Origin: Streptomyces sp. NBC_01244
GTDB lineage: Bacteria > Actinomycetota > Actinomycetes > Streptomycetales > Streptomycetaceae
Direction of reading: 5' to 3'
DNA: 64,000 nucleotides
NCBI RefSeq assembly: GCF_035987325.1
Contig: NZ_CP108488.1
Location: 6,572,001-6,636,000 of the forward strand
Part shown: positions 1-64,000 of the stretch, piece after piece
Position numbering within the stretch: position 1 is the first letter of the stretch
How the letters are laid out: each line of letters opens with the position of its first letter
Translations under genes and position numbers: made by a program
The notes under the pieces: generated by a model
What the model was told of the DNA's origin: nothing
Database searches by the model: none
Seen by the model: only the letters and a program-made list of their open reading frames with translations

Positions 1-227
1 CCGACCTGCGCGCCGACCTCGCGCGGATCGACGTACCCGCGCTGGTCATCGCGACCACCGCCGACCTGCTCGCATCGCTGGAGGGTCAGCGGGAGCTGGC
101 GGACTCGCTGCCGGGCGCCCGGTGGGCGGAACTGGCCACCGGGCACCTGCCGTTCGTCGAACGCCCGGGGGAGTGGGCGGAGCTGATCACCGGATTCCTG
201 GCGGGGACGGCGGCCGAACGGGGGTGA
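1..227 (+). CDS. Alpha/beta hydrolase, C-terminal fragment
   Basis: The reading frame enters from outside the window and stops with TGA at 225-227, leaving about 74 residues. The visible part has the shape of the end of an alpha/beta-hydrolase fold: an I-x-V-P-A-L-V-I strand, a segment where the acidic residue of the catalytic triad usually lies, then GHLPFVERP, whose His would be the catalytic base, and a final helix. This layout is common in 3-oxoadipate enol-lactonase-like hydrolases. The nucleophile elbow is not in the window, so the substrate cannot be inferred. Confidence 0.75.
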   Translation, partial: DLRADLARIDVPALVIATTADLLASLEGQRELADSLPGARWAELATGHLPFVERPGEWAELITGFLAGTAAERG

Positions 228-254
228 GTGGCGGGGTTGGGGGCCCGCTCCGCT

Positions 255-776
255 TCAGGCGCCGGTGGCGCCGTCGACGGCCTCGCGGAGGAAGTCCGCG
301 TGGCCGTTGTGGCGGGCGTACTCGTGGATCATGTGCAGCATGAGCAGGCGCAGCGAGGCGTCCTCCTCCCACTTCTCGACGCGCACTGTCACGTCGAGGG
401 ACTCGGCGGCCGCCTCCACCGCGCGGGCGTGCTCGACCTCCGCACGCCAGGCCGCGAAGGCCTCGGCGCGGGTCGAGCCGGAGGCGTCGTAGGCGGCCTG
501 GAAGTCGTGGGTGTCCGACCACAGATGGGGGACCTCCGCCCCGCCGAAGGTGCGCCGGAACCAGTGCCGCTCCACCTCCGCCATGTGCCGTACCAGTCCG
601 AGCAGGGACAGCGTGGAGGGCGGGGACGCCTGGCGGCGCAGCTCCTCGTCGGTGAGGCCCTCGCACTTCCAGGCGAGGGTGGCCCGGTGGAAGTCGAGGT
701 ACGCGCGGAGCGTCTCGCGCTCGCCCCCGGCGAGGGGAGGGGCGACGCGGTGGGCGGATCCTGTTGTTGCTGCCAT
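255..776 (-). CDS. DinB-like (DUF664) family protein
   Basis: A 173-residue protein. Members of the DinB/DUF664 superfamily are four-helix bundles that often bind a metal through three His residues, and several actinobacterial members are mycothiol-dependent transferases. The sequence shows the usual order: an early helix with YLDFHRATLAWKCEGL, then LSLLGLVRHMAEVERHWFRRTF, which carries the first conserved His, and a late HMIHEYARHNGHADFLRE segment with further His residues. Start ATG at 776; no strong ribosome-binding site is visible. It converges with the hydrolase fragment. The family call is good; the reaction is unknown. Confidence 0.85.
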   Translation of the reverse strand: MAATTGSAHRVAPPLAGGERETLRAYLDFHRATLAWKCEGLTDEELRRQASPPSTLSLLGLVRHMAEVERHWFRRTFGGAEVPHLWSDTHDFQAAYDASGSTRAEAFAAWRAEVEHARAVEAAAESLDVTVRVEKWEEDASLRLLMLHMIHEYARHNGHADFLREAVDGATGA

Positions 777-832
777 GGCTGAGATCTTGCCCCGTTGGCC
801 CCGGGGCGTGAAGGCCTTCGCCCCTACGTGTG

Positions 833-1082
833 GTCTGGGATGCGCAACCCCCTTCGGTCAGGGGTCATCTGGACACGGCCCCGGCAGGACCGTGACCTCG
901 GCCGGTGCGGACGCGCGGGGCGATCGGAGCATCCAGGGACGGGCGTCTGGACACCCTTCCCGTGACCGTCGACCGCCGACATGAGCGCAAGAACGCCCGC
1001 GAGCCCCTCAGGGTCGGTGGGCGCGACAGATCGCTACACACTCCCACTCGGCCAAGCGACTACCGACCGTCCGTGGCTGATC
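833..1082. repeat. Left arm of 250-bp inverted repeat
   Basis: This 250-bp stretch is repeated in inverted orientation at 1900-2149, with equal arm length and long identical blocks, for example the block around 1021-1080. The least conserved part is near 985-1010. The arms enclose 817 bp with one gene. No coding potential is convincing inside the arm. Confidence 0.9.
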
Positions 1083-1149
1083 AAAGGCCGCCCAGCGACC
1101 GGTTCCCCTCCCACTTGGCTTAGCGACTGCGGACCGGACGTGGCTTGAT
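1041..1149. repeat. Degenerate direct repeat at inner edge of left arm
   Basis: The segment 1041-1081, starting CTCCCACTCGGCCAAGCGAC, recurs as a diverged copy at 1108-1149, starting CTCCCACTTGGCTTAGCGAC. The second copy lies outside the 250-bp inverted arm, between it and the promoter of the enclosed gene. Confidence 0.7.
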
Positions 1150-1227
1150 AGCTATGGCCTGATTTGTGTGGGGAAGCGGCCGGCGCCCCGTCTTGGGCAG
1201 TGGACGGGTTTTGACCTCAAGGAATGT

Positions 1228-1246
1228 TTAGGTAGGCCTTACCTCG
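1228..1246 (+). promoter_or_regulatory. Iron-box-like operator (DmdR/IdeR type)
   Basis: TTAGGTAGGCCTTACCTCG matches 13 of 19 positions of the DtxR/DmdR iron-box consensus as remembered and is nearly self-complementary. It follows a TTGACC hexamer at 1211-1216 that could be a -35 element, and lies 44 bp before the preferred ATG. An iron-responsive repressor site over the promoter is the simplest reading; binding is not demonstrated. Confidence 0.55.
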
Positions 1247-1290
1247 CCCAGATCGCGTTCGTGGCCGCCCTTCCTTCGGAGCTCATCCTC

Positions 1291-1845
1291 ATGTCGTCTC
1301 CTGCCGCTGATCTGTCTGCTCGTCCTATCCGCCTGTACGACTCTTGGTGGACGGTCGTGGCCGCAGGGCTTGGGGCGATGATCGTTCTGACGGTCGGGTT
1401 GTGGGTCTCCGTTCACATGAAGACCGACCCGGCGCTGCACACGGCGACGCTCTTCGCGCACCTCGCCTCGCTCGTCGTCGGCTTCGGCGCGGTTCTGTCC
1501 GCTGACTACTACGGTCTGCTGTGGGCCATGAGGCGTTGCACGCTCACCGAAGTGGTCGGTGCGACGTCCCGACTTCACATACCGATCTGGGCCGGACTCG
1601 GTGGTCTCGTCGTGAGCGGGATGATGCTGGAACCCGATCTCAACTCGTCCCTCACCCTCGCCAAGCTCGGGCTCGTCGTCCTCCTGACCCTCAACGGTCT
1701 CCAGGCCGGCCTCCTCGGCCACCGCCTCGCGGCCGGACCCGTCGCCACCCCGCGCCTTCTGCTCTGGGGCGGAGCCACCGCCGTGATCTCGCAGCTCTGC
1801 TGGTGGGGCGCGGTAACCATTGGCTTCCTCAACACCAATTCCTGA
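1291..1845 (+). CDS. Small polytopic membrane protein of unknown function
   Basis: 184 residues from ATG 1291, preceded by GGAG at 1277-1280. An upstream GTG at 1168 would add 41 poorly hydrophobic residues and place the iron-box-like site inside the gene, so it is not preferred. About five hydrophobic segments are visible: near residues 19-40, 53-73, 95-113, 122-145 and 158-178. A His pair near the second helix (HTATLFAHL) and one before the third could bind a metal or haem, but this is speculation. Codon use is less GC-biased than the neighbours, and the gene sits between 250-bp inverted repeats, which suggests acquisition as a unit. Function not recognised. Confidence 0.7.
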   Translation: MSSPAADLSARPIRLYDSWWTVVAAGLGAMIVLTVGLWVSVHMKTDPALHTATLFAHLASLVVGFGAVLSADYYGLLWAMRRCTLTEVVGATSRLHIPIWAGLGGLVVSGMMLEPDLNSSLTLAKLGLVVLLTLNGLQAGLLGHRLAAGPVATPRLLLWGGATAVISQLCWWGAVTIGFLNTNS

Positions 1846-1899
1846 CCCCCGCGCCGCCGTACCGGCTCATACCGTCCGGCAGCGTCCGCCCCCCCGCTA

Positions 1900-2149
1900 G
1901 ATCAGCCACGGACGGTCGGTAGTCGCTTGGCCGAGTGGGAGTGTGTAGCGATCTGTCGCGCCCACCGACCCTGAAGCCCTTCTCGTCACTCTCTCGCTCA
2001 TGTCGGCGGTCGACGGTCACGGGAAGGGTGTCCAGACGCCCGTCCCTGGATGCTCTGATCGCCCCGCGCGTTCGTTCCGGTTGGGGTCACGGTCCTGCCG
2101 GGGCCGTGTCCAGATGACCACCGACTCAAGGGGGCTGCGCATCCCAGAC
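1900..2149. repeat. Right arm of 250-bp inverted repeat
   Basis: Inverted copy of 833-1082. Its inner edge begins 55 bp after the stop codon of the enclosed membrane gene. No transposase-like reading frame is found between or inside the arms, so this resembles a non-autonomous element or an invertible cassette. Which of these it is cannot be told from one genome. Confidence 0.9.
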
Positions 2150-2197
2150 GAGGCCGCTCCTCCCCACACTTCCCTCCCGGCCGTTCCCCGGGGGGAT

Positions 2198-2330
2198 CCC
2201 GGAAGTCTTGTGGCTTTTCGGCGTGGGTCGGTCGGTCAAGGGTGGCCGAAGGCCATCGCGAAGCGACGCGACCGAAGGGAGCGCCCTTGAGGGACCGGCC
2301 CACGCCGAAAGAACACTGGACTACCGGGAC
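2198..2330. repeat. Large imperfect palindrome
   Basis: Two arms of about 50 bp pair imperfectly: 2198-2246 (containing TTTCGGCGTGGGTCGGTC) with 2281-2330 (containing GGACCGGCCCACGCCGAAAG). The loop of about 35 bp is rich in GAAGCGACGCGACCGAAGGG-like sequence. It lies between the 3' ends of two convergent genes, so it could act as a bidirectional terminator, or be a member of a dispersed palindromic repeat family. Confidence 0.7.
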
Positions 2331-2421
2331 GCCCCCCGAACCACTGTCAAAGCCACCACCCCACCCGCAGCACAAGCCCTCCCCACCACCCCGACCGGCT
2401 CTCCCCTCTCCCCTCTCCCCC

Positions 2422-3237
2422 CTACCCCTCCCAAACCCAAGGCACGGTCACCCCCAGCACGTCGAAGCCCAGCCGTTCCAGGATCGGGCGGCTGTCCTCC
2501 GATGCGTCGACCTGGAGGTAGCGGATGCCCCGGTCCGCCGCCACGCGGGCTCGGTGGGCCACCAGGAGGCGGTAGATGCCGTGGCCTCGCCATTCCGGGA
2601 CCGTGCCGCCGCCCCACAGGCCTGCGAACGGGCTCCCCGGGCGCATCTCCATCCGGGCCGCGCTCACCGGGGTGTCGCCCGCCATCGCGACGACGGCTTC
2701 GATCGTGTCCGGCTCGTCCCGCAGCAGGTTCAGCATCAGGTCTTTGACGCGGGGGCGATCCGCGCCGAAGGCGCGGCGGTGGGCCTCCATCATCAGATCC
2801 ACGCCCGCCTCATCGGTCACCACCCGCAGGGTGATGCCCTCCGGCGGCTCCACGGACAGGGTTGCGAGGTCCGCCACCCGTCCCACCAGCAGTGTTTCCG
2901 CGGGCTCCGCCACGAAGCCCGCCGCGCGCAGCCGGTCCCCGAGGTCGGCGGGGCGGTCGTGGCCGTACAGCTTCCACTCGAACTCCGCCGACGGGACCTC
3001 GCCCCGATCGGCCAGCTTCGTGAAGAACGCCACCTGCTCCGTGATTGCCGCATCCGCCGTGTGCTCGTCGAGGTCCGACCAGAGCACCATGTTCCCTCCG
3101 GCGCCGGGCACGATCTGCCGTACGACCGCCCCCACCCGTTCCACACGCGCGTCACTGGTGTCGGGCCGGGCCTCCCGTCGCATCGCGGAGTCGAACTCGG
3201 CGCGCACCTTCAGCAGGTCATCTGGATCCATCGTCAT
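2422..3237 (-). CDS. GNAT family N-acetyltransferase
   Basis: 271 residues. GNAT enzymes move an acetyl group from acetyl-CoA to an amine. The C-terminal half carries the fold: acidic strand residues, then a beta-4/alpha-3 acetyl-CoA loop in VPEWRGHGIYRLLVAHRARVA (R/Q-G-x-G-like RGHGIY), and the late YLQVDASEDSRPILERLGF segment typical of GNAT beta-5 to beta-6. The N-terminal 130 residues are a poorly conserved extension, possibly a second degenerate GNAT repeat. Start ATG at 3237 (MTMDP), or 3231. It is divergent from the cupin gene with only 53 bp between the starts. Substrate unknown. Confidence 0.85.
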   Translation of the reverse strand: MTMDPDDLLKVRAEFDSAMRREARPDTSDARVERVGAVVRQIVPGAGGNMVLWSDLDEHTADAAITEQVAFFTKLADRGEVPSAEFEWKLYGHDRPADLGDRLRAAGFVAEPAETLLVGRVADLATLSVEPPEGITLRVVTDEAGVDLMMEAHRRAFGADRPRVKDLMLNLLRDEPDTIEAVVAMAGDTPVSAARMEMRPGSPFAGLWGGGTVPEWRGHGIYRLLVAHRARVAADRGIRYLQVDASEDSRPILERLGFDVLGVTVPWVWEG

Positions 3238-3290
3238 CCGGCCAGCTCACCAGCCGCCGACGGGTCCGACAACTGCATTAGCCTCACCCC

Positions 3291-3797
3291 GTGAGCGACC
3301 CCACCCACCCGTCCACCCACCCCTCCGTCTACACCGGCAAGGCCACCCCCGACGCCGCCGTCGACCGGGGCTGGCTGCTGGGGCACTTCAAGGAGCCCGG
3401 GGATGCCCGTCACAGTGAGGACGTGGAGATCAAGTGGGGCGTCCACCCCAAGGGTGAGGAGCGGGCGCAGTGGGTGCGGGGAGAGTCCCGTACGGCCTTG
3501 CAGGTGCTGATCAGCGGCCGGTTCCGGCTGGAGTTCCCCGGTCGGAGCGTCGTTCTGGCCGAACAGGGGGACTACGTCGTGTGGGGGCGCGGAGTCGACC
3601 ATTCCTGGTGCGCGGAGGAGGACTCGGTGGTGCTCACCGTGCGCTGGCCCTCGCTGCCCGGCTACCGCACCGACGAAGAACCCGATGGCCACCCCGATGA
3701 CCACCCCGATGGCCACCCCGATAACCACCCCAATGGTCACCCCCACGGCCACCCCGACGACCAGTCCGGCCGGACCTCCGCTCCGAACCCCGTGTGA
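3291..3797 (+). CDS. Cupin-like protein with His-rich C-terminal repeat
   Basis: 168 residues from GTG 3291. A TAGCCT -10-like hexamer at 3279-3284 lies 6 nt before the GTG and there is no ribosome-binding site, so translation is probably leaderless. The middle reads as a small beta-barrel: KWGVHPKGEERAQWV (first cupin motif), a strand pair LQVLISGRFRLEF, and GDYVVWGRGVDHSW (second motif with the conserved His). After residue 130 a tail repeats the tetrapeptide G/D/N-H-P-D six times. Such tails can bind Ni, Zn or Cu, which is inference only. The enzymatic role, if any, is unknown. Confidence 0.75.
   Translation: MSDPTHPSTHPSVYTGKATPDAAVDRGWLLGHFKEPGDARHSEDVEIKWGVHPKGEERAQWVRGESRTALQVLISGRFRLEFPGRSVVLAEQGDYVVWGRGVDHSWCAEEDSVVLTVRWPSLPGYRTDEEPDGHPDDHPDGHPDNHPNGHPHGHPDDQSGRTSAPNPV
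3687..3758 (+). repeat. Six 12-bp tandem repeats encoding His-Pro tetrapeptides
   Basis: Six consecutive 12-bp units related to GGCCACCCCGAT lie inside the cupin gene and encode GHPD, DHPD, GHPD, NHPN, GHPH and GHPD. In-frame expansion or contraction would change tail length without a frameshift. Confidence 0.85.
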
Positions 3798-4005
3798 CCA
3801 TGGTCCCGCGCCTGCCCGCACGCCTGTGACGCTGCCCACGATGGCCGCCAACGATCACGCGGCGCTGCGATCGTGGAGGTGTAGACCAACCGCACGCACC
3901 CCGCACCAAAATTCCAGACGCCCAGCGTTCAGTTTTCAGTGTTCACGCGTTCTTTCCGACGGGCCGTTCCCCGGTAAAGATCCGAACCACCAGGGAGCCC
4001 GTCCG

Positions 4006-6255
4006 TTGTCAGCCCTCGCACGCTGGTGCATGCGGCACCGACTCGTTGTCGTCCTGCTCTGGCTCCTCGCCTTCGGCGGGACCGCCGCTGCCGCGGTCGG
4101 CGCCGGGACGGCGTTCTCCAATGACTACGAGGTCCCCGGCACCGAGTCCGCCAAGGCGCACGCCCTGCTGCGGGAAGGCTTCCACGGGCAGGGCGGCGAC
4201 ACCGACACCATCGTGTGGCGGGCTCCGGACGGGCAGAGCGTGCGGACGCCGGCCGTGCAGGAGCGCATGGCGCGGGCCCTCGACTCCATAGCCGGGCTGC
4301 CCGGTGTCGGTTCGGTTGCCGGCCCCTATGGTCCCGGGCCCGACAGCGGGGCCCGGATCAGCCCCGACGGGCGTACCGCGTACGCCGTGGTCACCTTCGA
4401 CCGGCAGGCCGACTCGGTGCCGAAGGGCGAGGCGAAGGCCGTCGTCGACGCCGCGAGGAACCCGGCGACCCAGGCGGACGGACTTCAGGTCGAGCTCGGC
4501 GGGCGCGCCATCGGCCTCACCGAAGCGCCCTCCGCGCACCTCGCCGAGGTCATCGGGGTGGCCATCGCCGCGCTGGTGCTGTTCCTGGCCTTCGGGTCGC
4601 TGGCCGCCAGCCTGTTGCCCATCGCCACCGCCCTGGTCAGCGTGGGCACCGCCTATTTCGGCATCACCCTGCTCGGCCACGCGATGCCGGTCGCCGACTT
4701 CGCTCCGATGCTCGGCACCCTCGTGGGCCTCGGGGTGGGCATCGACTACGCCCTGTTCATCGTCACCCGCCACCGAAAGGGCCTCAAACGCGGACTCCCG
4801 GTCGCGGAAGCCGCCGAGAGCGCCGTCGCCACCACCGGCCGGGCCGTGGTCTTCGCCGGGGCCACCGTCTGCATCGCGCTGCTCGGCATGCTGGTGCTCC
4901 GGCTGAACTTCCTCAACGGCGTCGCCATCGCCGCCTCCCTCACCGTGGTCCTGACCGTCGCCGCCTCGGTGACCCTGCTGCCCGCGCTCCTCTCGTACAT
5001 CGGCATGCGCGCGCTGTCCCGCCGCGAGCGCCGCAAGCTGGCCGCCGAGGGTCCGCGGCCCGACGCGGTCACCGGCTTCGCCGCCCGCTGGTCGGCCTTC
5101 GTCGAGCGCCACCCGAAGCTGCTCGGCCTGGTCGCCACCGCGGTCATGGTGGTGCTGGCACTGCCCACGCTCTCCCTCCACCTCGGCACCTCCGACCAGG
5201 GCAACAACCCGGCCGCGTCCACCACGCGCAAGGCCTACGACCTGCTCGCGGAGGGCTTCGGCCCGGGGATGAACGGCCCGCTGACCGTGGTCGCCCGCCT
5301 CGGCGGGGCCGGCGACCGGGTCGCCGTGGACGCGCTGGCCGAGTCGCTCCGTACGACCAGGGGCGTGGCAGCGGCCGGACCGGCGGTCTTCAACCGCAGC
5401 GGCGACACCGCCGTCGTCACCGTCGTACCGGACTCCTCTCCGCAGTCCCGGGCCACGAGCGAGCTGGTCGACAGGCTGCGCGGGGACGTCATCCCGCGCG
5501 CCGGCCACGACAACTCCATGCAGGTGCACGTGGGCGGCGTGACCGCCGGGTACGACGACTTCGCCGAGGTCATCGTCGGCAAACTGCCGCTCTTCGTCGG
5601 TGTGGTCATCGCACTCGGCTGCCTGCTCCTGCTGCTGGCCTTCCGCTCCATAGGCATCCCGGTCAAGGCCGCCGCCATGAACGTCGCCGCCGTCGCCTCC
5701 TCCTTCGGAGTCGTCGTCGCGATCTTCCAGTGGGGCTGGGGCAGCGAACCGCTGGGGCTGGGCAGCGCGGGGCCGATCGAGCCCTTCCTCCCGGTGATCA
5801 TGGTCTCGGTGCTCTTCGGACTGTCCATGGACTACCAGGTCTTCCTCGTCAGCCGGATGTACGAGGAGTGGCTGGAGACGGGGGACAACCAGCGGGCGGT
5901 GCGCGTCGGCCTCGCCGAGACCAGCCGGGTGATCAACTCGGCGGCCGTCATCATGATCTCCGTCTTCCTGGCCTTCGTACTCAGCGGCGACCGGATCATC
6001 GCCATGTTCGGCATCGCGCTCGCCGCTGCCGTCGCCCTCGACGCCTTCGTCCTGCGGACCCTCCTCGTCCCGGCCCTGATGCACCTGCTCGGCGGAGCCA
6101 ACTGGTGGCTGCCCGCCTGGCTGGACCGCCGGCTCCCGAAGATCAGCATCGAGCCCCCGGAGCGCCGTCCGCATGCGAAACTTCCCCTGCAGCGGCCCGG
6201 CGCGGACCCCGCCACGAGCGAGGACGCGGCCGAGCCCGCGACCAGCTCCCGGTGA
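4006..6255 (+). CDS. MMPL family (RND superfamily) transporter
   Basis: 749 residues from TTG 4006, chosen because AGGGAG at 3991-3996 is well placed and the next residues form the first membrane helix. Upstream sequence in the same frame is an out-of-frame shadow of the cupin repeat. Layout is the MMPL duplication: TM1 (about residues 10-32), a large outer domain, five TMs containing GVGIDYALFIVTRHRKGLKR, a second outer domain, then five TMs containing SMDYQVFLVSRMYEEW. The paired G/M-x-DY motifs are the family's proton-relay signature. MMPL proteins export lipids or hydrophobic small molecules from the inner membrane. The substrate cannot be read from the sequence. Confidence 0.92.
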   Translation: MSALARWCMRHRLVVVLLWLLAFGGTAAAAVGAGTAFSNDYEVPGTESAKAHALLREGFHGQGGDTDTIVWRAPDGQSVRTPAVQERMARALDSIAGLPGVGSVAGPYGPGPDSGARISPDGRTAYAVVTFDRQADSVPKGEAKAVVDAARNPATQADGLQVELGGRAIGLTEAPSAHLAEVIGVAIAALVLFLAFGSLAASLLPIATALVSVGTAYFGITLLGHAMPVADFAPMLGTLVGLGVGIDYALFIVTRHRKGLKRGLPVAEAAESAVATTGRAVVFAGATVCIALLGMLVLRLNFLNGVAIAASLTVVLTVAASVTLLPALLSYIGMRALSRRERRKLAAEGPRPDAVTGFAARWSAFVERHPKLLGLVATAVMVVLALPTLSLHLGTSDQGNNPAASTTRKAYDLLAEGFGPGMNGPLTVVARLGGAGDRVAVDALAESLRTTRGVAAAGPAVFNRSGDTAVVTVVPDSSPQSRATSELVDRLRGDVIPRAGHDNSMQVHVGGVTAGYDDFAEVIVGKLPLFVGVVIALGCLLLLLAFRSIGIPVKAAAMNVAAVASSFGVVVAIFQWGWGSEPLGLGSAGPIEPFLPVIMVSVLFGLSMDYQVFLVSRMYEEWLETGDNQRAVRVGLAETSRVINSAAVIMISVFLAFVLSGDRIIAMFGIALAAAVALDAFVLRTLLVPALMHLLGGANWWLPAWLDRRLPKISIEPPERRPHAKLPLQRPGADPATSEDAAEPATSSR

Positions 6256-6294
6256 TCCGGCCACCCGCCGCTCGATAGCCAAGGAAGAACGCGC

Positions 6295-6849
6295 ATGTTC
6301 TCGATAGACCTCGCCGACGACGCCCAGCTGTTCCCGCTGGAAGCCCGGCACGCGGAGGAGTTCTTCGCCCACATCGAACGCGGACGCGAGTTCATCGGCC
6401 GGTACGTAGGCTTCCCCGACCGGTCCGTCGACCCGGAATCCGCCCGCGCCCTGCTGGCCAAGTACGCGGTCACGGCCGGGGAGGACGGCGCGCGGTTCTT
6501 CGGGATCAGGCTCGACGGCACCCTGGTGGGCGGGGTCCTCTTCCCGGCGTTCGACGCGGGGACGGGCAACTGCGAGATCGGCTGCTGGCTGGAGCCCGCC
6601 GCGGCCGGCCGCGGCCTGGTGACGAAGGCCTGCCGCGTCCTCATCGACTACGCCTTCGGCGAGCGCGGCATGCACCGCGTCGAGTGGCACGCCGCCTCCG
6701 GCAACAAGAAGAGCCTCGCCGTGGCCGAGCGCCTGGGCATGACCCGTGAGGGTGTCATGCGCGAGAACCACCTCCACCGGGGCGTCCGTCAGGACACCGA
6801 GATCTGGGCGCTCCTCGCCCACGAGTGGTCCGCGGCCCGCCCCGCGTAA
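6295..6849 (+). CDS. RimJ/RimL-type GNAT N-acetyltransferase
   Basis: 184 residues from ATG 6295 with an AAGGAAG ribosome-binding site. The sequence follows the RimL pattern: N-terminal LFPLEARHAEEFFAHIERGR, a central FFGIRLDGTLVGGVLF strand pair, EIGCWLEPAAAGRGLVTKAC (acetyl-CoA loop) and VEWHAASGNKKSLAVAERLGM, ending in the conserved REGVMRENHLHRG segment. RimJ/RimL homologues acetylate ribosomal-protein N termini, but many paralogues act on small amines. It follows the MMPL gene by 39 bp and may share its transcript. Confidence 0.9.
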   Translation: MFSIDLADDAQLFPLEARHAEEFFAHIERGREFIGRYVGFPDRSVDPESARALLAKYAVTAGEDGARFFGIRLDGTLVGGVLFPAFDAGTGNCEIGCWLEPAAAGRGLVTKACRVLIDYAFGERGMHRVEWHAASGNKKSLAVAERLGMTREGVMRENHLHRGVRQDTEIWALLAHEWSAARPA

Positions 6850-6873
6850 CCACCCCCCGCGGCCGCCCGCCCC

Positions 6874-6912
6874 CGCCCCACCCCGGCTCTCCCGGGGGAC
6901 CGGGGCGGGGCG
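6874..6912 (+). terminator. GC-rich hairpin after the acetyltransferase
   Basis: A 13-bp arm CGCCCCACCCCGG pairs with CCGGGGCGGGGCG, one mismatch, with a 13-nt loop. There is no U tract, as is usual for Streptomyces terminators. It separates the MMPL/acetyltransferase pair from the next gene. Confidence 0.65.
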
Positions 6913-6973
6913 CTGCCCGCTGCCCGGCCGGATTCTCAGGAACCTCTCAGAAAAGCCGCCTACGGTGCCCCGC

Positions 6974-7564
6974 ATGGACACCACCAAGACCCCCGCCCCG
7001 ACCGCTCCCGAGGCGGACTCCCCGGCCGACCTGAAGAAGGCCGCCACCGACGAGACGACCGCCCCGGCCGCCGCGGACACCGCCGCCACCGAGGAGGTCC
7101 AGGGCGAGGAGCTCGCCACCGACCTCGACGACGAGTTCGACGAGCTCGACGCCGCGGCCGACGCGGAGCAGAGCAGTGGTGTCGCCTCCGGAGCCTCCGC
7201 GATCGTCGCCGCCGGTCTCGGTCTGATCGCCCTCAGCGGCAGCTGGACCTCCCGCGTCATAGGCGAGCGGGAGACCCTCAAGGGCCAGATCAGCTCCGCC
7301 ACCGCCACCACCACCGAGGACAAGATCGAGGCGCTGTACGGCAACGCCTGGCACATGACCGCCCTGGTCAACGGCGTCCTGTCGACGATCGCGCTGCTCA
7401 TCGCCGTCTTCGTACTGGCCCGCCCGGCCTTCGGCGCCTCCGGCCGCACCCTCCCGGCCTGGGTCCGCTCCGTGTCCTGGGCCGCCGTGGTCGTCGCCGT
7501 CATCGGCGTGATCGCCTTCCTGTTCATGTACCTGCTCGCCCTCCCGGTGGCCCCCGCCGCCTAG
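6974..7564 (+). CDS. Acidic-N-terminus membrane protein, unknown function
   Basis: 196 residues from ATG 6974. A TACGGT hexamer at 6961-6966 sits 7 nt before the ATG, consistent with leaderless translation. The first 70 residues are Ala/Glu/Asp/Thr-rich and probably disordered and cytoplasmic. Three hydrophobic segments follow, near residues 74-91, 130-150 and 168-190, around a stretch with a helical TTTEDKIEALYGNAW motif. No enzymatic signature is visible. Conserved-hypothetical proteins of this build are common in Streptomyces. Confidence 0.75.
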   Translation: MDTTKTPAPTAPEADSPADLKKAATDETTAPAAADTAATEEVQGEELATDLDDEFDELDAAADAEQSSGVASGASAIVAAGLGLIALSGSWTSRVIGERETLKGQISSATATTTEDKIEALYGNAWHMTALVNGVLSTIALLIAVFVLARPAFGASGRTLPAWVRSVSWAAVVVAVIGVIAFLFMYLLALPVAPAA

Positions 7565-7753
7565 TCCGATCGCTGCCGCGCGGCGGCCCGCCTAGGTACT
7601 GCCTTAGGCCACCTCAGGGACCTCGGGTCCCGACCTAAGGCCCCCCGGCTCCCGCAGATGCGGCATGCTCCCGATGTGCCGGCACCCCCTGGGGCGCGAA
7701 TCTTGGATCACACCGAACGAGGTGTCCGAGAAACGCGAACCAGGGAGCACGAG

Positions 7754-7921
7754 ATGTTCGAGTACGAGATCGCCACCGCCCGTCGCGCCGACCTCATCCG
7801 CGAGGCCGACGCCTACCGTCTGGTCCAGGAAGCGAAGAAGGCCCGCCGCGCCTTCTCCCGGAGCCAGGAACCGGAGGGGTCGGTGAGAGGGCAGCGCGGC
7901 CGGTTCACCCGCGCCGCGTAA
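7754..7921 (+). CDS. Small basic protein, 55 residues
   Basis: ATG 7754 has AGGGAG 6 nt upstream and the frame stops at 7921. The product is helix-prone and rich in Ala, Arg and Glu, with RADLIREADAYRLVQEAKKARRA in the middle and a basic tail. It lies 30 bp before the large LuxR-type regulator and may share its promoter. Similar small Arg/Ala-rich proteins precede regulators in other Streptomyces genomes, but this one is not assigned to a family. Confidence 0.7.
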   Translation: MFEYEIATARRADLIREADAYRLVQEAKKARRAFSRSQEPEGSVRGQRGRFTRAA

Positions 7922-7951
7922 CCCGCGTCGCGCGACCGTACGAACCCCCGC

Positions 7952-10900
7952 GTGATGAGAAGCGCACCGATATCCAGTGCCGGTGAGCAGGGCCTCTGTG
8001 CGATGCTCGGCGGCGTGGAGACCAGATCTGTCAGCCCGGTGTTCGTCGGCCGAGCCGACGAACTGGCCGTACTCACCGACGCCCTGACGCGCGCCGCCGG
8101 CCAGGAGCCGCAGGCACTGCTCATAGGCGGCGAGGCCGGGGTCGGCAAGACCCGCCTCACCGAGGAGTTCCTCTGCGAGGCCGACCGCCGCGGCGCGGTC
8201 GTGGCCGTCGGAGGCTGTGTGGAGATCGGGGCGGAGGGACTTCCCTTCGCCCCGTTTTCGACGGCGCTGCGCACCCTGCACCGCCTGCTCCCCGACGAAC
8301 TGGCCGCAGCCGCCGTCGGCCAGGAGGACGAACTCGCGCGCATCCTCCCCGAACTCGGCGAGACCCCCCGCGGCCCGCACGACGAGGAAAGCACCGCCCG
8401 GCTCTTCGAACTGACGGCCCGGATGCTGGAACGCCTCGCCGCCGACCGCACCGTCGTCCTCGTCCTGGAAGACCTGCACTGGGCGGACACCTCCACCCGG
8501 CACCTGCTCTCCTACCTCTTCCGCGCGCTCGGCAGCGGCCGGCTCGTCGTGGTCGCCACCTACCGCGCCGACGACGTCCACCGCCGCCACCCGCTGCGCC
8601 CGCTCCTCGCGGAGCTCGACCGGCTGCGCACCGTCCAGCGCATCGAGCTGTCCCGCTTCAACCGGGCCGAAGTGCGCCGCCAGCTCGCCGGGATACTCGC
8701 CTCGCAGCCCGACGAGGAGTTCGTCGAATCGGTCTTCGACCGCTCCGACGGCAACGCCTTCTTCGTCGAGGAACTCGTCGCCTCCCGCGCCAGCGGCTGT
8801 CTCACCGGCCTCACCGAATCCCTGCGCGACCTCCTCCTGGTCCGCGTCGAAGTCCTCCCGGACGCCGCGCAGCGCGTCGTGCGCATCGTCGCCGAGGGCG
8901 GCTCCACCGTGGAGTACGACCTGCTGCGCGCCGTCACCCGGCTCACCGAGGACGAACTGATCGAGGCCCTGCGCTCGGCGGTCGGCGCCAACATCCTCCT
9001 CGCCACCTCCGACGGCGACGGCTACCGCTTCCGCCACTCCCTGGTCCGCGAGGCCGTCTCCGACGACCTGCTGCCCGGCGAGCGCGCCCGCGTCAACCGC
9101 CGCTACGCCGAGGCGCTCGAAGAGGACGACTCGCTGATCCGCGCGGAGGAGCGGGTCATCCGGCTCGCCACCTACTGGTACTACGCCAACGACGTGGTCA
9201 AGGCCCTGCCCGCCGTGCTCGCCGCCTCGGTCGCCGCCCGGCGCCGGCACGCCTACTCCGAGCAGCTGCGACTGCTGGAGCGGGCCATGGAGCTGTGGGA
9301 GGCCGTACCGGAAGACGTGCGCGGAGCGCTGCGACCGGCGGACTACACCGAGGTGTACCCGCCCTGCGGCTGCGACCCGGAGACCACTCCGCTGCAACGC
9401 CTCGACCTGCTGGCCGAAGCCACCGTCGCGGCCCGCTTCGGCGGCGAGCGCGAGCGTGCGCTGAAGCTCACCAAAACCGCCCTGCGGTCGCTGGACGACG
9501 GCCACGACCCGCTGCGCGCCGCCTGGTTCTGGACCGAACGCTCCCGGCTGATCACCGGCCTCGGCCGCGGCGACGGCTGGGAAGAGCTCGCCAAGGCACA
9601 GGAACTCGTCCGCGGGCTGCCCCCGTCCCAGGTGCACGCCGACGTCCTGGTCCGGGCCGCGAGCTGGGGCATGCTCCACACACCGGGACCCGACAACCTG
9701 GTCGCCGCCGAACGCGCCGTGGAGTACGCGCGGATGGTCGGCGCCGAGGACACCGAGCTGAACGCCCGGATCACCGTCGGCAGCCTGCTCGTCGACACGG
9801 GTGCACCCGAGCGCGGACTCGCCGAGATGTACGCGGTCAAGGACCGGGCCGCGGAACTCGGACTCGGCATGCTGGTGGGACGTGCACATATCAACCTCAC
9901 CTCTCATCTGGAAAGCCTGGGCCGGTCCCGCGAAGCCGTGGAACTGGCCGAACAAGGTGTCGCACTGGTCAAGAAGTCCCAGCTGATGGACTCCGAGGCC
10001 TGGGTCCGCGGGAACATGGCGGAGAGCCTGTACAGCCTCGGCCGCTGGGACGAGGCCGCGGCGGAGGCCCGGCGCACCCTGGCTCTCGTCAGCAGCGGAG
10101 CCGCCCCGCGAGCCGCCGCGGCCGGACGGCTGGCCTACCTGGCTCTGGCCCGCGGTGAACTCGCCGAGGCCGCCGCCCAGCTCACCGCCGCCCGCGCCCA
10201 CTTCGGATCGCACGACGGCCAGCCCCAGCACCAGATCCCGCTGTCGCGGCTCGCGATCGGGGTGGCCGCGGGGGAGGGCCGGATAGCCGACGTCCGCACC
10301 GAGGTCGCCGCAGCCGTCGACTTCGGCTTCCCACTCGGCAACCACCGCTACGCCTGGCCGCTGCTGCTCGCCGCCGCCTCGGCCGAAGCCGACGCCCGGG
10401 GCCTGCCGGTCGCCGAGGCCGGCCGGGAGGAGGCGCTGACGGTGCTGCGCGCCGCCGCCCGGACCCTGGCCACCCCGGTCCCGCTGTGGACCGCCCACTC
10501 CGAGTTCCTCAGGGCCGAACTGCTGCGGGCCGAGGACCGGGACACCGTCGCCGACTGGACGGCCGTGGAAGCGGCCGTACGCCCCCTGGAGCGTCCCTAC
10601 CTGCTCGCCAGGGCCCGGCACCGGCTCGTGGAGGCCCTGCTGGCGGCCGGCGGGGACCGCGAGGCCGCCGCCGGGCGGCTCCAGGAGGCCTACGCCACCT
10701 CCGAGCAGCTCGGTGCCCGCAGGCTCCGCGAGGACCTGGCCCTGCTCGCGCAGCGCGCCAGGCTCCCGCTCGTCCCCGTGGGCGCCGCCGCCGAGGCCCT
10801 GCTCGCTCCGGAGACCGACCCGGTCGAGGCGCTGGGGCTGACCAGCCGCGAACGGGACGTGCTGCGCCTGGTCGCGGCCGGCCACACCAACCGCCAGATC

Positions 10901-11056
10901 GCCGAGGAGCTCTTCATCTCCCCGAAGACGGCCAGCGTGCACGTCTCGAACATCCTGGCGAAGCTCGGCGTCGCGGGCCGCGGCGAGGCCGCCGCCCTGG
11001 CCCACCGGCTACGGCTCTTCGGCCCCGTCACCCAGCAGCCGGCCGGCAAGCGGTGA
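7952..11056 (+). CDS. ATPase-containing LuxR-family regulator (LAL type)
   Basis: Up to 1034 residues. In-frame starts at 7952 (GTG), 7955, 8003 (ATG) and 8015 (GTG) all precede the conserved FVGRADELAVLTDAL segment, so the true N terminus is uncertain. An AAA-like module has Walker A GGEAGVGKTRLTEEF and Walker B VVLVLEDLHWAD. A long helical, TPR-like middle follows. The last 65 residues are a LuxR helix-turn-helix, LTSRERDVLRLVAAGHTNRQ onwards. LAL/MalT-type regulators use ATP and a ligand to switch DNA binding, often for secondary metabolism. No biosynthetic cluster is adjacent, so the target is unknown. Confidence 0.93.
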   Translation: MMRSAPISSAGEQGLCAMLGGVETRSVSPVFVGRADELAVLTDALTRAAGQEPQALLIGGEAGVGKTRLTEEFLCEADRRGAVVAVGGCVEIGAEGLPFAPFSTALRTLHRLLPDELAAAAVGQEDELARILPELGETPRGPHDEESTARLFELTARMLERLAADRTVVLVLEDLHWADTSTRHLLSYLFRALGSGRLVVVATYRADDVHRRHPLRPLLAELDRLRTVQRIELSRFNRAEVRRQLAGILASQPDEEFVESVFDRSDGNAFFVEELVASRASGCLTGLTESLRDLLLVRVEVLPDAAQRVVRIVAEGGSTVEYDLLRAVTRLTEDELIEALRSAVGANILLATSDGDGYRFRHSLVREAVSDDLLPGERARVNRRYAEALEEDDSLIRAEERVIRLATYWYYANDVVKALPAVLAASVAARRRHAYSEQLRLLERAMELWEAVPEDVRGALRPADYTEVYPPCGCDPETTPLQRLDLLAEATVAARFGGERERALKLTKTALRSLDDGHDPLRAAWFWTERSRLITGLGRGDGWEELAKAQELVRGLPPSQVHADVLVRAASWGMLHTPGPDNLVAAERAVEYARMVGAEDTELNARITVGSLLVDTGAPERGLAEMYAVKDRAAELGLGMLVGRAHINLTSHLESLGRSREAVELAEQGVALVKKSQLMDSEAWVRGNMAESLYSLGRWDEAAAEARRTLALVSSGAAPRAAAAGRLAYLALARGELAEAAAQLTAARAHFGSHDGQPQHQIPLSRLAIGVAAGEGRIADVRTEVAAAVDFGFPLGNHRYAWPLLLAAASAEADARGLPVAEAGREEALTVLRAAARTLATPVPLWTAHSEFLRAELLRAEDRDTVADWTAVEAAVRPLERPYLLARARHRLVEALLAAGGDREAAAGRLQEAYATSEQLGARRLREDLALLAQRARLPLVPVGAAAEALLAPETDPVEALGLTSRERDVLRLVAAGHTNRQIAEELFISPKTASVHVSNILAKLGVAGRGEAAALAHRLRLFGPVTQQPAGKR

Positions 11057-11071
11057 AGGCGGCGTCGTCCC

Positions 11072-11101
11072 CCTAGGCCCCCCCGGGCGCCGGGCCCTAG
11101 G
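11072..11101 (+). terminator. Palindrome after LuxR-type gene
   Basis: CCTAGGCCC at 11072-11080 pairs with GGGCCCTAGG at 11092-11101 with one bulge, 16 bp after the regulator's stop codon. It probably ends that transcript. The right half overlaps the end of the transposase remnant. Confidence 0.55.
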
Positions 11102-11455
11102 TGTATTGCCTCGTCAGGTTGGGGACGCGGCTTGCGGGTGGTTTGCCTGCGAGTGCGGTGTGTCCGCGGTGGTGCTTGTAGGAGTGGAGCCAGTTGCCAG
11201 AAGGCGGTGGCGGTCTCCTTCTTCTCGTCCGCGTGGATCTCGCTGTAGGCGAGGCGGGAGTGGTCGTCGACGGCGGTGTGCAGGTAGCTGTAGCCGGCGT
11301 TCCTGCGGGTCTTGCGGCCCGCTTGCCGGCCCAGGACCTTGTGTCCGCCAGCGTCGGGGATGTTGCCGAGCTTCTTGATGTCGACGTGCACGAGCTCGCC
11401 GGGTTTCTCGCGTTCGTAGCGGCGTATGACGTGCCCGGTCGCGCGGTCGCGCGGT
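11097..11455 (-). pseudogene. IS481-family transposase remnant with internal deletion
   Basis: On the minus strand one frame reads VIRRYEREKPGELVHVDIKK, then GNIPDAGGHKVLGRQAGRKT and AVDDHSRLAYSEIHADEKK, the start of the IS481 rve/DDE core with its first Asp in HVD. At about 11210 the frame breaks and a second frame supplies the normal C terminus, WLHSYKHHRGHTALAGKPPA to VPNLTRQYT. The central catalytic part (second Asp, Glu) and the N-terminal helix-turn-helix are missing. The element cannot transpose by itself. Confidence 0.88.
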
Positions 11456-11513
11456 CGAGGGGACCAGGCCGAGCAGGGCGGCGGGCTGGTCTGCTTGCCG
11501 GGAATCGGATCGC

Positions 11514-11566
11514 CATCAACGGGGTTGGTGGGGGATGAGCCATCAACGGGGTTGGTGGGGATGAGC
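11514..11566. repeat. 26-27 bp tandem duplication
   Basis: The unit CATCAACGGGGTTGGTGGGG followed by GATGAGC occurs twice in a row (11514-11540, 11541-11566), differing by one G. It sits between the transposase remnant and the quinone reductase start and looks like a recent slippage or insertion scar. Confidence 0.85.
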
Positions 11567-11581
11567 CGTTATTGGAGGGCC

Positions 11582-12592
11582 ATGCGAGCGATTCAGGTGT
11601 ACGAAGTGGGCGGTCCCGAGGTGCTGCAGGAGGCCAAGGTGGACCAGCCGCGGCCGGGTCCGGGCGAGGCGATCGTGGAGGTCGCCGCATCCGGGGTCAA
11701 CTTCCTCGACGTCTACCACCGCGAAGGCCGGTACAGCCTCCCGCTGCCCTTCACCCCGGGCTCTGAGGGCGCCGGCACGGTCGTCGAAGTTGGGCCCGGC
11801 GTCGCTGACGTCGCAGTCGGGGACCGGGTCGGTTGGGTGGAGATTCCCGGCACGTATGCCGAGCGGGCCGTCGTGGACTCCTCCCGGCTGGTGCCGCTGC
11901 CCGACGATGTCGGCTTCGAGACAGCCGCCGCCGTGCTCCTCCAAGGCATGACCGCGCACTATCTCGTCAAGGACGCCTACCCGGTTCAGGGGGGCGACAC
12001 GGTGCTCGTGCATGCGGCTGCTGGTGGCATGGGGCTGCTTTTGACCCAGCTCATCACCCATCTCGGCGGCAGGGTGATCGGCACGACGTCGACCACGGCG
12101 AAGGCCGAACTGGCGAAGCGTGCCGGGGCCGCTGAGGTGATCCTTTCCTCCGCAGTCGACGATCTCGCAGCCGAGGTCAGGCGGCTCAACGGCGGTCAGG
12201 GACTGCCGGTTGTCTTCGACGGCGTCGGCGCGCACACCTTCGATGCGAGCCTCGCCAGCCTGCGAACCCGCGGCCATCTCGTGCTCTTCGGCGCGGCAAG
12301 TGGTGCCGTGCCGCCGTTTGATCCGATTCGCCTCGCCCACGGCGGTTCGCTGACCTTGATCCGGCCCAGCCTCGGGGACTTCATCGCCGATCGGTCCGAA
12401 CTGCTCCGACGGGCCGCCGATGTGTTCGAGTGGGTGCGCTCCAAGGCGCTTGAGGTCACCGTAACGGGCCGCTACGCATTGTCCGAGGCCGCCCAGGCCC
12501 ACAGCGATCTGGAGGCTCGGCGTACCACCGGCAAGCTGCTCGTCATCCCCGATGCGGCCGCTATGGGACGCCGCGAGGAGACGCAGAGCTGA
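11582..12592 (+). CDS. Zinc-independent quinone oxidoreductase (MDR superfamily)
   Basis: 336 residues from ATG 11582, with GGAGG at 11574-11578. Quinone oxidoreductases reduce quinones with NADPH. Features: N-terminal GroES-like domain (GEAIVEVAASGVNFLDVYHR, the quinone reductase signature), then a Rossmann half with VLVHAAAGGMGLLLTQL and a strand-end GTTSTTAKAELAKRAGA. No structural-zinc Cys cluster is seen. Third-position GC is lower than in neighbours, and the gene is bracketed by an IS481 remnant and, at 12788-12796, by an inverted copy of CCTAGGTGT found at 11096-11104. This points to arrival with a mobile element. Confidence 0.9.
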   Translation: MRAIQVYEVGGPEVLQEAKVDQPRPGPGEAIVEVAASGVNFLDVYHREGRYSLPLPFTPGSEGAGTVVEVGPGVADVAVGDRVGWVEIPGTYAERAVVDSSRLVPLPDDVGFETAAAVLLQGMTAHYLVKDAYPVQGGDTVLVHAAAGGMGLLLTQLITHLGGRVIGTTSTTAKAELAKRAGAAEVILSSAVDDLAAEVRRLNGGQGLPVVFDGVGAHTFDASLASLRTRGHLVLFGAASGAVPPFDPIRLAHGGSLTLIRPSLGDFIADRSELLRRAADVFEWVRSKALEVTVTGRYALSEAAQAHSDLEARRTTGKLLVIPDAAAMGRREETQS

Positions 12593-12796
12593 TCGCGGGT
12601 GACGAGGTCGGGGATCTTGGAGACTGGGATGTCGAGGGCATGGCCGACCGTCATCGCCAAGATCCCCGACAGCGTCAGGCACTCAGCAGGCCAAGATCAA
12701 GTTCTGGCGGGTTTCTGGCGTATCCGGGTCACACCCCTTCAAGATCCCTCAGCCGAGACCTGGCTCACCCGTCCACAACCTCCCGGGACAGAACAC
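12593..12796. other. Gene-free stretch with possible insertion scar
   Basis: No gene is supported here. A 60-codon minus-strand frame at the left edge is a shadow of the quinone reductase. The right end contains ACACCTAGG at 12788-12796, the inverse of the sequence that closes the transposase remnant, and may mark the other end of an inserted segment. Confidence 0.5.
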
Positions 12797-12979
12797 CTAG
12801 GCCGCCGGGTCCTCCTTCGCCCGTATGAGCACCTTGCCGGAGTCCAGGTCTATCGGGCCCTTTCCCGGATCGCCGTCACTGACGTCGGTCCGGGAAAGCT
12901 CCAGCCGCTTCTTCTCCTCGTCCGTGTGCTTGCGCCCCGGGCTGAACAGCTCCTCGATCATGTTGAACATCGCGTCCAC
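12797..12979 (-). CDS. Small DUF6191-like protein
   Basis: 60 residues from GTG 12979; ATG 12970 is an alternative. The sequence, MFNMIEELFSPGRKHTDEEK near the start and GKGPIDLDSGKVLIR near the end, fits a short actinobacterial family remembered as DUF6191: one amphipathic helix, a charged linker and a conserved PIDLDSG motif. It starts 33 bp after the stop of the sugar dehydrogenase gene on the same strand, so both are probably co-transcribed. Function unknown. Confidence 0.75.
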   Translation of the reverse strand: MDAMFNMIEELFSPGRKHTDEEKKRLELSRTDVSDGDPGKGPIDLDSGKVLIRAKEDPAA

Positions 12980-13012
12980 CGCACCTTTCGTCCCCGCGTC
13001 GGGGCCCGCCGG

Positions 13013-14362
13013 TCATCGCACCGTCAGTGTCAGGATCCTGTCGTCGCCCGCTTCCGGCGACCCGCGCCCATCCGTCTCGCTTGTGACCAGCAGCAACCTG
13101 TCCCCACCGAGGGGCACCACGGTGCGCAGCCGGCCGTACTCGCCCGCCAGGAACGCCTCGGGCTCCGCCACCGGCTCCGCCCCGGCCAGCGGAATCCGCC
13201 AGAGCCGCTGCCCCCTCAGCCCGGCCATCCAGACGGAGCCCTGCGCCCAGGCGATCCCGCTCGGCGAGGCCTCGTCGGTCTTCCACACCGCCACCGGATC
13301 GCGCATCCCCGGCTTGCCGGCCTTGCCCTCGGCCTCCGGCCAGCCGTAGTTCGCGCCGGGCTCTATCAGATTCAGCTCGTCCCAGGTGTTCTGCCCGAAC
13401 TCGGCCGCCCACAGCCGTTTGTCCTTGTCCCAGGCGAGGCCCTGCACATTGCGGTGCCCGTACGAGTACACGACCGAGTCCGCTTCCGGATTGCCGTGCA
13501 CCGGCTCCCCGTCCGGGGTCATCCGCAGGATCTTCCCGCCGAGCGACTTCTTGTCCTGGGCCAGCCCGGTCTCCCCGGTCTCGCCCGTCCCGGCGTAGAG
13601 CATCTTGTCCGGGCCGAAGGCGATCCGTCCGCCGTTGTGGATGAGCCCCTTGGGGATCCCCCTGAACACCGTGTCGGGTGCGCCCAGTTGATCGCCGGCC
13701 GGTCTCTTATCGTCATAGCGCAGCCGGGCGATGCGGTTGTCGGACTCGGTGGTGAAGTAGACGTACACCATGCGGTCCGAGGCGAACGTAGGGGACAGGG
13801 CCAGGCCCAGCAGCCCGCCCTCGCCGCCCGGGGCCACCCCGGGCACCTTGCCGACCGGGGTCACGGCGCCGGCGGCGACGTCGACCCTGCTGATCGTGCC
13901 CTTGTCCCGCGAGGCGACCAGCAGGTTCCCGTCGGGCAGCGGAGCCACCCCCCACGGGGACTCGAGACCCTGGGCGGCCACGCCGGTCACCGTCACCCCG
14001 CCCTTGGCCGGCGGCCCGGAGGCCGAAGCGGAGGGGGAGCCCGAGGCCCCCGGCGGCGCGGAGCCCGCCGTCGCGCCCGGTGGCGCATCGCCGGGCCTTG
14101 CTCCGACGCCGTCCGGCGGGGAGCACCCCGCCGCCAGCAGCGCCCCGCATCCCGCCAGGGCGAACGCCGCCAGCACCCCGCGGGCCCGGCCGCGCGGGCC
14201 GCCGTACGCCCGCATCGCCACCCCCGCCCGACCCTGCATCCGATCCCGATCCCGATCCTGCGCCCGGTCCTGGTCCGCCCCCAGGTCCTGGTCAGGCCCC
14301 TGTGGCAGGCCGTGTCCCGGCCCGTCTCCCGGCCCTTGTCCGCGCTCGTGTCCGTATCGCAT
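13013..14362 (-). CDS. PQQ-dependent sugar dehydrogenase-like lipoprotein
   Basis: 449 residues from ATG 14362, which has GGAGGGGAG at the right distance. ATG 14215 would give 400 residues and a normal-length signal peptide. A lipobox LLAAGC follows a hydrophobic core, so the protein is probably a membrane-anchored lipoprotein. The mature part is a six-bladed beta-propeller of the glucose/sorbosone dehydrogenase family: LESPWGVAPLPDGNLLVASR, GGEGGLLGLALSPTFASDRM, NRIARLRY, HNGGRIAFGPDKMLYAGTGE and PDGEPVHGNP. Family members oxidise sugars with PQQ and calcium, but many homologues are uncharacterised. Confidence 0.9.
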   Translation of the reverse strand: MRYGHERGQGPGDGPGHGLPQGPDQDLGADQDRAQDRDRDRMQGRAGVAMRAYGGPRGRARGVLAAFALAGCGALLAAGCSPPDGVGARPGDAPPGATAGSAPPGASGSPSASASGPPAKGGVTVTGVAAQGLESPWGVAPLPDGNLLVASRDKGTISRVDVAAGAVTPVGKVPGVAPGGEGGLLGLALSPTFASDRMVYVYFTTESDNRIARLRYDDKRPAGDQLGAPDTVFRGIPKGLIHNGGRIAFGPDKMLYAGTGETGETGLAQDKKSLGGKILRMTPDGEPVHGNPEADSVVYSYGHRNVQGLAWDKDKRLWAAEFGQNTWDELNLIEPGANYGWPEAEGKAGKPGMRDPVAVWKTDEASPSGIAWAQGSVWMAGLRGQRLWRIPLAGAEPVAEPEAFLAGEYGRLRTVVPLGGDRLLLVTSETDGRGSPEAGDDRILTLTVR

Positions 14363-14459
14363 CGCCGTACTCCCCTCCGGTCCTCCGATCGTGCCCTCAC
14401 ACGACTCAACAGCGCCGACCCTGCTTCAAGTTCCGCCACTCGTACACTCGATCGAGTGG

Positions 14460-14519
14460 TTCGGGACCTGATTCGGGACCTGATTCCGGTCCTGGTTCGG
14501 GCGCTGGTTCAGGCGCCCA
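14460..14519. repeat. Five degenerate 12-bp tandem repeats
   Basis: TTCGGGACCTGA occurs twice exactly, followed by TTCCGGTCCTGG, TTCGGGCGCTGG and TTCAGGCGCCCA. The array covers the end of the aldo/keto reductase gene and the first bases after it. The sugar dehydrogenase start lies about 100 bp away. Confidence 0.8.
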
Positions 14520-15510
14520 CCGGCGCCGGCAGCTCCGCCAGCTCCGCCAGGTCCTCGGCGGTCAGGCGCACCTCCGCCGCCCGCGCGTTCTCCGCCGCCC
14601 GGTGCGCCTGCCCGGTCCCGGGCACCGGAACCACCTGGGGCCCCTGCGCCAGCACCCACGCCAGCGCCACCTGCGCCGCCGTGACCTCGTCCCCGTGCCG
14701 CCGGGCGACCCGCCGCAGCCCCGCCACCAGCACCTGGTTCGCCGCCATCGCGTACGCCGTGAACCGCGGATGCCTGGCCCGCACGTCCTCGGGCTCGAAC
14801 CCCTCACCCGGGACCAGCGTCCCGGTCAGGAACCCGCTCCCCAGCGGCATCGCCGCCAGGAACCCCACCCCCCGCGCCGCGCACCACGGCAGCAGCCGCC
14901 ACGCCGCCTGCGGGGACCACACCGACAGCTCCGCCTGCACCGCGCTCACCGGGAACACCTGCTGGGCCCGCTCCAGGTGCCGCACGGTCGTCTCGTACGC
15001 CGGGTCCCCGCGCCGCCCCGCGCCCGGCCCGGTGCCCGCCCCCAGCGCGCAGAAGCCCAGCGCCCGCACCTTCCCCGCACCCACCAGCTCGGCCATCGCG
15101 CCCCAGGACTCCTCGACCGGCACGTCCGGGTCCACCCGGTGCAACTGGTACAGGTCTATGACGTCGGTGCGCAGCCGCCGCAGCGAGGCGTCGCAGGCCC
15201 GCCGCAGGTACCCGGGGCGCCCGTCGGCCACCATGTGCACCCCGTCGGCCCGCAGCCCCGCCTTCGCGGACACGAAGGCGTCGGGCCGGCGCTCGCGCAG
15301 CACCCGGCCGAGCAGCAGCTCATTGGTGTAGGGGCCGTACAGATCGGCGGTGTCGAGCAGGTTCGCCCCCAGGTCGAGGGCCGTGTGCACGGTGAGCAGC
15401 GAGTCCTCGCGCCGTCTGCGCGAAGGCGCGTACGCCCCGCTCATCGGCATGCAGCCGAGGCCGACGGCTCCCACCGTCAGCGCCCCCGCCCCGATCGACC
15501 TGCGCTCCAC
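14509..15510 (-). CDS. Aldo/keto reductase
   Basis: 333 residues from GTG 15510 with a GGGGGGA ribosome-binding site; a longer frame from 15546 adds a non-conserved stretch. Aldo/keto reductases are TIM-barrel enzymes that reduce carbonyls with NADPH. The catalytic tetrad is intact: Asp and Tyr in LLDTADLYGP, Lys in FVSAKAG, His in DLYQLHR. The cofactor end shows VVPVPGTGQAHRAAENARAA, as in the YakC/AKR13 group. The start region is divergent from the D-2-hydroxyacid dehydrogenase, with about 80 bp between the starts. Confidence 0.93.
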   Translation of the reverse strand: MERRSIGAGALTVGAVGLGCMPMSGAYAPSRRRREDSLLTVHTALDLGANLLDTADLYGPYTNELLLGRVLRERRPDAFVSAKAGLRADGVHMVADGRPGYLRRACDASLRRLRTDVIDLYQLHRVDPDVPVEESWGAMAELVGAGKVRALGFCALGAGTGPGAGRRGDPAYETTVRHLERAQQVFPVSAVQAELSVWSPQAAWRLLPWCAARGVGFLAAMPLGSGFLTGTLVPGEGFEPEDVRARHPRFTAYAMAANQVLVAGLRRVARRHGDEVTAAQVALAWVLAQGPQVVPVPGTGQAHRAAENARAAEVRLTAEDLAELAELPAPVGA

Positions 15511-15590
15511 CGTGCGTCCCCCCTGGTCCCCCCGGTTCCGGCACACAAACTAACGGTTCGATCCGGATCCCCTGGCATAGCCTCCTGATC

Positions 15591-16547
15591 ATGACTGCAG
15601 AGAACCGCGAGACCCTCGACGTATGGCTCCCCTTTCCCGCCGAGGAGATCGAGGGCCTGCCCGATTCCTTCCGCTACCGCCACTGGGACGGCGAGGAGAC
15701 CTTCCCGGCCGATCCGGCCGCCTGCGTCTTCTACGTCACCCCGTACATGAAGTCCCCGGCCGTCACCCTGCGCCCGCTGCCCGCGATGCCCCGCCTGCGG
15801 ATCGTCCAGACCCTGACCGCCGGGGTCGATCACGTCCTGGGCGGCCTCGGCGATCTGGCCCCCGGCGTACGGCTGTGCAACGCCAAGGGCGTCCACGACG
15901 CGAGCACCGCCGAGCTCGCGCTCACCCTGATCCTGGCCTCCCTGCGCGGGATCCCCGGCATGGTGCGCGGCCAGGACCGCGAGGAGTGGCGCTTCGGGTT
16001 CTACGAGGCCCTCGCGGACAAGTCCGTACTGATCATCGGCTACGGAGCGGTCGGCGCGGCCATCGAGGACCGGCTCGCCCCCTTCGAGTGCGAGCGGATC
16101 GTCCGGGTCGCGCGGACGGCGCGCACCACGGCGCGCGGGCCGGTGCACGCCCTCGCCGAGCTGCCCCAACTCCTGCCCGGGGCCGACGTGGTGATCCTTG
16201 CCACACCGCTCACGGAGGAGACGAGGGGGCTCGCGGGCGCCCGGTTCCTCGGCCGCATGAAGGACGGCGCGCTGCTCGTGAACGTGGCCCGCGGACCCGT
16301 CGTCGACACCAAATCCCTTCTGACGGAGGTGGAGTCGGGCCGGCTGCGCGCCGCGCTGGACGTCACCGATCCGGAACCACTGCCTTCAGGCCATCCGCTC
16401 TGGCATGCTCCGGGTGTCCTGATCACGCCCCATGTGGGCGGCAGCAGCTCCGCGTTCGAGCCGCGGGCCAAGCGTCTGGTGGCCCGTCAGCTCCGCCGGT
16501 TCGCCGCGGGAGAGCCCGTGGAGAACACGGTGTTGATCACGGAATGA
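15591..16547 (+). CDS. D-2-hydroxyacid dehydrogenase family protein
   Basis: 318 residues from ATG 15591. The family interconverts 2-hydroxy and 2-oxo acids with NAD(P)H. Visible: the NAD loop VLIIGYGAVGAAIEDRL, the catalytic Arg in LLVNVARGPVVD, Glu in DVTDPEPLPSGHPLW and His in TPHVGGSS. The N-terminal half is a shortened substrate domain with QTLTAGVDHVLGGL, typical of the GhrA/phosphoglycerate-dehydrogenase-like side of the family. The specific substrate is unknown. This is a stand-alone gene with a free promoter region on both sides. Confidence 0.92.
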   Translation: MTAENRETLDVWLPFPAEEIEGLPDSFRYRHWDGEETFPADPAACVFYVTPYMKSPAVTLRPLPAMPRLRIVQTLTAGVDHVLGGLGDLAPGVRLCNAKGVHDASTAELALTLILASLRGIPGMVRGQDREEWRFGFYEALADKSVLIIGYGAVGAAIEDRLAPFECERIVRVARTARTTARGPVHALAELPQLLPGADVVILATPLTEETRGLAGARFLGRMKDGALLVNVARGPVVDTKSLLTEVESGRLRAALDVTDPEPLPSGHPLWHAPGVLITPHVGGSSSAFEPRAKRLVARQLRRFAAGEPVENTVLITE

Positions 16548-16829
16548 CGTGCGGCGGGCACGCTCCGCGTTCGTCCGGATGCGCTCGGTGGGCACAACTC
16601 CCTTGTTGGTGACGGAGCGTAGAGAAACTATGTCCCTGAGTGACGAAAGTGGTGTATCGTCCGGAACAAGGGGCTGCGCCACGAACGTCTGGCGCTGGGG
16701 AGTGATCGGACACTTTGGGGGGCGACGGGCGATGCACGGCCAATGGACGAAGGATCCGATGCGGCGAAGCCGCCGGAGGCGACGGTGCCGGGACTGGACC
16801 GCGCCGGAACCAGCCAGCGAGGGGGACCG

Positions 16830-19718
16830 GTGAGCACCCCGGGGGCGGCGCTGCTGACCCGCCGGCCCCTCGCAGGCGACGGTGGCAGAGGTGCCAGGGG
16901 GCTGGCGATGCAGCTCCTCCTCGCGGTGGTCAGCAGCGGGTACGGCGTGGGTGCCGCCCTCGGCTGGGGCTCCGAGGAACTCGCCGAGATCATGGGCGAC
17001 TTCGGACTCAGCGCGGCCGGCCTGCTCGCCGCCGTCTCCTGTTTCACGTACGCCCGCGCCATTGACAGCCGGGAGCGCCCGGCCTGGCTGCTGTTCGCGT
17101 TCTCCTCGCTCATGGGCTGCTGCGGCAACGCGGTCTGGGGCTGGTACGAGGTGGTCCTCGGCGAGGCCGTGCCGAAGCCCTCCCTCGCCGACTTCGCCTT
17201 CCTCTGCTTCGCGCCGCCCGCCATCGTGGGCCTGCTCGTCCTCGCGAAGCGCCCGGTCACCCGAGCGGGCTGGGTCTGCCTCGGCCTCGACTCCTGGCTC
17301 ATCGGCGGCTCCCTGCTCACCCTCTCCTGGAGCCTGGCCCTCGCGCACGCCGCGCGCACCGCCCAGTCCGGCGCCCCCGGCAGCGTCCCGCGCGCCGCCC
17401 TCTCGCTGGCCTACCCGCTCCTGGACATCGCGCTCGTCTCGATGGTGCTGGTGCTGCACTTCCGCCGCTCCGAGACCAACCGCTCCGCCGTGAACACCGC
17501 CATCGCGGCCCTCGCCCTGACCGTGCTGAGCGACGCGCTGTTCACCTCGCCGCTGCTCAGCGCCGAGTACCAGTCCGGCCAGCTCCTCGACGCCGGCTGG
17601 TTCGCCGGATCGCTCCTCCTCGCCTACGCGCCCTGGGGCGCCCGCAGGCTGCACCCCGGTCCCGACCCCGTCGCCCAGGCGCGCGCCGAGCGGCCGCACA
17701 GCCGCCCCATCACCGGCTCCCTGCCCGCCCTCACCCCGTACCTCGCGGCGGCCGTCTGCACGCTGGGCATCCTCTACAACGTGGTGGACGGCCGCAAGGT
17801 CGACCGGGTCGTCGTCTTCACGGGCTGCACGGTCGTGCTCGCCCTGGTCATCCGCCAGGGCATCATGCTGCTCGACAACATCGCGCTGACCCAGGAACTG
17901 GCCCAGAAGGAGAACCACTTCCGCTCCCTGGTCCAGGGCTCCAGCGACGTCATCATGATCGCCGCGCCCACCGGCACCCTGCGCTACGTCAGCCCCGCCG
18001 CCGCCGGGGTCTACGGCCGCGAGGCGGAAGAGCTGGTCGGTACCGAGCTGGCCACCCTGATCCACCCGGAGGACCTGGGCCGCGTCGTCCACGAGGTGCG
18101 CCGCTTCCTGGCCGCGCCGCCCACCGAGGAACCGACCACCCGCATCGAGTGCCGGTTCAGATCGGGCGCCGGCGAGTGGCTCAATGTGGAGTCCACCGTC
18201 AACCGTCACCAGGGCGGCCTCATCCTGAACAGCCGCGACGTCACCGAGCGGGTCCGGCTCCAGGCGCAGCTCCAGCACAGCGCCGAGCACGACCCGCTCA
18301 CCGACCTCCCCAACCGGGCCCTGTTCACCCGCCGGGTCCGCCAGGCCCTCACCGGCCGGCGGGCCGGGGACCACAGCACCGCCGTGCTCTTCATCGACCT
18401 CGACGGCTTCAAGGCGGTCAACGACACCATCGGCCACCAGGCCGGTGACGAGCTGCTCATCGAGGCCGCCCGCCGGCTCCAGGACTCGGTCCGGGCCGGG
18501 GACACCGCGGCCCGCCTGGGCGGCGACGAGTTCGCCGCCCTGATCCTGGGCGACGGCAACCGCGACCGCAGCGCCCGCGAGTACCAGGTCCACGAGATCG
18601 CCGACCGGCTGCGCACCACCCTCTCCCAGCCCTACCGGATCGCCGGGAGCGAGGTCCGGGTCGCCGCCAGCATCGGCGTGGCCTTCGCGGACCCCGGCAT
18701 CACCCCTTCGGACCTGATGCGCAACGCGGATCTCGCGATGTACCGGGCCAAGGCGGGCGGCAAGAACCGGGTCGAGATGTACGCGCCCCAGATGCAGGCC
18801 GAGGTCGTCCGCAAGGCCGAGCTCGCGGGGCGGCTGCGCACCGCGCTGCACGACGGAGAGTTCGCGCTGCTGCACCAGCCCGTGGTCTCCCTGGCCTCGG
18901 GGGAGATCTCGGCCGTGGTGGCGCAGGCCCGGTGGCGCTCCGCCCAGGGGATCCTGTTCACCCCGGCCGAGTTCCTGCGGGTCGCCGAGTACAGCGAGGG
19001 CGGGCATCCGGCCGTGCCGGACGCCTCGCGCACCGCCGAGCTGGGGCGCTGGCTGCTGGAGGAGGCCGTCGGGCAGGCGGCCGAGCGCCACCGGGCCGGG
19101 CACGACGTCCCCGTGGCCGTACGGATGACCGCGCAGCGGCTGCTGGACCGGTCGATGCCGCTGGGCTCGGTGGAAGCCCTGCTGACCCGCAACGGGCTGC
19201 CGTCGGGCGCGCTCGTCCTGGAGCTCGCCGTCTCCGACCCCAGGGTGCCCTTCGACGACCTGGAGCGCCGCCTGGCGGCGCTGCGCCGGCTCGGGGTCCT
19301 GATCGCCCTGGACGGCTTCGGCAGCGGTTACGCGGCCATCAGCGCGCTGCGCCGGCTCCCCGTGGACATGCTCAAGCTCGACCGCGGCCTGGTCGAGGGG
19401 GTCGTGGAATCCCCCCGGCTCCACAAGATCACCGCAGGTCTGTTGCGGATCGCAAACGACCTCGGCATGCAGTCGGTGGCGGAGGGCGTGGACCTCCCGG
19501 AGCAGGTCATGGCACTGCGCGCGATGGGCTGCAGCCACGGGCAGGGAATGGCCTTCTCCGGCCCTCTGGACGAGTACAGGCTGCGGCGAGCGCTCGTGCG
19601 CGGTACGTTCCCAGTACCGGGCGGTTCGGCCCAACCCGCGTTGGCCGGTGGTTCGCCAGGTGGCTCGATGGTTATCCACAGAGGCTCACATAATGAGACG
19701 CCCGTCCCACCCGCTTGA
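16830..19718 (+). CDS. cdgE: Membrane PAS-GGDEF-EAL protein with degenerate EAL
   Basis: 962 residues from GTG 16830, preceded by GAGGGGG; ATG 16743 is an alternative. Layout: about eight or nine TM helices (to about residue 345), a PAS domain (about 361-480), GGDEF (signature LGGDEF with GGDEF at 564-568) and a C-terminal EAL-like domain. The GGDEF signature is intact, so c-di-GMP synthesis is possible. In the EAL domain the motif reads VAQARW where active enzymes have EALVRW, and the DDFG site reads LDGFG, so phosphodiesterase activity is doubtful. Location just before ilvB matches CdgE of S. coelicolor (SCO5511, from memory). BldD regulation is plausible but not shown. Confidence 0.88.
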   Translation: MSTPGAALLTRRPLAGDGGRGARGLAMQLLLAVVSSGYGVGAALGWGSEELAEIMGDFGLSAAGLLAAVSCFTYARAIDSRERPAWLLFAFSSLMGCCGNAVWGWYEVVLGEAVPKPSLADFAFLCFAPPAIVGLLVLAKRPVTRAGWVCLGLDSWLIGGSLLTLSWSLALAHAARTAQSGAPGSVPRAALSLAYPLLDIALVSMVLVLHFRRSETNRSAVNTAIAALALTVLSDALFTSPLLSAEYQSGQLLDAGWFAGSLLLAYAPWGARRLHPGPDPVAQARAERPHSRPITGSLPALTPYLAAAVCTLGILYNVVDGRKVDRVVVFTGCTVVLALVIRQGIMLLDNIALTQELAQKENHFRSLVQGSSDVIMIAAPTGTLRYVSPAAAGVYGREAEELVGTELATLIHPEDLGRVVHEVRRFLAAPPTEEPTTRIECRFRSGAGEWLNVESTVNRHQGGLILNSRDVTERVRLQAQLQHSAEHDPLTDLPNRALFTRRVRQALTGRRAGDHSTAVLFIDLDGFKAVNDTIGHQAGDELLIEAARRLQDSVRAGDTAARLGGDEFAALILGDGNRDRSAREYQVHEIADRLRTTLSQPYRIAGSEVRVAASIGVAFADPGITPSDLMRNADLAMYRAKAGGKNRVEMYAPQMQAEVVRKAELAGRLRTALHDGEFALLHQPVVSLASGEISAVVAQARWRSAQGILFTPAEFLRVAEYSEGGHPAVPDASRTAELGRWLLEEAVGQAAERHRAGHDVPVAVRMTAQRLLDRSMPLGSVEALLTRNGLPSGALVLELAVSDPRVPFDDLERRLAALRRLGVLIALDGFGSGYAAISALRRLPVDMLKLDRGLVEGVVESPRLHKITAGLLRIANDLGMQSVAEGVDLPEQVMALRAMGCSHGQGMAFSGPLDEYRLRRALVRGTFPVPGGSAQPALAGGSPGGSMVIHRGSHNETPVPPA

Positions 19719-19744
19719 CATCACCCTCCCGCCAGAGGGAGGGT
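19715..19744 (+). promoter_or_regulatory. Probable promoter of the ilvB leader
   Basis: A perfect TTGACA at 19715-19720 and GAGGGT at 19739-19744 (A2 and T6 of TANNNT kept) are separated by 18 nt. The start codon of the leader peptide follows 7 nt later, as expected for a leaderless transcript. The same stretch holds a CCCTCCC/GGGAGGG hairpin (19724-19743) that could instead terminate the upstream gene. Confidence 0.5.
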
Positions 19745-19751
19745 CAATGCC

Positions 19752-19793
19752 ATGCGCACCCGAATTCTCGTACTTGGAAAGCGCGTCGGCTGA
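19752..19793 (+). CDS. ilvB operon leader peptide
   Basis: The 13-residue frame encodes MRTRILVLGKRVG. Four of its residues in a row are Ile-Leu-Val-Leu, the branched-chain amino acids made by the downstream enzymes, which is the hallmark of a ribosome-mediated attenuation leader. A strong terminator follows 43 bp later and then ilvB. When charged branched-chain tRNAs are scarce, the ribosome should stall on these codons and favour read-through. Confidence 0.88.
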   Translation: MRTRILVLGKRVG

Positions 19794-19835
19794 AGCTGGG
19801 ACCAGCATGTCCCCGCTCAACGCACCCGACGCGCT

Positions 19836-19869
19836 CCCCTCGCTTGCCTCCCGGCACGAGGGGTTTTTT
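19836..19869 (+). terminator. Attenuator terminator upstream of ilvB
   Basis: CCCCTCG (19836-19842) pairs with CGAGGGG (19857-19863), directly followed by six T. A Rho-independent terminator with a U tract is uncommon in Streptomyces outside attenuators. It lies between the leader peptide and ilvB, as expected. Confidence 0.88.
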
Positions 19870-19933
19870 GTTGCACTGGCAACGTCGAATCTCGTAAAAC
19901 CCTCCTCGTAAAACCCTCAGCTTCGAGAAGAGA

Positions 19934-21823
19934 ATGCCGATGACCGAGCAGGCCACCGGGGCCCACCATCCGCAGCCGCGGGCCCGTACCGGCGGACACC
20001 AGACCGCCGCAGTTGAGCACGTCACGGGTGCGCAGTCCCTCATCCGCTCTCTCGAAGAGGTGGGGTGCGACACCGTCTTCGGTATTCCGGGCGGCTGCAT
20101 CCTCCCGGCCTACGACCCGATGATGGACAGCACGAAGGTCCGCCACATCCTGGTCCGCCACGAGCAGGGGGCCGGCCACGCCGCCACCGGCTACGCCCAG
20201 GCGACCGGCAAGGTCGGCGTCTGCATGGCCACCTCCGGCCCCGGCGCCACCAACCTGGTCACCCCGATCGCCGACGCGCACATGGACTCCGTGCCGCTCG
20301 TCGCGATCACCGGCCAGGTCTCCTCCAAGGCCATCGGCACCGACGCCTTCCAGGAGGCGGACATCGTCGGCATCACCATGCCGATCACCAAGCACAACTT
20401 CCTGGTGACCAGGGCCGAGGACATCTCGAGGACCATCGCCGAGGCCTTCCACATCGCCTCAACCGGCCGCCCCGGCCCGGTCCTGGTCGACATCGCCAAG
20501 GACGCCCTGCAGGCGCGGACCACCTTCTCGTGGCCGCCGAGCCAGGACCTCCCCGGCTACCGGCCGGTGACCAAGCCCCACGCCAAGCAGATCCGCGAGG
20601 CCGCCAAGATGATCGCCGCCGCCAAGCGGCCGGTCCTCTACGTCGGCGGCGGCGTCATGAAGGCCGGCGCGACCGCCGAGCTGAAGGTCCTCGCCGAGCT
20701 CACCGGCGTCCCGGTCGTCACCACCCTGATGGCCCTGGGCTCCATCCCGGACAGCCACCCGCAGAACGTCGGCATGCCCGGCATGCACGGTGCCGTCACC
20801 GCCGTGACCGCGCTCCAGAAGTCGGACCTGCTGATCGCGCTCGGCACCCGCTTCGACGACCGCGTCACCGGCAAGCTGGACAGCTTCGCCCCCTTCGCCA
20901 AGGTCATCCACGCGGACATCGACCCGGCCGAGATCGGCAAGAACCGCGCCGTGGACGTCCCGATCGTCGGTGACGCCCGCGAGGTCATCGCCGACCTGAT
21001 CCAGGCCGTCCAGGCCGAGGCCAACGACGGCAACGCCGGCGACTACACCGCCTGGTGGAAGGACCTCAACCGCTGGCGCGACACCTACCCGCTGGGCTAC
21101 GACCTGCCCGAGGACGGCACGCTCTCCCCCCAGCAGGTCATCGAGCGGATCGGCCAGCTGGCACCGAAGGGCACCATCTACACCGCCGGTGTCGGCCAGC
21201 ACCAGATGTGGGCCTCGCACTTCGTGAACTACGAGGAGCCCCGCACCTGGCTGAACTCCGGCGGCGCCGGAACCATGGGCTACGCGGTCCCCGCCGCGAT
21301 GGGCGCCAAGGTCGGCATGCCGGAGCGCACCGTCTGGGCGATCGACGGCGACGGCTGTTTCCAGATGACCAATCAGGAACTGGCCACCTGCGCCCTGAAC
21401 AACATCCCGATCAAGGTCGCGATCATCAACAACGGTGCGCTGGGCATGGTCCGCCAGTGGCAGACCCTGTTCTACAACCAGCGGTACTCGAACACCGTCC
21501 TGCACGCGGGCGAGACGGGCACCGACACGGCCGTCGGCTCCCAGCTCGGCGAGTCGGCCGCCCCCCGCATGGGCACCCGCGTCCCGGACTTCGTCAAACT
21601 GTCCGAGGCCATGGGCTGCGTGGCACTGCGCTGCGAGGACCCGGCAGACCTGGACAAGGTCATCGCCGAGGCCAACGCGATCAACGACCGCCCGGTCGTC
21701 ATCGACTTCATCGTCCACGAGGACGCCATGGTGTGGCCGATGGTCGCCGCCGGCACCTCGAACGACGAGGTCATGGCCGCACGGGGCGTCCGCCCCGACT
21801 TCGGCGACAACGAAGACGACTGA
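19934..21823 (+). CDS. ilvB: Acetolactate synthase large (catalytic) subunit
   Basis: 629 residues from ATG 19934 (a second ATG at 19940). It condenses two pyruvates to acetolactate, or pyruvate and 2-oxobutyrate, the first shared step of valine, leucine and isoleucine synthesis. Three domains are visible: N-terminal TPP-binding ([20 protein letters not shown] with the catalytic Glu), central FAD-binding, and C-terminal TPP/Mg site [15 protein letters not shown] through IINN. The sequence [12 protein letters not shown] is typical of this enzyme. First gene of the ilvB-ilvN-ilvC run, controlled by the leader upstream. Confidence 0.97.
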
Positions 21824-21855
21824 GCCGAGAGAGCCCGAGAGAGAGAACGACTCAC

Positions 21856-22380
21856 ATGTCCAAGCACACGCTCTCCGTCCTGGTCGAGAACACGCCCGGC
21901 ATCCTCGCCCGGATCGCCGCGCTGTTCTCCCGACGCGGGTTCAACATCGACTCCCTCGCGGTCGGTGTCACCGAGCACCCCGACATCTCGCGCATCACCA
22001 TCGTCGTGAACGTCGAGGACCTCCCGCTGGAGCAGGTGACCAAGCAGCTCAACAAGCTGGTCAACGTGCTCAAGATCGTCGAGCTGGAGCACGTTAACGC
22101 CATCGAGCGCGAACTCGTTCTGGTGAAGGTCCGCGCCGACAACGAAACGCGCTCGCAGATCGTCGAGATCGTCCAGCTGTTCCGCGCCAAGACCGTCGAC
22201 GTCTCCCCGGAGGCCGTCACCATCGAGGCCACCGGCGGCACCGACAAGCTGGGCGCGATGCTCAAGATGCTGGAGCCCTTCGGCATCAAGGAGCTCGTCC
22301 AGTCCGGGACGATCGCCATAGGGCGCGGCGGCCGGTCCATCACGGACCGCAGCCTGCGCGCGCTCGACCGCAGCGCCTGA
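21856..22380 (+). CDS. ilvN: Acetolactate synthase small (regulatory) subunit
   Basis: 174 residues from ATG 21856, 32 bp after ilvB. IlvN binds valine and imposes feedback inhibition on IlvB while raising its activity. The N-terminal ACT domain, LSVLVENTPGILARIAALFS with GFNIDSLAVG, carries the effector-binding glycine. The C-terminal half (ELVLVKVRADNETRSQIVEI and on) is the standard catalytic-activation domain. Length and order match the actinobacterial family. Confidence 0.97.
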   Translation: MSKHTLSVLVENTPGILARIAALFSRRGFNIDSLAVGVTEHPDISRITIVVNVEDLPLEQVTKQLNKLVNVLKIVELEHVNAIERELVLVKVRADNETRSQIVEIVQLFRAKTVDVSPEAVTIEATGGTDKLGAMLKMLEPFGIKELVQSGTIAIGRGGRSITDRSLRALDRSA

Positions 22381-23523
<1,143 letters not shown>

Positions 23524-23531
23524 TCCGCCTC

Positions 23532-23568
23532 GCCGCGGGGCCGGGACGGTGCGTCCCGGCCCCGCGGC
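23532..23568 (+). terminator. Strong hairpin terminator after ilvC
   Basis: GCCGCGGGGCCGGGACG pairs over 17 perfect base pairs with CGTCCCGGCCCCGCGGC around a GTG loop, 9 bp after the ilvC stop. The rest of the gap to serA (to 23810) holds no gene. Confidence 0.9.
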
Positions 23569-23810
23569 ACAGCGGTGGGACCACCCGTACGGCGGGCCCC
23601 GAGGGGCCTCCTGGGGGACCGCTTGTCCACCCTGGCCAATCTCGTGCGGGTGATCCTTCCGTACAGGCGGAATTCCCTTCCTGATCCGCCACTACACTGC
23701 TCAACACAACGCGTCAGGCCCACAGTGTCGTGCGTCTTCCACGCGGCTACCCCCCTCCACCGCCTGCGGCCGTCGGGACGGCCGTCCGCACTGGACTTGT
23801 GAGGACCCAC

Positions 23811-25400
23811 GTGAGCTCGAAACCTGTCGTACTCATTGCCGAAGAGCTGTCGCCCGCCACTGTCGAGGCGCTCGGCCCGGACTTCGAGATCCGTCACTGC
23901 AACGGCGCCGACCGTGCGGAGCTGCTCCCCGCGATCGTGGACGTCGACGCGATCCTGGTCCGCTCCGCGACCAAGGTCGACGCCGAGGCCATCGCCGCGG
24001 CCAAGAAGCTGAAGGTCGTCGCCCGTGCGGGCGTCGGTCTCGACAACGTCGACGTCTCGTCCGCCACCAAGGCCGGCGTGATGGTCGTGAACGCTCCGAC
24101 CTCCAACATCGTCACCGCCGCCGAGCTGGCCTGTGGCCTGCTCGTCGCGACGGCCCGCAACATTCCGCAGGCCAACACCGCCCTGAAGAACGGCGAGTGG
24201 AAGCGGAACAAGTACACGGGTGTCGAGCTCAGCGAGAAGACCCTCGGTGTCGTCGGCCTCGGCCGCATCGGCGTCCTGGTCGCCCAGCGCATGTCGGCCT
24301 TCGGTATGAAGATCGTCGCGTACGACCCCTACGTGCAGCCCGCGCGCGCCGCCCAGATGGGCGTCAAGATGCTGACGCTGGACGAGCTCCTCGAGGTCGC
24401 CGACTTCATCACCGTGCACCTGCCCAAGACCCCCGAGACCCTCGGTCTCATCGGGGACGAGGCCCTGCACAAGGTCAAGCCGTCCGTCCGCATCGTCAAC
24501 GCCGCCCGCGGCGGGATCGTGGACGAGGCCGCGCTGTACTCGGCGATCAAGGAAGGCCGCGTCGCCGGCGCCGGCCTCGACGTGTACGCGAAGGAGCCCT
24601 GCACGGACTCCCCGCTGTTCGAGCTCGACCAGGTCGTCTGCACCCCGCACCTCGGCGCGTCCACGGACGAGGCCCAGGAGAAGGCCGGTGTCTCGGTAGC
24701 CAAGTCGGTGCGCCTCGCGCTCGCCGGTGAGCTCGTGCCCGACGCGGTCAACGTCCAGGGCGGCGTCATCGCCGAGGACGTCCGTCCGGGCCTGCCGCTC
24801 GCCGAGAAGCTCGGCCGCATCTTCACCGCCCTGGCGGGCGAGGTCGCGGTCCGCCTCGACGTCGAGGTCTGCGGCGAGATCACCCAGCACGACGTCAAGG
24901 TGCTCGAACTCTCCGCGCTCAAGGGTGTCTTCGAGGACGTCGTCGACGAGACGGTCTCCTACGTCAACGCCCCGCTCTTCGCGCAGGAGCGCGGGGTCGA
25001 GGTCCGCCTGACCACCTCCTCGGAGTCCCCGGACCACCGCAACGTGGTGACCGTCCGCGGCACCCTGTCGGACGGCCAGGAGGTCTCGGTCTCCGGCACG
25101 CTCGTGGGTCCGAAGCACCTGCAGAAGATCGTCGGCATCGGTGAGTACGACGTGGACCTGGCGCTCGCCGACCACATGATCGTCCTGCGCTACGCCGACC
25201 GCCCGGGCGTGGTCGGCGCCGTCGGCCGCATCCTCGGCGAGGCCGGCCTGAACATCGCGGGCATGCAGGTCGCCCGCGCCGAAGAGGGCGGCGAGGCCCT
25301 CGCGGTCCTCACGGTCGACGCGGAGGCCCCGGTGAACGTCCTCGCGGACATCGCCACCGAGATCGGCGCCGTCTCGGCCCGTACGGTCAGCCTCGGCTGA
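23811..25400 (+). CDS. serA: D-3-phosphoglycerate dehydrogenase
   Basis: 529 residues from GTG 23811 (GAGGA ribosome-binding site). It oxidises 3-phosphoglycerate to phosphohydroxypyruvate, the first step of serine synthesis. The N-terminal half has the NAD loop GVVGLGRIGVLVAQR and the catalytic Arg, Glu and His of NAARGG, AKEPC and TPHLGAST. An intervening ASB domain and a C-terminal ACT domain (RYADRPGVVGAVGRILGEAG) give the long, serine-inhibited type known from actinobacteria. Confidence 0.97.
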   Translation: MSSKPVVLIAEELSPATVEALGPDFEIRHCNGADRAELLPAIVDVDAILVRSATKVDAEAIAAAKKLKVVARAGVGLDNVDVSSATKAGVMVVNAPTSNIVTAAELACGLLVATARNIPQANTALKNGEWKRNKYTGVELSEKTLGVVGLGRIGVLVAQRMSAFGMKIVAYDPYVQPARAAQMGVKMLTLDELLEVADFITVHLPKTPETLGLIGDEALHKVKPSVRIVNAARGGIVDEAALYSAIKEGRVAGAGLDVYAKEPCTDSPLFELDQVVCTPHLGASTDEAQEKAGVSVAKSVRLALAGELVPDAVNVQGGVIAEDVRPGLPLAEKLGRIFTALAGEVAVRLDVEVCGEITQHDVKVLELSALKGVFEDVVDETVSYVNAPLFAQERGVEVRLTTSSESPDHRNVVTVRGTLSDGQEVSVSGTLVGPKHLQKIVGIGEYDVDLALADHMIVLRYADRPGVVGAVGRILGEAGLNIAGMQVARAEEGGEALAVLTVDAEAPVNVLADIATEIGAVSARTVSLG

Positions 25401-25421
25401 CGCTGCGGCAGCAGACCCACG

Positions 25422-25454
25422 CGAAGGGCCCGGGGGAGACCCCGGGCCCTTTCG
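25422..25454. terminator. Bidirectional terminator between serA and the MFS gene
   Basis: CGAAGGGCCCGGGG pairs with CCCCGGGCCCTTTCG around a GAGA loop. It lies between two convergent genes and can serve both strands. Confidence 0.88.
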
Positions 25455-25477
25455 TGTGTCCCGCCCCGCTACGCCGC

Positions 25478-27013
25478 TCAGTGCGCGAGCGCTTCGCCGG
25501 CCGGAGCCGGCTCCGCCTGGTCCGGGGCCGGGGCTCCGCGTCCCCGGAGCAGGGCCGCGGCGAGCACCGCCGCCGCGAGGAGCAGGACCGTACCGCCCCA
25601 GGCCGCGTACTGCATTCCGTGGACGAAGGCCTCCCTGGCCGTGGTCAGGACCTGCCCGCCGGCCGCGCCGCCGAGCTCCTGAGCGGTGGCCACGGCCCCG
25701 CCCAGGGTCTCCCGTACGGCGGGCTCGGACCCGGCCAGGTCGGAGCGGTAGACGGCCGTGCCCAGGCTGCCCAGGACGGCCATCCCGAGGGCGCCGCCGA
25801 ACTCCTGGCCGGTCTCCAGCAGAGAGGCGGCCGAGCCGGCCTTCTCGGCGGGGGCGGAGCCGAGGGCCATGTCCGAGACCAGGGACATCACGGTGACGAT
25901 GCCGGAGGCGAGGGTCCCGGCGCCGGTCAGCAGCAGCCACAGCGAGTCGGTGTCCACCAGGCCGATCAGGGCGAACCCGGCGGCGGCGAGGACGAAGCCG
26001 CCCGAGATGACGTAGGCCCGGTCGGTCTTCTGGGCGAGGGCCGCGCTGACGGGGGCGGCGGCGCCGATCACGACCGAGGGGGCGAGGCTCCAGAGGGCGG
26101 CTTCCAGGGTGCCCATGCCGAGCACCGACTGCAGGTACTGGGTGGTGAAGTAGGCCGAGCCCATCATGGCGAAGGCGGCGATGGTGTTCAGGCCGATGCC
26201 GGCACCGAAGCCGCGTTCCCGGAAGAGGGTCCGGGAGACCATGGCGTCGTCACGGGTGCGCTGGCGGCGGACGAAGAGCCACCCGAAGGCCAGGCCGGCG
26301 GCGAGGCAGCCGGCGTGGAGCGGGGTGAAGCCCTCGGCGGCGATCTCCTTGAGCCCGTAGACCACCGGGAGCACGGCGGCCATCGACAGCGGCACGCTCA
26401 GCAGGTCGAAGCGGCCGGGCGCCGGGTCCTTGAACTCGGGGACCAGCACGGGGACCAGCACCAGCAGGAGCAGCATCGCGGGCACGTTGATCAGGAAGAC
26501 GGAGCCCCACCAGAAGTGGTTCAGCATCACGCCGCTCATGACCGAGCCGAGGGCGACGCCGCCGGTCATGGCGCCGGACCAGATCGCGATGGCCTTGCCG
26601 CGCTGCCGCTCGTCCTGGAAGAGATTGCGCACGAGGGCGAGCGTGGACGGCATCAGGGTCGCGCCGCCGATCCCGAGCAGCACCCGGGCCGCGATGAGCA
26701 TCTCGGCGCTGGAGGCGTAGGCGGCGGCGACGGAGGCGAGTCCGAAGGCGGCCGCGCCGGTCAGCAGCAACTTGCGGCGGCCGATCCGGTCGCCGAGCGA
26801 GCCCATCGTGATGAGCAGGCCCGAGAGGGCGAAGGCGTAGCTGTCGAAGATCCAGAGCTGCTGGGTGGCGCTGGGGTCCAGCTCCCGGGTGATGGCCGGG
26901 ATGGCGAAGTAGAGGACGGAGACGTCCATCGAGACCAGGAGCAGGGGGAGCAGGAGCACGGTGAGGGCGGTCCATTCCCGGCGACCGGCGAGACGTGCTG
27001 CGGGGTTCGTCAT
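25478..27013 (-). CDS. MFS drug exporter, DHA2 (14-TM) family
   Basis: 511 residues from ATG 27013. Fourteen hydrophobic segments are expected and visible. Family motifs: LDPSATQQLWIFDSYAFALS at the second helix, GSLGDRIGRRKLLLTGAA (motif A, loop 2-3) and ARVLLGIGGATLMPSTLALV (motif C-like). DHA2 exporters such as QacA and EmrB remove cationic drugs or secondary metabolites. No ribosome-binding site is seen, but TACATT sits 7 nt before the ATG with TAGACA 17 nt further upstream, fitting a leaderless promoter. The gene is divergent from a TetR regulator, which probably represses it. Confidence 0.93.
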   Translation of the reverse strand: MTNPAARLAGRREWTALTVLLLPLLLVSMDVSVLYFAIPAITRELDPSATQQLWIFDSYAFALSGLLITMGSLGDRIGRRKLLLTGAAAFGLASVAAAYASSAEMLIAARVLLGIGGATLMPSTLALVRNLFQDERQRGKAIAIWSGAMTGGVALGSVMSGVMLNHFWWGSVFLINVPAMLLLLVLVPVLVPEFKDPAPGRFDLLSVPLSMAAVLPVVYGLKEIAAEGFTPLHAGCLAAGLAFGWLFVRRQRTRDDAMVSRTLFRERGFGAGIGLNTIAAFAMMGSAYFTTQYLQSVLGMGTLEAALWSLAPSVVIGAAAPVSAALAQKTDRAYVISGGFVLAAAGFALIGLVDTDSLWLLLTGAGTLASGIVTVMSLVSDMALGSAPAEKAGSAASLLETGQEFGGALGMAVLGSLGTAVYRSDLAGSEPAVRETLGGAVATAQELGGAAGGQVLTTAREAFVHGMQYAAWGGTVLLLAAAVLAAALLRGRGAPAPDQAEPAPAGEALAH

Positions 27014-27020
27014 GAGCAGC

Positions 27021-27049
27021 AATGTACAAGCGTCATAAACGTCTGTCTA
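27021..27049 (-). promoter_or_regulatory. Leaderless promoter of the MFS gene
   Basis: On the minus strand TAGACA (27044-27049) and TACATT (27021-27026) are spaced by 17 nt, and the ATG follows 7 nt later. The promoter overlaps the first two 13-bp repeat units. Confidence 0.65.
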
Positions 27050-27122
27050 GTACGGCTGTATAGAACAACTGTGTAGGACGGTCGTGTAGGACGTTTGTCT
27101 TGGACGGGTGTCTTGGCTACCG
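27032..27122. repeat. Seven tandem 13-bp units over a divergent promoter region
   Basis: Units begin at 27032, 27045, 27058, 27071, 27084, 27097 and 27110. The best conserved are GTGTAGGACGGTC and GTGTAGGACGTTT; others are GTCTAGTACGGCT, GTATAGAACAACT and GTCTTGGACGGGT. They fill nearly all the space between the MFS and TetR starts and cover both predicted promoters. A dyad, TCTAGTAC-ggct-GTATAGA, spans units 2-3. A cooperative operator array for the adjacent TetR protein is the likely role. Confidence 0.8.
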
Positions 27123-27123
27123 T
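27095..27123 (+). promoter_or_regulatory. Leaderless promoter of the tetR gene
   Basis: TTGTCT (27095-27100) and TACCGT (27118-27123) are spaced by 17 nt, and the ATG follows 6 nt later at 27130. It lies inside repeat units 5-7, which would allow autoregulation. Confidence 0.65.
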
Positions 27124-27129
27124 GAAGGC

Positions 27130-27726
27130 ATGGGACATCGCGAAGACTTGCTGGAAGGCGCCAAGAAGTGCCTGCTCGAGAAGGGTTTCGTGGGCACGAC
27201 CGCCCGCGACATCGTCAAGGTCTCGGGCGCGAACCTGGCCTCGATCGGCTACCACTACGGCTCCAAGGACGCCCTCATGACGGAGGCGTTCGTCGCCGTC
27301 GTCCAGGAGTGGGGTGACCGGTTCACGGGCGAGGTGGAGGGCGAGGGCGGCTCGCTGGAACGCTTCCGCTCGGTATGGGACGGGGTGCACGCCGGGCGCG
27401 AGGAGTCCGGTCCGATCTGGTCGGCCAGCATGGAGATCGCCCTCGCCGGGGGCCGGATGCCGCAACTGCGCGCGATGCTCGCCGCCTCGCAGGGGGAGGG
27501 GCGCAGGGGGCTGATCTCGATGTTCACCGGCGTACCCGAGGAGGACCTGACGGAGGAGGACCTGCGGACCACCGGCGCCTTCTACCAGGCCCTGCTGAAC
27601 GGGTTCATGCTCCAGTGGCTCTTCGACCCCGCGTCGGCCGCGACCCCGGCGGAACTGACGGAGGGGATGCGGCGGGCGGCGGCCGCGATGGCGAAGACGG
27701 CCTCGGTGGAGGGATCCGCGCCCTGA
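27130..27726 (+). CDS. TetR family regulator
   Basis: 198 residues from ATG 27130. The N-terminal DNA-binding domain reads DLLEGAKKCLLEKGFVGTTA, then VSGANLASIGYHYGSKDAL, the usual helix-turn-helix with the Y-x-Y/H-F-like end of the recognition helix. The C-terminal ligand-binding half is variable, as in the whole family. Divergent placement next to a DHA2 exporter, with the 13-bp array between, suggests drug- or metabolite-induced derepression of the exporter. Confidence 0.92.
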   Translation: MGHREDLLEGAKKCLLEKGFVGTTARDIVKVSGANLASIGYHYGSKDALMTEAFVAVVQEWGDRFTGEVEGEGGSLERFRSVWDGVHAGREESGPIWSASMEIALAGGRMPQLRAMLAASQGEGRRGLISMFTGVPEEDLTEEDLRTTGAFYQALLNGFMLQWLFDPASAATPAELTEGMRRAAAAMAKTASVEGSAP

Positions 27727-27728
27727 CG

Positions 27729-30700
27729 TCAGGGGAGCGTCGGGCCCGGTACCTGCTCACGGCGCGGCGGCGCCTCGCCCAGTACGAGCGCGGCCGCCGC
27801 TGCCCAGGTCACGCGCGCGGAGAGGCGACTGCGGACGTCGGCGATCCGGGCGTAGGCGGATTCCCGGTTGTCGAGACACCGGTTGATCCGCTCGGCCCAC
27901 ACGACGGCGTCCGCTTCGATGTCCATGGTGACCGGCACGATGAGTTCTTCGGCGTCACCGCCCAACTCTTTGCGCAGGAGCTGGGCGAGCCCGCTGTTGC
28001 CACTCACCAGCAGCGGGACACCGCGGATGATGGCCTCGACCCCGATCAGCCCGAACCCCTCCGAGCGGGAGGGCATGATGACCAGACTCGCGCAGCCCAT
28101 GTCCTGGTCCAGCCGGCCGGGGTCCGGCGAGAAGCCGCGCACGGTCACCTCCAGCGCGTGAACTCCCGACCAGCCGATGATTTCGTTCCGCTGGGCCTCG
28201 CCCTCACCCAACAGCGCTCCACGCACCAGGAGTTCCACCGGGTCGGTAGACGCCTTGGTCCGCAGCTCGTGCACCAGGCCGAGGGCGCGGGCCGCCAGAT
28301 CGACACCCTTGAGTCTGGCATCGTCGGTCCGGCCGGCCAGGAGCACCTTGAGCGGAAACCCGGGCGGAGGGGTGCGCGGGGCGGGCAGGACCCCGGGCTG
28401 CAGGTCGAAGCCCGGGTCGAGCTGCAGCGGCGGCAGCACGTCCGCCTCGCAGAGCGCGTTGGAGAAACGCCCGTGCAGACGCGGGCCGATGGCGAAGGTG
28501 CGGTGCGCGGTGGCGGCCAGCTCCCGCTCGATTTCCGTACGGTCCTCCGCGAGTTGGGCCCGGTCCGTGGTGGCGTCGAGCTTGTGCCACTCGATCTCGT
28601 CCGGCGCCATGTGGATGATGTGCAGCCTCCGGGCCTTCGGGAAGCAGTCCTCGTTCAGATGTACGGCTGCCGGTCCGGTGATCCGGCCGTGGCCGATGAT
28701 GAGGTCGGGTTCCACGTCGAGACGGGGACGGCGGGACAGCCTGCCGTACTCGGGAGCGCCGGGCGCACCCGGGTGGCACAGAAGGGTGACGCCCTTGGAC
28801 TCCGCGTCGGCCGACGCGGTCGCGTTCGCTTCGAGCACGGTGCAGAAAACCTGTGCCCCCGCGGCCGCGAGCGCCGTGCACAGGTACCGGTTGAAGGTGC
28901 TCAGCCCGCCGTGGGAGGAGAACCACTCGGTGGCGACGACCAGGACGATGGGTCGCTCGGACAGCAGGCGCGAGGCGATCCCCTCGGCAGACCCGTCATC
29001 GCCGGTGGGCGTGGGTACGTGCGAGGAGGGGGCGGAGCCGGTGGTGCCGTTGTCCCGGAGTGCCCGCAGCAGCGGCCCCTGTGCGGCATGCCGCAGGAAG
29101 CCGACGTCCGGCAACAGGCCGTCGAGCACTCGGCCCGCCACGGCGTGTGTGACGAGGTGCTCGCGGATGTAGGGGTTCGCCGCTCCCCAGTCGCGCTCAC
29201 CGGAAGCGGTGAGCGGTACCTGCCGTATGAGGGCCAGCGCCACGCGGCGGTGCCGTTCCCGGTCCTGACCGGCAGGCCGCAGGTACTCCGCGAAGGTCTG
29301 GTGGAAGAACCGGTAGACGGTGGCGCCGTGTTGCCGGTCTTCGACGATGAGCCCGTGGCGCTGTGCGACAAGGTCCCGCACGTCCTCGTCCGTGCAAGGT
29401 TCGTCCGAGAGTGCTTCGGCCACCGGAGCCCAGAGCTCGGGCGGCAGCCCCGCTCCCTGGGCGTAGGCGAGGGGCAAGAGGAGGTGGGCGGAGGGGGCCC
29501 GGCGGGCGTCGCCGTGTGAGCCGCGTCCGGCGTAGCTCTCGTACAACTCCTCGATGGTCGGGACGGAGCCCGGCGACCGCTCCGCCGTCCCGCCGCCGTC
29601 CACCATGGCGTGGACCGCCAACTGTGCGACGAGGAAGGAGCCCTGTGCACGCCGGGCGATGGCCGCTGCATCGGTCCTGGCGCGGGCCGGGTCGGCGGCG
29701 TAGAGGAGTGAACGCCGCGCGTGCGGCACGGTCGCCTCGCCCAGCAGCATGCGGTAGGCGTACTGCTCGAGATCGGCGTCGTCCCGGTAGGGCGGCTCGT
29801 CGAGGTCGATGACTCTGACGGCCGGGCCGAGCCGGGCCACCTCGTGCGGGCGTGCGCCGATGACCAGCCGTACCCCCGGAAGGGGACTCAACGGCCGGAT
29901 CAATTCGGCGACGAGCCGGTCGCCGTCCGGAGCCTCGTCGAGCCCGTCGAGGATGATCACGAGGGGGTCGGTGCGTGCGCCGAGCGCCGCGAACACGTCG
30001 TGACGGTCCGAGGCCGCCGGCAGGGCGAGCGCTGCCGCGAGTCTCGCGGTGATGTCGGCAGGAGTGGTCGTACGGCAGCTCAGCGCGATGAGGGCCGCAT
30101 CCGGCGGCGTCGACACCGTGGGCGGGAGGCTCAGCCTGGCCGCACTGTCGGGGTCCATGAGCAGGATGAGACGGCCGAGCAGCGCGGACTTGCCGCTGCC
30201 CGCAGCGCCTGTGACGACGAGCGTCTCGTTGTCACCGCCAGGCGCATCGAGCCAGTCGGTGAGCGCGTTCAATGCAGCCAGACGCCCGACGAAGAAGTCA
30301 CCCTCGACCGACGCGTGCGCCACGCCCCGACCGGGCGGCGTGAAGTGGTCGTCCTGTTCCCGGCGGAGTCGCACGACGCTGGAGATGTCGAGCTCATCGG
30401 GTGGAAGGCCGGGAACGTAGGCCGGATTGGGGAAGAACGGGTCCTCCTCCCCGTACGTCGTCGTGCCGAACGCCTGGAACAGGTCGGACGCGCGGAGCCG
30501 CTCCCGCACGCCCTCCGCCACCGACCGGATGCTGAGGAAGCGCTGGCGCCTGTCGACCGGTGGTCCGGTGAGAACCTCCTGCAGCGCCCGCGTGAACGTG
30601 CTGCTCTCCGCGCGTTCGCCGTCCCGCGCGGAGCTGAGCACCCAGGCATTGCCCTCCGACGGCCGGGTACTCCCCGGAAGGAAGGCCGAAGCGGTCGTGT

Positions 30701-31847
30701 CCCTCGCGGTGGAGGCGCCGCTCCAACAGGCATTGAGGAGGATGAGCGAATGCCCGGCCAGATCGTCCGTCACCAGGGTGGTGAAATCGTCCAGGGTGAT
30801 GGCTGAGTGCCGGAAGAACCGATCGTCGTCGTCCGAGCAGAGCAAGTACTGCCGGCCGCCGTGCCGGACGCCGTGACCGGCGAAGTACGCGACCAGGACG
30901 TCGTCCGGTCCCAGCCGCTGCTCCCTGCTCCACCTGTCCAGACCAGCACGCAGTTCGGCCGAGGTCGGATTGAGCGACACCTCGGACAGGACGCGCTCGT
31001 AACCCATCGGGCCGAGGACGTCGTCGAGGCGCTGTACGTCGTCCACCGCCCCGGGGAGGTCCGGCAGGCCCGACGAATACCGTGAGACTCCCACGAGGAT
31101 CGCGTAGCGGCGCCCCGAAACGCCTTCGGCCTTCGGTCGGTGCCTGCGCAGCGCCGCCACCATCAGCGAGGCCGCCCGCTCGGCGGCGCGCTCCTGCGCA
31201 CCCGGGGCGGCGGACTTGTGCGCGGCATCGGCGTGGTCGCTGATGCCCCGGATCACCACGACGTCCAACGGGCCGTTCAGGTCAGCCGCGTGGGCCGGCC
31301 CGGAGCCCTCCATGTCGATCGCGACGACGTCGTTGTGGTTGCGGCGTATGAACCGGGAGATCTCGGATTCAGGGTCCGCCAGGGCCGCGTCCCCCGTGGC
31401 GATCGGCCTGAAGTGCGCCCGTACGTCGGGCATGTCCCGCACGGCGGAACGGACCGACTGTTCGAGCGCGCGCGAACCCCCGAGGGGCTTCGGCCGGACC
31501 GGGAAACCCTCGGGTGTCCGCCCGCCGTGGACCTCGTACACCCGCGTGCTCACGACGACGTCCCCGATCCCGACATCGTCCTTCACACTGGCGGCGATAC
31601 CGACGAAGAACACGGCCTCGGGGTTGAGCCAGTTGACGAGTCCTGTGGTCAGAGAAGCCGCCCGGCCCTCGCCCACCCCCAGTTCGCCGATGGCGACATG
31701 CCAGGGGGTGCCGGGCAGCCGGCCCCGCTCGACCCGGGTCCCGTCAGGGTGGACGAGCTCCTGCCACTGCTCGAGCTGCGCGCGGACAGCGGCGTATTCA
31801 AGGGGGAGTGCGGTCAGGACGAGAACAGTGGGCTGAGTCTCGGGCAC
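27729..31847 (-). CDS. Nucleosidase-caspase-NACHT NTPase-glycosyltransferase fusion
   Basis: 1372 residues from GTG 31847. Domain 1 (about 1-235) is an MTA/SAH-nucleosidase-like fold: TALPLEYAAV (Glu17), AIDMEG (Glu180), GISDHAD (Asp204). Domain 2 (about 245-475) is a caspase-like (C14) protease with AYFAGHGV (His325) and LLNACWSGA (Cys374). Domain 3 (about 515-930) is a NACHT/STAND NTPase: Walker A GAAGSGKSALL (547-557), Walker B LVIILDGLDEA, then a helical arm with YRFFHQTFAEYL. Domain 4 (about 965-1355) is a GT-B glycosyltransferase family 4 domain with SSHGGLSTFNRYL and PSRSEGFGLIGVEAI. GGAG is unusually close to the GTG. Such proteins act in defence or regulated cell death. The exact combination is not one I recognise. 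Confidence 0.85.
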   Translation of the reverse strand: MPETQPTVLVLTALPLEYAAVRAQLEQWQELVHPDGTRVERGRLPGTPWHVAIGELGVGEGRAASLTTGLVNWLNPEAVFFVGIAASVKDDVGIGDVVVSTRVYEVHGGRTPEGFPVRPKPLGGSRALEQSVRSAVRDMPDVRAHFRPIATGDAALADPESEISRFIRRNHNDVVAIDMEGSGPAHAADLNGPLDVVVIRGISDHADAAHKSAAPGAQERAAERAASLMVAALRRHRPKAEGVSGRRYAILVGVSRYSSGLPDLPGAVDDVQRLDDVLGPMGYERVLSEVSLNPTSAELRAGLDRWSREQRLGPDDVLVAYFAGHGVRHGGRQYLLCSDDDDRFFRHSAITLDDFTTLVTDDLAGHSLILLNACWSGASTARDTTASAFLPGSTRPSEGNAWVLSSARDGERAESSTFTRALQEVLTGPPVDRRQRFLSIRSVAEGVRERLRASDLFQAFGTTTYGEEDPFFPNPAYVPGLPPDELDISSVVRLRREQDDHFTPPGRGVAHASVEGDFFVGRLAALNALTDWLDAPGGDNETLVVTGAAGSGKSALLGRLILLMDPDSAARLSLPPTVSTPPDAALIALSCRTTTPADITARLAAALALPAASDRHDVFAALGARTDPLVIILDGLDEAPDGDRLVAELIRPLSPLPGVRLVIGARPHEVARLGPAVRVIDLDEPPYRDDADLEQYAYRMLLGEATVPHARRSLLYAADPARARTDAAAIARRAQGSFLVAQLAVHAMVDGGGTAERSPGSVPTIEELYESYAGRGSHGDARRAPSAHLLLPLAYAQGAGLPPELWAPVAEALSDEPCTDEDVRDLVAQRHGLIVEDRQHGATVYRFFHQTFAEYLRPAGQDRERHRRVALALIRQVPLTASGERDWGAANPYIREHLVTHAVAGRVLDGLLPDVGFLRHAAQGPLLRALRDNGTTGSAPSSHVPTPTGDDGSAEGIASRLLSERPIVLVVATEWFSSHGGLSTFNRYLCTALAAAGAQVFCTVLEANATASADAESKGVTLLCHPGAPGAPEYGRLSRRPRLDVEPDLIIGHGRITGPAAVHLNEDCFPKARRLHIIHMAPDEIEWHKLDATTDRAQLAEDRTEIERELAATAHRTFAIGPRLHGRFSNALCEADVLPPLQLDPGFDLQPGVLPAPRTPPPGFPLKVLLAGRTDDARLKGVDLAARALGLVHELRTKASTDPVELLVRGALLGEGEAQRNEIIGWSGVHALEVTVRGFSPDPGRLDQDMGCASLVIMPSRSEGFGLIGVEAIIRGVPLLVSGNSGLAQLLRKELGGDAEELIVPVTMDIEADAVVWAERINRCLDNRESAYARIADVRSRLSARVTWAAAAALVLGEAPPRREQVPGPTLP

Positions 31848-31900
31848 ACTCCTACGGTACCGGCCGAGCAGGGGGTCAGGCGCCCGACCGGGAAGCCGAA

Positions 31901-33160
31901 CTAGCCGTGCAGGCGGGCGGCCTTGAGGGCCATGTGGAGGAGCAGGCGGTCCTCGCCCTCGTCCAGGTCGAGGCCGGTCAGCTGCTCCACCCGGGACAGG
32001 CGGTAGTACAGGGTCTGGCGGTGGATGCCCAGGGCCGCCGCCGCGCGGCCCGCCTGGCCGGCGCAGTCCAGGAACACCTCGGCGGTCCGGGCCAGTTCGG
32101 GGTTGGCAGGGCCGCGCAGGGCGCGGGCCACCGGGTCGTCGAGGGCTTCCTCGGCGACGGAGGCCAGCATGCGGTAGGGCCCGATCGCGGACCACTGCGC
32201 GACCGGGCCGAGCCGCGGCCCCGCGGCGGCGGCCCGGGCGGCGGCGGTGGCCTGCTGCCAGGCGGCGGGCAGTGCCGTGAGCGCCCGCACGGGGTCGGAC
32301 ACCCCGGCGGTCACCCCGGCGGTCACTCCGTTGGCCGCCGCGGGGGTGGCGGGCTTGGCGCCGGCCGCGGCCGCCGAGGCCGTCCCGCCGCCCGTGCGGG
32401 GCATCAGGCGGGAGATCGCCGTGAGCGCCGGAGCCAGCGGGTCCGTGCCGCGCAGGCGGATCAGGATCGCGAGGGACTGCCCCGCCGGGCCGCCGCCGTC
32501 CGGGTGGGGTTCCTGCTCGCCGGCCCCCCGCCAGGGCACCACGCAGACGGCCGCCGCCCCCGGGACCGAAGCCGGGGCCTCGCCGGACCACGGGCTCACG
32601 CAGACCGCGGCGTGCGGTCCTTCGCCGCCCGGACCGAGCGCCACCCGTAGCGCGGCCACCGCCATGTCCTGCTGCCAACCGCGCCCGGCGGTGAGCACCG
32701 CGAGGAACTCCCGGGACAGGTCGGCCCCCGCCCGGGCCTCCTCCGCGAGCAGCAGCCCGATCCGCTGGGCCACCTCCATGGCGGCGGCCAGGGACTCCGC
32801 GTCGGGGCCGGGGTCCTGGTCGAGGAGCCATACGTAGCCCTGGACGATCCCGCGGTGGCGCACCGGCAGGCAGATCCGCCCCCGGAAGACTCCGGCGTCC
32901 GGGGCGGCCGGGATCCTGACCGGGCCGGTGGCGCGGGCGATGCCGAAGCCCTCGAACCAGGACCGGACGGCCGCCGTCGACTGGCGGGTCATGATCGAGC
33001 GGGTCCGTACGGGGTCCAGGGCCAGCTCGCCGTCGAAGCTGTCGCTGTCGTGCGCGCCGAAGGCGATCAGCCGGAAGTCGCGGTTCTCCAGCGTCGCCGG
33101 AGCGCCGAGCAGCGCCGAGATCTCGTCCACCAGGTCCTGGTAATCGCCCTTCACCCGCAC
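31901..33160 (-). CDS. PucR-type regulator, probably of proline catabolism
   Basis: 419 residues from the minus-strand start at 33160. The C terminus is the PucR helix-turn-helix: [20 protein letters not shown], then [19 protein letters not shown]. The N-terminal 150 residues resemble a sensor (PucR/CdaR-like) domain. A long Ala/Gly-rich linker with VTAGVTAGV repeats lies at about residue 280-310. It is divergent from the proline dehydrogenase gene, and PucR-type activators control that operon in Streptomyces, so proline-responsive activation is likely. Confidence 0.9.
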
Positions 33161-33355
33161 ATTCTCCCACCCCCGCAGCCGCTCTTCAGACAGATGTATG
33201 AGATCCGGGCCACGGATGCGTGACAGCTGTCGATGGCAGAGGATCGGGGAGATCCCTAGGTTTCACGGTGGTTTTACTTGCGTTTTCCTTATGGCCTCCG
33301 TCGTCCCGGCGCGGGCTGAATGTCTCCTTCTGCCCGCCCCCGTTGGAGGTACCCC

Positions 33356-34282
33356 GTGCTGGGTCCCGCGATCCTCGCCGCCTCGCGCAGCGACAAGATG
33401 CGCCGAATCGTCTCTGCCGCCCCGGTGACCAAGCCCGTGGTGAACCGGTTCATCCCCGGTGAGACGGTCGACCAGGTCATCCCGATCGTCGAGGACCTGA
33501 CGGGCAAGGGCCTGGAGGTGACCCTCGACGTCGTCGGCGAGGACATCACCACCGTGGAGCAGTCCCACGCCGCGCGTGACGCCTACCTCGAGCTCATCGA
33601 GCAGCTCGCCCACCTGGGCCTCGGCGAGACCGTCGAGATGTCGGTGAAGCTGTCCATGTTCGGCCAGGCGCTGGAAGGGGGCCACGAGCTCGCCCTCGCC
33701 AACGTCCGCCCGGTCGTCGAGGCCGCCGCCGCCATCGGCACCACCGTGACCCTGGACGCAGAGGACCACACCACCCTCGACTCGATGTTCGCCATCCACG
33801 AGGAGCTGCGCCGCGAGTACCCGCAGACCGGCTGCGTGATCCAGGCGTACCTGTTCCGCACCGAGGCCGACGCCCGCCGCCTGGCCGCCGCCGGCAGCCG
33901 CGTACGCATCGTGAAGGGCGCCTACAAGGAGCCCGCCGAGGTCGCCTACCAGGACAAGGCCGAGATCGACAAGGCGTACGTCCGCATCCTGAAGATCCTG
34001 ATGGAGGGCGAGGGCTACCCCATGATCGGGTCCCACGACCCGCGCCTGATCGCCATCGGCCAGGAGCTCGCCCGCAAGGCGGGCCGCAAGCTGGACGAGT
34101 ACGAGTTCCAGATGCTGTACGGCATCCGCGGTGAGGAGCACCTGCGGCTGGCCGCCGAGGGCCACCGCATGCGCGTCTACACGGCGTACGGGACCGACTG
34201 GTACGGCTACTTCATGCGGCGCCTCGCGGAGAAGCCGGCCAACCTGCTCTTCTTCCTCCGCTCGATGATCACCAAGAACTAG
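33356..34282 (+). CDS. Proline dehydrogenase (monofunctional)
   Basis: 308 residues from GTG 33356, preceded by GGAGGT with 5-nt spacing. It oxidises L-proline to pyrroline-5-carboxylate with FAD and passes electrons to quinone. The (beta-alpha)8 barrel motifs are present: SVKLSMFG, LDAEDHTTLDSM, VIQAYLFRTEADARRLA, RIVKGAYKEP, IGSHDPRL, YEFQMLYGIR and the terminal YGTDWYGYFMRRLAEKPAN that binds substrate. Next gene, 33 bp on, is the partner P5C dehydrogenase, so this is an operon. The 195-bp upstream gap contains the palindrome GACAGCTGTC at 33222-33231. Confidence 0.96.
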   Translation: MLGPAILAASRSDKMRRIVSAAPVTKPVVNRFIPGETVDQVIPIVEDLTGKGLEVTLDVVGEDITTVEQSHAARDAYLELIEQLAHLGLGETVEMSVKLSMFGQALEGGHELALANVRPVVEAAAAIGTTVTLDAEDHTTLDSMFAIHEELRREYPQTGCVIQAYLFRTEADARRLAAAGSRVRIVKGAYKEPAEVAYQDKAEIDKAYVRILKILMEGEGYPMIGSHDPRLIAIGQELARKAGRKLDEYEFQMLYGIRGEEHLRLAAEGHRMRVYTAYGTDWYGYFMRRLAEKPANLLFFLRSMITKN

Positions 34283-34315
34283 GCCCTCCCACTAGCTCAA
34301 GGAGCACCCCGCATC

Positions 34316-35947
34316 ATGGACGCTGTAACCCAGGTCCCCGTGCCGGTCAACGAGCCGGTCCACTCGTACGCCCCCGGCACCCCGGAGCGCGCACGCCTCG
34401 AAACGCAGCTCAAGCAGCTGTCCGAGAACCCGATCGACCTCCCGATGACGATCAACGGCGTCAAGCGGATGGGCGGCGGCGAGCGCTTCGACGTCGTGCA
34501 GCCGCACGACCACAAGTCCGTCATCGGTACCTACGCGAACGCCACCCGGGACGACGCCCAGGAGGCCGTCGACGCCGCCCTCGCCGCCGCCCCGGCCTGG
34601 CGCTCGATGTCCTTCGACGACCGCGCCGCGATCATCCTGCGCGCCGCCGAGCTGCTGTCGGGCCCGTGGCGCGAGAAGCTGGCCGCGTCCACGATGCTGG
34701 GCCAGTCGAAGACCGCGCAGCAGGCCGAGATCGACACCCCGTGCGAGCTCGTCGACTTCTGGCGCTTCAACGTCCACTTCGCCCGCCAGATCCTGGCCGA
34801 GCAGCCGGTCGCGAACTCCGCCGGCGTGTGGAACCGCAGCGACCACCGCCCGCTCGAGGGCTTCGTCTACGCGATCACCCCCTTCAACTTCACGGCCATC
34901 GCGGGCAACCTGCCGACCGCCCCGGCCCTGATGGGCAACGTGGTCGTGTGGAAGCCGTCCCCGACGCAGACCCACTCCGCGGTCCTCCTGATGGAGCTGC
35001 TGGAGGAGGCCGGCCTGCCCAAGGGCGTCATCAACCTCGTGACGGGCGACGGCATCGCCGTCTCCGACGTGGCGCTGACCCACCCCGAGCTGGCGGGCAT
35101 CCACTTCACCGGTTCCACCAAGACCTTCCAGTACCTGTGGAAGACGGTCGGCACCAACATCGAGACGTACAAGTCCTACCCGCGCCTGGTCGGCGAGACC
35201 GGCGGCAAGGACTTCGTCGTCGCGCACCCGTCCGCGGACCGCGCGATCCTGAAGACCGCCCTGACCCGCGGCTCCTTCGAGTACCAGGGCCAGAAGTGCT
35301 CGGCGTCCTCGCGCGCCTACGTACCGGCCTCGATCTGGAACGACGGCTTCAAGGAGGCCTTCGCGGCCGAGGTCGACGGCATCACCATGGGCGACGTCCG
35401 CGACCTGACGAACTTCGTCGGAGCCGTCATCGACGAGCGCTCCTTCGCGAAGAACAAGGCCGCGATCGACCGCGCCATCGCGGACCCGACCTGCGAGATC
35501 GTCGCGGGCGGCACGTACGACGACTCGGAGGGCTACTTCGTCCGCCCGACCGTCATCGCGTGCACCGACCCGTCGAACGAGGTCTTCACGACCGAGTACT
35601 TCGGCCCGATCCTGGCGATCCACGTCTACGAGGACGCCGAGTTCGACGCGATGCTCGCGCAGATGGAGTCCGTCTCGGCGTACGCCCTGACCGGCGCCGT
35701 CATCGCCCAGGACCGCTACGCGGCGGCCGACGCGATGGAGAAGCTCCGCTTCGCGGCGGGCAACTTCTACATCAACGACAAGTCGACCGGCGCCGTCGTC
35801 GGCCAGCAGCCCTTCGGCGGCGGCCGCGCCTCGGGCACGAACGACAAGGCCGGCGCGGCATCGAACCTGATGCGCTGGACCTCGACCCGCTCCATCAAGG
35901 AGACCCTGGTCGCGCCGACCGAGTACGGCTACCCCCACATGGGCTGA
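34316..35947 (+). CDS. pruA: L-glutamate gamma-semialdehyde (P5C) dehydrogenase
   Basis: 543 residues from ATG 34316 with AAGGAGC upstream. It converts glutamate semialdehyde, in equilibrium with P5C, to glutamate with NAD. Aldehyde dehydrogenase motifs: ITPFNFTAIAGNLPTAPALM, VKWMPS-like strand at HFTGSTKTFQ, VGETGGKDFVVAHPSAD with the catalytic Glu, and QGQKCSASSRAYVP with the catalytic Cys. The C-terminal part, FGGGRASGTNDKAGAASNLM, is specific to P5C dehydrogenases. Length and order fit the stand-alone type, not a PutA fusion. Confidence 0.97.
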   Translation: MDAVTQVPVPVNEPVHSYAPGTPERARLETQLKQLSENPIDLPMTINGVKRMGGGERFDVVQPHDHKSVIGTYANATRDDAQEAVDAALAAAPAWRSMSFDDRAAIILRAAELLSGPWREKLAASTMLGQSKTAQQAEIDTPCELVDFWRFNVHFARQILAEQPVANSAGVWNRSDHRPLEGFVYAITPFNFTAIAGNLPTAPALMGNVVVWKPSPTQTHSAVLLMELLEEAGLPKGVINLVTGDGIAVSDVALTHPELAGIHFTGSTKTFQYLWKTVGTNIETYKSYPRLVGETGGKDFVVAHPSADRAILKTALTRGSFEYQGQKCSASSRAYVPASIWNDGFKEAFAAEVDGITMGDVRDLTNFVGAVIDERSFAKNKAAIDRAIADPTCEIVAGGTYDDSEGYFVRPTVIACTDPSNEVFTTEYFGPILAIHVYEDAEFDAMLAQMESVSAYALTGAVIAQDRYAAADAMEKLRFAAGNFYINDKSTGAVVGQQPFGGGRASGTNDKAGAASNLMRWTSTRSIKETLVAPTEYGYPHMG

Positions 35948-35964
35948 CCCTGCCCCGCTGAACC

Positions 35965-36008
35965 CCGCCCCCGCTCCGGTACCCCCAAGTCCGGAGCGGG
36001 GGCGGTTT
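35965..36008 (+). terminator. Terminator of the proline catabolic operon
   Basis: CCGCCCCCGCTCCGG pairs perfectly over 15 bp with CCGGAGCGGGGGCGG, then TTT. It starts 18 bp after the P5C dehydrogenase stop. Confidence 0.9.
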
Positions 36009-36197
36009 CCATTTCCCGGTGCGGCAACCAGTGCTAGCCTGAACGGAGTTGTCGCGTACGGCGACACGCTCCATTACTCGGGCCCGGCTTCCCGAGGGAG
36101 CCGAGGGCTCTCACGAGTTCCCGTACGGGGTGGACCGCAGTGCCAGGAGATACGAGACCTCTACGCGTCCGTGCCGGGACGACGCCCGGGGAGACGT

Positions 36198-37076
36198 ATG
36201 TCCAGTCGCACCGATAACCGCCACCGCGTCGCCACCATCTGCCGCCGGGCCACCGGGCTCCCGCTCCACGTGTGCCACCGGTGGGCCGCCGAAGGCATCA
36301 TCACGCGGGCCCAGCCGGTGCCGGACGCAGTGGATGCGAGCCAGCGGGCCTTCGAAGCGCAGATCGTCCTCGTCCTCGCGGACCGGTTGCGCCACGAACA
36401 GGTGGACGGAGCACTGTTCGGGTTCACCCGGGCCGAACCGACCGGCGCCGGGTTGATCCTGCACCTCCACCCGGTCACGGCGGACCGTGTGGTCGCGGAG
36501 CTGCTTCCGCGCATCGATACGAGGTACGGCGGCATGCGGGGCGTCGCCGGCCTGCGGCTGACGGGAGAGCCGGGCCGCTGGCAACTGTCCGGACTCGCCG
36601 ACGGCACGGAGGTCCGGCTGAGGCATCCCCATCCGGCGTGGACACCGTTCCTGCCGGAAGACGAGGCCGACACGACGTACCTCTGGCGTCGCAACCCGAG
36701 GCGTCTGCACGGCATCGAGACCAATCGTCCGCTCGATGGCTGGGGCGAGGCGCGGGACTGGCTCCTCAGCCGCTTGCTGCGCAGGAACTCCCTGGTCAAC
36801 GAAGCCGGTGCCGCGCACGGCTGGGCGAACACGTACACCCATGGCAGCAGGGGCGTGGTCATCGAATGGTGCTGTGCCGTCAGTGCCGATCACCTGGCGC
36901 GCGGTCTGGTGCGCAGCGGACTGACGGCCGTTCCGGCGAGCCTGGCGGGCACCGAGGAGCCCGACCACGCGGAGCTGGCCCGGTACGGCCAACTCCATCT
37001 CGGGGACGCGGTCGTCACCGTCCGGCAGGGTGGTTGCGCCGAACAGCGGCCGGTCCTGAAGGGACGGGTGCGCTGA
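36198..37076 (+). CDS. Hypothetical protein with N-terminal helical domain
   Basis: 292 residues from ATG 36198, with GGGGAGA immediately upstream. I do not recognise the family. The first 70 residues, with ATGLPLHVCHRWAAEGIITR and a QPVPDAVDASQRAFEAQIVL segment, look like a compact helical domain that recurs at the start of other Streptomyces proteins of unknown role. The rest is mixed alpha/beta with no clear catalytic motif. Its stop overlaps the next start (TGATG), so the two are translationally coupled. A TAGCCT hexamer near 36035 may be the promoter. Confidence 0.65.
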   Translation: MSSRTDNRHRVATICRRATGLPLHVCHRWAAEGIITRAQPVPDAVDASQRAFEAQIVLVLADRLRHEQVDGALFGFTRAEPTGAGLILHLHPVTADRVVAELLPRIDTRYGGMRGVAGLRLTGEPGRWQLSGLADGTEVRLRHPHPAWTPFLPEDEADTTYLWRRNPRRLHGIETNRPLDGWGEARDWLLSRLLRRNSLVNEAGAAHGWANTYTHGSRGVVIEWCCAVSADHLARGLVRSGLTAVPASLAGTEEPDHAELARYGQLHLGDAVVTVRQGGCAEQRPVLKGRVR

Positions 37077-37270
37077 TGCTGACCGCGGCGATCGTCACGG
37101 CGGCCGTGCTCGGCGTGACCAAAGTGGTGCGGGACTGGCTGATCCTGCGGCAGGTGCGGGCCGCCATGGACGGGTGCTGCGCCGAGGACCGGGTGCGGAT
37201 CGGGATGCGGCTGGCCGGGGCGCTCGGCGGGCGGGAAGCGCCGCCCGCCGAGGGTGACGACAGGCCCTAG
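37076..37270 (+). CDS. Small membrane-anchored protein, 64 residues
   Basis: ATG 37076 overlaps the preceding stop codon as TGATG. The first 18 residues are hydrophobic enough for one membrane segment, followed by VVRDWLILRQVRAAMDGCCA with adjacent Cys residues, and a short polar tail. It overlaps the convergent nitroreductase gene by 4 bp at its stop. Function unknown; probably acts with the preceding protein. Confidence 0.6.
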   Translation: MLTAAIVTAAVLGVTKVVRDWLILRQVRAAMDGCCAEDRVRIGMRLAGALGGREAPPAEGDDRP

Positions 37271-37968
37271 ACCTCCACCAGGACCTGGTCCAGGGACTTG
37301 CGGACCAGGTCCGGGACCTCGCAGTCGGGGGACGGGTAGCCGACCGGGATGACCGCGAAGGCCTTCTCGTTCTCCGGGCGGTTCAGGACCTGGGAGAGGA
37401 AGCGCATCGGGCTCGGCGTGTGGATCAGGGCGGCCAGGCCGGAGAGGTGGAGGGCCGACAGGAGCATGCCGACCGCGATGCCGACCGACTCGTCGACGTA
37501 GTAGTGCTTGTGCTTCGTGCCGTCCTCGCCGAGCCAGTAGCGCTGCTGGAAGACCACGATCAGGGCCGGGGCGTCGGTGAGGTGGGTCTTCACGGCGTCC
37601 GTGCCGATGGGGCGCAGGGCCGCCAGCCACTCGTCGCCGAGCCGGCCGTCGTAGGACAACTGCTCCTCCTGCTCGGCGGCCGCGCGGATCTGCTCCCGTA
37701 CGGCCGGGTCCTTGACGAGGACGAAGGTCCACGGCTGCTGGTGCGCACCGGAGGGCGCGGTCGCTGCGCACGCGATGGCGTCCCGGACCACCTGCTCGGG
37801 CACCGGGTCGGGGGAGAAGTGGCGTACGGTCCTGCGCCCGTCCATCCGCTCGCGCAACTCGGCGGCGCGCGTGAGGGATTCCCCGGTCGGCATCCGCTCG
37901 GGGCGGTAGGAGGCGGGGCGGTACGGCTGGCCGTGGATCGGGGTCCACTGCTGGGTATCGGGAGACAT
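37267..37968 (-). CDS. Nitroreductase family protein
   Basis: 233 residues from ATG 37968. Nitroreductases bind FMN and reduce nitro compounds, quinones or iodotyrosines with NAD(P)H. The FMN site is visible: RRTVRHFSPDPVPEQVVRDA near the N terminus, CAATAPSGAHQQPWTFVLVK and, late in the chain, NEKAFAVIPVGYPSPDCEVP. The central SVGIAVGMLLSALHLSGLAA is the helix that builds the dimer. The pattern is close to IYD/BluB-like members. Natural substrate unknown. Confidence 0.92.
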   Translation of the reverse strand: MSPDTQQWTPIHGQPYRPASYRPERMPTGESLTRAAELRERMDGRRTVRHFSPDPVPEQVVRDAIACAATAPSGAHQQPWTFVLVKDPAVREQIRAAAEQEEQLSYDGRLGDEWLAALRPIGTDAVKTHLTDAPALIVVFQQRYWLGEDGTKHKHYYVDESVGIAVGMLLSALHLSGLAALIHTPSPMRFLSQVLNRPENEKAFAVIPVGYPSPDCEVPDLVRKSLDQVLVEV

Positions 37969-38097
37969 GGGGCGAGTCTGCCGAGCCAATGGTCCAGACC
38001 GCCAGAGTCGCGGCGGCCCAATCCGGCCGGTGGGCGATATTTCATGTCCGCATACCGGATGCGAGGGGTGGGGGAGCCCGCTTGGTACGGTCCCGGG

Positions 38098-38667
38098 ATG
38101 GGTGACGAGGGCAGGGAAGCCGGACGGCACGTCTCGCTGCGGCACACCGCGCAGCTCGCCGGGGAGGAGCTGCGGCGGGTGCGGGAGCTGCTCGACGGAG
38201 CCTTCGAGGGGGACTTCGGGGACGAGGACTTCGAGCACGCGCTGGGCGGGATGCACGTGCTGGTGCACGAGGGCGGGGAGCTCGTCGCGCACGGGAGCGT
38301 CGTACAGCGGAGGGTGCTCCATCGGGGGCGGGCGCTGCGCACCGGGTACGTCGAGGCCGTGGCGGTGCGGGCTGACCGGCGCCGGCGCGGGCTCGGCGGC
38401 ACGGTGATGGAGGCGCTCGAGGGGATCGTCGAGCGGGCCTACGTGCTCGGGGCACTCAGCGCTTCCGCCGACGGGGCCGGGCTGTACGCGGGCCGCGGCT
38501 GGCGGGTGTGGGGAGGGGAGATCGGGGTCCTCGGGCCCGGCGGGCCCGAGCGGCTGCCCGAGGAGGAGGGGTCGACGTACGTGTGGGCGCCGGCCGGGGG
38601 TGGGGTGCTGCTCGATCCCACCGCGGGGCCGCTTCGGTTCGACTGGCGCGAAGGGGACGTTCTGTAG
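38098..38667 (+). CDS. Aminoglycoside 2'-N-acetyltransferase, AAC(2')-I family
   Basis: 189 residues from ATG 38098. TACGGT at 38086-38091 lies 6 nt before the ATG, fitting a leaderless mRNA. The sequence aligns along its length with the chromosomal mycobacterial AAC(2')-I enzymes as remembered: AFEGDFGDEDFEHALGGMHV, VQRRVLHRGRALRTGYVEAV, the acetyl-CoA loop RADRRRRGLG, and the ending FDWREGDVL. Those enzymes acetylate the 2'-amine of aminoglycosides such as gentamicin and tobramycin, though physiological roles in cell-wall metabolism have been proposed. Not in any cluster here. Confidence 0.85.
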   Translation: MGDEGREAGRHVSLRHTAQLAGEELRRVRELLDGAFEGDFGDEDFEHALGGMHVLVHEGGELVAHGSVVQRRVLHRGRALRTGYVEAVAVRADRRRRGLGGTVMEALEGIVERAYVLGALSASADGAGLYAGRGWRVWGGEIGVLGPGGPERLPEEEGSTYVWAPAGGGVLLDPTAGPLRFDWREGDVL

Positions 38668-38828
38668 CGGCCGGATAGCGGGCCGCCTCTCAGTCGATCA
38701 TGTGACGGGCTGTCAATTCTGGTCGTTTGTAGTTCAGTTCGAGTCAAACACCACTCTGCCCCCGGATCCAGGCACTGGCGGGCGCGCCGGGACGGGCACG
38801 ATGCTCCGACATTCAACGGGGGGTCGTG

Positions 38829-40709
38829 ATGAGTGCTGTCGAGGGTGGGACCGAGCTCGCGGACGAGAGTGGTCCGGGGGACCGGGAGGACGAGTCCGGC
38901 GCCGAGCTGGCGCTGCGCGTCTTCACCGGGGACGAGCGCTGGGGCTGGGAGTTCGTCCAGCCTCCCGCGCCCCCGGCACACCGCGATGCCCGCAACCCGC
39001 CCGTGTACAAGGACCCTTCCGACGCCGAGGTCCGCACCGCTCAGGAGCGGACCATGAGCGGCAGGAAGACCTCCGGCTCCGGCTGCGCGATCCTGATCGC
39101 GGGCATCGCGGCGCTCGCGGCCGGCGGGGTACAAGCCGCGGTCGTCGTGGTCGCCCTCGTCCTCGTCGTGTTCGCCATGACCTCGCCCCAGGCCAGGCTG
39201 CGGGCCGCCGAACGCCGGCTGGCCTCCGCGAGGGAGCGGGCCCGGAGCGACCACGAGGCGCGCACGAACGCCTGGCGGCAGCGGCTCGACGCCCACAACG
39301 CCCAGCACCTTCGCCAGAACGAGACGCTCGACACCTGGTTCCCGATCGCGCTCACCTCCAAGCCCAGCCGGATCGACGTTTTCGGCGGTACGGGCAACGG
39401 CTGGGCGAGCCTGCTCGCCACGCTCGGCGGGCCCCTGCTCGGCGGCGGCCAGTCGGTGGTGGTCCTCGACCTCAGCCAGCAGGCCGTGGCCCTGGAGCTG
39501 GCCGGCCTCGCCGCCCGGCGCGGAGTCGCCGTCAATCACGTACCCATGCCCGGGGCTCTGCTCGGCCTGGACCTGCGCGAGGAGTTCACCTCCGAGGAAC
39601 TGGCGGAGGCCCTGGCCGAGGCGCTGGGGTCCATGCGCCCGCCCGGCGCGGACATCGACCTCCACACCATCGACGTGGACGTGGTCCAGACCGTGGCGGA
39701 CCGGCTGGAAGGCCCGGTGACCTTCGCCCGCCTCGCCGCCGGACTGCGCGTCCTGCTCCGCGTGTACGACGTGGACACCCAGGGGCCCGGCGCCCTCAGC
39801 CTGTCCGAGGTCGACGCGATCACCCAGGCCGTCGACCTCCTGGGCCAGGGCGAACGCGTCCAGAACGAGCTCCGCTACGTGCGGGCCCAGACGGAGCTGC
39901 TCACGAAGGCGGAGGCGGTGGCCACCCCGGCCCTCGCGCCGGGCTGGTGGCGGCCCGGTGGCCTGACCGTCGTCACGACCGAGGACCTGGTCCAGCGCCG
40001 CAAGGACCTGACGGACCGCTTCGTCTTCTTCCAGCTGCTCCACACCCTGCGCAAGCGCGCCGTCACCCCAGGCTCGGGCACGCTCGTCGTCGCCGGAGCG
40101 GACCACCTGGGCCGGGAAGCCCTCGAAACCATGGCGCGGCAGGCCCGTACCGCGGGAGTACGGCTGGTCTTCCTCCTGGAACACCTCAGGGAGGGCACCG
40201 TCCAGGTCGCCGGCGGATCCGACAGCGCGACGGTGTTCATGCGCATGGGCAACGGCGAGGAGGCGAAGGCCGCCGCGCAATTCATCGGTCAGGAACACAA
40301 GTTCCTCGTGAACCAGCTGACCCGACAGGTCGGGGAGACCCTCACGGAGGGACGCGGCACCAGCTACGGCCACCAGCGCGGCCTGTCGGACACGGAGGGC
40401 TTCAACCGGGGCGGAGGCTGGAAGGCCGGCTCCAGCTGGGGGAGCTCCCGCTCGTACTCCACCTCGCTGTCCCGGAGCTGGCAGGACTCGACGAACACCT
40501 CGACCGCCCGCTCGACGACGACCGGCGAGAACCTCACCCGGGTCTACGAGTTCACCATCGAGCCCACACAGCTCCAGGCACTTCCCGTGACCGGACTGGT
40601 GCTCGTCGAGGCCGGCCCGGGCGGCCGCCGCGTCGTGTTCGGGGACTGCAATCCGGGAATCAACTTCCTGCCCCGGCTGTCGACCCGACCGCGCCCGAGC
40701 CTGACGTGA
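38829..40709 (+). CDS. Membrane-anchored ATPase-like protein lacking the P-loop lysine
   Basis: 626 residues from ATG 38829 (or GTG 38826), with GGGGGG upstream. After an acidic, disordered 75 residues, a hydrophobic hairpin spans about 86-118, then a helical, probably coiled-coil linker. From about residue 175 it resembles a HerA/VirB4-type ATPase: RIDVFGGTGNGWASLLATL sits where a P-loop belongs, but Trp192 replaces Lys; SVVVLDLSQ follows. Later TLVVAGADHLG and LVFLLEHLREGTV recall Walker B and the sensor strand. The C-terminal 70 residues are Ser-rich. GTGA overlap with the HerA gene implies coupled translation and a complex. Confidence 0.75.
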   Translation: MSAVEGGTELADESGPGDREDESGAELALRVFTGDERWGWEFVQPPAPPAHRDARNPPVYKDPSDAEVRTAQERTMSGRKTSGSGCAILIAGIAALAAGGVQAAVVVVALVLVVFAMTSPQARLRAAERRLASARERARSDHEARTNAWRQRLDAHNAQHLRQNETLDTWFPIALTSKPSRIDVFGGTGNGWASLLATLGGPLLGGGQSVVVLDLSQQAVALELAGLAARRGVAVNHVPMPGALLGLDLREEFTSEELAEALAEALGSMRPPGADIDLHTIDVDVVQTVADRLEGPVTFARLAAGLRVLLRVYDVDTQGPGALSLSEVDAITQAVDLLGQGERVQNELRYVRAQTELLTKAEAVATPALAPGWWRPGGLTVVTTEDLVQRRKDLTDRFVFFQLLHTLRKRAVTPGSGTLVVAGADHLGREALETMARQARTAGVRLVFLLEHLREGTVQVAGGSDSATVFMRMGNGEEAKAAAQFIGQEHKFLVNQLTRQVGETLTEGRGTSYGHQRGLSDTEGFNRGGGWKAGSSWGSSRSYSTSLSRSWQDSTNTSTARSTTTGENLTRVYEFTIEPTQLQALPVTGLVLVEAGPGGRRVVFGDCNPGINFLPRLSTRPRPSLT

Positions 40710-43700
40710 CCGGGGCGTTCGGAGCCCCGCCCGGCCCCCCGGCCGGCCCCCCCGACCTCGCCGCCTACCGCTTCCACCGGCTGCTCACCGTGCCCCGCCG
40801 TCCGGAGGACCCGCGCGCCGAGGACCGTACCGCCGCGCAGCTCACGGCGGCCGTGACGGCCGCCCATGCCGTACTCGGCCACCTCGGGGCACAGAACCCG
40901 CACGACGGGCCCCCGGTCGGGCTCGCCGCGGCGTGGATCCGCCCGGGCGCCCACCAGCCGATGCACTTCCTCGTGGGCGGAGCTCCCTACTTCCCGCCCG
41001 CCGGGCAGGAGCCGCACGCAGCGGACGAGCACCCCCTGAGCTATCCGCCGGGGGCGACCGCCCGCGCCGTCCCGGCGGGCGAGGCGGCCGCGCTGTTCGG
41101 GCGGATGCCGTACTGGCTGCCCTGCCTCGGGTCCCACGACGCCTTGCGGATGGGCGACGACGAGCGCGCCCTGCCGGCGGAGCGCCGCGGCTCCTTCGAC
41201 GACTCCGTGGCCCACCTGCCGGAAACCTTCGCCTGGCTGGTGCTGGCCGAGCCCGTCCCGTACGAGCGGCTGGAACGGGAGCGCGCGGCGCTGTCCGTCC
41301 AACTGCCCCGGCTGCGCCAGCGGGAGAACTCCGAGGCCGACCGGGTGGCGGCCGAACGGGCCGAGGCCCGCTACCGCGAGCTGACGCGGGCGCTCGCCAC
41401 CGGGGTGTGGACCGTACGCGTCCTGGTCGGTGCCGAGCGGCCCGAGTCCGCGCTCGCCTCCGCGGCCCTGCTGTGCGGTGCGGGTGACCTGGACGACCTG
41501 CCGTACGTCCTCGTGCCGACCCGCAGCCCCCTGCCCCTGGCGGACGCGCTGGCCGTGTCCACCCCCGCCGCCATCGGGTCCGGACCGCCGGGGGCCGCAC
41601 CGTTCATCGCCACCGCGGAGCTGGTCGCGGCGCTCGCCAGGCCGCCGCAGCGCGAACTGCCCGGCATCCGTACGGTGACCCCGAACCGCTTCGACGTCAC
41701 CGCCGACGACCCGGGGGAGGCCGCGACCGCGGACGGCTTCCTGATCGGCGACATCCTGGACGAGTCCCTGTCCGCCGCGGGCCGGCTCCACGTGTCGCGC
41801 TCGACCCTCAACCGGCACGCCTTCGTCTGCGGGGCCACCGGGTCGGGCAAGTCCCAGACGGTACGGAGCCTGCTCACCGCCCTGTCCACACACGAACGGC
41901 CGATCCCCTGGCTGGCGGTCGAGCCGGCCAAGGCCGAGTACGCGCGCATGGCCGGACGCCTCGCCACGGCGGGCGGTACGGAGGCGGCGCGCCGGGTCAC
42001 CGTCATCCGGCCGGGGTCCGTGGACGTCCCGCCGGCTTCGCTCAACCCGCTGGAGCCGGAACCAGGATTCCCGCTCCAGAGCCACGTGGACCTCGTACGG
42101 GCCCTCTTCCTGGCGGCGTTCGAGGGACACGAGCCGTTTCCCCAGGTGCTGGCCCGGGCCTTGTCCCAGTGCTACACGGCGGCCGGGTGGGACCTCGTCA
42201 CCGGCGAGCCGCGCCCGCCCCACAAGCCGAAGTACCTGCTGGACGAGCCCGACGAGCCCCGGACGGCGGTCTGCCCCACTCTCGGCGATCTCCAGTCGAC
42301 CGCTCGGCAGGTCGTGGAGATGATCGGGTACGGCAAGGAGGTCACCGCCGACGTCAGGGGGTTCGTCGACGTCCGCATGGGCTCGCTGCGGGAGGGCACC
42401 CCCGGCCGGTTCTTCGAGGGCGGTCATCCGCTGGACATCGCCGGCCTGTTGTCCGGGAACGTGGTCCTCGAACTGGAATCGATCACGAACGACCAGGACA
42501 AGGCCTTCCTCATCGGCGCCGTACTGATCCGACTCGTCGAGCACCTGAGGGTCCACCACGGCGCGGGGGGCGTCCCGCTGCGCCACGTCCTGGTGGTGGA
42601 GGAGGCGCACCGGCTGCTCAAGAACGTCGAGGACGGACCCGCGGCCGCGGCCGTCGAACTCTTCGCCTCGCTCCTCGCCGAGATCCGTGCGTACGGCGAG
42701 GGCGTCGTCATCGTGGAACAGATACCCAGCAAGATCCTGCCCGACGTGATCAAGAACAGCGCGCTGAAGATCATGCACAGGCTGCCCGCGGAGGACGACC
42801 GCCGGTCCGTGGGCGCCACCATGAACCTCCAGCAGGAGCAGAGCGAGAACGTCGTCGCCCTCCCCCCGGGACGCGCCGCGGTGGCCGCCGACGGCATGGA
42901 CCGGCCCGTGCTGACGGCGATCCCGCACGGTGAACACGACGAGAGCACCAAGGACGCATCGGCGGCGCCACCCCTGCTGGCCAGCCGCAGCCCGCTCTGC
43001 GGGGCCTCCTGCCGCCGTGAGCCCTGCACCCTGCGCACGATGAACGACTCCCACCACCGCTCGGTGATACCGCTCCACCTGATCTGGGTGGAAGTGGTCG
43101 CGATGGCCCAGGCGATGGGCATGGCCGCTCCCGAGCCGAGCGGGGCCGTCCGTTCCTCCCTGACGGCGCTTCCCGAGCGCGACCTGGAGTGCACCCTCGT
43201 GTACGTGGTGGAACGGGCCGTCGGCGCGCGCGAGTCCCTGATGCGGGACGAGGTCGACCCGGCGGACTTCGCGGGGCGGCTGTACGCGGTACTGTCCTGC
43301 GCGCTGCGCGGTGTGGAGCCACCGGACGGGGACCTGCGCCGCTACACGTACGCCAACTTCCGCTTCCGGGACGTGATCTCGTCCATCGCGCGGGCCCGGA
43401 AGGCGAACCCGGACGGCCCGCACAGCTACCCCGAGCACGCGGCGCAATGGGCGGCCCGCGGTCTGATCCTGACCGGGACCTCCGGGGCCGACCACCGCCT
43501 CCAGGTCCACGCCCTGCCCGGCTACGGGCCGGAGAAGGTCCACGCCAGGGTCGGTGACGTGGACCGCAGCGGCCTGCGGGACGCGGTGGCGGCGGTGACG
43601 GGCGGCACGACGCGGGAGCACGTCGCACGGGCCTTCGCACTGGCCTGCTCGGACGGGCCGCTGCTGAACGCGGTGGTGGCACAAGCGGCGGTACGCGTGG

Positions 43701-43738
43701 CGATGGTCTGCGCCGAGGGAAGGGAGACCCGCGCATGA
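40706..43738 (+). CDS. HerA/FtsK-like ATPase
   Basis: 1010 residues from GTG 40706, overlapping the previous stop. The N-terminal 330 residues carry Pro-rich and coiled-coil-like parts ([20 protein letters not shown]). The ATPase core shows [20 protein letters not shown] (Walker A at 376-383), [14 protein letters not shown], and [14 protein letters not shown] (Walker B at 628-633), with [20 protein letters not shown] behind it, all HerA signatures. HerA-type hexameric pumps move DNA or proteins. A helical C-terminal region of about 250 residues contains [10 protein letters not shown], a possible metal-binding Cys cluster. Motor of the four-gene operon. Confidence 0.88.
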
Positions 43739-45888
43739 GCGAGCTCGGCGGCGCGACCGACGCACCACCCCCTCCACCGCCCCCACCACCGCCGGCGGAC
43801 GCGCAGGCTCCCCGGGACGGGGACGAGACGGATGAGGCGGGGACCGAGGACACCGGGACCCAGGACACCGCCCAGGAGGACCCGGACGCCGAAACCGCCG
43901 AGCCCGAACCCGAACCCGAGCCCGAACCGGACGACCTGCCCGCCCCCGCCACGGACCAGCCGGTGGACGGCAACCCCGGCATGCAGGAGACACAGGCGCA
44001 GGCCGACCAGCCGGAGCCCGAGCCGCCGTCGGCCGAGGAGAGCGCCCCGGACGCCCCCGCGGCCCCCGACGCCCCACCTGAGAACCCGGATTCCCCCACC
44101 CCGCAGGAGCCCGCCCCCGACGAACCGACCTCGGACGCCCCGGAGCCGGAGCCGGAACCCGAGCCGGAGCCGGAGCCGGAGCCGGAACCCGAGCCGGAGC
44201 CGGAGCCGGAACCCGAGCCGGAGCCGGAGCCGGAACCCGAGCCCGAGCCGGAGCCGGAGCCGGAACCCGAGCCCGAGCCGGAGCCGGAGCCGGAGCCCGA
44301 GCCCGAGCCGGAAACCCAACCCGAACCCGACGCCGTCCCGGAACCCGTGGCTGCCCCGGAACCCGAAGCCGAGCGCGTCCGCGAACCGCAGGCCGAAAAG
44401 GAGCCCGAACGGGAAGCGGAACCAGACGCCCGGGCACCGGAGGACGGCCGGCCCGTCGACCCGCCCGGGGACGTCCCGCCCGAGGAATCACCGGACGGGT
44501 CCGACCGTCCCGAGCGGGGCGAAGCCACAGACGGGGCACCGGACGAGGCCGCCCCGTCCGACCGGGCGGGCGTGCCCGAGCAGAGCGACGCGCAGGATCA
44601 GGACCCCGAAGAGGGAGCCGCCGTAGAGGGAACGGACGACCAGGCTTCACCTGTCGACGAAACCGCCGAGACCGTGGCGAAGGCCGCCGAAGGCGTGGGC
44701 AAGCTCGCGGTCGTCGCGACCGAGACCGCCGCGGAGATCGTGGGACAAGCGGTGAACGCCCTGGAAGGGGCCACAGCCGCCGCTTCCTTCGATTCCCGCG
44801 CTGACGCAACGGCTCGGGGATTCGCGGACGAAGCGAGCCCGGCGGATGCTCCCGCGGAACCGGCGGAACCAGGGGCGGATTCCGAAACACCCGGGCCCGA
44901 CCGCGAGCCGGTCGAGGGTGGAGTCATGGACAGACTGAGGCAGCTCACGGGTAGGGGACCGGAGGCGGGCGTCGGCGAGCATCTGGCGCTCACGGCCGAC
45001 CGCCCGGCCTTCCAGGATCCGACCCTGGCCCGGGAGCATGTTCCCGACCGCTACGGCACTCCTCTCGACCGCGCCGATGGCACGCGGATACCGCTCTTCG
45101 ACGGTGATCCCGTACGCGAGCAGGCGAAGCAGGGAAGCATTCAGGATTGCGGCATCATCGCCACGTTCGGCGCAGTCGCCGCCCATCGCCCCGAAGCGAT
45201 ACGCGGATTGGTGTCAGAGACCGAGGACGGCAACTACGCGGTCAAGCTGCACGGGGTGGCCGAAGCCCCGGGCGACAGGTTCCTGCCCACAGGACGTGAG
45301 TTCAAGTTCACGGTGACACCCGAGCTTCCCGTATTCGATGCCGACCCCGGCAAACCTGCCTTCGCCGCCTCCGCGGACGGCGGAACGGCGTGGGCACCCA
45401 TCATGGAGAAGGCGATCGCGGTCGGAGGCGACCACGGGTGGGACCGGCAGCGCCGTGCCCAGTGGGCCGAGAAGCATCAAATTGCCGACGCGCCCGAAAC
45501 GACGGAGGGCTACGTCCGGCTCGAAAAGGGGAGCAGCGCAAGAGACCGTGCCGAACTGCTCACTCAGCTCACCGGCGAGCCTGCCGTCGTGATGGACTTC
45601 CCCGAACAGTACGACCGCCGTGGACGCAGTCCGGACGCGCAGCTCATCGGTGACATCCGGCAGCGGCTCGCCGACGGGAAGCCGGTGCTGGTCGGTACCC
45701 ATCACCCCAGGGAGATCAACCACCCGCTGGAGAACGATCTCAAGAGGGAACACGCATACGAGGTGACCGAAGTGGACGACAGGGGAAGGTTCCACCTGCA
45801 CAACCCCTTGGGCATCAACCACCCCGAGCCTTTGACGCTCGCACAGTTCAGGGCCAACATCCGGCCGCAGTATTCCACTTTGGAGTGA
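43735..45888 (+). CDS. Acidic Glu-Pro-repeat protein with calpain-like protease domain
   Basis: 717 residues from ATG 43735, overlapping the HerA stop (ATGA). It starts with a run of ten Pro, then acidic low-complexity sequence including 28 consecutive Glu-Pro dipeptides (137-192). A helical segment at about 310-350 ([20 protein letters not shown]) follows. The C-terminal 270 residues resemble calpain: [16 protein letters not shown] with Cys472, [10 protein letters not shown] with His673 and FHLHNPLG with Asn690, the order of the Cys-His-Asn triad. An effector delivered or released by the HerA machine is the suggested role. Confidence 0.8.
44143..44313 (+). repeat. Glu-Pro coding repeat (28 units)
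   Basis: Hexanucleotide units GAGCCG and GAACCC/GAGCCC alternate in a near-regular higher-order pattern, encoding 28 Glu-Pro pairs. The opposite strand reads as Gly-Ser or Arg-Leu repeats, which are shadows. Such a run forms a stiff, highly charged rod. Confidence 0.9.
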
Positions 45889-45892
45889 CCAC

Positions 45893-46141
45893 ATGGCATC
45901 TGAGGTCTCCATCAGACGCGGTGCGCCGACACGGACTTCCATCGCCTTGTTCGACGTGATCGATGTGGATGCCCGTCCCGGCCTTCCTCTGACGGTCCGC
46001 CTCGGTTTCGACGACGGCGAAGAGCACCGGTACACCCTCGAACCAGGTGACACCTTCTCGGTCCGGGACGAAACGTGGGTGCTCGACCGTGTGGAAGACC
46101 CCGCCGGCAATTGGCGGGTGTTCATCCGCAGGGTCGAGTAG
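45893..46141 (+). CDS. Small beta-rich protein, possible immunity partner
   Basis: 82 residues from ATG 45893, 4 bp after the protease stop. The sequence alternates short strands: LTVRLGFDDGEEHRYTLEPG, then DTFSVRDETWVLDRVEDPAG and WRVFIRRVE. It may belong to a small actinobacterial family remembered as DUF6406, but that link is weak. As the last gene after a calpain-like protein, a cognate inhibitor or immunity role is plausible. No signal peptide or membrane segment is seen. Confidence 0.7.
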   Translation: MASEVSIRRGAPTRTSIALFDVIDVDARPGLPLTVRLGFDDGEEHRYTLEPGDTFSVRDETWVLDRVEDPAGNWRVFIRRVE

Positions 46142-46250
46142 CGGTCCGAGCACCGCACGGCGGTGGAACCCACCGCGCACCGCGGGGTCCGGGCAACGTA
46201 TGTGCGTCCCGTTCCCCGCGGCAGCGCCCGGTGCCGTCAACGGCAAGCCG

Positions 46251-48281
46251 CTAGGACCCCGAGATGCTCGGGGCGCCCGTCTCGATGTGGCCCGTGTAGC
46301 GGCGCGACCAGGTGCCGTCGGAGTCGGCGAGGACCGTGAAGTCGTACCAGCCGTTGTGGTAGGCGACGGCGTTGAAGTAGTCCTCGCGCGAGGAGTTCGC
46401 CGGCACCGTGTACGTCCACGGGCCGTCCGTGCGGTAGGCGTTCGCGCGGATGGTGAAGGTGACCGGCGAGGCCGAGGCGTTGGTCATCTTGAGGTAGAGC
46501 GCCGTCTTGCCGGTGCCCGGCTCCACCGCGAAGCGGGAGGCGACCTCGATCGACTTGCCCGCCTTCGACGCGTCGCCGATGAAGCGCCGCAGGAAGCGGT
46601 TCGGCCCGTACATCGAGATGTCGTACTTGCCGGAGCCGGAGCCCGTACCGATGTTGAAGTAGTCCGTCGACGTGGCGCCGACGTCCACCGTGTACTGCCA
46701 GGCGGCCGTGTCCCGGTGCTGGTGCGGGTGGATCGAGAAGTGCGCCGCCTGCTTCGCCTCGGCGCCCGCGTTCGTCATCGAGAACCAGGCGAGGATCTTG
46801 CCGCCCGACCCGAACTCGAATCGGTCCAGGTTCCCGTTGACCTGGTACGGAAGGGCTCGCGCGGGCCGGGTCCCGGCCTCCTGCACCGGCTGCGCGTTGT
46901 CCTGCGGCACCGGGTTGGGGAGCGGGCCGCAGGTGGCCTGGCCGATGACCTTGGCCGTGGAGGGGAGGCCGGCGGGAACCCCGTAGACCGGGTGCGCGAA
47001 GTCGAAGACGCCCGTCAGGTCGCCGGTGACCTTGCGGCGCCACGCGCTGATGTTCGGACAGTTCGCGGGGGTGCCGAGCGCGGCCGTCCACTTCTCCATG
47101 AAGCGCAGCACGGAGGTGTGGTCGAAGACCTCGGAGCTCACCCAGCCGCCGCGGGTCCACGGGGACATCACGATCATCGGGACGCGGAAGCCGAGCCCGA
47201 TCGGGACGCCGTCGATGTACTCGCCGGCGGTGCCGGGCGGGGCGACGGGCGGCGGGACGTGGTCGAAGAAGCCGTCGTTCTCGTCGTAGTTGAGGAAGAG
47301 GGCGGTGGAGTCGAAGACCTCCGGGTTCGCCGAGAGCGCGCGGTAGACCAGGTCCACGAAGTGCGCGCCGTCGCCGGGCGGGGCGTACGGGTGTTCGGAG
47401 AAGGCCTCGTTCGCCACCACCCAGGAGACCTGGGGGAGGGTGCCGGCGACGACGTCCGCGCGGATGGCGGCGGCGATGTCGTCGGGGGTGGAGCCGGTGA
47501 CCTTGGGGACGGAGCCCATGCCGCGGTCCCACAGGGGGTTGCCGGGGGCGGCGTCCGTGAACTTCTTGAAGTAGGCGAGGCCGTTGTCCCCGTAGTTGTC
47601 CTGGGCGTTCTGGTACACCTTCCAGCTCATGCCGGCCCGCTGGAGGGCCTCCGCGTACGTCTCCCAGGTCAGCCCGGACTCGTCGCCGCCGTCCTTGCTG
47701 CCCGCGTCGATCTTGCCGCTCCACAGGAAGGTGCGGTTGGGGCCGGTCGCGCTCAGGGTGGAGCAGAAGTAGGCGTCGCAGATCGTGTAGTTGTCGGCGA
47801 GGCCGTAGTGGAACGGGATGTCGCCGCGGTCGAGGTACCCGAGGGTGCGGGTGTTGCCGACGCCGGTGACGAAGTTGTCCATGCGGCCCTTGTTCCAGGC
47901 CGCGTGCTGCGAGGTCCAGCTGTGCGGGAGGTCGCCGTTGCACTGGGCGAGGGTCTCACCGTCGACGCCGCCCACCGGCGGGGTGGAGCTGAGCTTCCAC
48001 GGGTACTGCCGGCCGCCCCAGTTGGGCTGGTTGAACATGCCCCAGCCGCCCGGGATGTTGCCGGCCGCGCGGTCGCCGAAACCGCGGACACCCTTCAGCT
48101 TGCCGAAGTAGTGGTCGAAGCTGCGGTTCTCCTGCATCAGGATCACCACGTGCTTCACGTCGGTGATCGTGCCGGACGCGGTGGCCGCGGCCGCCGAGGT
48201 CGGCGCGATCGCGGGCAGGGTCGCCCCTGCCATCAGCCCGGCGCCGATTCCCACGAATCCTCTGCGGCTGATAGGTGTCAC
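46251..48281 (-). CDS. Phosphocholine-type phospholipase C, Tat-exported
   Basis: 676 residues from ATG 48281. The N terminus has a twin-arginine signal, SRRGFVGIGAGLMAGATLPA, so folded export is likely. The catalytic domain follows the phosphoesterase family: VKHVVILMQENRSFDHYFG (metal-binding Glu-Asn and Asp-His), FLNYDENDGFFDHVPPP and GFRVPMIVMSPW. Two C-terminal beta-sandwich repeats (HFSIHPHQHRD, then TYTVPANSSREDYF) are the DUF756-type domains of non-haemolytic phospholipase C. It cleaves phosphatidylcholine-type lipids outside the cell. The region upstream holds GTGCC-CCGCT-GGCAC at 48304-48318, a possible operator. Confidence 0.95.
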   Translation of the reverse strand: MTPISRRGFVGIGAGLMAGATLPAIAPTSAAAATASGTITDVKHVVILMQENRSFDHYFGKLKGVRGFGDRAAGNIPGGWGMFNQPNWGGRQYPWKLSSTPPVGGVDGETLAQCNGDLPHSWTSQHAAWNKGRMDNFVTGVGNTRTLGYLDRGDIPFHYGLADNYTICDAYFCSTLSATGPNRTFLWSGKIDAGSKDGGDESGLTWETYAEALQRAGMSWKVYQNAQDNYGDNGLAYFKKFTDAAPGNPLWDRGMGSVPKVTGSTPDDIAAAIRADVVAGTLPQVSWVVANEAFSEHPYAPPGDGAHFVDLVYRALSANPEVFDSTALFLNYDENDGFFDHVPPPVAPPGTAGEYIDGVPIGLGFRVPMIVMSPWTRGGWVSSEVFDHTSVLRFMEKWTAALGTPANCPNISAWRRKVTGDLTGVFDFAHPVYGVPAGLPSTAKVIGQATCGPLPNPVPQDNAQPVQEAGTRPARALPYQVNGNLDRFEFGSGGKILAWFSMTNAGAEAKQAAHFSIHPHQHRDTAAWQYTVDVGATSTDYFNIGTGSGSGKYDISMYGPNRFLRRFIGDASKAGKSIEVASRFAVEPGTGKTALYLKMTNASASPVTFTIRANAYRTDGPWTYTVPANSSREDYFNAVAYHNGWYDFTVLADSDGTWSRRYTGHIETGAPSISGS

Positions 48282-48400
48282 TGGCTGCTCGCCTCCAACT
48301 CAAGTGCCCCGCTGGCACATTGACGGCAAGAGTGGCGGTAGCCGCGCCAAAGGTCTACATCCGTGCGGTAAGAAGTCGGTGAACATCGGGATAGCTGGAT

Positions 48401-49432
48401 TCAGACATCGACGCGTACGAGCATTTTTCCCAGATTGTCGCCCCGGAGCATGCCCCGGAAAGCGTCCACCGTGTGATCAAACCCCTGGACAACGGTGGTG
48501 TCGGTGCCGATCCGGCCGCTGCGCAGATGAGGGACGAGGAAGTCCTCCAGCTCGTCCTGCAGATTGGTGTGATTGCGAACCAATACCCCTTCCAGGCGCA
48601 GAGACTTGTGTACGACCTCGAAGAGATTGCGGGGCGCGGCGGGGGAGCGGTCGCCGTTGTACATCGAGATCCCGCCGACCCAGGCGATCCGTCCGTACTC
48701 GCGCAGCACGTCGATGGCCCCCTCCAGGTGGTCCCCGCCGACGTTGTCCACGTAGACGTCGATGCCGCCCCCGGTGGCGGCCGCGGCCTGCGCGAGCTGC
48801 TCGCCGACCGGCCCGTCGTGGTAGTCGAAGGCCGCGTCGAAGCCGAGGACCCCGGTGAGGTGGCGGACCTTCGCCGCCGAACCGGCGCTGCCGATGATCC
48901 GGCGGGCGCCGAGCAGCCGGGCGATGTGCCCGGTGGCCGTGCCGACCCCGCCCGCCGCGGCCGAGACGAAGAGGTCCTCGCCCTCGCGCAGGGCCGCGGT
49001 GCGGGTCAGGGCGGCGTACGCGGTCAGGCCGGTGCCGCCGAGGATGGAGAGGTACGCCTCCAGCGGGACGCCCTCGTGGCCGCGCAGCTTGCGGGTGCCG
49101 CCGGCGCCCAGGGTGACGAGGGCGTGGGTGCGCCAGCCCTCGCGGTGGAAGACCAGGTCGCCCTCCGCGAGGCCCGGGTCGCGCGAGGCGAGGACCCGGC
49201 CCACCGAGCGCCCTTCCAGCGGGGTGCCGAGTGCGAAGCCGTCCTCGCCGCCGTCCATCAGTCCGCGGTGGTACGGGTCCACCGACAGCAGCAGGTTCTC
49301 CACCAGGGTGGTGCCGGGCCCCGGCTCGGGGACGGGGCTTTGGACGTAGGCGAAGTCGGAGGCGGCGGGGAAGCCGGCCGGCCGGGCGATCTGGTGGACG
49401 GCGTAAGCGGTGCCGGTGCTGTTCGTGGTCAT
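48401..49432 (-). CDS. NADP-dependent MDR oxidoreductase (CurA-like)
   Basis: 343 residues from ATG 49432. These enzymes reduce activated double bonds, such as curcumin or leukotriene-B4-like substrates, with NADPH. Visible: LLLSVDPYHRGLMD near the N terminus, SILGGTGLTAYAALTR, the cofactor loop VSAAAGGVGTATGHIARLLG, GFDAAFDYHDG and VDVYVDNVGGDHLEGAIDV, all family marks. Divergent from a LysR regulator with a dyad between, so the regulator probably controls it. Confidence 0.93.
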   Translation of the reverse strand: MTTNSTGTAYAVHQIARPAGFPAASDFAYVQSPVPEPGPGTTLVENLLLSVDPYHRGLMDGGEDGFALGTPLEGRSVGRVLASRDPGLAEGDLVFHREGWRTHALVTLGAGGTRKLRGHEGVPLEAYLSILGGTGLTAYAALTRTAALREGEDLFVSAAAGGVGTATGHIARLLGARRIIGSAGSAAKVRHLTGVLGFDAAFDYHDGPVGEQLAQAAAATGGGIDVYVDNVGGDHLEGAIDVLREYGRIAWVGGISMYNGDRSPAAPRNLFEVVHKSLRLEGVLVRNHTNLQDELEDFLVPHLRSGRIGTDTTVVQGFDHTVDAFRGMLRGDNLGKMLVRVDV

Positions 49433-49480
49433 GGCGAGGACGCTAGGAGGGAATCGCCGAGCCGGGCAGGGGGTTTGGCT

Positions 49481-49503
49481 CATGGAAGCCACACGTCCAT
49501 GAA
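49481..49503. promoter_or_regulatory. Dyad operator between oxidoreductase and lysR
   Basis: TCATGGA (49481-49487) and TCCATGA (49497-49503) are perfect inverted arms around a 9-bp spacer, 23 bp in all. The size fits a LysR-type recognition site placed for control of both divergent genes. Confidence 0.6.
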
Positions 49504-49532
49504 TGACGCTCATAGAACGAGGTGAGGCCCCC

Positions 49533-50414
49533 GTGGCCGAGCTCCTCCCGCAGGAACTGCGGGTGCTGGTGGCCGTCGCCGAGAGCGGCGGCTTCTCCTC
49601 CGCGGCCGTCTCGCTCGGCCTCACCCAGTCGGCCGTCTCGCACTCGGTGCGCGGCAGCGAGGCCAAGCTCGGCGCGGTGCTCTTCGAGCGCGGCCGGACC
49701 GGCGCCTCGCCCACCCCGGCGGGGGAGCGGGCCGTCGGGCACGCCCGCCGGATCCTGCGGCTCTACGAGGTCATGGGCTCGGAGGCGCGCGGCGCGGGCC
49801 GGGCCGCGGACCCGGCGGCACTGGACGGCGTGCTGCGGATCGCCGCGTTCCGCAGCGCGGCCCTGCACCTGCTGCCCCCCGTCCTGGAGCGACTCACCGC
49901 CCGCCACCCGGGGCTGCGCCCCGAGGTCCGGGTGGTGCGCGAGCTCGGCGCCGGTGCGGCCGGGGAGGTGGCCGCGGGCCGTGCGGACCTCGGCATCGCG
50001 ACGCTGGGCGTTGCGCGGGGCCTGCCGCCCGGTCTGCTGAGCGGGATGCTCGTGGAGGAGGCGTACGCCCTGGTGCACCCGGCGGGACATCCCGATCCGA
50101 GGGCGCTGCCCCTGATGGACTGGGACGAGAACTGCGGCTCCCACACCCGCACGTGGTGGCTGGCGCAGGACTGGATCCCGCGAGCGACCGTCAAGGCGGA
50201 GGACGACGCGATGGTGCTGACCATGGTCGGCCGGGGGCTCGGTATGGCGATCATGCCCGAGCTGTCCCTCCGGGAGGTGACCGGAGCCGTCGAGGTCACC
50301 GGTTTGGGTCCGCAGGGGCCGGTGAGGCGCGTGGGGTACGTCACCACACCGGAATCCGCCGCCACTCTCGCCGTACGGGCTCTGATCAGGGAACTTCGCA
50401 CCGCAAGCGGCTGA
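49533..50414 (+). CDS. LysR family regulator
   Basis: 293 residues from GTG 49533, with GAGGTGAGG upstream; an ATG at 49503 would add 10 residues. The N-terminal helix-turn-helix reads LRVLVAVAESGGFSSAAVSL, then TQSAVSHSVRGSEAKLGAVL, with the usual FERG turn. The C-terminal part is the periplasmic-binding-like effector domain (LRIAAFRSAALHLLPPVLER, then LGMAIMPELSLREV). The neighbouring divergent oxidoreductase is the likely target. Confidence 0.92.
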   Translation: MAELLPQELRVLVAVAESGGFSSAAVSLGLTQSAVSHSVRGSEAKLGAVLFERGRTGASPTPAGERAVGHARRILRLYEVMGSEARGAGRAADPAALDGVLRIAAFRSAALHLLPPVLERLTARHPGLRPEVRVVRELGAGAAGEVAAGRADLGIATLGVARGLPPGLLSGMLVEEAYALVHPAGHPDPRALPLMDWDENCGSHTRTWWLAQDWIPRATVKAEDDAMVLTMVGRGLGMAIMPELSLREVTGAVEVTGLGPQGPVRRVGYVTTPESAATLAVRALIRELRTASG

Positions 50415-50674
50415 AACCGGAGCCTGGAAAGGAGACTTCCGGGAGGTTTCGCGTCTCAGATAGTAGGAAGTCCGAGTAATTGCGGAGACATACAGCGGGA
50501 GCTGGCCTACGTTGTAGAAGCCGAACGTCTCGCCGATCCGGCGAATGGCGGTCGAGAGCGCGCGCCCCATGGCAGGCAACCCCTGCCGCGCACCGCTCCC
50601 CGCCTCTTCCGGCGCCTTGAAGGAACCCCTCATCCGTGGCCCCGCCACGCCGTGATCTCAAGGAGTCGATCACC
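50415..50674. other. Non-coding region of lower GC upstream of the leuB segment
   Basis: No gene is supported. The first 100 bp are poorer in GC than the surroundings and contain GACTTCC and GGAAGTC as inverted 7-bp arms about 25 bp apart. A minus-strand frame here has poor codon bias and continues as a shadow into lysR. It may be a promoter or a structured RNA leader for the small gene at 50675. Confidence 0.45.
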
Positions 50675-50809
50675 ATGACGCACACCCCCTCCACCACCGC
50701 CCGCCGCGTCCGCCGCTCCGCCGCCGCCGACGCCGACCGCAAGAACGCCGCCGCCGCCCTCCAGCGCGCGCTGGACCGCCGCGACAACGGCGGCTCGACC
50801 GGTCACTGA
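50675..50809 (+). CDS. Small basic protein, 44 residues
   Basis: ATG 50675 has AAGGAG at 50660-50665. The product is Ala/Arg-rich and helix-prone, with STTARRVRRSAAADADRKNA and AALQRALDRRDNG. It is too short for a family call. Placement just before the leuB operator suggests a small accessory gene or a translated leader. Codon bias matches real Streptomyces genes. Confidence 0.6.
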   Translation: MTHTPSTTARRVRRSAAADADRKNAAAALQRALDRRDNGGSTGH

Positions 50810-50880
50810 CCGCCGGGGACCAGCCCGCCGGCCCCCTGCGGGCCCGGCCCCTGACCTGCCGCTGAGCGTTCCCCGGCCCG

Positions 50881-50917
50881 AGACATATTGCGTCCGCATC
50901 GTGGACGCAATATGTCT
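50881..50917. promoter_or_regulatory. Perfect 15-bp-arm palindrome upstream of leuB
   Basis: AGACATATTGCGTCC and GGACGCAATATGTCT are exact inverted arms around a 7-nt spacer. The centre is 48 bp before the leuB ATG. It is far better conserved and less GC-rich than its surroundings, as expected of an operator. A branched-chain regulator such as NdgR (IclR family, known to bind near leu genes) is a candidate by analogy only. Confidence 0.8.
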
Positions 50918-50947
50918 GAGGGGTGGGACAAGGAGTACGGTTCCACC

Positions 50948-51988
50948 ATGTCGACCAGCATCAATCTCGCAGTGATCCCCGGTGATGGCATCGGCCAGGA
51001 AGTCGTGGCGCAGGGCCTCAAGGTCCTTACCGCGGTCCTGCCCCAGGATGTGAAGCTGGAGACCAAGGAATACGACCTCGGCGCCCAGCGCTGGCACCGC
51101 ACCGGTGAAACCCTCCCGGACGCGGAGCTCGAGGCCCTCAAGCACCACGACGCGATCCTGCTGGGCGCCATCGGCGACCCCTCGGTCCCGTCGGGCGTCC
51201 TGGAGCGCGGTCTGCTGCTGAAGCTCCGCTTCGCCTTCGACCACTTCATCAACCTGCGCCCGTCGAAGCTCTTCCCCAACACGGCCACCCCGCTCGCCGG
51301 CCGTCCGGAGATCGACTTCGTCGTGGTCCGCGAGGGCACCGAAGGCCCGTACACCGGCAACGGCGGCAGCCTGCGCACCGGCACCCCGGCCGAGGTGGCC
51401 ACCGAGGTCAGCCTCAACACGGCCTACGGCGTCGAGCGCGTGGTCCGTGACGCGTACGAGCGTGCCAACGGCCGCCCGCGCAAGAAGCTGACGCTGGTCC
51501 ACAAGAACAACGTCCTCGTCTACGCCGGTCACCTGTGGAAGAACATCTTCGACAAGGTCGGCCAGGAGTACCCCGAGGTCACCACCGACTACCTGCACGT
51601 CGACGCCGCGACGATCTTCTTCGTCACCCAGCCGGAGCGCTTCGACGTCATCGTCACGGACAACCTCTTCGGTGACATCCTCACCGACCTGGCCGCCGCC
51701 GTGACCGGCGGAATCGGCCTGGCCGCCTCGGGCAACATCAACCCGACCGGCGCCTTCCCGTCCATGTTCGAGCCCGTCCACGGCTCCGCCCCGGACATCG
51801 CGGGCACCGGCAAGGCCGACCCGACCGCGACGATCCTCTCGGTCGCCCTCCTGCTGCGCCACCTCGGCTACGAGGCCCAGGCCGTCCGCATCGAGGACGC
51901 GGTCTCCGCCGACCTGGCCGAGCGCGACGGCACCTTCCGCTCCACCGACGCCATCGGCGACGCCCTCGCCGCGCGAGTAGCCGGCTGA
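50948..51988 (+). CDS. leuB: 3-isopropylmalate dehydrogenase
   Basis: 346 residues from ATG 50948, after AAGGAG. An upstream in-frame ATG at 50912 lies inside the palindrome and is not preferred. LeuB oxidises and decarboxylates 3-isopropylmalate to 2-ketoisocaproate with NAD and Mg. Family marks: [61 protein letters not shown] and [40 protein letters not shown]. This is the short actinobacterial type with VHKNNVL, a lysine and Asn at the substrate loop. Confidence 0.96.
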
Positions 51989-52010
51989 CCCGGTAGCCCC
52001 ACCTTCAGGA

Positions 52011-52047
52011 AGCCGCCGGGTCGCGACCACCGCACCCGGCGGCTTTT
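52011..52047 (+). terminator. Terminator after leuB
   Basis: AGCCGCCGGGT pairs perfectly with ACCCGGCGGCT around a 12-nt loop, followed by TTT, 23 bp after the leuB stop. Confidence 0.9.
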
Positions 52048-52219
52048 CCTGTGCGGCCCCGGGTGCCACCATCTCCCCTGGGCCGCATTCACCCCGTTTC
52101 ACCGAAGCCTCCTCCCGCGCGATAATCGAACGCGAGGCCGCGGAATACGGGGAAGCTCGGACGTCCTAGTACGTCGTGAGCGCGGTCCGCCCTACAAAAC
52201 CGGTGAAGGACAAGCACTC

Positions 52220-53308
52220 ATGACGACGACGCCCACGATCGAGCTGAAGCCCTCCTCGAACCCCCTGTCCGCCGCGGAGCGCGACGCGATCCTGACGAGC
52301 CCCGGCTTCGGCCGCCACTTCACCGACCACATGGTGACGGTCAAGTGGACCGAGGGCCGCGGCTGGCACGACGCCGAGCTGGTCCCGTACGCGCCGCTGT
52401 CGATGGACCCGGCGAACATGACCCTGCACTACGCGCAGACGATCTTCGAGGGGCTCAAGGCGTACAAGCAGCCCGACGGCACCGTCGCCACCTTCCGTCC
52501 GCAGGCCAACGCAGAGCGCTTCCAGTCCTCCGCCCGCCGGATGGCGATGCCGGAGCTGCCGGCCGAGCTGTTCATCGCCGCCTGTGACGCGCTCATCAAG
52601 CAGGACCGCGCCTGGGTGCCGGACTCCGGCGAGGCCTCGCTCTACCTGCGGCCCTTCATGTTCGCCACCGAGGTCGGTCTCGGTGTCCGCCCGGCGAACG
52701 AGTTCCTCTTCATCGTGATCGCCTCGCCCGCCGGCGCCTACTTCCCCGGGGGCGTCAAGCCCGTCTCCGTCTGGCTCTCCGAGGAGTACGTCCGCGCCGC
52801 CAAGGGCGGCACCGGCGCGGCCAAGACCGGCGGCAACTACGCGGCGTCGCTCGTCGCGCAGGCCCAGGCCGCCGAGCACGGCTGCGACCAGGTGGTCTGG
52901 CTCGACGCCGTCGAGCACCGCTGGATCGAGGAGATGGGCGGGATGAACCTGTACTTCGTGTACGGCGACCGGATCGTCACCCCCGAGCTCACCGGCTCGC
53001 TCCTCCCCGGCATCACCCGCGACTCCCTCCTCACCATCGCCCGCGACCTCGGCTACACGGCCGAGGAGGGCCGCATCACCACCGAGGACTGGAAGCGCGA
53101 CAACGAGAACGGCACCCTGACCGAGGTCTTCGCCTGCGGCACGGCCGCCGTGATCACCCCGGTCGGCTCCGTCAAGTCGGAGCGCGCCAACTGGACCCAG
53201 GGCGACGGCGAGCCCGGCGAGGTCACCATGAAGCTCCGCAAGGCCCTCCTGGACCTCCAGACCGGCCACAAGGCCGACACCCACGGCTGGATGCACCCGC
53301 TCGGCTAG
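52220..53308 (+). CDS. ilvE: Branched-chain amino acid aminotransferase
   Basis: 362 residues from ATG 52220. It transfers the amino group between glutamate and the keto acids of Val, Leu and Ile, using PLP. The fold IV signs are clear: [57 protein letters not shown] with the PLP-binding Lys of the KxGGNYA motif, and [17 protein letters not shown]. Length and order match the class with about 360 residues. Last step of the pathway encoded around it. Confidence 0.97.
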
Positions 53309-53326
53309 TCCGTCCTGCCCCGAACG

Positions 53327-53369
53327 GCCCGAAGGCCCCCCGTGCGATACGCGGGGGGCCTTCGGGTTT
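53327..53369 (+). terminator. Terminator after ilvE
   Basis: CCCGAAGGCCCCCCG pairs perfectly with CGGGGGGCCTTCGGG, then four T. The minus-strand small gene that follows ends 31 bp away. Confidence 0.92.
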
Positions 53370-53400
53370 TCGGATGTGAGGGGCGGCGGGAGGCGGGTGG

Positions 53401-53553
53401 TCAGCCCTTCTCGTCTTCCTCGCCCTCGCGCTTCTTCTTGCGCTCCTGGTTCGTCCCCTCCGGGCCGAGGCCCACCAGGGCGTCACCGAAGGCGTAGGCC
53501 AGGCCCGCGACTCCCTTGACGATTTTTCCCGCCACGTATGCGAGTTCTTCCAC
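53401..53553 (-). CDS. Small protein with basic tail, 50 residues
   Basis: GTG 53553 has GGGGAGG 4 nt upstream; the stop is at 53401-53403. The N-terminal half, EELAYVAGKIVKGVAGLAYA, is amphipathic and might associate with the membrane. The tail, NQERKKKREGEEDEKG, is highly charged. It is downstream of the permease gene on the same strand, with about 90 bp between. Function unknown. Confidence 0.6.
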   Translation of the reverse strand: MEELAYVAGKIVKGVAGLAYAFGDALVGLGPEGTNQERKKKREGEEDEKG

Positions 53554-53646
53554 GACGCCTCCCCGTGTCGTTGGTGGCGACCGTGTCCTGTGCGGCCACC
53601 GCTGTACCGGTAGACGCCACCGCGGGCCGAACGGTTGATCGCCGGC

Positions 53647-55068
53647 TCAGGCGGCCACGGGCTCCTCGACGGCCTCCGCTGCCGGGGCGGGGGCCGTGCG
53701 GGCGGTCAGGGCCGCGTAGACCAGGCCGCCGGTCAGGCCGGAGAGGACGAAGGAGCAGTCCACGCCGCCGGTCAGGGCCAGCAGCGGGCCCTCGTAGAAC
53801 GGGGTGGTCACGGCGAGCAGGCCGACGCCCGCGCCGACGGCCCAGGAGAGGGTGGCGGGGATGTTCCAGCCGCCGCGGAACCAGTAGACGCCGCCCTTGG
53901 CGCGCCGGTTGAACACCTGGAGGGCCTCGGCGTCGTAGTGCCCGCGGCAGCGGACGTAGCCGATGAGGGTGATCACGGCCCACGGGGTGCCGATCGCGGT
54001 CAGCAGCAGCACGAACGAGGTCATCGCGGCCTGGACGTCCCACTCGAAGGAGCCGACGAACACGAACGCGGTGGCCACGACGGCGGCGATCACGGTGGCC
54101 GTGGTACGGGTGGCCTTGGGGACGATGGCGTCGAGGTCGAGGCCCATGGAGTAGAGCATCAGCCCGGCGTTGCCGACCGATCCGGCTCCGGCCGCGACCA
54201 GCAGCGGAACCAAATACCAGAACGGCGCGGCGTCGACCAGCGGACCGGCGTACTCGGCGCCCGCCCGGGCGGCGAGCGCGGTGTAGGTGCCGAAGAGCTG
54301 CGGGATCAGCAGCCCGATGAGCAGGCCGAGCCCGGTGGACCAGAGCACCTTGCGGGAGCTGTGCCTGCGCGGGGAGATGTAGCGGGTGTAGTCGCCGAGC
54401 AGGGTGATGAAGGCGACGGGCCCGCTGAGCCCGGCCGCGACGGCGGCGAGCAGCCAGGTCGGCCAGAAGGAGCCGAGCAGGTACGCGGTGTCGGGCGGGG
54501 CGGCGCTGGTGAAGTCGGGGGCGTAGGCGAACACGCCGACGGCCAGCAGCAGCACCATGCCGATGGAGAGCACCTTGCTCATGCGCAGCAGCAGCCGGTA
54601 GCCGAAGACGGCCGCCACCACGGTGCACGCGGCGAGCACGCCGTACATCACGGCACGGGAGAGGCCGGTGTCAGGCAGCCCGGTGAGCCGGGACAGGGCG
54701 CCGACCATCACGTCGCCGCCTATCCACAGGGTCAGCGCGGTGTAGCCGAGGGAGAGCAGCAGGCCGACCACCGAGCCGACGAGCCGGCCGCGGACACCGA
54801 ACTGGGCGCCGCTGGAGGTGGACAGGTTGGTCCCCGTGCGCAGGGAGACGAGCGCCAGCGGCGCGGTGAAGGCGATGCCGACGAGGGTGCCGGTCACGAT
54901 GGCGGTGACCGACGGCCACAGACCCAGTCCGAAGGACGGGGGCAGCCAGCCGAAGACGATCACACCGAGGCAGAGATTGGAGCCGAGGAGGATCGACATC
55001 AGGTCACGGGGACCGCTGGTCCGTTCCTCCTCCGGGATGGTGTCGACTCCGCGCTGTTCGATGGGCAT
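53647..55068 (-). CDS. NCS1-type purine/cytosine permease family transporter
   Basis: 473 residues from ATG 55068 with GGGAG upstream. Twelve hydrophobic segments are visible. The NCS1 signs are the N-terminal RGVDTIPEEERTSGPRDL, the first TM ILLGSNLCLGVIVFGWLPPS, SSGAQFGVRGRLVGSVVGLL, LLGDYTRYISPR and the late helices. NCS1 carriers import purines, pyrimidines, allantoin or hydantoins with Na or H. The divergent urease-like genes suggest a nitrogen-rich substrate such as allantoin or a purine. Confidence 0.9.
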   Translation of the reverse strand: MPIEQRGVDTIPEEERTSGPRDLMSILLGSNLCLGVIVFGWLPPSFGLGLWPSVTAIVTGTLVGIAFTAPLALVSLRTGTNLSTSSGAQFGVRGRLVGSVVGLLLSLGYTALTLWIGGDVMVGALSRLTGLPDTGLSRAVMYGVLAACTVVAAVFGYRLLLRMSKVLSIGMVLLLAVGVFAYAPDFTSAAPPDTAYLLGSFWPTWLLAAVAAGLSGPVAFITLLGDYTRYISPRRHSSRKVLWSTGLGLLIGLLIPQLFGTYTALAARAGAEYAGPLVDAAPFWYLVPLLVAAGAGSVGNAGLMLYSMGLDLDAIVPKATRTTATVIAAVVATAFVFVGSFEWDVQAAMTSFVLLLTAIGTPWAVITLIGYVRCRGHYDAEALQVFNRRAKGGVYWFRGGWNIPATLSWAVGAGVGLLAVTTPFYEGPLLALTGGVDCSFVLSGLTGGLVYAALTARTAPAPAAEAVEEPVAA

Positions 55069-55119
55069 GGGGGGACTCCCTTGGCAGGGCGGGGGGTGGC
55101 AATGCGGTGCATGCAATGT

Positions 55120-55134
55120 TTGAGCGACACTCAA
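55120..55134. promoter_or_regulatory. Operator-like dyad TTGAG-N5-CTCAA
   Basis: Perfect 5-bp arms with a 5-bp spacer, 52 bp before the permease start. The spacing is the same as in the dyad at 55187-55205, and both share GAG-N5-CTC. One regulator may bind both. Confidence 0.55.
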
Positions 55135-55186
55135 TGTGACCTAAGCCTTGGTCTCAGGTCAATGCTTCATTGCGTGAAAATGAAGA

Positions 55187-55205
55187 GTTAGAGTGATGCT
55201 CTAAC
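55187..55205. promoter_or_regulatory. Operator-like dyad GTTAGAG-N5-CTCTAAC
   Basis: Perfect 7-bp arms around TGATG, 29 bp before the GTG of the urease gamma-beta gene. It could overlap the urease promoter. The TetR gene at 58819 or a GntR-type protein elsewhere are candidates for binding. Confidence 0.6.
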
Positions 55206-55233
55206 CCATCGACTCAAAGGGTGGTGGATCGGC

Positions 55234-55959
55234 GTGCGGCTGACCCCTACGGAGCGCGACCGGCTGCTTCTCCGCAGCGCTGCGGAACTGGCCAGGGCCC
55301 GACGGGCCCGCGGACTCAAACTCAACGTCCCGGAGGCCACCGCGCTCATCGCGGACACGGTCTGCGAGGCCGCGCGTGACGGCAAGCGGCTGGCGGAAGC
55401 CATCGAGGAGGCCCGCTCCGTGCTGGGCCCCGCCGACGTGCTGCCCGGCGTCAGCGACGTGGTCACCGAGGTGCACGTGGAGGCCGTCTTCGACGACGGA
55501 TCCCGCCTCGCCGTGGTCTCGTCCCCGATCCGCGGCGCCGTCGGCCTGGGCGAGGACGCCCCGGGCGCGGTCGTGCCCGGCCCCGGAGCCCCCCAGCCGG
55601 AACCCACGGTCCACCTGCACGTGCGCAACACCGCCACGGTGCCCGTGAGCGTCACCTCCCACTTCCACTTCTTCGAGGCCAACCCGCGCCTCGACTTCGA
55701 CCGCGCGGCGGCGTACGGCATGCGGCTGTGCGTGCCCGCGGGCTCCTCCGTCCGCTTCGACCCCGGCGGCGAGGCCGAGGTCGCCCTGGTCCCGATCGGT
55801 GGCGCACGCATCGCCATCGGCTTCGCCGGACTGGTCGACGGCCCGCTGGACGCTCCCGGAGCCAAGGAGCTGGCGCTGACCCGCGCCGAAGCCTGCGGCT
55901 ATCTCGGCGCGACCGCCACCCCCGACGCCAACGACCGCCCGGAAGGGACGACCGCATGA
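55234..55959 (+). CDS. ureAB: Urease gamma-beta fusion subunit
   Basis: 241 residues from GTG 55234. Residues 1-100 are the gamma subunit ([20 protein letters not shown], then [20 protein letters not shown]). Residues about 125-225 are the beta subunit ([46 protein letters not shown]). Fused gamma-beta chains are known in Helicobacter and some actinobacteria. The gene overlaps urease alpha by ATGA. Neither maturation factors nor urea transporters are next to it. Confidence 0.92.
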
Positions 55960-57698
55960 GCCGGCAGACACCCCACACGGACCACAGCGCGCACTGCGCG
56001 CCCGGCAGCCGGCACATCGACCCGCACGAGTACGCCTCCGTCTTCGGCCCGCGGGCCGGGGACCGGGTCCGGCTCGGCGACTCCGGGCTGACCGTCCGCG
56101 TGGAGTCCGACTCGCAGAAGCCCGGGGACGAGTTCCTGGCCGGCTTCGGCAAGACGGCCCGCGACGGGCTGCACCTGAAGGCCGCCGCCGTCCGCGACAC
56201 CTGCGACGTGGTGATCAGCAACGTGCTGGTCATCGACGCCGTCCTCGGCATCCGCAAGGTCTCCATCGGCATCCGCGAGGGCCGCATCCACGCGATCGGC
56301 AGGGCCGGCAACCCCGACACCCTTGACGGGGTCGAGGTCGTGGTCGGCACGGGGACGAGCATCGTCTCCGGCGAGGGCATGATCGCCACCGCCGGAGCCG
56401 TCGACACCCACGTGCACCTGCTCTCCCCGCGCATCATGGAGGCCTCGCTCGCCGCGGGCGTCACCACGATCATCGGCCAGGAGTTCGGCCCGGTCTGGGG
56501 CGTCGGGGTCAACTCGCCCTGGGCGCTGAAGCACGCCTTCAACGCCTTCGACGCCTGGCCCGTCAACATCGGCTTCCTGGCCCGCGGTTCCTCCTCGGAC
56601 CCGGCCCCGCTGATCGAGGCCCTGGCCGAAGGCGGGGCCTCCGGGTTCAAGGTCCACGAGGACATGGGCGCGCACACCCGCGCCCTGGACACCGCCCTGC
56701 GCGTGGCGGAGGAGCACGACGTCCAGGTCGCCCTGCACAGCGACGGCCTCAACGAGTGCCTCTCCGTCGAGGACACCCTGCGGGTGCTGGACGGCCGGAC
56801 CATCCACGCCTTCCACATCGAGGGCTGCGGCGGCGGTCACGTCCCCAACGTCCTGAAGATGGCCGGCGTCCCGAACGTCATCGGCTCCTCCACCAACCCG
56901 ACCCTGCCCTTCGGCCGGGACGCGGTCGCCGAGCACTACGGGATGATCGTCTCCGTCCACGACCTCAAGCCGGACCTCCCCGGCGACGCCGCCATGGCCC
57001 GCGACCGGATCCGCGCGGGCACGATGGGGGCCGAGGACGTCCTGCACGACCTCGGCGCGATCGGGATCACCTCCTCCGACGCCCAGGGAATGGGCCGCGC
57101 GGGCGAGACCATCCGCCGCACCTTCGCCATGGCCGCGAAGATGAAGGGCGAGCTGGGACCGCTGGACGGCGACGGCGAGGGCGACGACAACGCCCGCGTA
57201 CTGCGCTACATGGCCAAGCTGACCATCAACCCGGCCATCGCCCACGGCCTGGCCCACGAGATCGGCTCCATCGAGGTCGGCAAGCTCGCCGACATCGTGC
57301 TGTGGCGCCCCCAGTTCTTCGGAGCCAAGCCGCAGCTGGTCCTCAAGTCCGGCTTCCCGGCCTACGGGGTCACCGGCGACCCCAACGCCGCCACCGACAC
57401 CTGCGAACCGCTGGTCCTCGGCCCGCAGTTCGGCTCGTACGGGGCCACCGCGGCCGATATCTCCGTCGCCTTCGTCTCGGCCGCCGCGGCGGCGCTGGGC
57501 AGCGACGAGATGCTGACCCGCAGGCGCCGGGTCGCCGTCCGCGGCACCCGGGGCATCGGCCCCGGGAACCTGCTCCTCAACTCCCGGGTGGGCGCGGTCG
57601 ATGTGGACGCGCGCAGCGGACTCGTCTCCCTCGACGGGGAACCGCTGCGCTCCGAAGCCGCCGAATCGGTCTCCCTCAACCGCCTGTACTTCCTTTAG
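55956..57698 (+). CDS. ureC: Urease alpha-like subunit, divergent flap
   Basis: 580 residues from ATG 55956, overlapping the previous stop. Urease hydrolyses urea to ammonia and carbamate at two Ni ions. The metal ligands are all present: His152 and His154 (THVH), the carbamylated Lys232 and His234 (FKVHED), His261, His287 (HIEGCGGGH) and Asp375 (SSDAQGMGR). The flap, normally MVCHHL, reads VSVHDL: His335 is kept but the Cys before it is Val334 and the following His is Asp. No ureDEFG genes lie in the window. Activity on urea is likely but not certain. Confidence 0.9.
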
Positions 57699-57745
57699 AT
57701 CAGCACAGTCTGCACGTCAGCACAGCCCCTAAGGACCTCCCTGCC

Positions 57746-58786
57746 ATGACCGACACCACGCCCGTGAACGCCGGATTCCGGATGCCCGCCGAGTGGACGC
57801 CCCACGAGCGCACCTGGATGGCCTGGCCCAGCCCCAACCCCACCTTCACCAACGAGCAGGAGCTCGCCGAAGCCCGCGAGGCCTGGGGCGCCGTGGCCCG
57901 CGCGGTGCGCTCGTACGAGCCGGTGACCCTGGTCGTTTCGCCCGGTGACGGGGAGAGCGCCCGCGCCGTCGTGGGCGATGACATCGAGCTGGTCGAGCGC
58001 GAGCTCGACGACGCCTGGATGCGCGACATCGGCCCGACCTTCGTCACCAACGAGGCCGGCGAGCTGGCGGCCGTCGACTGGACCTTCAACGGCTGGGGCG
58101 CCCAGGAGTGGGCCCGCTGGGACCACGACTCGAAGATCGCCCGCGAGATCTCCGGCCTCGTCGGGACCCGCACCTACAGCACCGCACTGGTCAACGAGGG
58201 CGGCGCCATCCACGTGGACGGCGAGGGCACCGTGCTCCTCACCGACACCGTGCAGCTCGGCAAGGGCCGCAACCCCGACTGGACCCGCGAGCAGGTCGAG
58301 GCCGAGATCCACGCCCACCTGGGCACCACCAAGGCGATCTGGCTCCCGTACGGCCTGGCGGGCGACTACGGCACCTACGGCACCCAGGGCCACGTGGACA
58401 TCGTCGCCGCCTTCGCCCGCCCCGGCGTGGTCATGGTCCACAGCCAGCCCGACCCGGCCCACCCGGACCACGAGCGCGGCAAGACCATCGCCGCCATCCT
58501 GCGCGCGTCCACCGACGCCCGGGGGCGGCAGCTCCAGGTCGTGGAGATCCCGGCGCCGACCGTACTGGAAGAGGACGGGGAGTGGGTCGACTACTCCTAC
58601 ATCAACCACTACCTGTGCAACGGCGGCGTGGTCCTGTGCGCCTTCGACGACCCGCGCGACGAGGAGGCGGCGGAGATCTTCCGCGGTCTGTTCCCCGAGC
58701 GGACCGTGACGCTCGTCGACGCACGTACGATTTTCGCCGGGGGTGGCGGTATCCACTGCATCACCCAGCAGCAGCCGAAGGTCTGA
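57746..58786 (+). CDS. aguA: Agmatine deiminase (peptidylarginine deiminase family)
   Basis: 346 residues from ATG 57746 with AAGGAC upstream. It converts agmatine to N-carbamoylputrescine and ammonia. The pentein marks are visible: MPAEWTPHERTWMAWPSPN, LDDAWMRDIGPTFV, NEGGAIHVDGEGTVLLTD, TQGHVDIVAAFARPGV and GGGGIHCITQQQP with the catalytic Cys338. It follows the urease alpha gene by 47 bp, so the two may be co-transcribed in nitrogen release from agmatine-like compounds. Confidence 0.95.
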   Translation: MTDTTPVNAGFRMPAEWTPHERTWMAWPSPNPTFTNEQELAEAREAWGAVARAVRSYEPVTLVVSPGDGESARAVVGDDIELVERELDDAWMRDIGPTFVTNEAGELAAVDWTFNGWGAQEWARWDHDSKIAREISGLVGTRTYSTALVNEGGAIHVDGEGTVLLTDTVQLGKGRNPDWTREQVEAEIHAHLGTTKAIWLPYGLAGDYGTYGTQGHVDIVAAFARPGVVMVHSQPDPAHPDHERGKTIAAILRASTDARGRQLQVVEIPAPTVLEEDGEWVDYSYINHYLCNGGVVLCAFDDPRDEEAAEIFRGLFPERTVTLVDARTIFAGGGGIHCITQQQPKV

Positions 58787-58818
58787 CCCGAGAGGGCGGC
58801 CGGGACGAGGAGTGGGCC

Positions 58819-59439
58819 ATGGTGGCGGGTGAGGTACGTGCCGCGCGCAAGAACGCGCCGCCGCGCGAGGACGTACTGGTCGCCGCCATGGCCACCATCG
58901 CCGAACGCGGCCTGGACGGTCTGACCATGGCCGGCCTGGGCCGCCAGGTCGGCATGAGCAGCGGCCACCTCCTCTACTACTTCCGCACCAAGGACGAGCT
59001 CCTGCTGCAGACCCTGGAGTGGAGCGAGGCGGCGCTCGGCACCCGGCGCCGCGCCCTGCTGTCCCGCCGCGGCCCGGCGCGCGAACGCCTGCAGGCCTAC
59101 GTGGACCTGTACGTGCCCGAGGGCGCCCGGGATCCGCACTGGACGCTGTGGCTGGAGGTCTGGAACCGCTCGCAGAACGCGGGACCGGGGGAGCGGGAGC
59201 GCCAGGGGGCCATCGAGGGCGCCTGGCACCGCGATCTGGTCGCCCTGCTCGCCGAGGGCATCTCGCGCGGAGAGTTCCGCCCGGTCGACCCGGACCGCTT
59301 CGCGGCCCGGCTGCGAGCCCTGCTCGACGGGTTCAGCATCCAGGTCGCCGTCGGCCTGCCCGGGATAGACCGGGGCGACATCCTCGACCACGTCGGCGAG
59401 TTCCTCAGCGAGGCGCTGACCCCGGGGGCCGGCGCCTGA
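58819..59439 (+). CDS. TetR family regulator
   Basis: 206 residues from ATG 58819, GAGGAG just upstream, 32 bp after the agmatine deiminase gene. The DNA-binding part reads REDVLVAAMATIAERGLDGL, then GRQVGMSSGHLLYYFRTKDE. The C-terminal half, YVPEGARDPHWTLWLEVWNR, fits the BetI-like subgroup (TetR_C_6). As the last gene of the urease-deiminase group, it probably regulates it, perhaps through the dyads upstream of the permease. Confidence 0.92.
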   Translation: MVAGEVRAARKNAPPREDVLVAAMATIAERGLDGLTMAGLGRQVGMSSGHLLYYFRTKDELLLQTLEWSEAALGTRRRALLSRRGPARERLQAYVDLYVPEGARDPHWTLWLEVWNRSQNAGPGERERQGAIEGAWHRDLVALLAEGISRGEFRPVDPDRFAARLRALLDGFSIQVAVGLPGIDRGDILDHVGEFLSEALTPGAGA

Positions 59440-59537
59440 GCGGGCCGCCCCGCCGCGTCCCTCCGCCCATCGGACGGGAGTGCCCGCATGCTGAGATGTC
59501 CGTCCATGCGCGGCATGCGGTATGGCAGACTGCCGAC

Positions 59538-59594
59538 GTGCCTGCTCAGCTCATGATTATGGACAGCAGCGCGCCGGTCCCCAGTGGCCGCTGA
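59538..59594 (+). CDS. Possible cimA leader peptide
   Basis: An 18-residue frame from GTG 59538 encodes MPAQLMIMDSSAPVPSGR. The CAGACT hexamer at 59526-59531 lies 6 nt before the GTG, fitting a leaderless transcript. Leu, Ile and Met codons are clustered at the start, and the stop codon lies inside a hairpin (59584-59624) that is followed by a terminator. This is the arrangement of a ribosome-mediated attenuator, but the amino acid sensed is not obvious. Confidence 0.55.
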   Translation: MPAQLMIMDSSAPVPSGR

Positions 59595-59624
59595 GCCGCG
59601 GAAGAACTTCGCGGAGGCGGCCAC
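59584..59624 (+). promoter_or_regulatory. Antiterminator/pause hairpin over the leader stop
   Basis: GTGGCCGC (59584-59591) pairs with GCGGCCAC (59617-59624), with an inner CCGCG/CGCGG stem. A ribosome at the leader stop would disrupt it and influence the terminator downstream. Confidence 0.65.
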
Positions 59625-59647
59625 CGTGCCCCAGACCCGCGCGCAGA

Positions 59648-59673
59648 CCTCTCGCACCCGCGAGAGGTTTTTT
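59648..59673 (+). terminator. Attenuator terminator upstream of cimA
   Basis: CCTCTCGC pairs with GCGAGAGG around ACCC, followed by six T. Its layout and U tract match the ilvB attenuator. The remaining 115 bp to cimA hold no gene. Confidence 0.88.
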
Positions 59674-59788
59674 CGTTTTCCGGCCCGAACAGACCGGAAT
59701 CGGGCAGCGCGCGATGATGGGGGCAGTGGCGTCGGCCTGCCCGAGGGCGGGCATCCGGAACCACCCATCCGACAGGAGTCAGATCAGC

Positions 59789-61426
59789 ATGACGACGACA
59801 GAGGCCACCGAGCCGACTGCGCCGGCTTCGGGCCCCGGCCCCGATGACGGGTTCCACGTCTTCGACACGACCCTGCGCGACGGTGCCCAGCGTGAGGGCA
59901 TCAACCTCACGGTCGCGGACAAGCTGACGATCGCCCGGCACCTGGACGACTTCGGGGTGGGGTTCATCGAGGGCGGCTGGCCCGGCGCCAACCCCCGCGA
60001 CACGGAGTTCTTCTCCCGTGCCCGCGCGGAGATCGACTTCAAGCACGCCCAGCTCGTCGCCTTCGGCGCGACCCGCCGGGCGGGCGGCTCGGCCGCCACC
60101 GACCCGCAGGTCCGCGCCCTGCTGGAATCCGGCGCCCCGGTGATCACCCTGGTCGCCAAGTCCCACGACCGGCACGTCGAGCTCGCCCTGCGCACCACCC
60201 TCGACGAGAACCTGGAGATGGTCCGCGACACCGTCGCCCACCTGGTCTCCCAGGGCCGCCGGGTCTTCGTCGACTGCGAGCACTTCTTCGACGGCTACCG
60301 GGCCAACGCCGAGTACGCGAAGTCCGTCGTACGGGCCGCGCACGAGGCGGGCGCCGACGTCGTGGTCCTCTGCGACACCAACGGCGGCATGCTGCCCGCG
60401 CAGATCACCGCGACCGTGGCGACCGTACTGGCCGACACCGGCGCACGCCTGGGCATCCACGCCCAGGACGACACCGGCTGCGCCGTCGCCAACACGCTGG
60501 CCGCCGTGGACGCGGGCGCCACGCACGTGCAGTGCACCGCGAACGGCTACGGCGAGCGGGTCGGCAACGCCAACCTCTTCCCGGTCGTCGCCGCGCTGGA
60601 GATCAAGTACGGCCGTACGGTCCTCCCGGCGGGCGCCCTGGCCGAGATGACCCGGATCTCGCACGCCATCGCCGAGGTCGTCAACCTCACCCCCTCCACG
60701 CACCAGCCCTACGTCGGCGTCTCCGCCTTCGCGCACAAGGCGGGCCTGCACGCCTCGGCCATCAAGGTCGACCCGGACCTGTACCAGCACATCGACCCCG
60801 CGCGCGTCGGCAACACCATGCGGATGCTCGTCTCCGACATGGCCGGCCGGGCCTCCATCGAGCTCAAGGGCAAGGAGCTCGGCGTCGACCTCGGCGGGGA
60901 CCGTGCGCTGGTCTCCCGGGTGGTGGAGCGGGTCAAGGAGCGCGAGCTCCAGGGCTACACCTACGAGGCCGCCGACGCCTCCTTCGAGCTGCTGCTGCGC
61001 GCCGAGGCCGAGGGCCGGGCGCGCAAGTACTTCCGCATCGAGTCCTGGCGGGCCATCGTCGAGGACCGCCCCGACGGCACGCACGCCAACGAGGCCACGG
61101 TGAAGCTGTGGGCCAAGGGCGAGCGGATCGTCGCGACGGCGGAGGGCAACGGCCCGGTCAACGCACTCGACCGCGCACTGCGCGTCGCCCTGGAGCGCTT
61201 CTACCCCCAGCTCGCGAAGTTCGAGCTGACCGACTACAAGGTCCGCATCCTGGAGGGCGCACACGGCACGTCCTCCACGACCCGGGTCCTGGTCACCACG
61301 ACGGACGGCGCCCGCGAGTGGAACACGGTCGGCGTCGCCCCGAACGTCATCGCGGCCTCCTGGCAGGCCCTGGAAGACGCCTTCACCTACGGCCTCCTGC
61401 ACGCGGGCGTGGAGCCGGCGGAGTAG
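59789..61426 (+). CDS. cimA: Citramalate synthase
   Basis: 545 residues from ATG 59789 with AGGAG at 59774-59778. It joins pyruvate and acetyl-CoA to (R)-citramalate, giving a threonine-independent route to 2-oxobutyrate and isoleucine. The HMGL-like TIM barrel starts with FDTTLRDGAQREGINLTVAD (metal-binding Asp and catalytic Arg), later HAQDDTGCAVANTLAAVDAG and GERVGNANLF. The C-terminal LeuA dimer/regulatory domain (YKVRILEGAHGTSSTTRVLV) allows feedback. EGGWPGANPRDTEFF separates it from 2-isopropylmalate synthase. Confidence 0.93.
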   Translation: MTTTEATEPTAPASGPGPDDGFHVFDTTLRDGAQREGINLTVADKLTIARHLDDFGVGFIEGGWPGANPRDTEFFSRARAEIDFKHAQLVAFGATRRAGGSAATDPQVRALLESGAPVITLVAKSHDRHVELALRTTLDENLEMVRDTVAHLVSQGRRVFVDCEHFFDGYRANAEYAKSVVRAAHEAGADVVVLCDTNGGMLPAQITATVATVLADTGARLGIHAQDDTGCAVANTLAAVDAGATHVQCTANGYGERVGNANLFPVVAALEIKYGRTVLPAGALAEMTRISHAIAEVVNLTPSTHQPYVGVSAFAHKAGLHASAIKVDPDLYQHIDPARVGNTMRMLVSDMAGRASIELKGKELGVDLGGDRALVSRVVERVKERELQGYTYEAADASFELLLRAEAEGRARKYFRIESWRAIVEDRPDGTHANEATVKLWAKGERIVATAEGNGPVNALDRALRVALERFYPQLAKFELTDYKVRILEGAHGTSSTTRVLVTTTDGAREWNTVGVAPNVIAASWQALEDAFTYGLLHAGVEPAE

Positions 61427-61444
61427 TCCGCGCAGTCCGCGGCC

Positions 61445-61478
61445 GCCGTCTCGCCGTGCTCCGGCAGGGTGAGACGGC
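61445..61478 (+). terminator. Hairpin after cimA
   Basis: GCCGTCTCGCC pairs with GGTGAGACGGC (one G-T pair) around a 12-nt loop, 18 bp past the cimA stop. Confidence 0.75.
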
Positions 61479-61480
61479 GA

Positions 61481-61532
61481 GTGCGACGAAGGGGTGCCAC
61501 GGAGGGGTGCGACGGAGGGCTGCGACAGGTGG
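61481..61532. repeat. Four tandem 13-bp repeats
   Basis: GTGCGACGAAGGG, GTGCCACGGAGGG, GTGCGACGGAGGG and CTGCGACAGGTGG follow directly after the cimA hairpin. The array ends about 60 bp before the next gene. Confidence 0.8.
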
Positions 61533-61586
61533 CCTGGTGGGCCTTATGTCCTACTCACACAAGATTGCACCCGTTCGGGTAGCGTC

Positions 61587-62972
61587 ATGGATATGAGGAC
61601 CAGGCTTATATCCGTACCTTTTGGATCGCTGCTGGCCGCTCTGCTGCTGGCGCTGTCCGCGACCGCACTGCTGGTCGCCCCGCAGGCGTCGGCGGCCGAC
61701 GGGACCACCACCGTGGCGGAGGCCCTCAAGAAGGGCCCGGTCTACGTGGACCCCCGCGCCGAGGCCCAGCTGCCGCCCGCGCAGGCGGACGCGCTCGCGA
61801 AGAAGATCAAGGATGCCGGGAAGCCGGTGTTCGTGGCCGTGCTGCCGGCCACCCCCGAGTTCCCCGCCGCCAGCGTGCTCAAGACGGTCCGTACCGAGAC
61901 CGGCATCACCGGGCTCTACGCGATCCGGCTCGGGGACGGCTTCAACGCCGGCGCCGACCGGGCCGTCATGCCGAGCAACGCGGTCCGCAACCTGGTCGAC
62001 GCCGTCAAGGCGGGCGGACCCGCCGACGCGACCGCGAGCACCGAGCTCAACAACTTCGTGGACCAGGCCCTCGCCCAGGCCAAGGGCAAGGCCCCGGCCT
62101 CCTGGGGCACCGCGAGCACCGACAGCGGGGCCCCGGTGGGCGCCCTGATCGGGCTCGGTGTGGTGGCCGCGGTCGGTGGTGGCGGGGCGTACGCGCTGGT
62201 CAAGCGCAACCGCAAGAAGAAGGAAGAGCTCCGGCGCGAGTCCATCGCCCGGCTGAGCGTGGTCGTAGACGAGGACATCACGGCCTTCGGCGAGGAGCTG
62301 GAGCGCCTCGACTTCCACCCCGGTGAGGCCGGCGCCGACGACGCCATGCGCACGGATTACGAGCAGGGCCTCGACTCGTACGAGAAGGCCAAGCAGATCA
62401 TGGCCTCCGTGCAGCACCCGGAGGAGGTCAAGGGGGTCACCCAGGCCCTGGAGGACGGCCGGTTCGCACTGGCCCGCCTCGACGCGCGCCGGCAGGGCCG
62501 TCCGCTGCCCGAGCGCCGCGCACCCTGCTTCTTCGACCCGCGCCACGGGCCGAGCGCCGAGGACGCGGCCTGGGCCCCGGCGGGCGGGGCCGCCCGTACG
62601 GTCCCGGTCTGCGCGGCGGACGCCGTCCGGCTGCGCGACGGCCAGGACCCGGCGGTCCGCACCGTCGACACCGAGCACGGTCCGCGCCCCTACTACGACG
62701 CCGGCCCGGCGTACGGTCCCTGGGCCGGCGGCTACTTCGGCGGCGGCATCCTGCCCGGCCTGCTCATGGGCACGATGCTCGGATCGATGATGTCCAGTCC
62801 GGCCTACGCCTCCGACTTCGGCGGCGGAAACGGATTCGACGGAGGCGGCGGGGGCTTCGACGGGGGTGACGTGTCCGGGGCCGACTTCAACCCGTCCGAC
62901 TTCGGCGGCGGGGACTTCGGCGGCGGAGGGGGCTTCGACGGCGGAGGCGGGTTCGGCGGGGGCGACTTCTAG
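61587..62972 (+). CDS. Exported TPM-like membrane protein with Gly-rich tail
   Basis: 461 residues from ATG 61587; ATG 61593 is preferred if the transcript is leaderless, since TAGCGT at 61580-61585 lies 7 nt before it. A signal peptide (SVPFGSLLAALLLALSATAL, ending ASA) is followed by an alpha/beta domain to about residue 180 that resembles TPM domains (VYVDPRAEAQLPPAQADALA). One TM helix (about 188-208) and a basic RNRKKK stop-transfer signal follow, then a cytoplasmic helical region and a Gly/Phe/Asp-rich tail from about 405. Function unknown; probably cell-envelope related. Confidence 0.75.
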   Translation: MDMRTRLISVPFGSLLAALLLALSATALLVAPQASAADGTTTVAEALKKGPVYVDPRAEAQLPPAQADALAKKIKDAGKPVFVAVLPATPEFPAASVLKTVRTETGITGLYAIRLGDGFNAGADRAVMPSNAVRNLVDAVKAGGPADATASTELNNFVDQALAQAKGKAPASWGTASTDSGAPVGALIGLGVVAAVGGGGAYALVKRNRKKKEELRRESIARLSVVVDEDITAFGEELERLDFHPGEAGADDAMRTDYEQGLDSYEKAKQIMASVQHPEEVKGVTQALEDGRFALARLDARRQGRPLPERRAPCFFDPRHGPSAEDAAWAPAGGAARTVPVCAADAVRLRDGQDPAVRTVDTEHGPRPYYDAGPAYGPWAGGYFGGGILPGLLMGTMLGSMMSSPAYASDFGGGNGFDGGGGGFDGGDVSGADFNPSDFGGGDFGGGGGFDGGGGFGGGDF

Positions 62973-63003
62973 CCGCCCCCGGCCCCGCGGCTCGCGACGG
63001 GGC

Positions 63004-63618
63004 TCACGCCTGCTTGATCGCCGAGATGTCGAAGGTCAGCTTCACCTTGTCGCTGACCATCACGCCGCCGGTCTCCAGCGCCGCGTTCCAGGTCAGGCCC
63101 CAGTCGGAGCGCAGGATCTCGGCCGAGCCCTCGAACCCGACCCGCTCGTTGCCGTAGACGTCGGTGGCCGCGCCGCCGAACTCCAGGTCGATGGCGAGCG
63201 GGCGCGTGACGTCCTTGATGGTCAGCTCGCCGGTGACGCGGTACTTGTCGCCGCCGAGCTGCTGCGCCTCGGTGGAGCGGAAGGTCATCAGCGGGAAGGT
63301 CTCGGCGTCGAAGAAGTCGCCGGAACGCAGGTGGCCGTCGCGGTCGCCGATGCCGGTGTCGACGGAGGCGATCTTCACGTCGATGGAGGCGGTGGAGCGG
63401 GACGGGTCGGCGCCGTCCAGGTGCAGGGCGCCCTCGTGGTCGGCGAAGGTGCCGCGCACGTTGGTGACCATCGCGTGGCGGACGGTGAAGCCGATGCTGC
63501 TGTGGGAGGCGTCGATGACGTAGTCACCGGTGAGCGCGGCGAGGGCCGGGTCCACGTCGAGGGTGGCGACGGCGGTCGTGGTGGCGGTGTCCTGCGTGCG
63601 GCGGTTGAAGAGACCCAT
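63004..63618 (-). CDS. YceI family protein
   Basis: 204 residues from ATG 63618 with AAGGAG upstream. YceI proteins are lipocalin-like barrels that bind polyisoprenoids or similar lipids. The barrel marks are GDYVIDASHSSIGFTVRHAM, FADHEGALHLDG, DAETFPLMTFRST, VTGELTIKDVTRPLAIDLEF and FEGSAEILRSDWGLTW. There is no signal peptide, so it is probably cytoplasmic. Two MarR-type dyads lie in front of it. Confidence 0.93.
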   Translation of the reverse strand: MGLFNRRTQDTATTTAVATLDVDPALAALTGDYVIDASHSSIGFTVRHAMVTNVRGTFADHEGALHLDGADPSRSTASIDVKIASVDTGIGDRDGHLRSGDFFDAETFPLMTFRSTEAQQLGGDKYRVTGELTIKDVTRPLAIDLEFGGAATDVYGNERVGFEGSAEILRSDWGLTWNAALETGGVMVSDKVKLTFDISAIKQA

Positions 63619-63659
63619 GACTACTCCTTGGTGGGGGGTGCCGCTCGATGGCGGCGCTC

Positions 63660-63710
63660 GTTGAACTTTCAACAACAACGACGCTAGACCCATTCCGTTC
63701 AAATTTCAAC
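63660..63710. promoter_or_regulatory. Two MarR-type operator-like sites upstream of yceI
   Basis: GTTGAACTTTCAAC (63660-63673) is a perfect 6-bp-arm dyad, and GTTCAAATTTCAAC (63697-63710) is a close, imperfect copy. MarR/OhrR proteins often bind TTGAA-TTCAA-like sites in front of yceI genes. No marR gene is inside the window. Confidence 0.6.
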
Positions 63711-63912
63711 CTCTTGACTCCTGTGTGTGGCTCAGCGGCGCCTCGGGGCGGCTTGGCGGGAGTTTTGTGAGAAACCAACAAAGGACCAAGGTCCTGCCTG
63801 GTGGGCTCGGCTGCACCCCCGGTGGTTCTGTCCGGGACGGACAGCGGAAGACACCCGACACTGTGTGGATTCGACGGAGGGTTTTTCCGGTCCGGCTTCG
63901 TAAGGTCATTAC

Positions 63913-64000
63913 ATGACCGTTGTGGACCAGATTCCGAGCGAGCCGACGGACGCTCGCGGCCGCGTGGCCGAGCTGCATGACTTGCGTGAGCAGGCGCGGC
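63913..64000 (+). CDS. Acyl-CoA carboxylase beta subunit, N-terminal fragment
   Basis: ATG 63913 opens a frame that runs off the window end after 29 residues. TAAGGT at 63901-63906 lies 6 nt before the ATG and no ribosome-binding site is seen, so it is probably leaderless. The start, TVVDQIPSEPTDARGRVAEL then HDLREQARR, matches the beginning of the carboxyltransferase subunit (AccB/PccB-type) as remembered from Streptomyces. The neighbourhood order supports this. Too short for certainty. Confidence 0.6.
   Translation, partial: MTVVDQIPSEPTDARGRVAELHDLREQAR

Follow-up and report, generated by a model that had tools for sequence, protein, structure and literature searches.

The window, the whole stretch of 64,000 nucleotides analysed here, carries at positions 27729 to 31847 a Streptomyces gene for a protein of 1372 aa, in which a PNP domain, a caspase fold, a NACHT NTPase, a helical/winged-helix region and a GT4 glycosyltransferase follow one another. 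The gene and all its features lie on the minus strand. It begins with GTG at 31847, stops at 27729 and holds its 1372 codons in one open frame with no internal stop. The start residue is identical in the relatives P0004-P0007, and P0008 starts with a 12-aa extension. GC at codon positions 1, 2 and 3 is 0.75, 0.52 and 0.87 in the gene, with position 3 at 0.83-0.89 along the whole length, whereas the same frame upstream of 31847 gives 0.95, 0.78 and 0.58; because of this difference, the longer ORF of 1813 aa, reaching up to 33170, was ruled out as the gene. The same four-domain chain occurs in five more proteins at 64-87% identity, which excludes chance and, together with the single open frame, rules out an artefact joined by frameshift.

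A PucR-type regulator (31901..33160, minus strand) and a TetR-type regulator (27100..27726, plus strand) flank the gene and were not counted in the system. The neighbourhood consists of PucR, proline catabolism, serA and ilv genes; a Pfam scan found defence or mobile genes in 0 of 10 neighbouring ORFs (one of them without a Pfam family), and a scan for a sigma-70-type promoter found none.

Domain structure and active sites

We searched the protein with Pfam profiles, judging scores against the Pfam cut-offs; 16 families were returned at E up to 1. PNP_UDP_1, which is MTA/SAH-nucleosidase-like, covers aa 8-233 (31149..31826) at 98.9 bits (cut-off 25.1), Peptidase_C14 aa 246-451 (30495..31112) at 63.1 bits (cut-off 21.4), NACHT aa 542-673 (29829..30224) at 37.4 bits (cut-off 26.7) and the GT4-conflict family PF20706 aa 969-1353 (27789..28943) at 454.5 bits (cut-off 26). 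The last cut-off is loose, since all 14 control genomes contain matches above it, so that the score is what counts; two of the 12 PF20706 matches in the source genome exceed 380 bits, and the next reaches 76. Glycos_transf_1 also scores above its cut-off (32.9 against 26.4), with PF20706 as the specific family. The initial annotation, which had read four domains in one chain and proposed a profile search of each part (PNP_UDP, Peptidase_C14, NACHT, Glycos_transf_1), is thus borne out for all four, and neither low domain scores nor a frameshift split was seen. The residues it had named, Cys374, Glu180 and the Walker motifs, were all found as described.

By sequence, the closest solved chains to the PNP domain are MTA/SAH nucleosidases. 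The copy in the window matches a PNP/MTAN-type nucleosidase both by family profile and by the presence of Glu17, Glu180 (31308..31310, in a D-M-E motif) and Asp204, which we take to be the key residues of that type. The caspase-fold module has the C14 dyad, His325 (30873..30875) and Cys374 (30726..30728, in LNACWSG). Metacaspase-type C14 peptidases carry an Asp two residues before the Cys, in the S1 pocket; this type was ruled out by Asn at position 372, where at least 90% of the alignment has Asp. An EACC1-caspase two-gene system was rejected as well, since NF047832 scores 83.3 bits, short of its cut-off at 140, and the gene upstream is PucR.

The NACHT domain carries both a Walker A motif (GAAGSGKS, aa 547-554, 30186..30209) and a Walker B region (aa 629-638, 29934..29963) that ends in LDGLDE, the stretch IILDGLDEA beginning at aa 631, as expected of an NLR-like NACHT/STAND protein. 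The region behind it (aa 701-935, 29043..29747) is common to WD40-tailed relatives; no Pfam model matches it, and we infer a winged-helix/helical build. A variable linker follows at aa 936-964 (28956..29042). A stretch ending in Arg-963 was considered as a caspase cleavage site ahead of the GT4 domain and rejected, being frequent, not constant, and adjoining the first GT4 strand.

The fold at the C terminus is that of an enzyme, and the catalytic residues are present. These include the EX7E motif (E1263 and E1271, 28035..28061), and R1173, K1180 and EX7E are presumably the active-site residues of a retaining GT-B enzyme; sucrose-phosphate synthase 6kih has the R, the K and both E at the aligned positions. 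Among GT4 structures, MshA and BshA, free-standing enzymes of low-molecular-weight thiol synthesis, come nearest, at 13-20% identity in the alignments with these two.

A predicted model of aa 1-960 has a mean pLDDT of 71.2 and a pTM of 0.48; pLDDT falls below 50 over much of the PNP domain's second half. Its Foldseek matches include caspase-fold (MALT1) chains. Structure prediction, a check suggested in the initial annotation, supports the caspase-fold and Apaf-1/CED-4-like matches in this model but not the PNP geometry or the domain arrangement.

Unequal constraint on the modules

The modules of this family are unequally constrained. In the GT4 domain, H1079, K1180 and the EX7E pair E1263 and E1271 are retained in 135 of 135 GT4-bearing proteins and R1173 in 134. 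Among 36 locus sequences, H1079, R1173, K1180 and E1271 are invariant and E1263 is found in 35 (one has Asp). None of seven GT4 residues checked is lost in any of 28 proteins. In the same 28, the NTPase residues match those of GT4 in invariance, Gly550 and Lys553 of Walker A and D634, D637 and E638 of Walker B being present in every one.

The front enzymes have fared differently. The six PNP domains form one clade (100/97), ruling out separate acquisitions, and 22 relatives have no PNP at all. Among the six PNP-bearing members, Glu180 is retained in two and replaced by A, K, Q or D in the others, compared with 42 of 44 readable rows outside this architecture. At 23 PNP positions conserved to at least 95% outside, P0002 and P0004-P0008 have 0, 2, 6, 6, 5 and 4 broken, the window protein being the only member with none. 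Twelve control rows, taken out of 47 in which a few proteins count as two rows, have 0 or 1 broken each, although these rows also contributed to defining the 23 positions. The PNP decay is incomplete, since Glu17 and Asp204 are retained in all six. In the caspase, His325 is retained in 26 and Cys374 in 27 of the 28 proteins, and the dyad is complete in 25. P0012 has changed C to S, and P0019 and P0020 H to Y; all three are without PNP and retain the GT4 residues.

Substitution rates give a similar order. GT4 has the lowest dN/dS of the domains in six of six pairs (0.10-0.37), pairs that have members in common and some of whose intervals overlap those of other domains; as Nei-Gojobori counts uncorrected for codon bias, the values are to be trusted only as contrasts between domains of one gene. 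Mean identity is highest for GT4 in all three groups (79-88%, with the caspase at 61-66%). In the closest pair, the window protein and P0004, identity is lowest in GT4, at 84.5%, with the other domains at 85-90%. Against the same-site copy of TBY4, dN/dS is 1.17 for the PNP and 0.86 for the caspase, and 0.01-0.33 for seven flanking genes. That copy is perhaps not strictly orthologous by vertical descent: because dS in the focal gene (0.32) and TetR (0.39) exceeds that of six other flanking genes (0.07-0.17), the segment was possibly swapped by recombination. By these sequence measures, most comparisons show the strongest constraint on the C-terminal GT4 and the weakest on the PNP, the exception for GT4 being the pair with P0004.

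The WD40-tailed protein P0169 has the order PNP, dead caspase fold, NTPase and WD40, with PNP motifs intact and the caspase dyad lost. It is a mirror image of the PNP decay in the GT4 family, the front enzyme lost here being the caspase.

The GT4 family is patchy, occurring in 26 of 392 Streptomyces genomes, source included, at E up to 1e-60. In relatives, PucR and TetR adjoin each other or enclose other ORFs. No recurrent partner gene was found across eight loci, except that L033 and L113, of one clade, share two neighbours and L033 and L110 one gene; the eight were chosen by hand with the PNP-bearing loci outside them, and were annotated with a home-made gene caller that missed the focal gene in L032. 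The single TGA recorded for G012 was at one point read as a pseudogene mark; this was rejected, as the frame in L110 runs open for 1156 aa, so the TGA was taken as the gene's own end.

Interpretation

The reading that we favour, and to which we give an even chance, is that the gene encodes a single-gene NLR-like (STAND/NACHT) conflict switch, in which GT4 would be the indispensable enzyme and PNP and caspase stacked, partly redundant effectors. Being partly redundant, either front enzyme could be dispensed with and GT4 could not. We infer activation, oligomerisation, donor, target, phenotype and role in defence as follows. An invasion-linked signal would release the NACHT switch, which would then bind ATP and oligomerise, so that the caspase and PNP domains at the N terminus would meet and the C-terminal GT4 be unleashed. 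The latter may either drain a nucleotide-sugar donor or transfer its sugar to a conserved target inside the infected cell, and infection would be stopped by cell arrest or death. The computed domains, active-site residues of this copy, PNP clade, conserved and decaying modules and lack of a recurrent partner gene are the observations to be explained. The near-invariant GT4 residues, the lowest dN/dS in GT4 and the loss of front-enzyme residues where GT4 is retained argue for this reading. Against it stand the place of GT4 in the C-terminal slot, the sensor end of characterised bacterial STAND proteins in the sources consulted, and the WD40 tails that the same caspase-NACHT core carries in that slot in P0031-P0033, P0051 and P0052. 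Also against it, GT4 is the least identical domain in the closest pair, the NTPase residues are equally invariant and PNP decay is incomplete.

The main alternative, possible though rather unlikely, takes GT4 as the sensor, whose intact active site would read a glycan, a sugar nucleotide or some phage product that is glycosylated, with caspase and PNP as effectors. A sensor reading its ligand through the active site would show catalytic conservation too, and a slowly evolving sensor would have to monitor a conserved molecule, as a guard, not a fast-changing phage protein. The caspase-NACHT part is common to WD40-tailed proteins, BLAST homology to which ends before or in the linker in four of five (reaching aa 1113 in P0031), PNP precedes NB-ARC and TPRs in P0047, and Kaur et al. 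liken the GT4 position to that of lectin domains (PMC8195603). P0169, which pairs intact PNP motifs and a dead caspase fold with a WD40 tail, also fits two redundant effectors, since it loses one front enzyme and keeps the other. However, P0012, P0019 and P0020 retain GT4 without a recognised intact N-terminal effector. Caspase, PNP, TIR and nuclease families are absent from the commonest 25 of 33 Pfam families in 42 GT4 relatives chosen by hand outside the caspase group, so sampled relatives offer no other common effector family. P0064 has GT4 at the N terminus and TPRs at the opposite end, a point in favour of GT4 as effector; as the GT4 tree has long branches, P0064 among them, we used only its caspase-linked clade. 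In addition, C-terminal STAND sensors are called highly variable in the text concerned (PMC10907252), whereas most comparisons show GT4 evolving slowest.

A more doubtful proposal is that NLR polarity is unsettled in this lineage, that a catalytic GT4 in the sensor slot guards the cell's own conserved sugar-nucleotide or glycan state, invasion being felt as a metabolite change, and that PNP and caspase are stacked, interchangeable executioners with reciprocal decay. If true, the protein would be an NLR that guards a metabolite and uses catalysis to sense it.

The initial annotation had proposed an immune-type protein that would sense invasion and destroy nucleotides, cleave proteins or modify targets, a version read here as damage by PNP and caspase with GT4 as an accessory modifier. 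It is supported as to the four domains in one chain, the NLR-like layout and four apparently intact active sites, 0 of 23 conserved PNP positions being broken in this copy; PNPs of defence systems are listed as (d)ATP degraders (PMC10952713), and the caspase dyad is mostly complete. PNP as the main effector fits poorly with Glu180 kept in two of six, and we consider the version as a whole improbable: Glu180 is lost in four of six and a caspase residue in three of 28, compared with none of the seven GT4 residues. Least probable is a non-immune glycosyltransferase of metabolism or development with an NLR-like build, for which the metabolic surroundings free of defence or mobile genes and the thiol-synthesis enzymes among the nearest GT4 structures speak, but which is at odds with the patchy occurrence, with PucR and TetR lying adjacent or with other ORFs between them in relatives, and with PNP and caspase dN/dS above that of the flanking genes.

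The family is a natural experiment: around one NACHT core, each of the two front enzymes has decayed in lineages of its own, and the tail retains its catalytic residues. The comparison with relatives suggests that the sugar-transferring tail is guarded most closely by evolution, and the two front enzymes look replaceable. The assignment of detection and action to the two ends can be tested directly in one gene, and the family bears on GT4 as sensor or effector as well as on the redundancy of stacked effectors in NLR-like proteins.

Comparison with known systems

As in characterised anti-phage bNACHT and Avs proteins, the layout is tripartite around a NACHT/STAND switch. Those proteins have a C-terminal sensor and demonstrated defence in the passages concerned (PMC12169576, PMC10907252), whereas in the window protein the C-terminal slot holds an enzyme fold and a defence role is putative. 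Its PNP is 67-69% identical to those of P0047 (PNP-NB-ARC-TPR) and the similar P0151 (source name SAV_2336 N-terminal domain-related), proteins with a TPR tail and no caspase or GT4 match, an NB-ARC switch being seen in P0047. The caspase-NACHT core is shared, at 33-41% identity, with the actinobacterial caspase-NACHT-WD40 proteins P0031-P0033, P0051 and P0052, which have WD40 repeats where the window protein has GT4. PNP domains that degrade (d)ATP are listed for NLR-like systems too, and the Cap17-type ATP nucleosidase is associated with a SLOG domain (PMC10952713, relevant entries); that type was rejected here, PF18178 being absent among the 16 Pfam families.

Among the literature matches listed, we saw no experiments on a STAND-GT4 protein and no report of an activity, a donor, an acceptor or a phage phenotype for a family member. 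GT4 domains are found repeatedly in conflict systems of bacteria, as well as in immune proteins of marine animals, and Kaur et al. 2021 propose GT4 as an effector with a counter-invader role (PMC8195603, relevant passages). The nSTAND2 two-gene GT4 operon that they describe was ruled out, since the flanks are PucR and TetR and the chain has no nSTAND2 match. The chain, which the initial annotation did not recognise, is not without precedent: a Pfam GT4 family exists, and the same authors describe STAND NTPase-GT4 fusions that carry a caspase or TIR at the N terminus. The window protein resembles these in its C-terminal GT4 on a NACHT/STAND NTPase and, for a subset, in the N-terminal caspase. 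It differs in that the additions named in their section 15 are TIR and caspase, with neither PNP nor PNP plus caspase; differing constraint among modules is likewise absent from the discussion in that section. Thus, the four-module chain is a variant of known caspase/TIR-STAND-GT4 fusions, and what is new is the differing constraint on its modules.

Results

The gene at 27729..31847 (minus strand) encodes a 1372-aa protein in which a PNP (PNP_UDP_1), a caspase (Peptidase_C14), a NACHT domain, a further region (aa 701-935) and a GT4 domain (GT4-conflict, PF20706) follow one another. When the 8000 best candidates from 5.8 billion proteins were scored, 63 matched this protein, and six of them carry the full PNP-caspase-NACHT-GT4 chain: the window's own (P0003), three from named Streptomyces (P0005 from NPDC056773, P0006 from TBY4 and P0007 from NPDC006450) and two from metagenomes (P0004 and P0008). 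Another 22 proteins (P0009-P0029 and P0066) have caspase-NACHT-GT4 without the PNP; P0030 is a partial record. A search with GT4 only gave 292 matches, 120 of which were listed. In a phmmer map of the collected proteins, GT4 is found close to the C terminus in all but P0064, where it is N-terminal, and P0065, where it is internal. Counting the GT4 match alone, at E up to 1e-60, 26 of 392 Streptomyces genomes are positive, the window's own included, and just two of these, the window's own and TBY4 (G294), exceed 75% identity.

A midpoint-rooted caspase-NACHT tree of 29 rows places all 23 GT4-tailed rows in a single clade (100/100), separate from P0056 and the five rows with a WD40 tail; nested within that clade, the six proteins that bear a PNP group together (100/100). 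The six PNPs also group together in a PNP tree (100/97), adjoining the PNP of P0047. The simplest history would be a single fusion of GT4 to a caspase-NACHT protein, with the PNP gained once afterwards.

The modules differ in how tightly they are held. Within the PNP-bearing group, pairwise identity averages 59% for PNP, 66% for caspase, 76% for NACHT, 73% for the next region and 81% for GT4, and in the two other groups it averages 61 and 64% for caspase and 79 and 88% for GT4; the exception is the window-P0004 pair, where GT4 is lowest (84.5%, against 85-90% for the other domains). Between the window and TBY4, dN/dS is 1.17 for PNP (bootstrap 0.84-1.72), 0.88 for caspase, 0.46 for NACHT, 0.80 for the next region and 0.35 for GT4 (0.26-0.48), with similar dS between domains (0.29-0.36); seven flanking genes give 0.01-0.33. 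In each of the six pairs GT4 has the lowest dN/dS; the pairs have members in common, and for some of them the GT4 interval overlaps with the intervals of other domains. The GT4 residues H1079, K1180, E1263 and E1271 occur in 135/135 proteins and R1173 in 134/135, with looser conservation beyond this active-site set (e.g. E1084, 124/135). Across 36 locus sequences H1079, R1173, K1180 and E1271 are invariant, and E1263 is kept in 35 (Asp in L011). Among 28 aligned caspase-NACHT-GT4 proteins, the residues checked in NACHT (five) and in GT4 (seven) are present throughout, caspase H325 in 26 and C374 in 27. Two residues before this Cys, codon 372 (30732-30734) encodes Asn where most relatives have Asp, which may alter cleavage preference. 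In P0021-P0029 and P0066, GT4 is preceded by a long linker rich in Asp and Glu, with stretches like TDED or ADED; such linkers are missing from the PNP-bearing group.

The PNP is eroded in relatives. Residue 180 is Glu in the window and P0007, and Ala, Lys, Gln and Asp in P0004, P0005, P0006 and P0008, respectively, which implies, assuming no regain, at least three losses on the PNP tree (P0004; P0005/P0006; P0008). Outside this architecture, Glu180 is kept in 42 and Asp204 in 41 of 44 readable rows. At 23 positions, each at least 95% conserved outside the full chain, the window has no breaks, P0004 two, P0005 six, P0006 six, P0007 five and P0008 four; 12 control PNPs have none or one each. 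Glu17 and Asp204 are nevertheless retained in all six, which argues against complete decay.

PucR and proline-catabolism genes lie on one side of the gene, and TetR, MFS, serA, ilvC and ilvB on the other; the TBY4 copy occupies the same site. Amino-acid identity between the two is 95-99.7% for serA, ilvC, proline dehydrogenase and P5C dehydrogenase, 94% for MFS and 90% for PucR; TetR reaches 78% and the focal protein 68%. Since dS is higher in the focal gene (0.32) and TetR (0.39) than in other flanking genes (0.07-0.17), recombinational exchange, and not only rapid change in place, may account for this divergence. PucR gave a match in 137 of the 150 genomes searched, and the loci of the 30 best were compared. 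Besides the window's own locus, none of the other 29 shows the focal gene in the 1.5 kb examined for each; TetR is visible there in 17, the PucR and TetR matches being less than 200 bases apart or overlapping in 10 of these. The gap between PucR and TetR holds other ORFs in L108, L109 and L111, and in L107 is about 1 kb without an ORF passing the filter. The PucR-TetR interval (27727-31900) is a small variable site amid core genes: closed, or holding other ORFs or the focal gene. The 10 neighbouring ORFs scanned include no recognisable mobile-element gene. Eight loci of the PNP-less form have no common partner gene, so the system looks like a single-gene one.

The window's own genome also holds a second GT4-conflict protein (TIR and GT4, 755 aa) adjoining a second TIR-bearing gene (754 aa; L117:5506-7773 and 7839-10103, C1 near 512514), a pair that looks like a two-gene system, and a 1678-aa NTPase-WD40 protein (L118:1797-6833, C1 near 1047000) that matches part of the caspase-NACHT region at 34% identity. 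In the metagenome protein P0045, an Hsp70 chain (aa 2-492), an unusual partner, is fused to GT4-conflict (543-926).

Discussion

The contrast between modules is qualified by the P0004 exception, the single E1263 change among loci, the raised dS and the L107 interval, yet it stands. On what GT4 does, position and constraint pull apart. As described in passages of PMC12169576 and PMC10907252, the C terminus is the sensor end of characterised bacterial STAND proteins; GT4 sits there, and WD40 repeats take its place in relatives. By constraint, however, GT4 is the enzyme that persists: three PNP-less proteins whose caspase dyad is broken retain it, and the sampled GT4 relatives show no other common effector family. 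We favour, at about even odds, the reading in which GT4 is the enzyme that cannot be dispensed with and probably provides the main output, and regard a sensor role as rather unlikely.

The unbroken PNP of the window copy looks competent, while erosion in its relatives suggests that this activity can be spared. The metagenome protein P0169 is the mirror case: its PNP has the motifs, its caspase-fold region lacks both the His and the Cys, and the chain also contains an NTPase and WD40 repeats.

The finding contributes a contrast between modules that is both sharp and open to test. The initial annotation held that conflict proteins with NACHT and caspase are known, and that this exact chain was not one it recognised. 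The chain is one of the STAND-GT4 fusions of Kaur et al. 2021 (PMC8195603), so its kind was already known; the N-terminal additions named in section 15 are caspase and TIR, and the PNP, which is not named in that section, marks the focal chain as a new variant.
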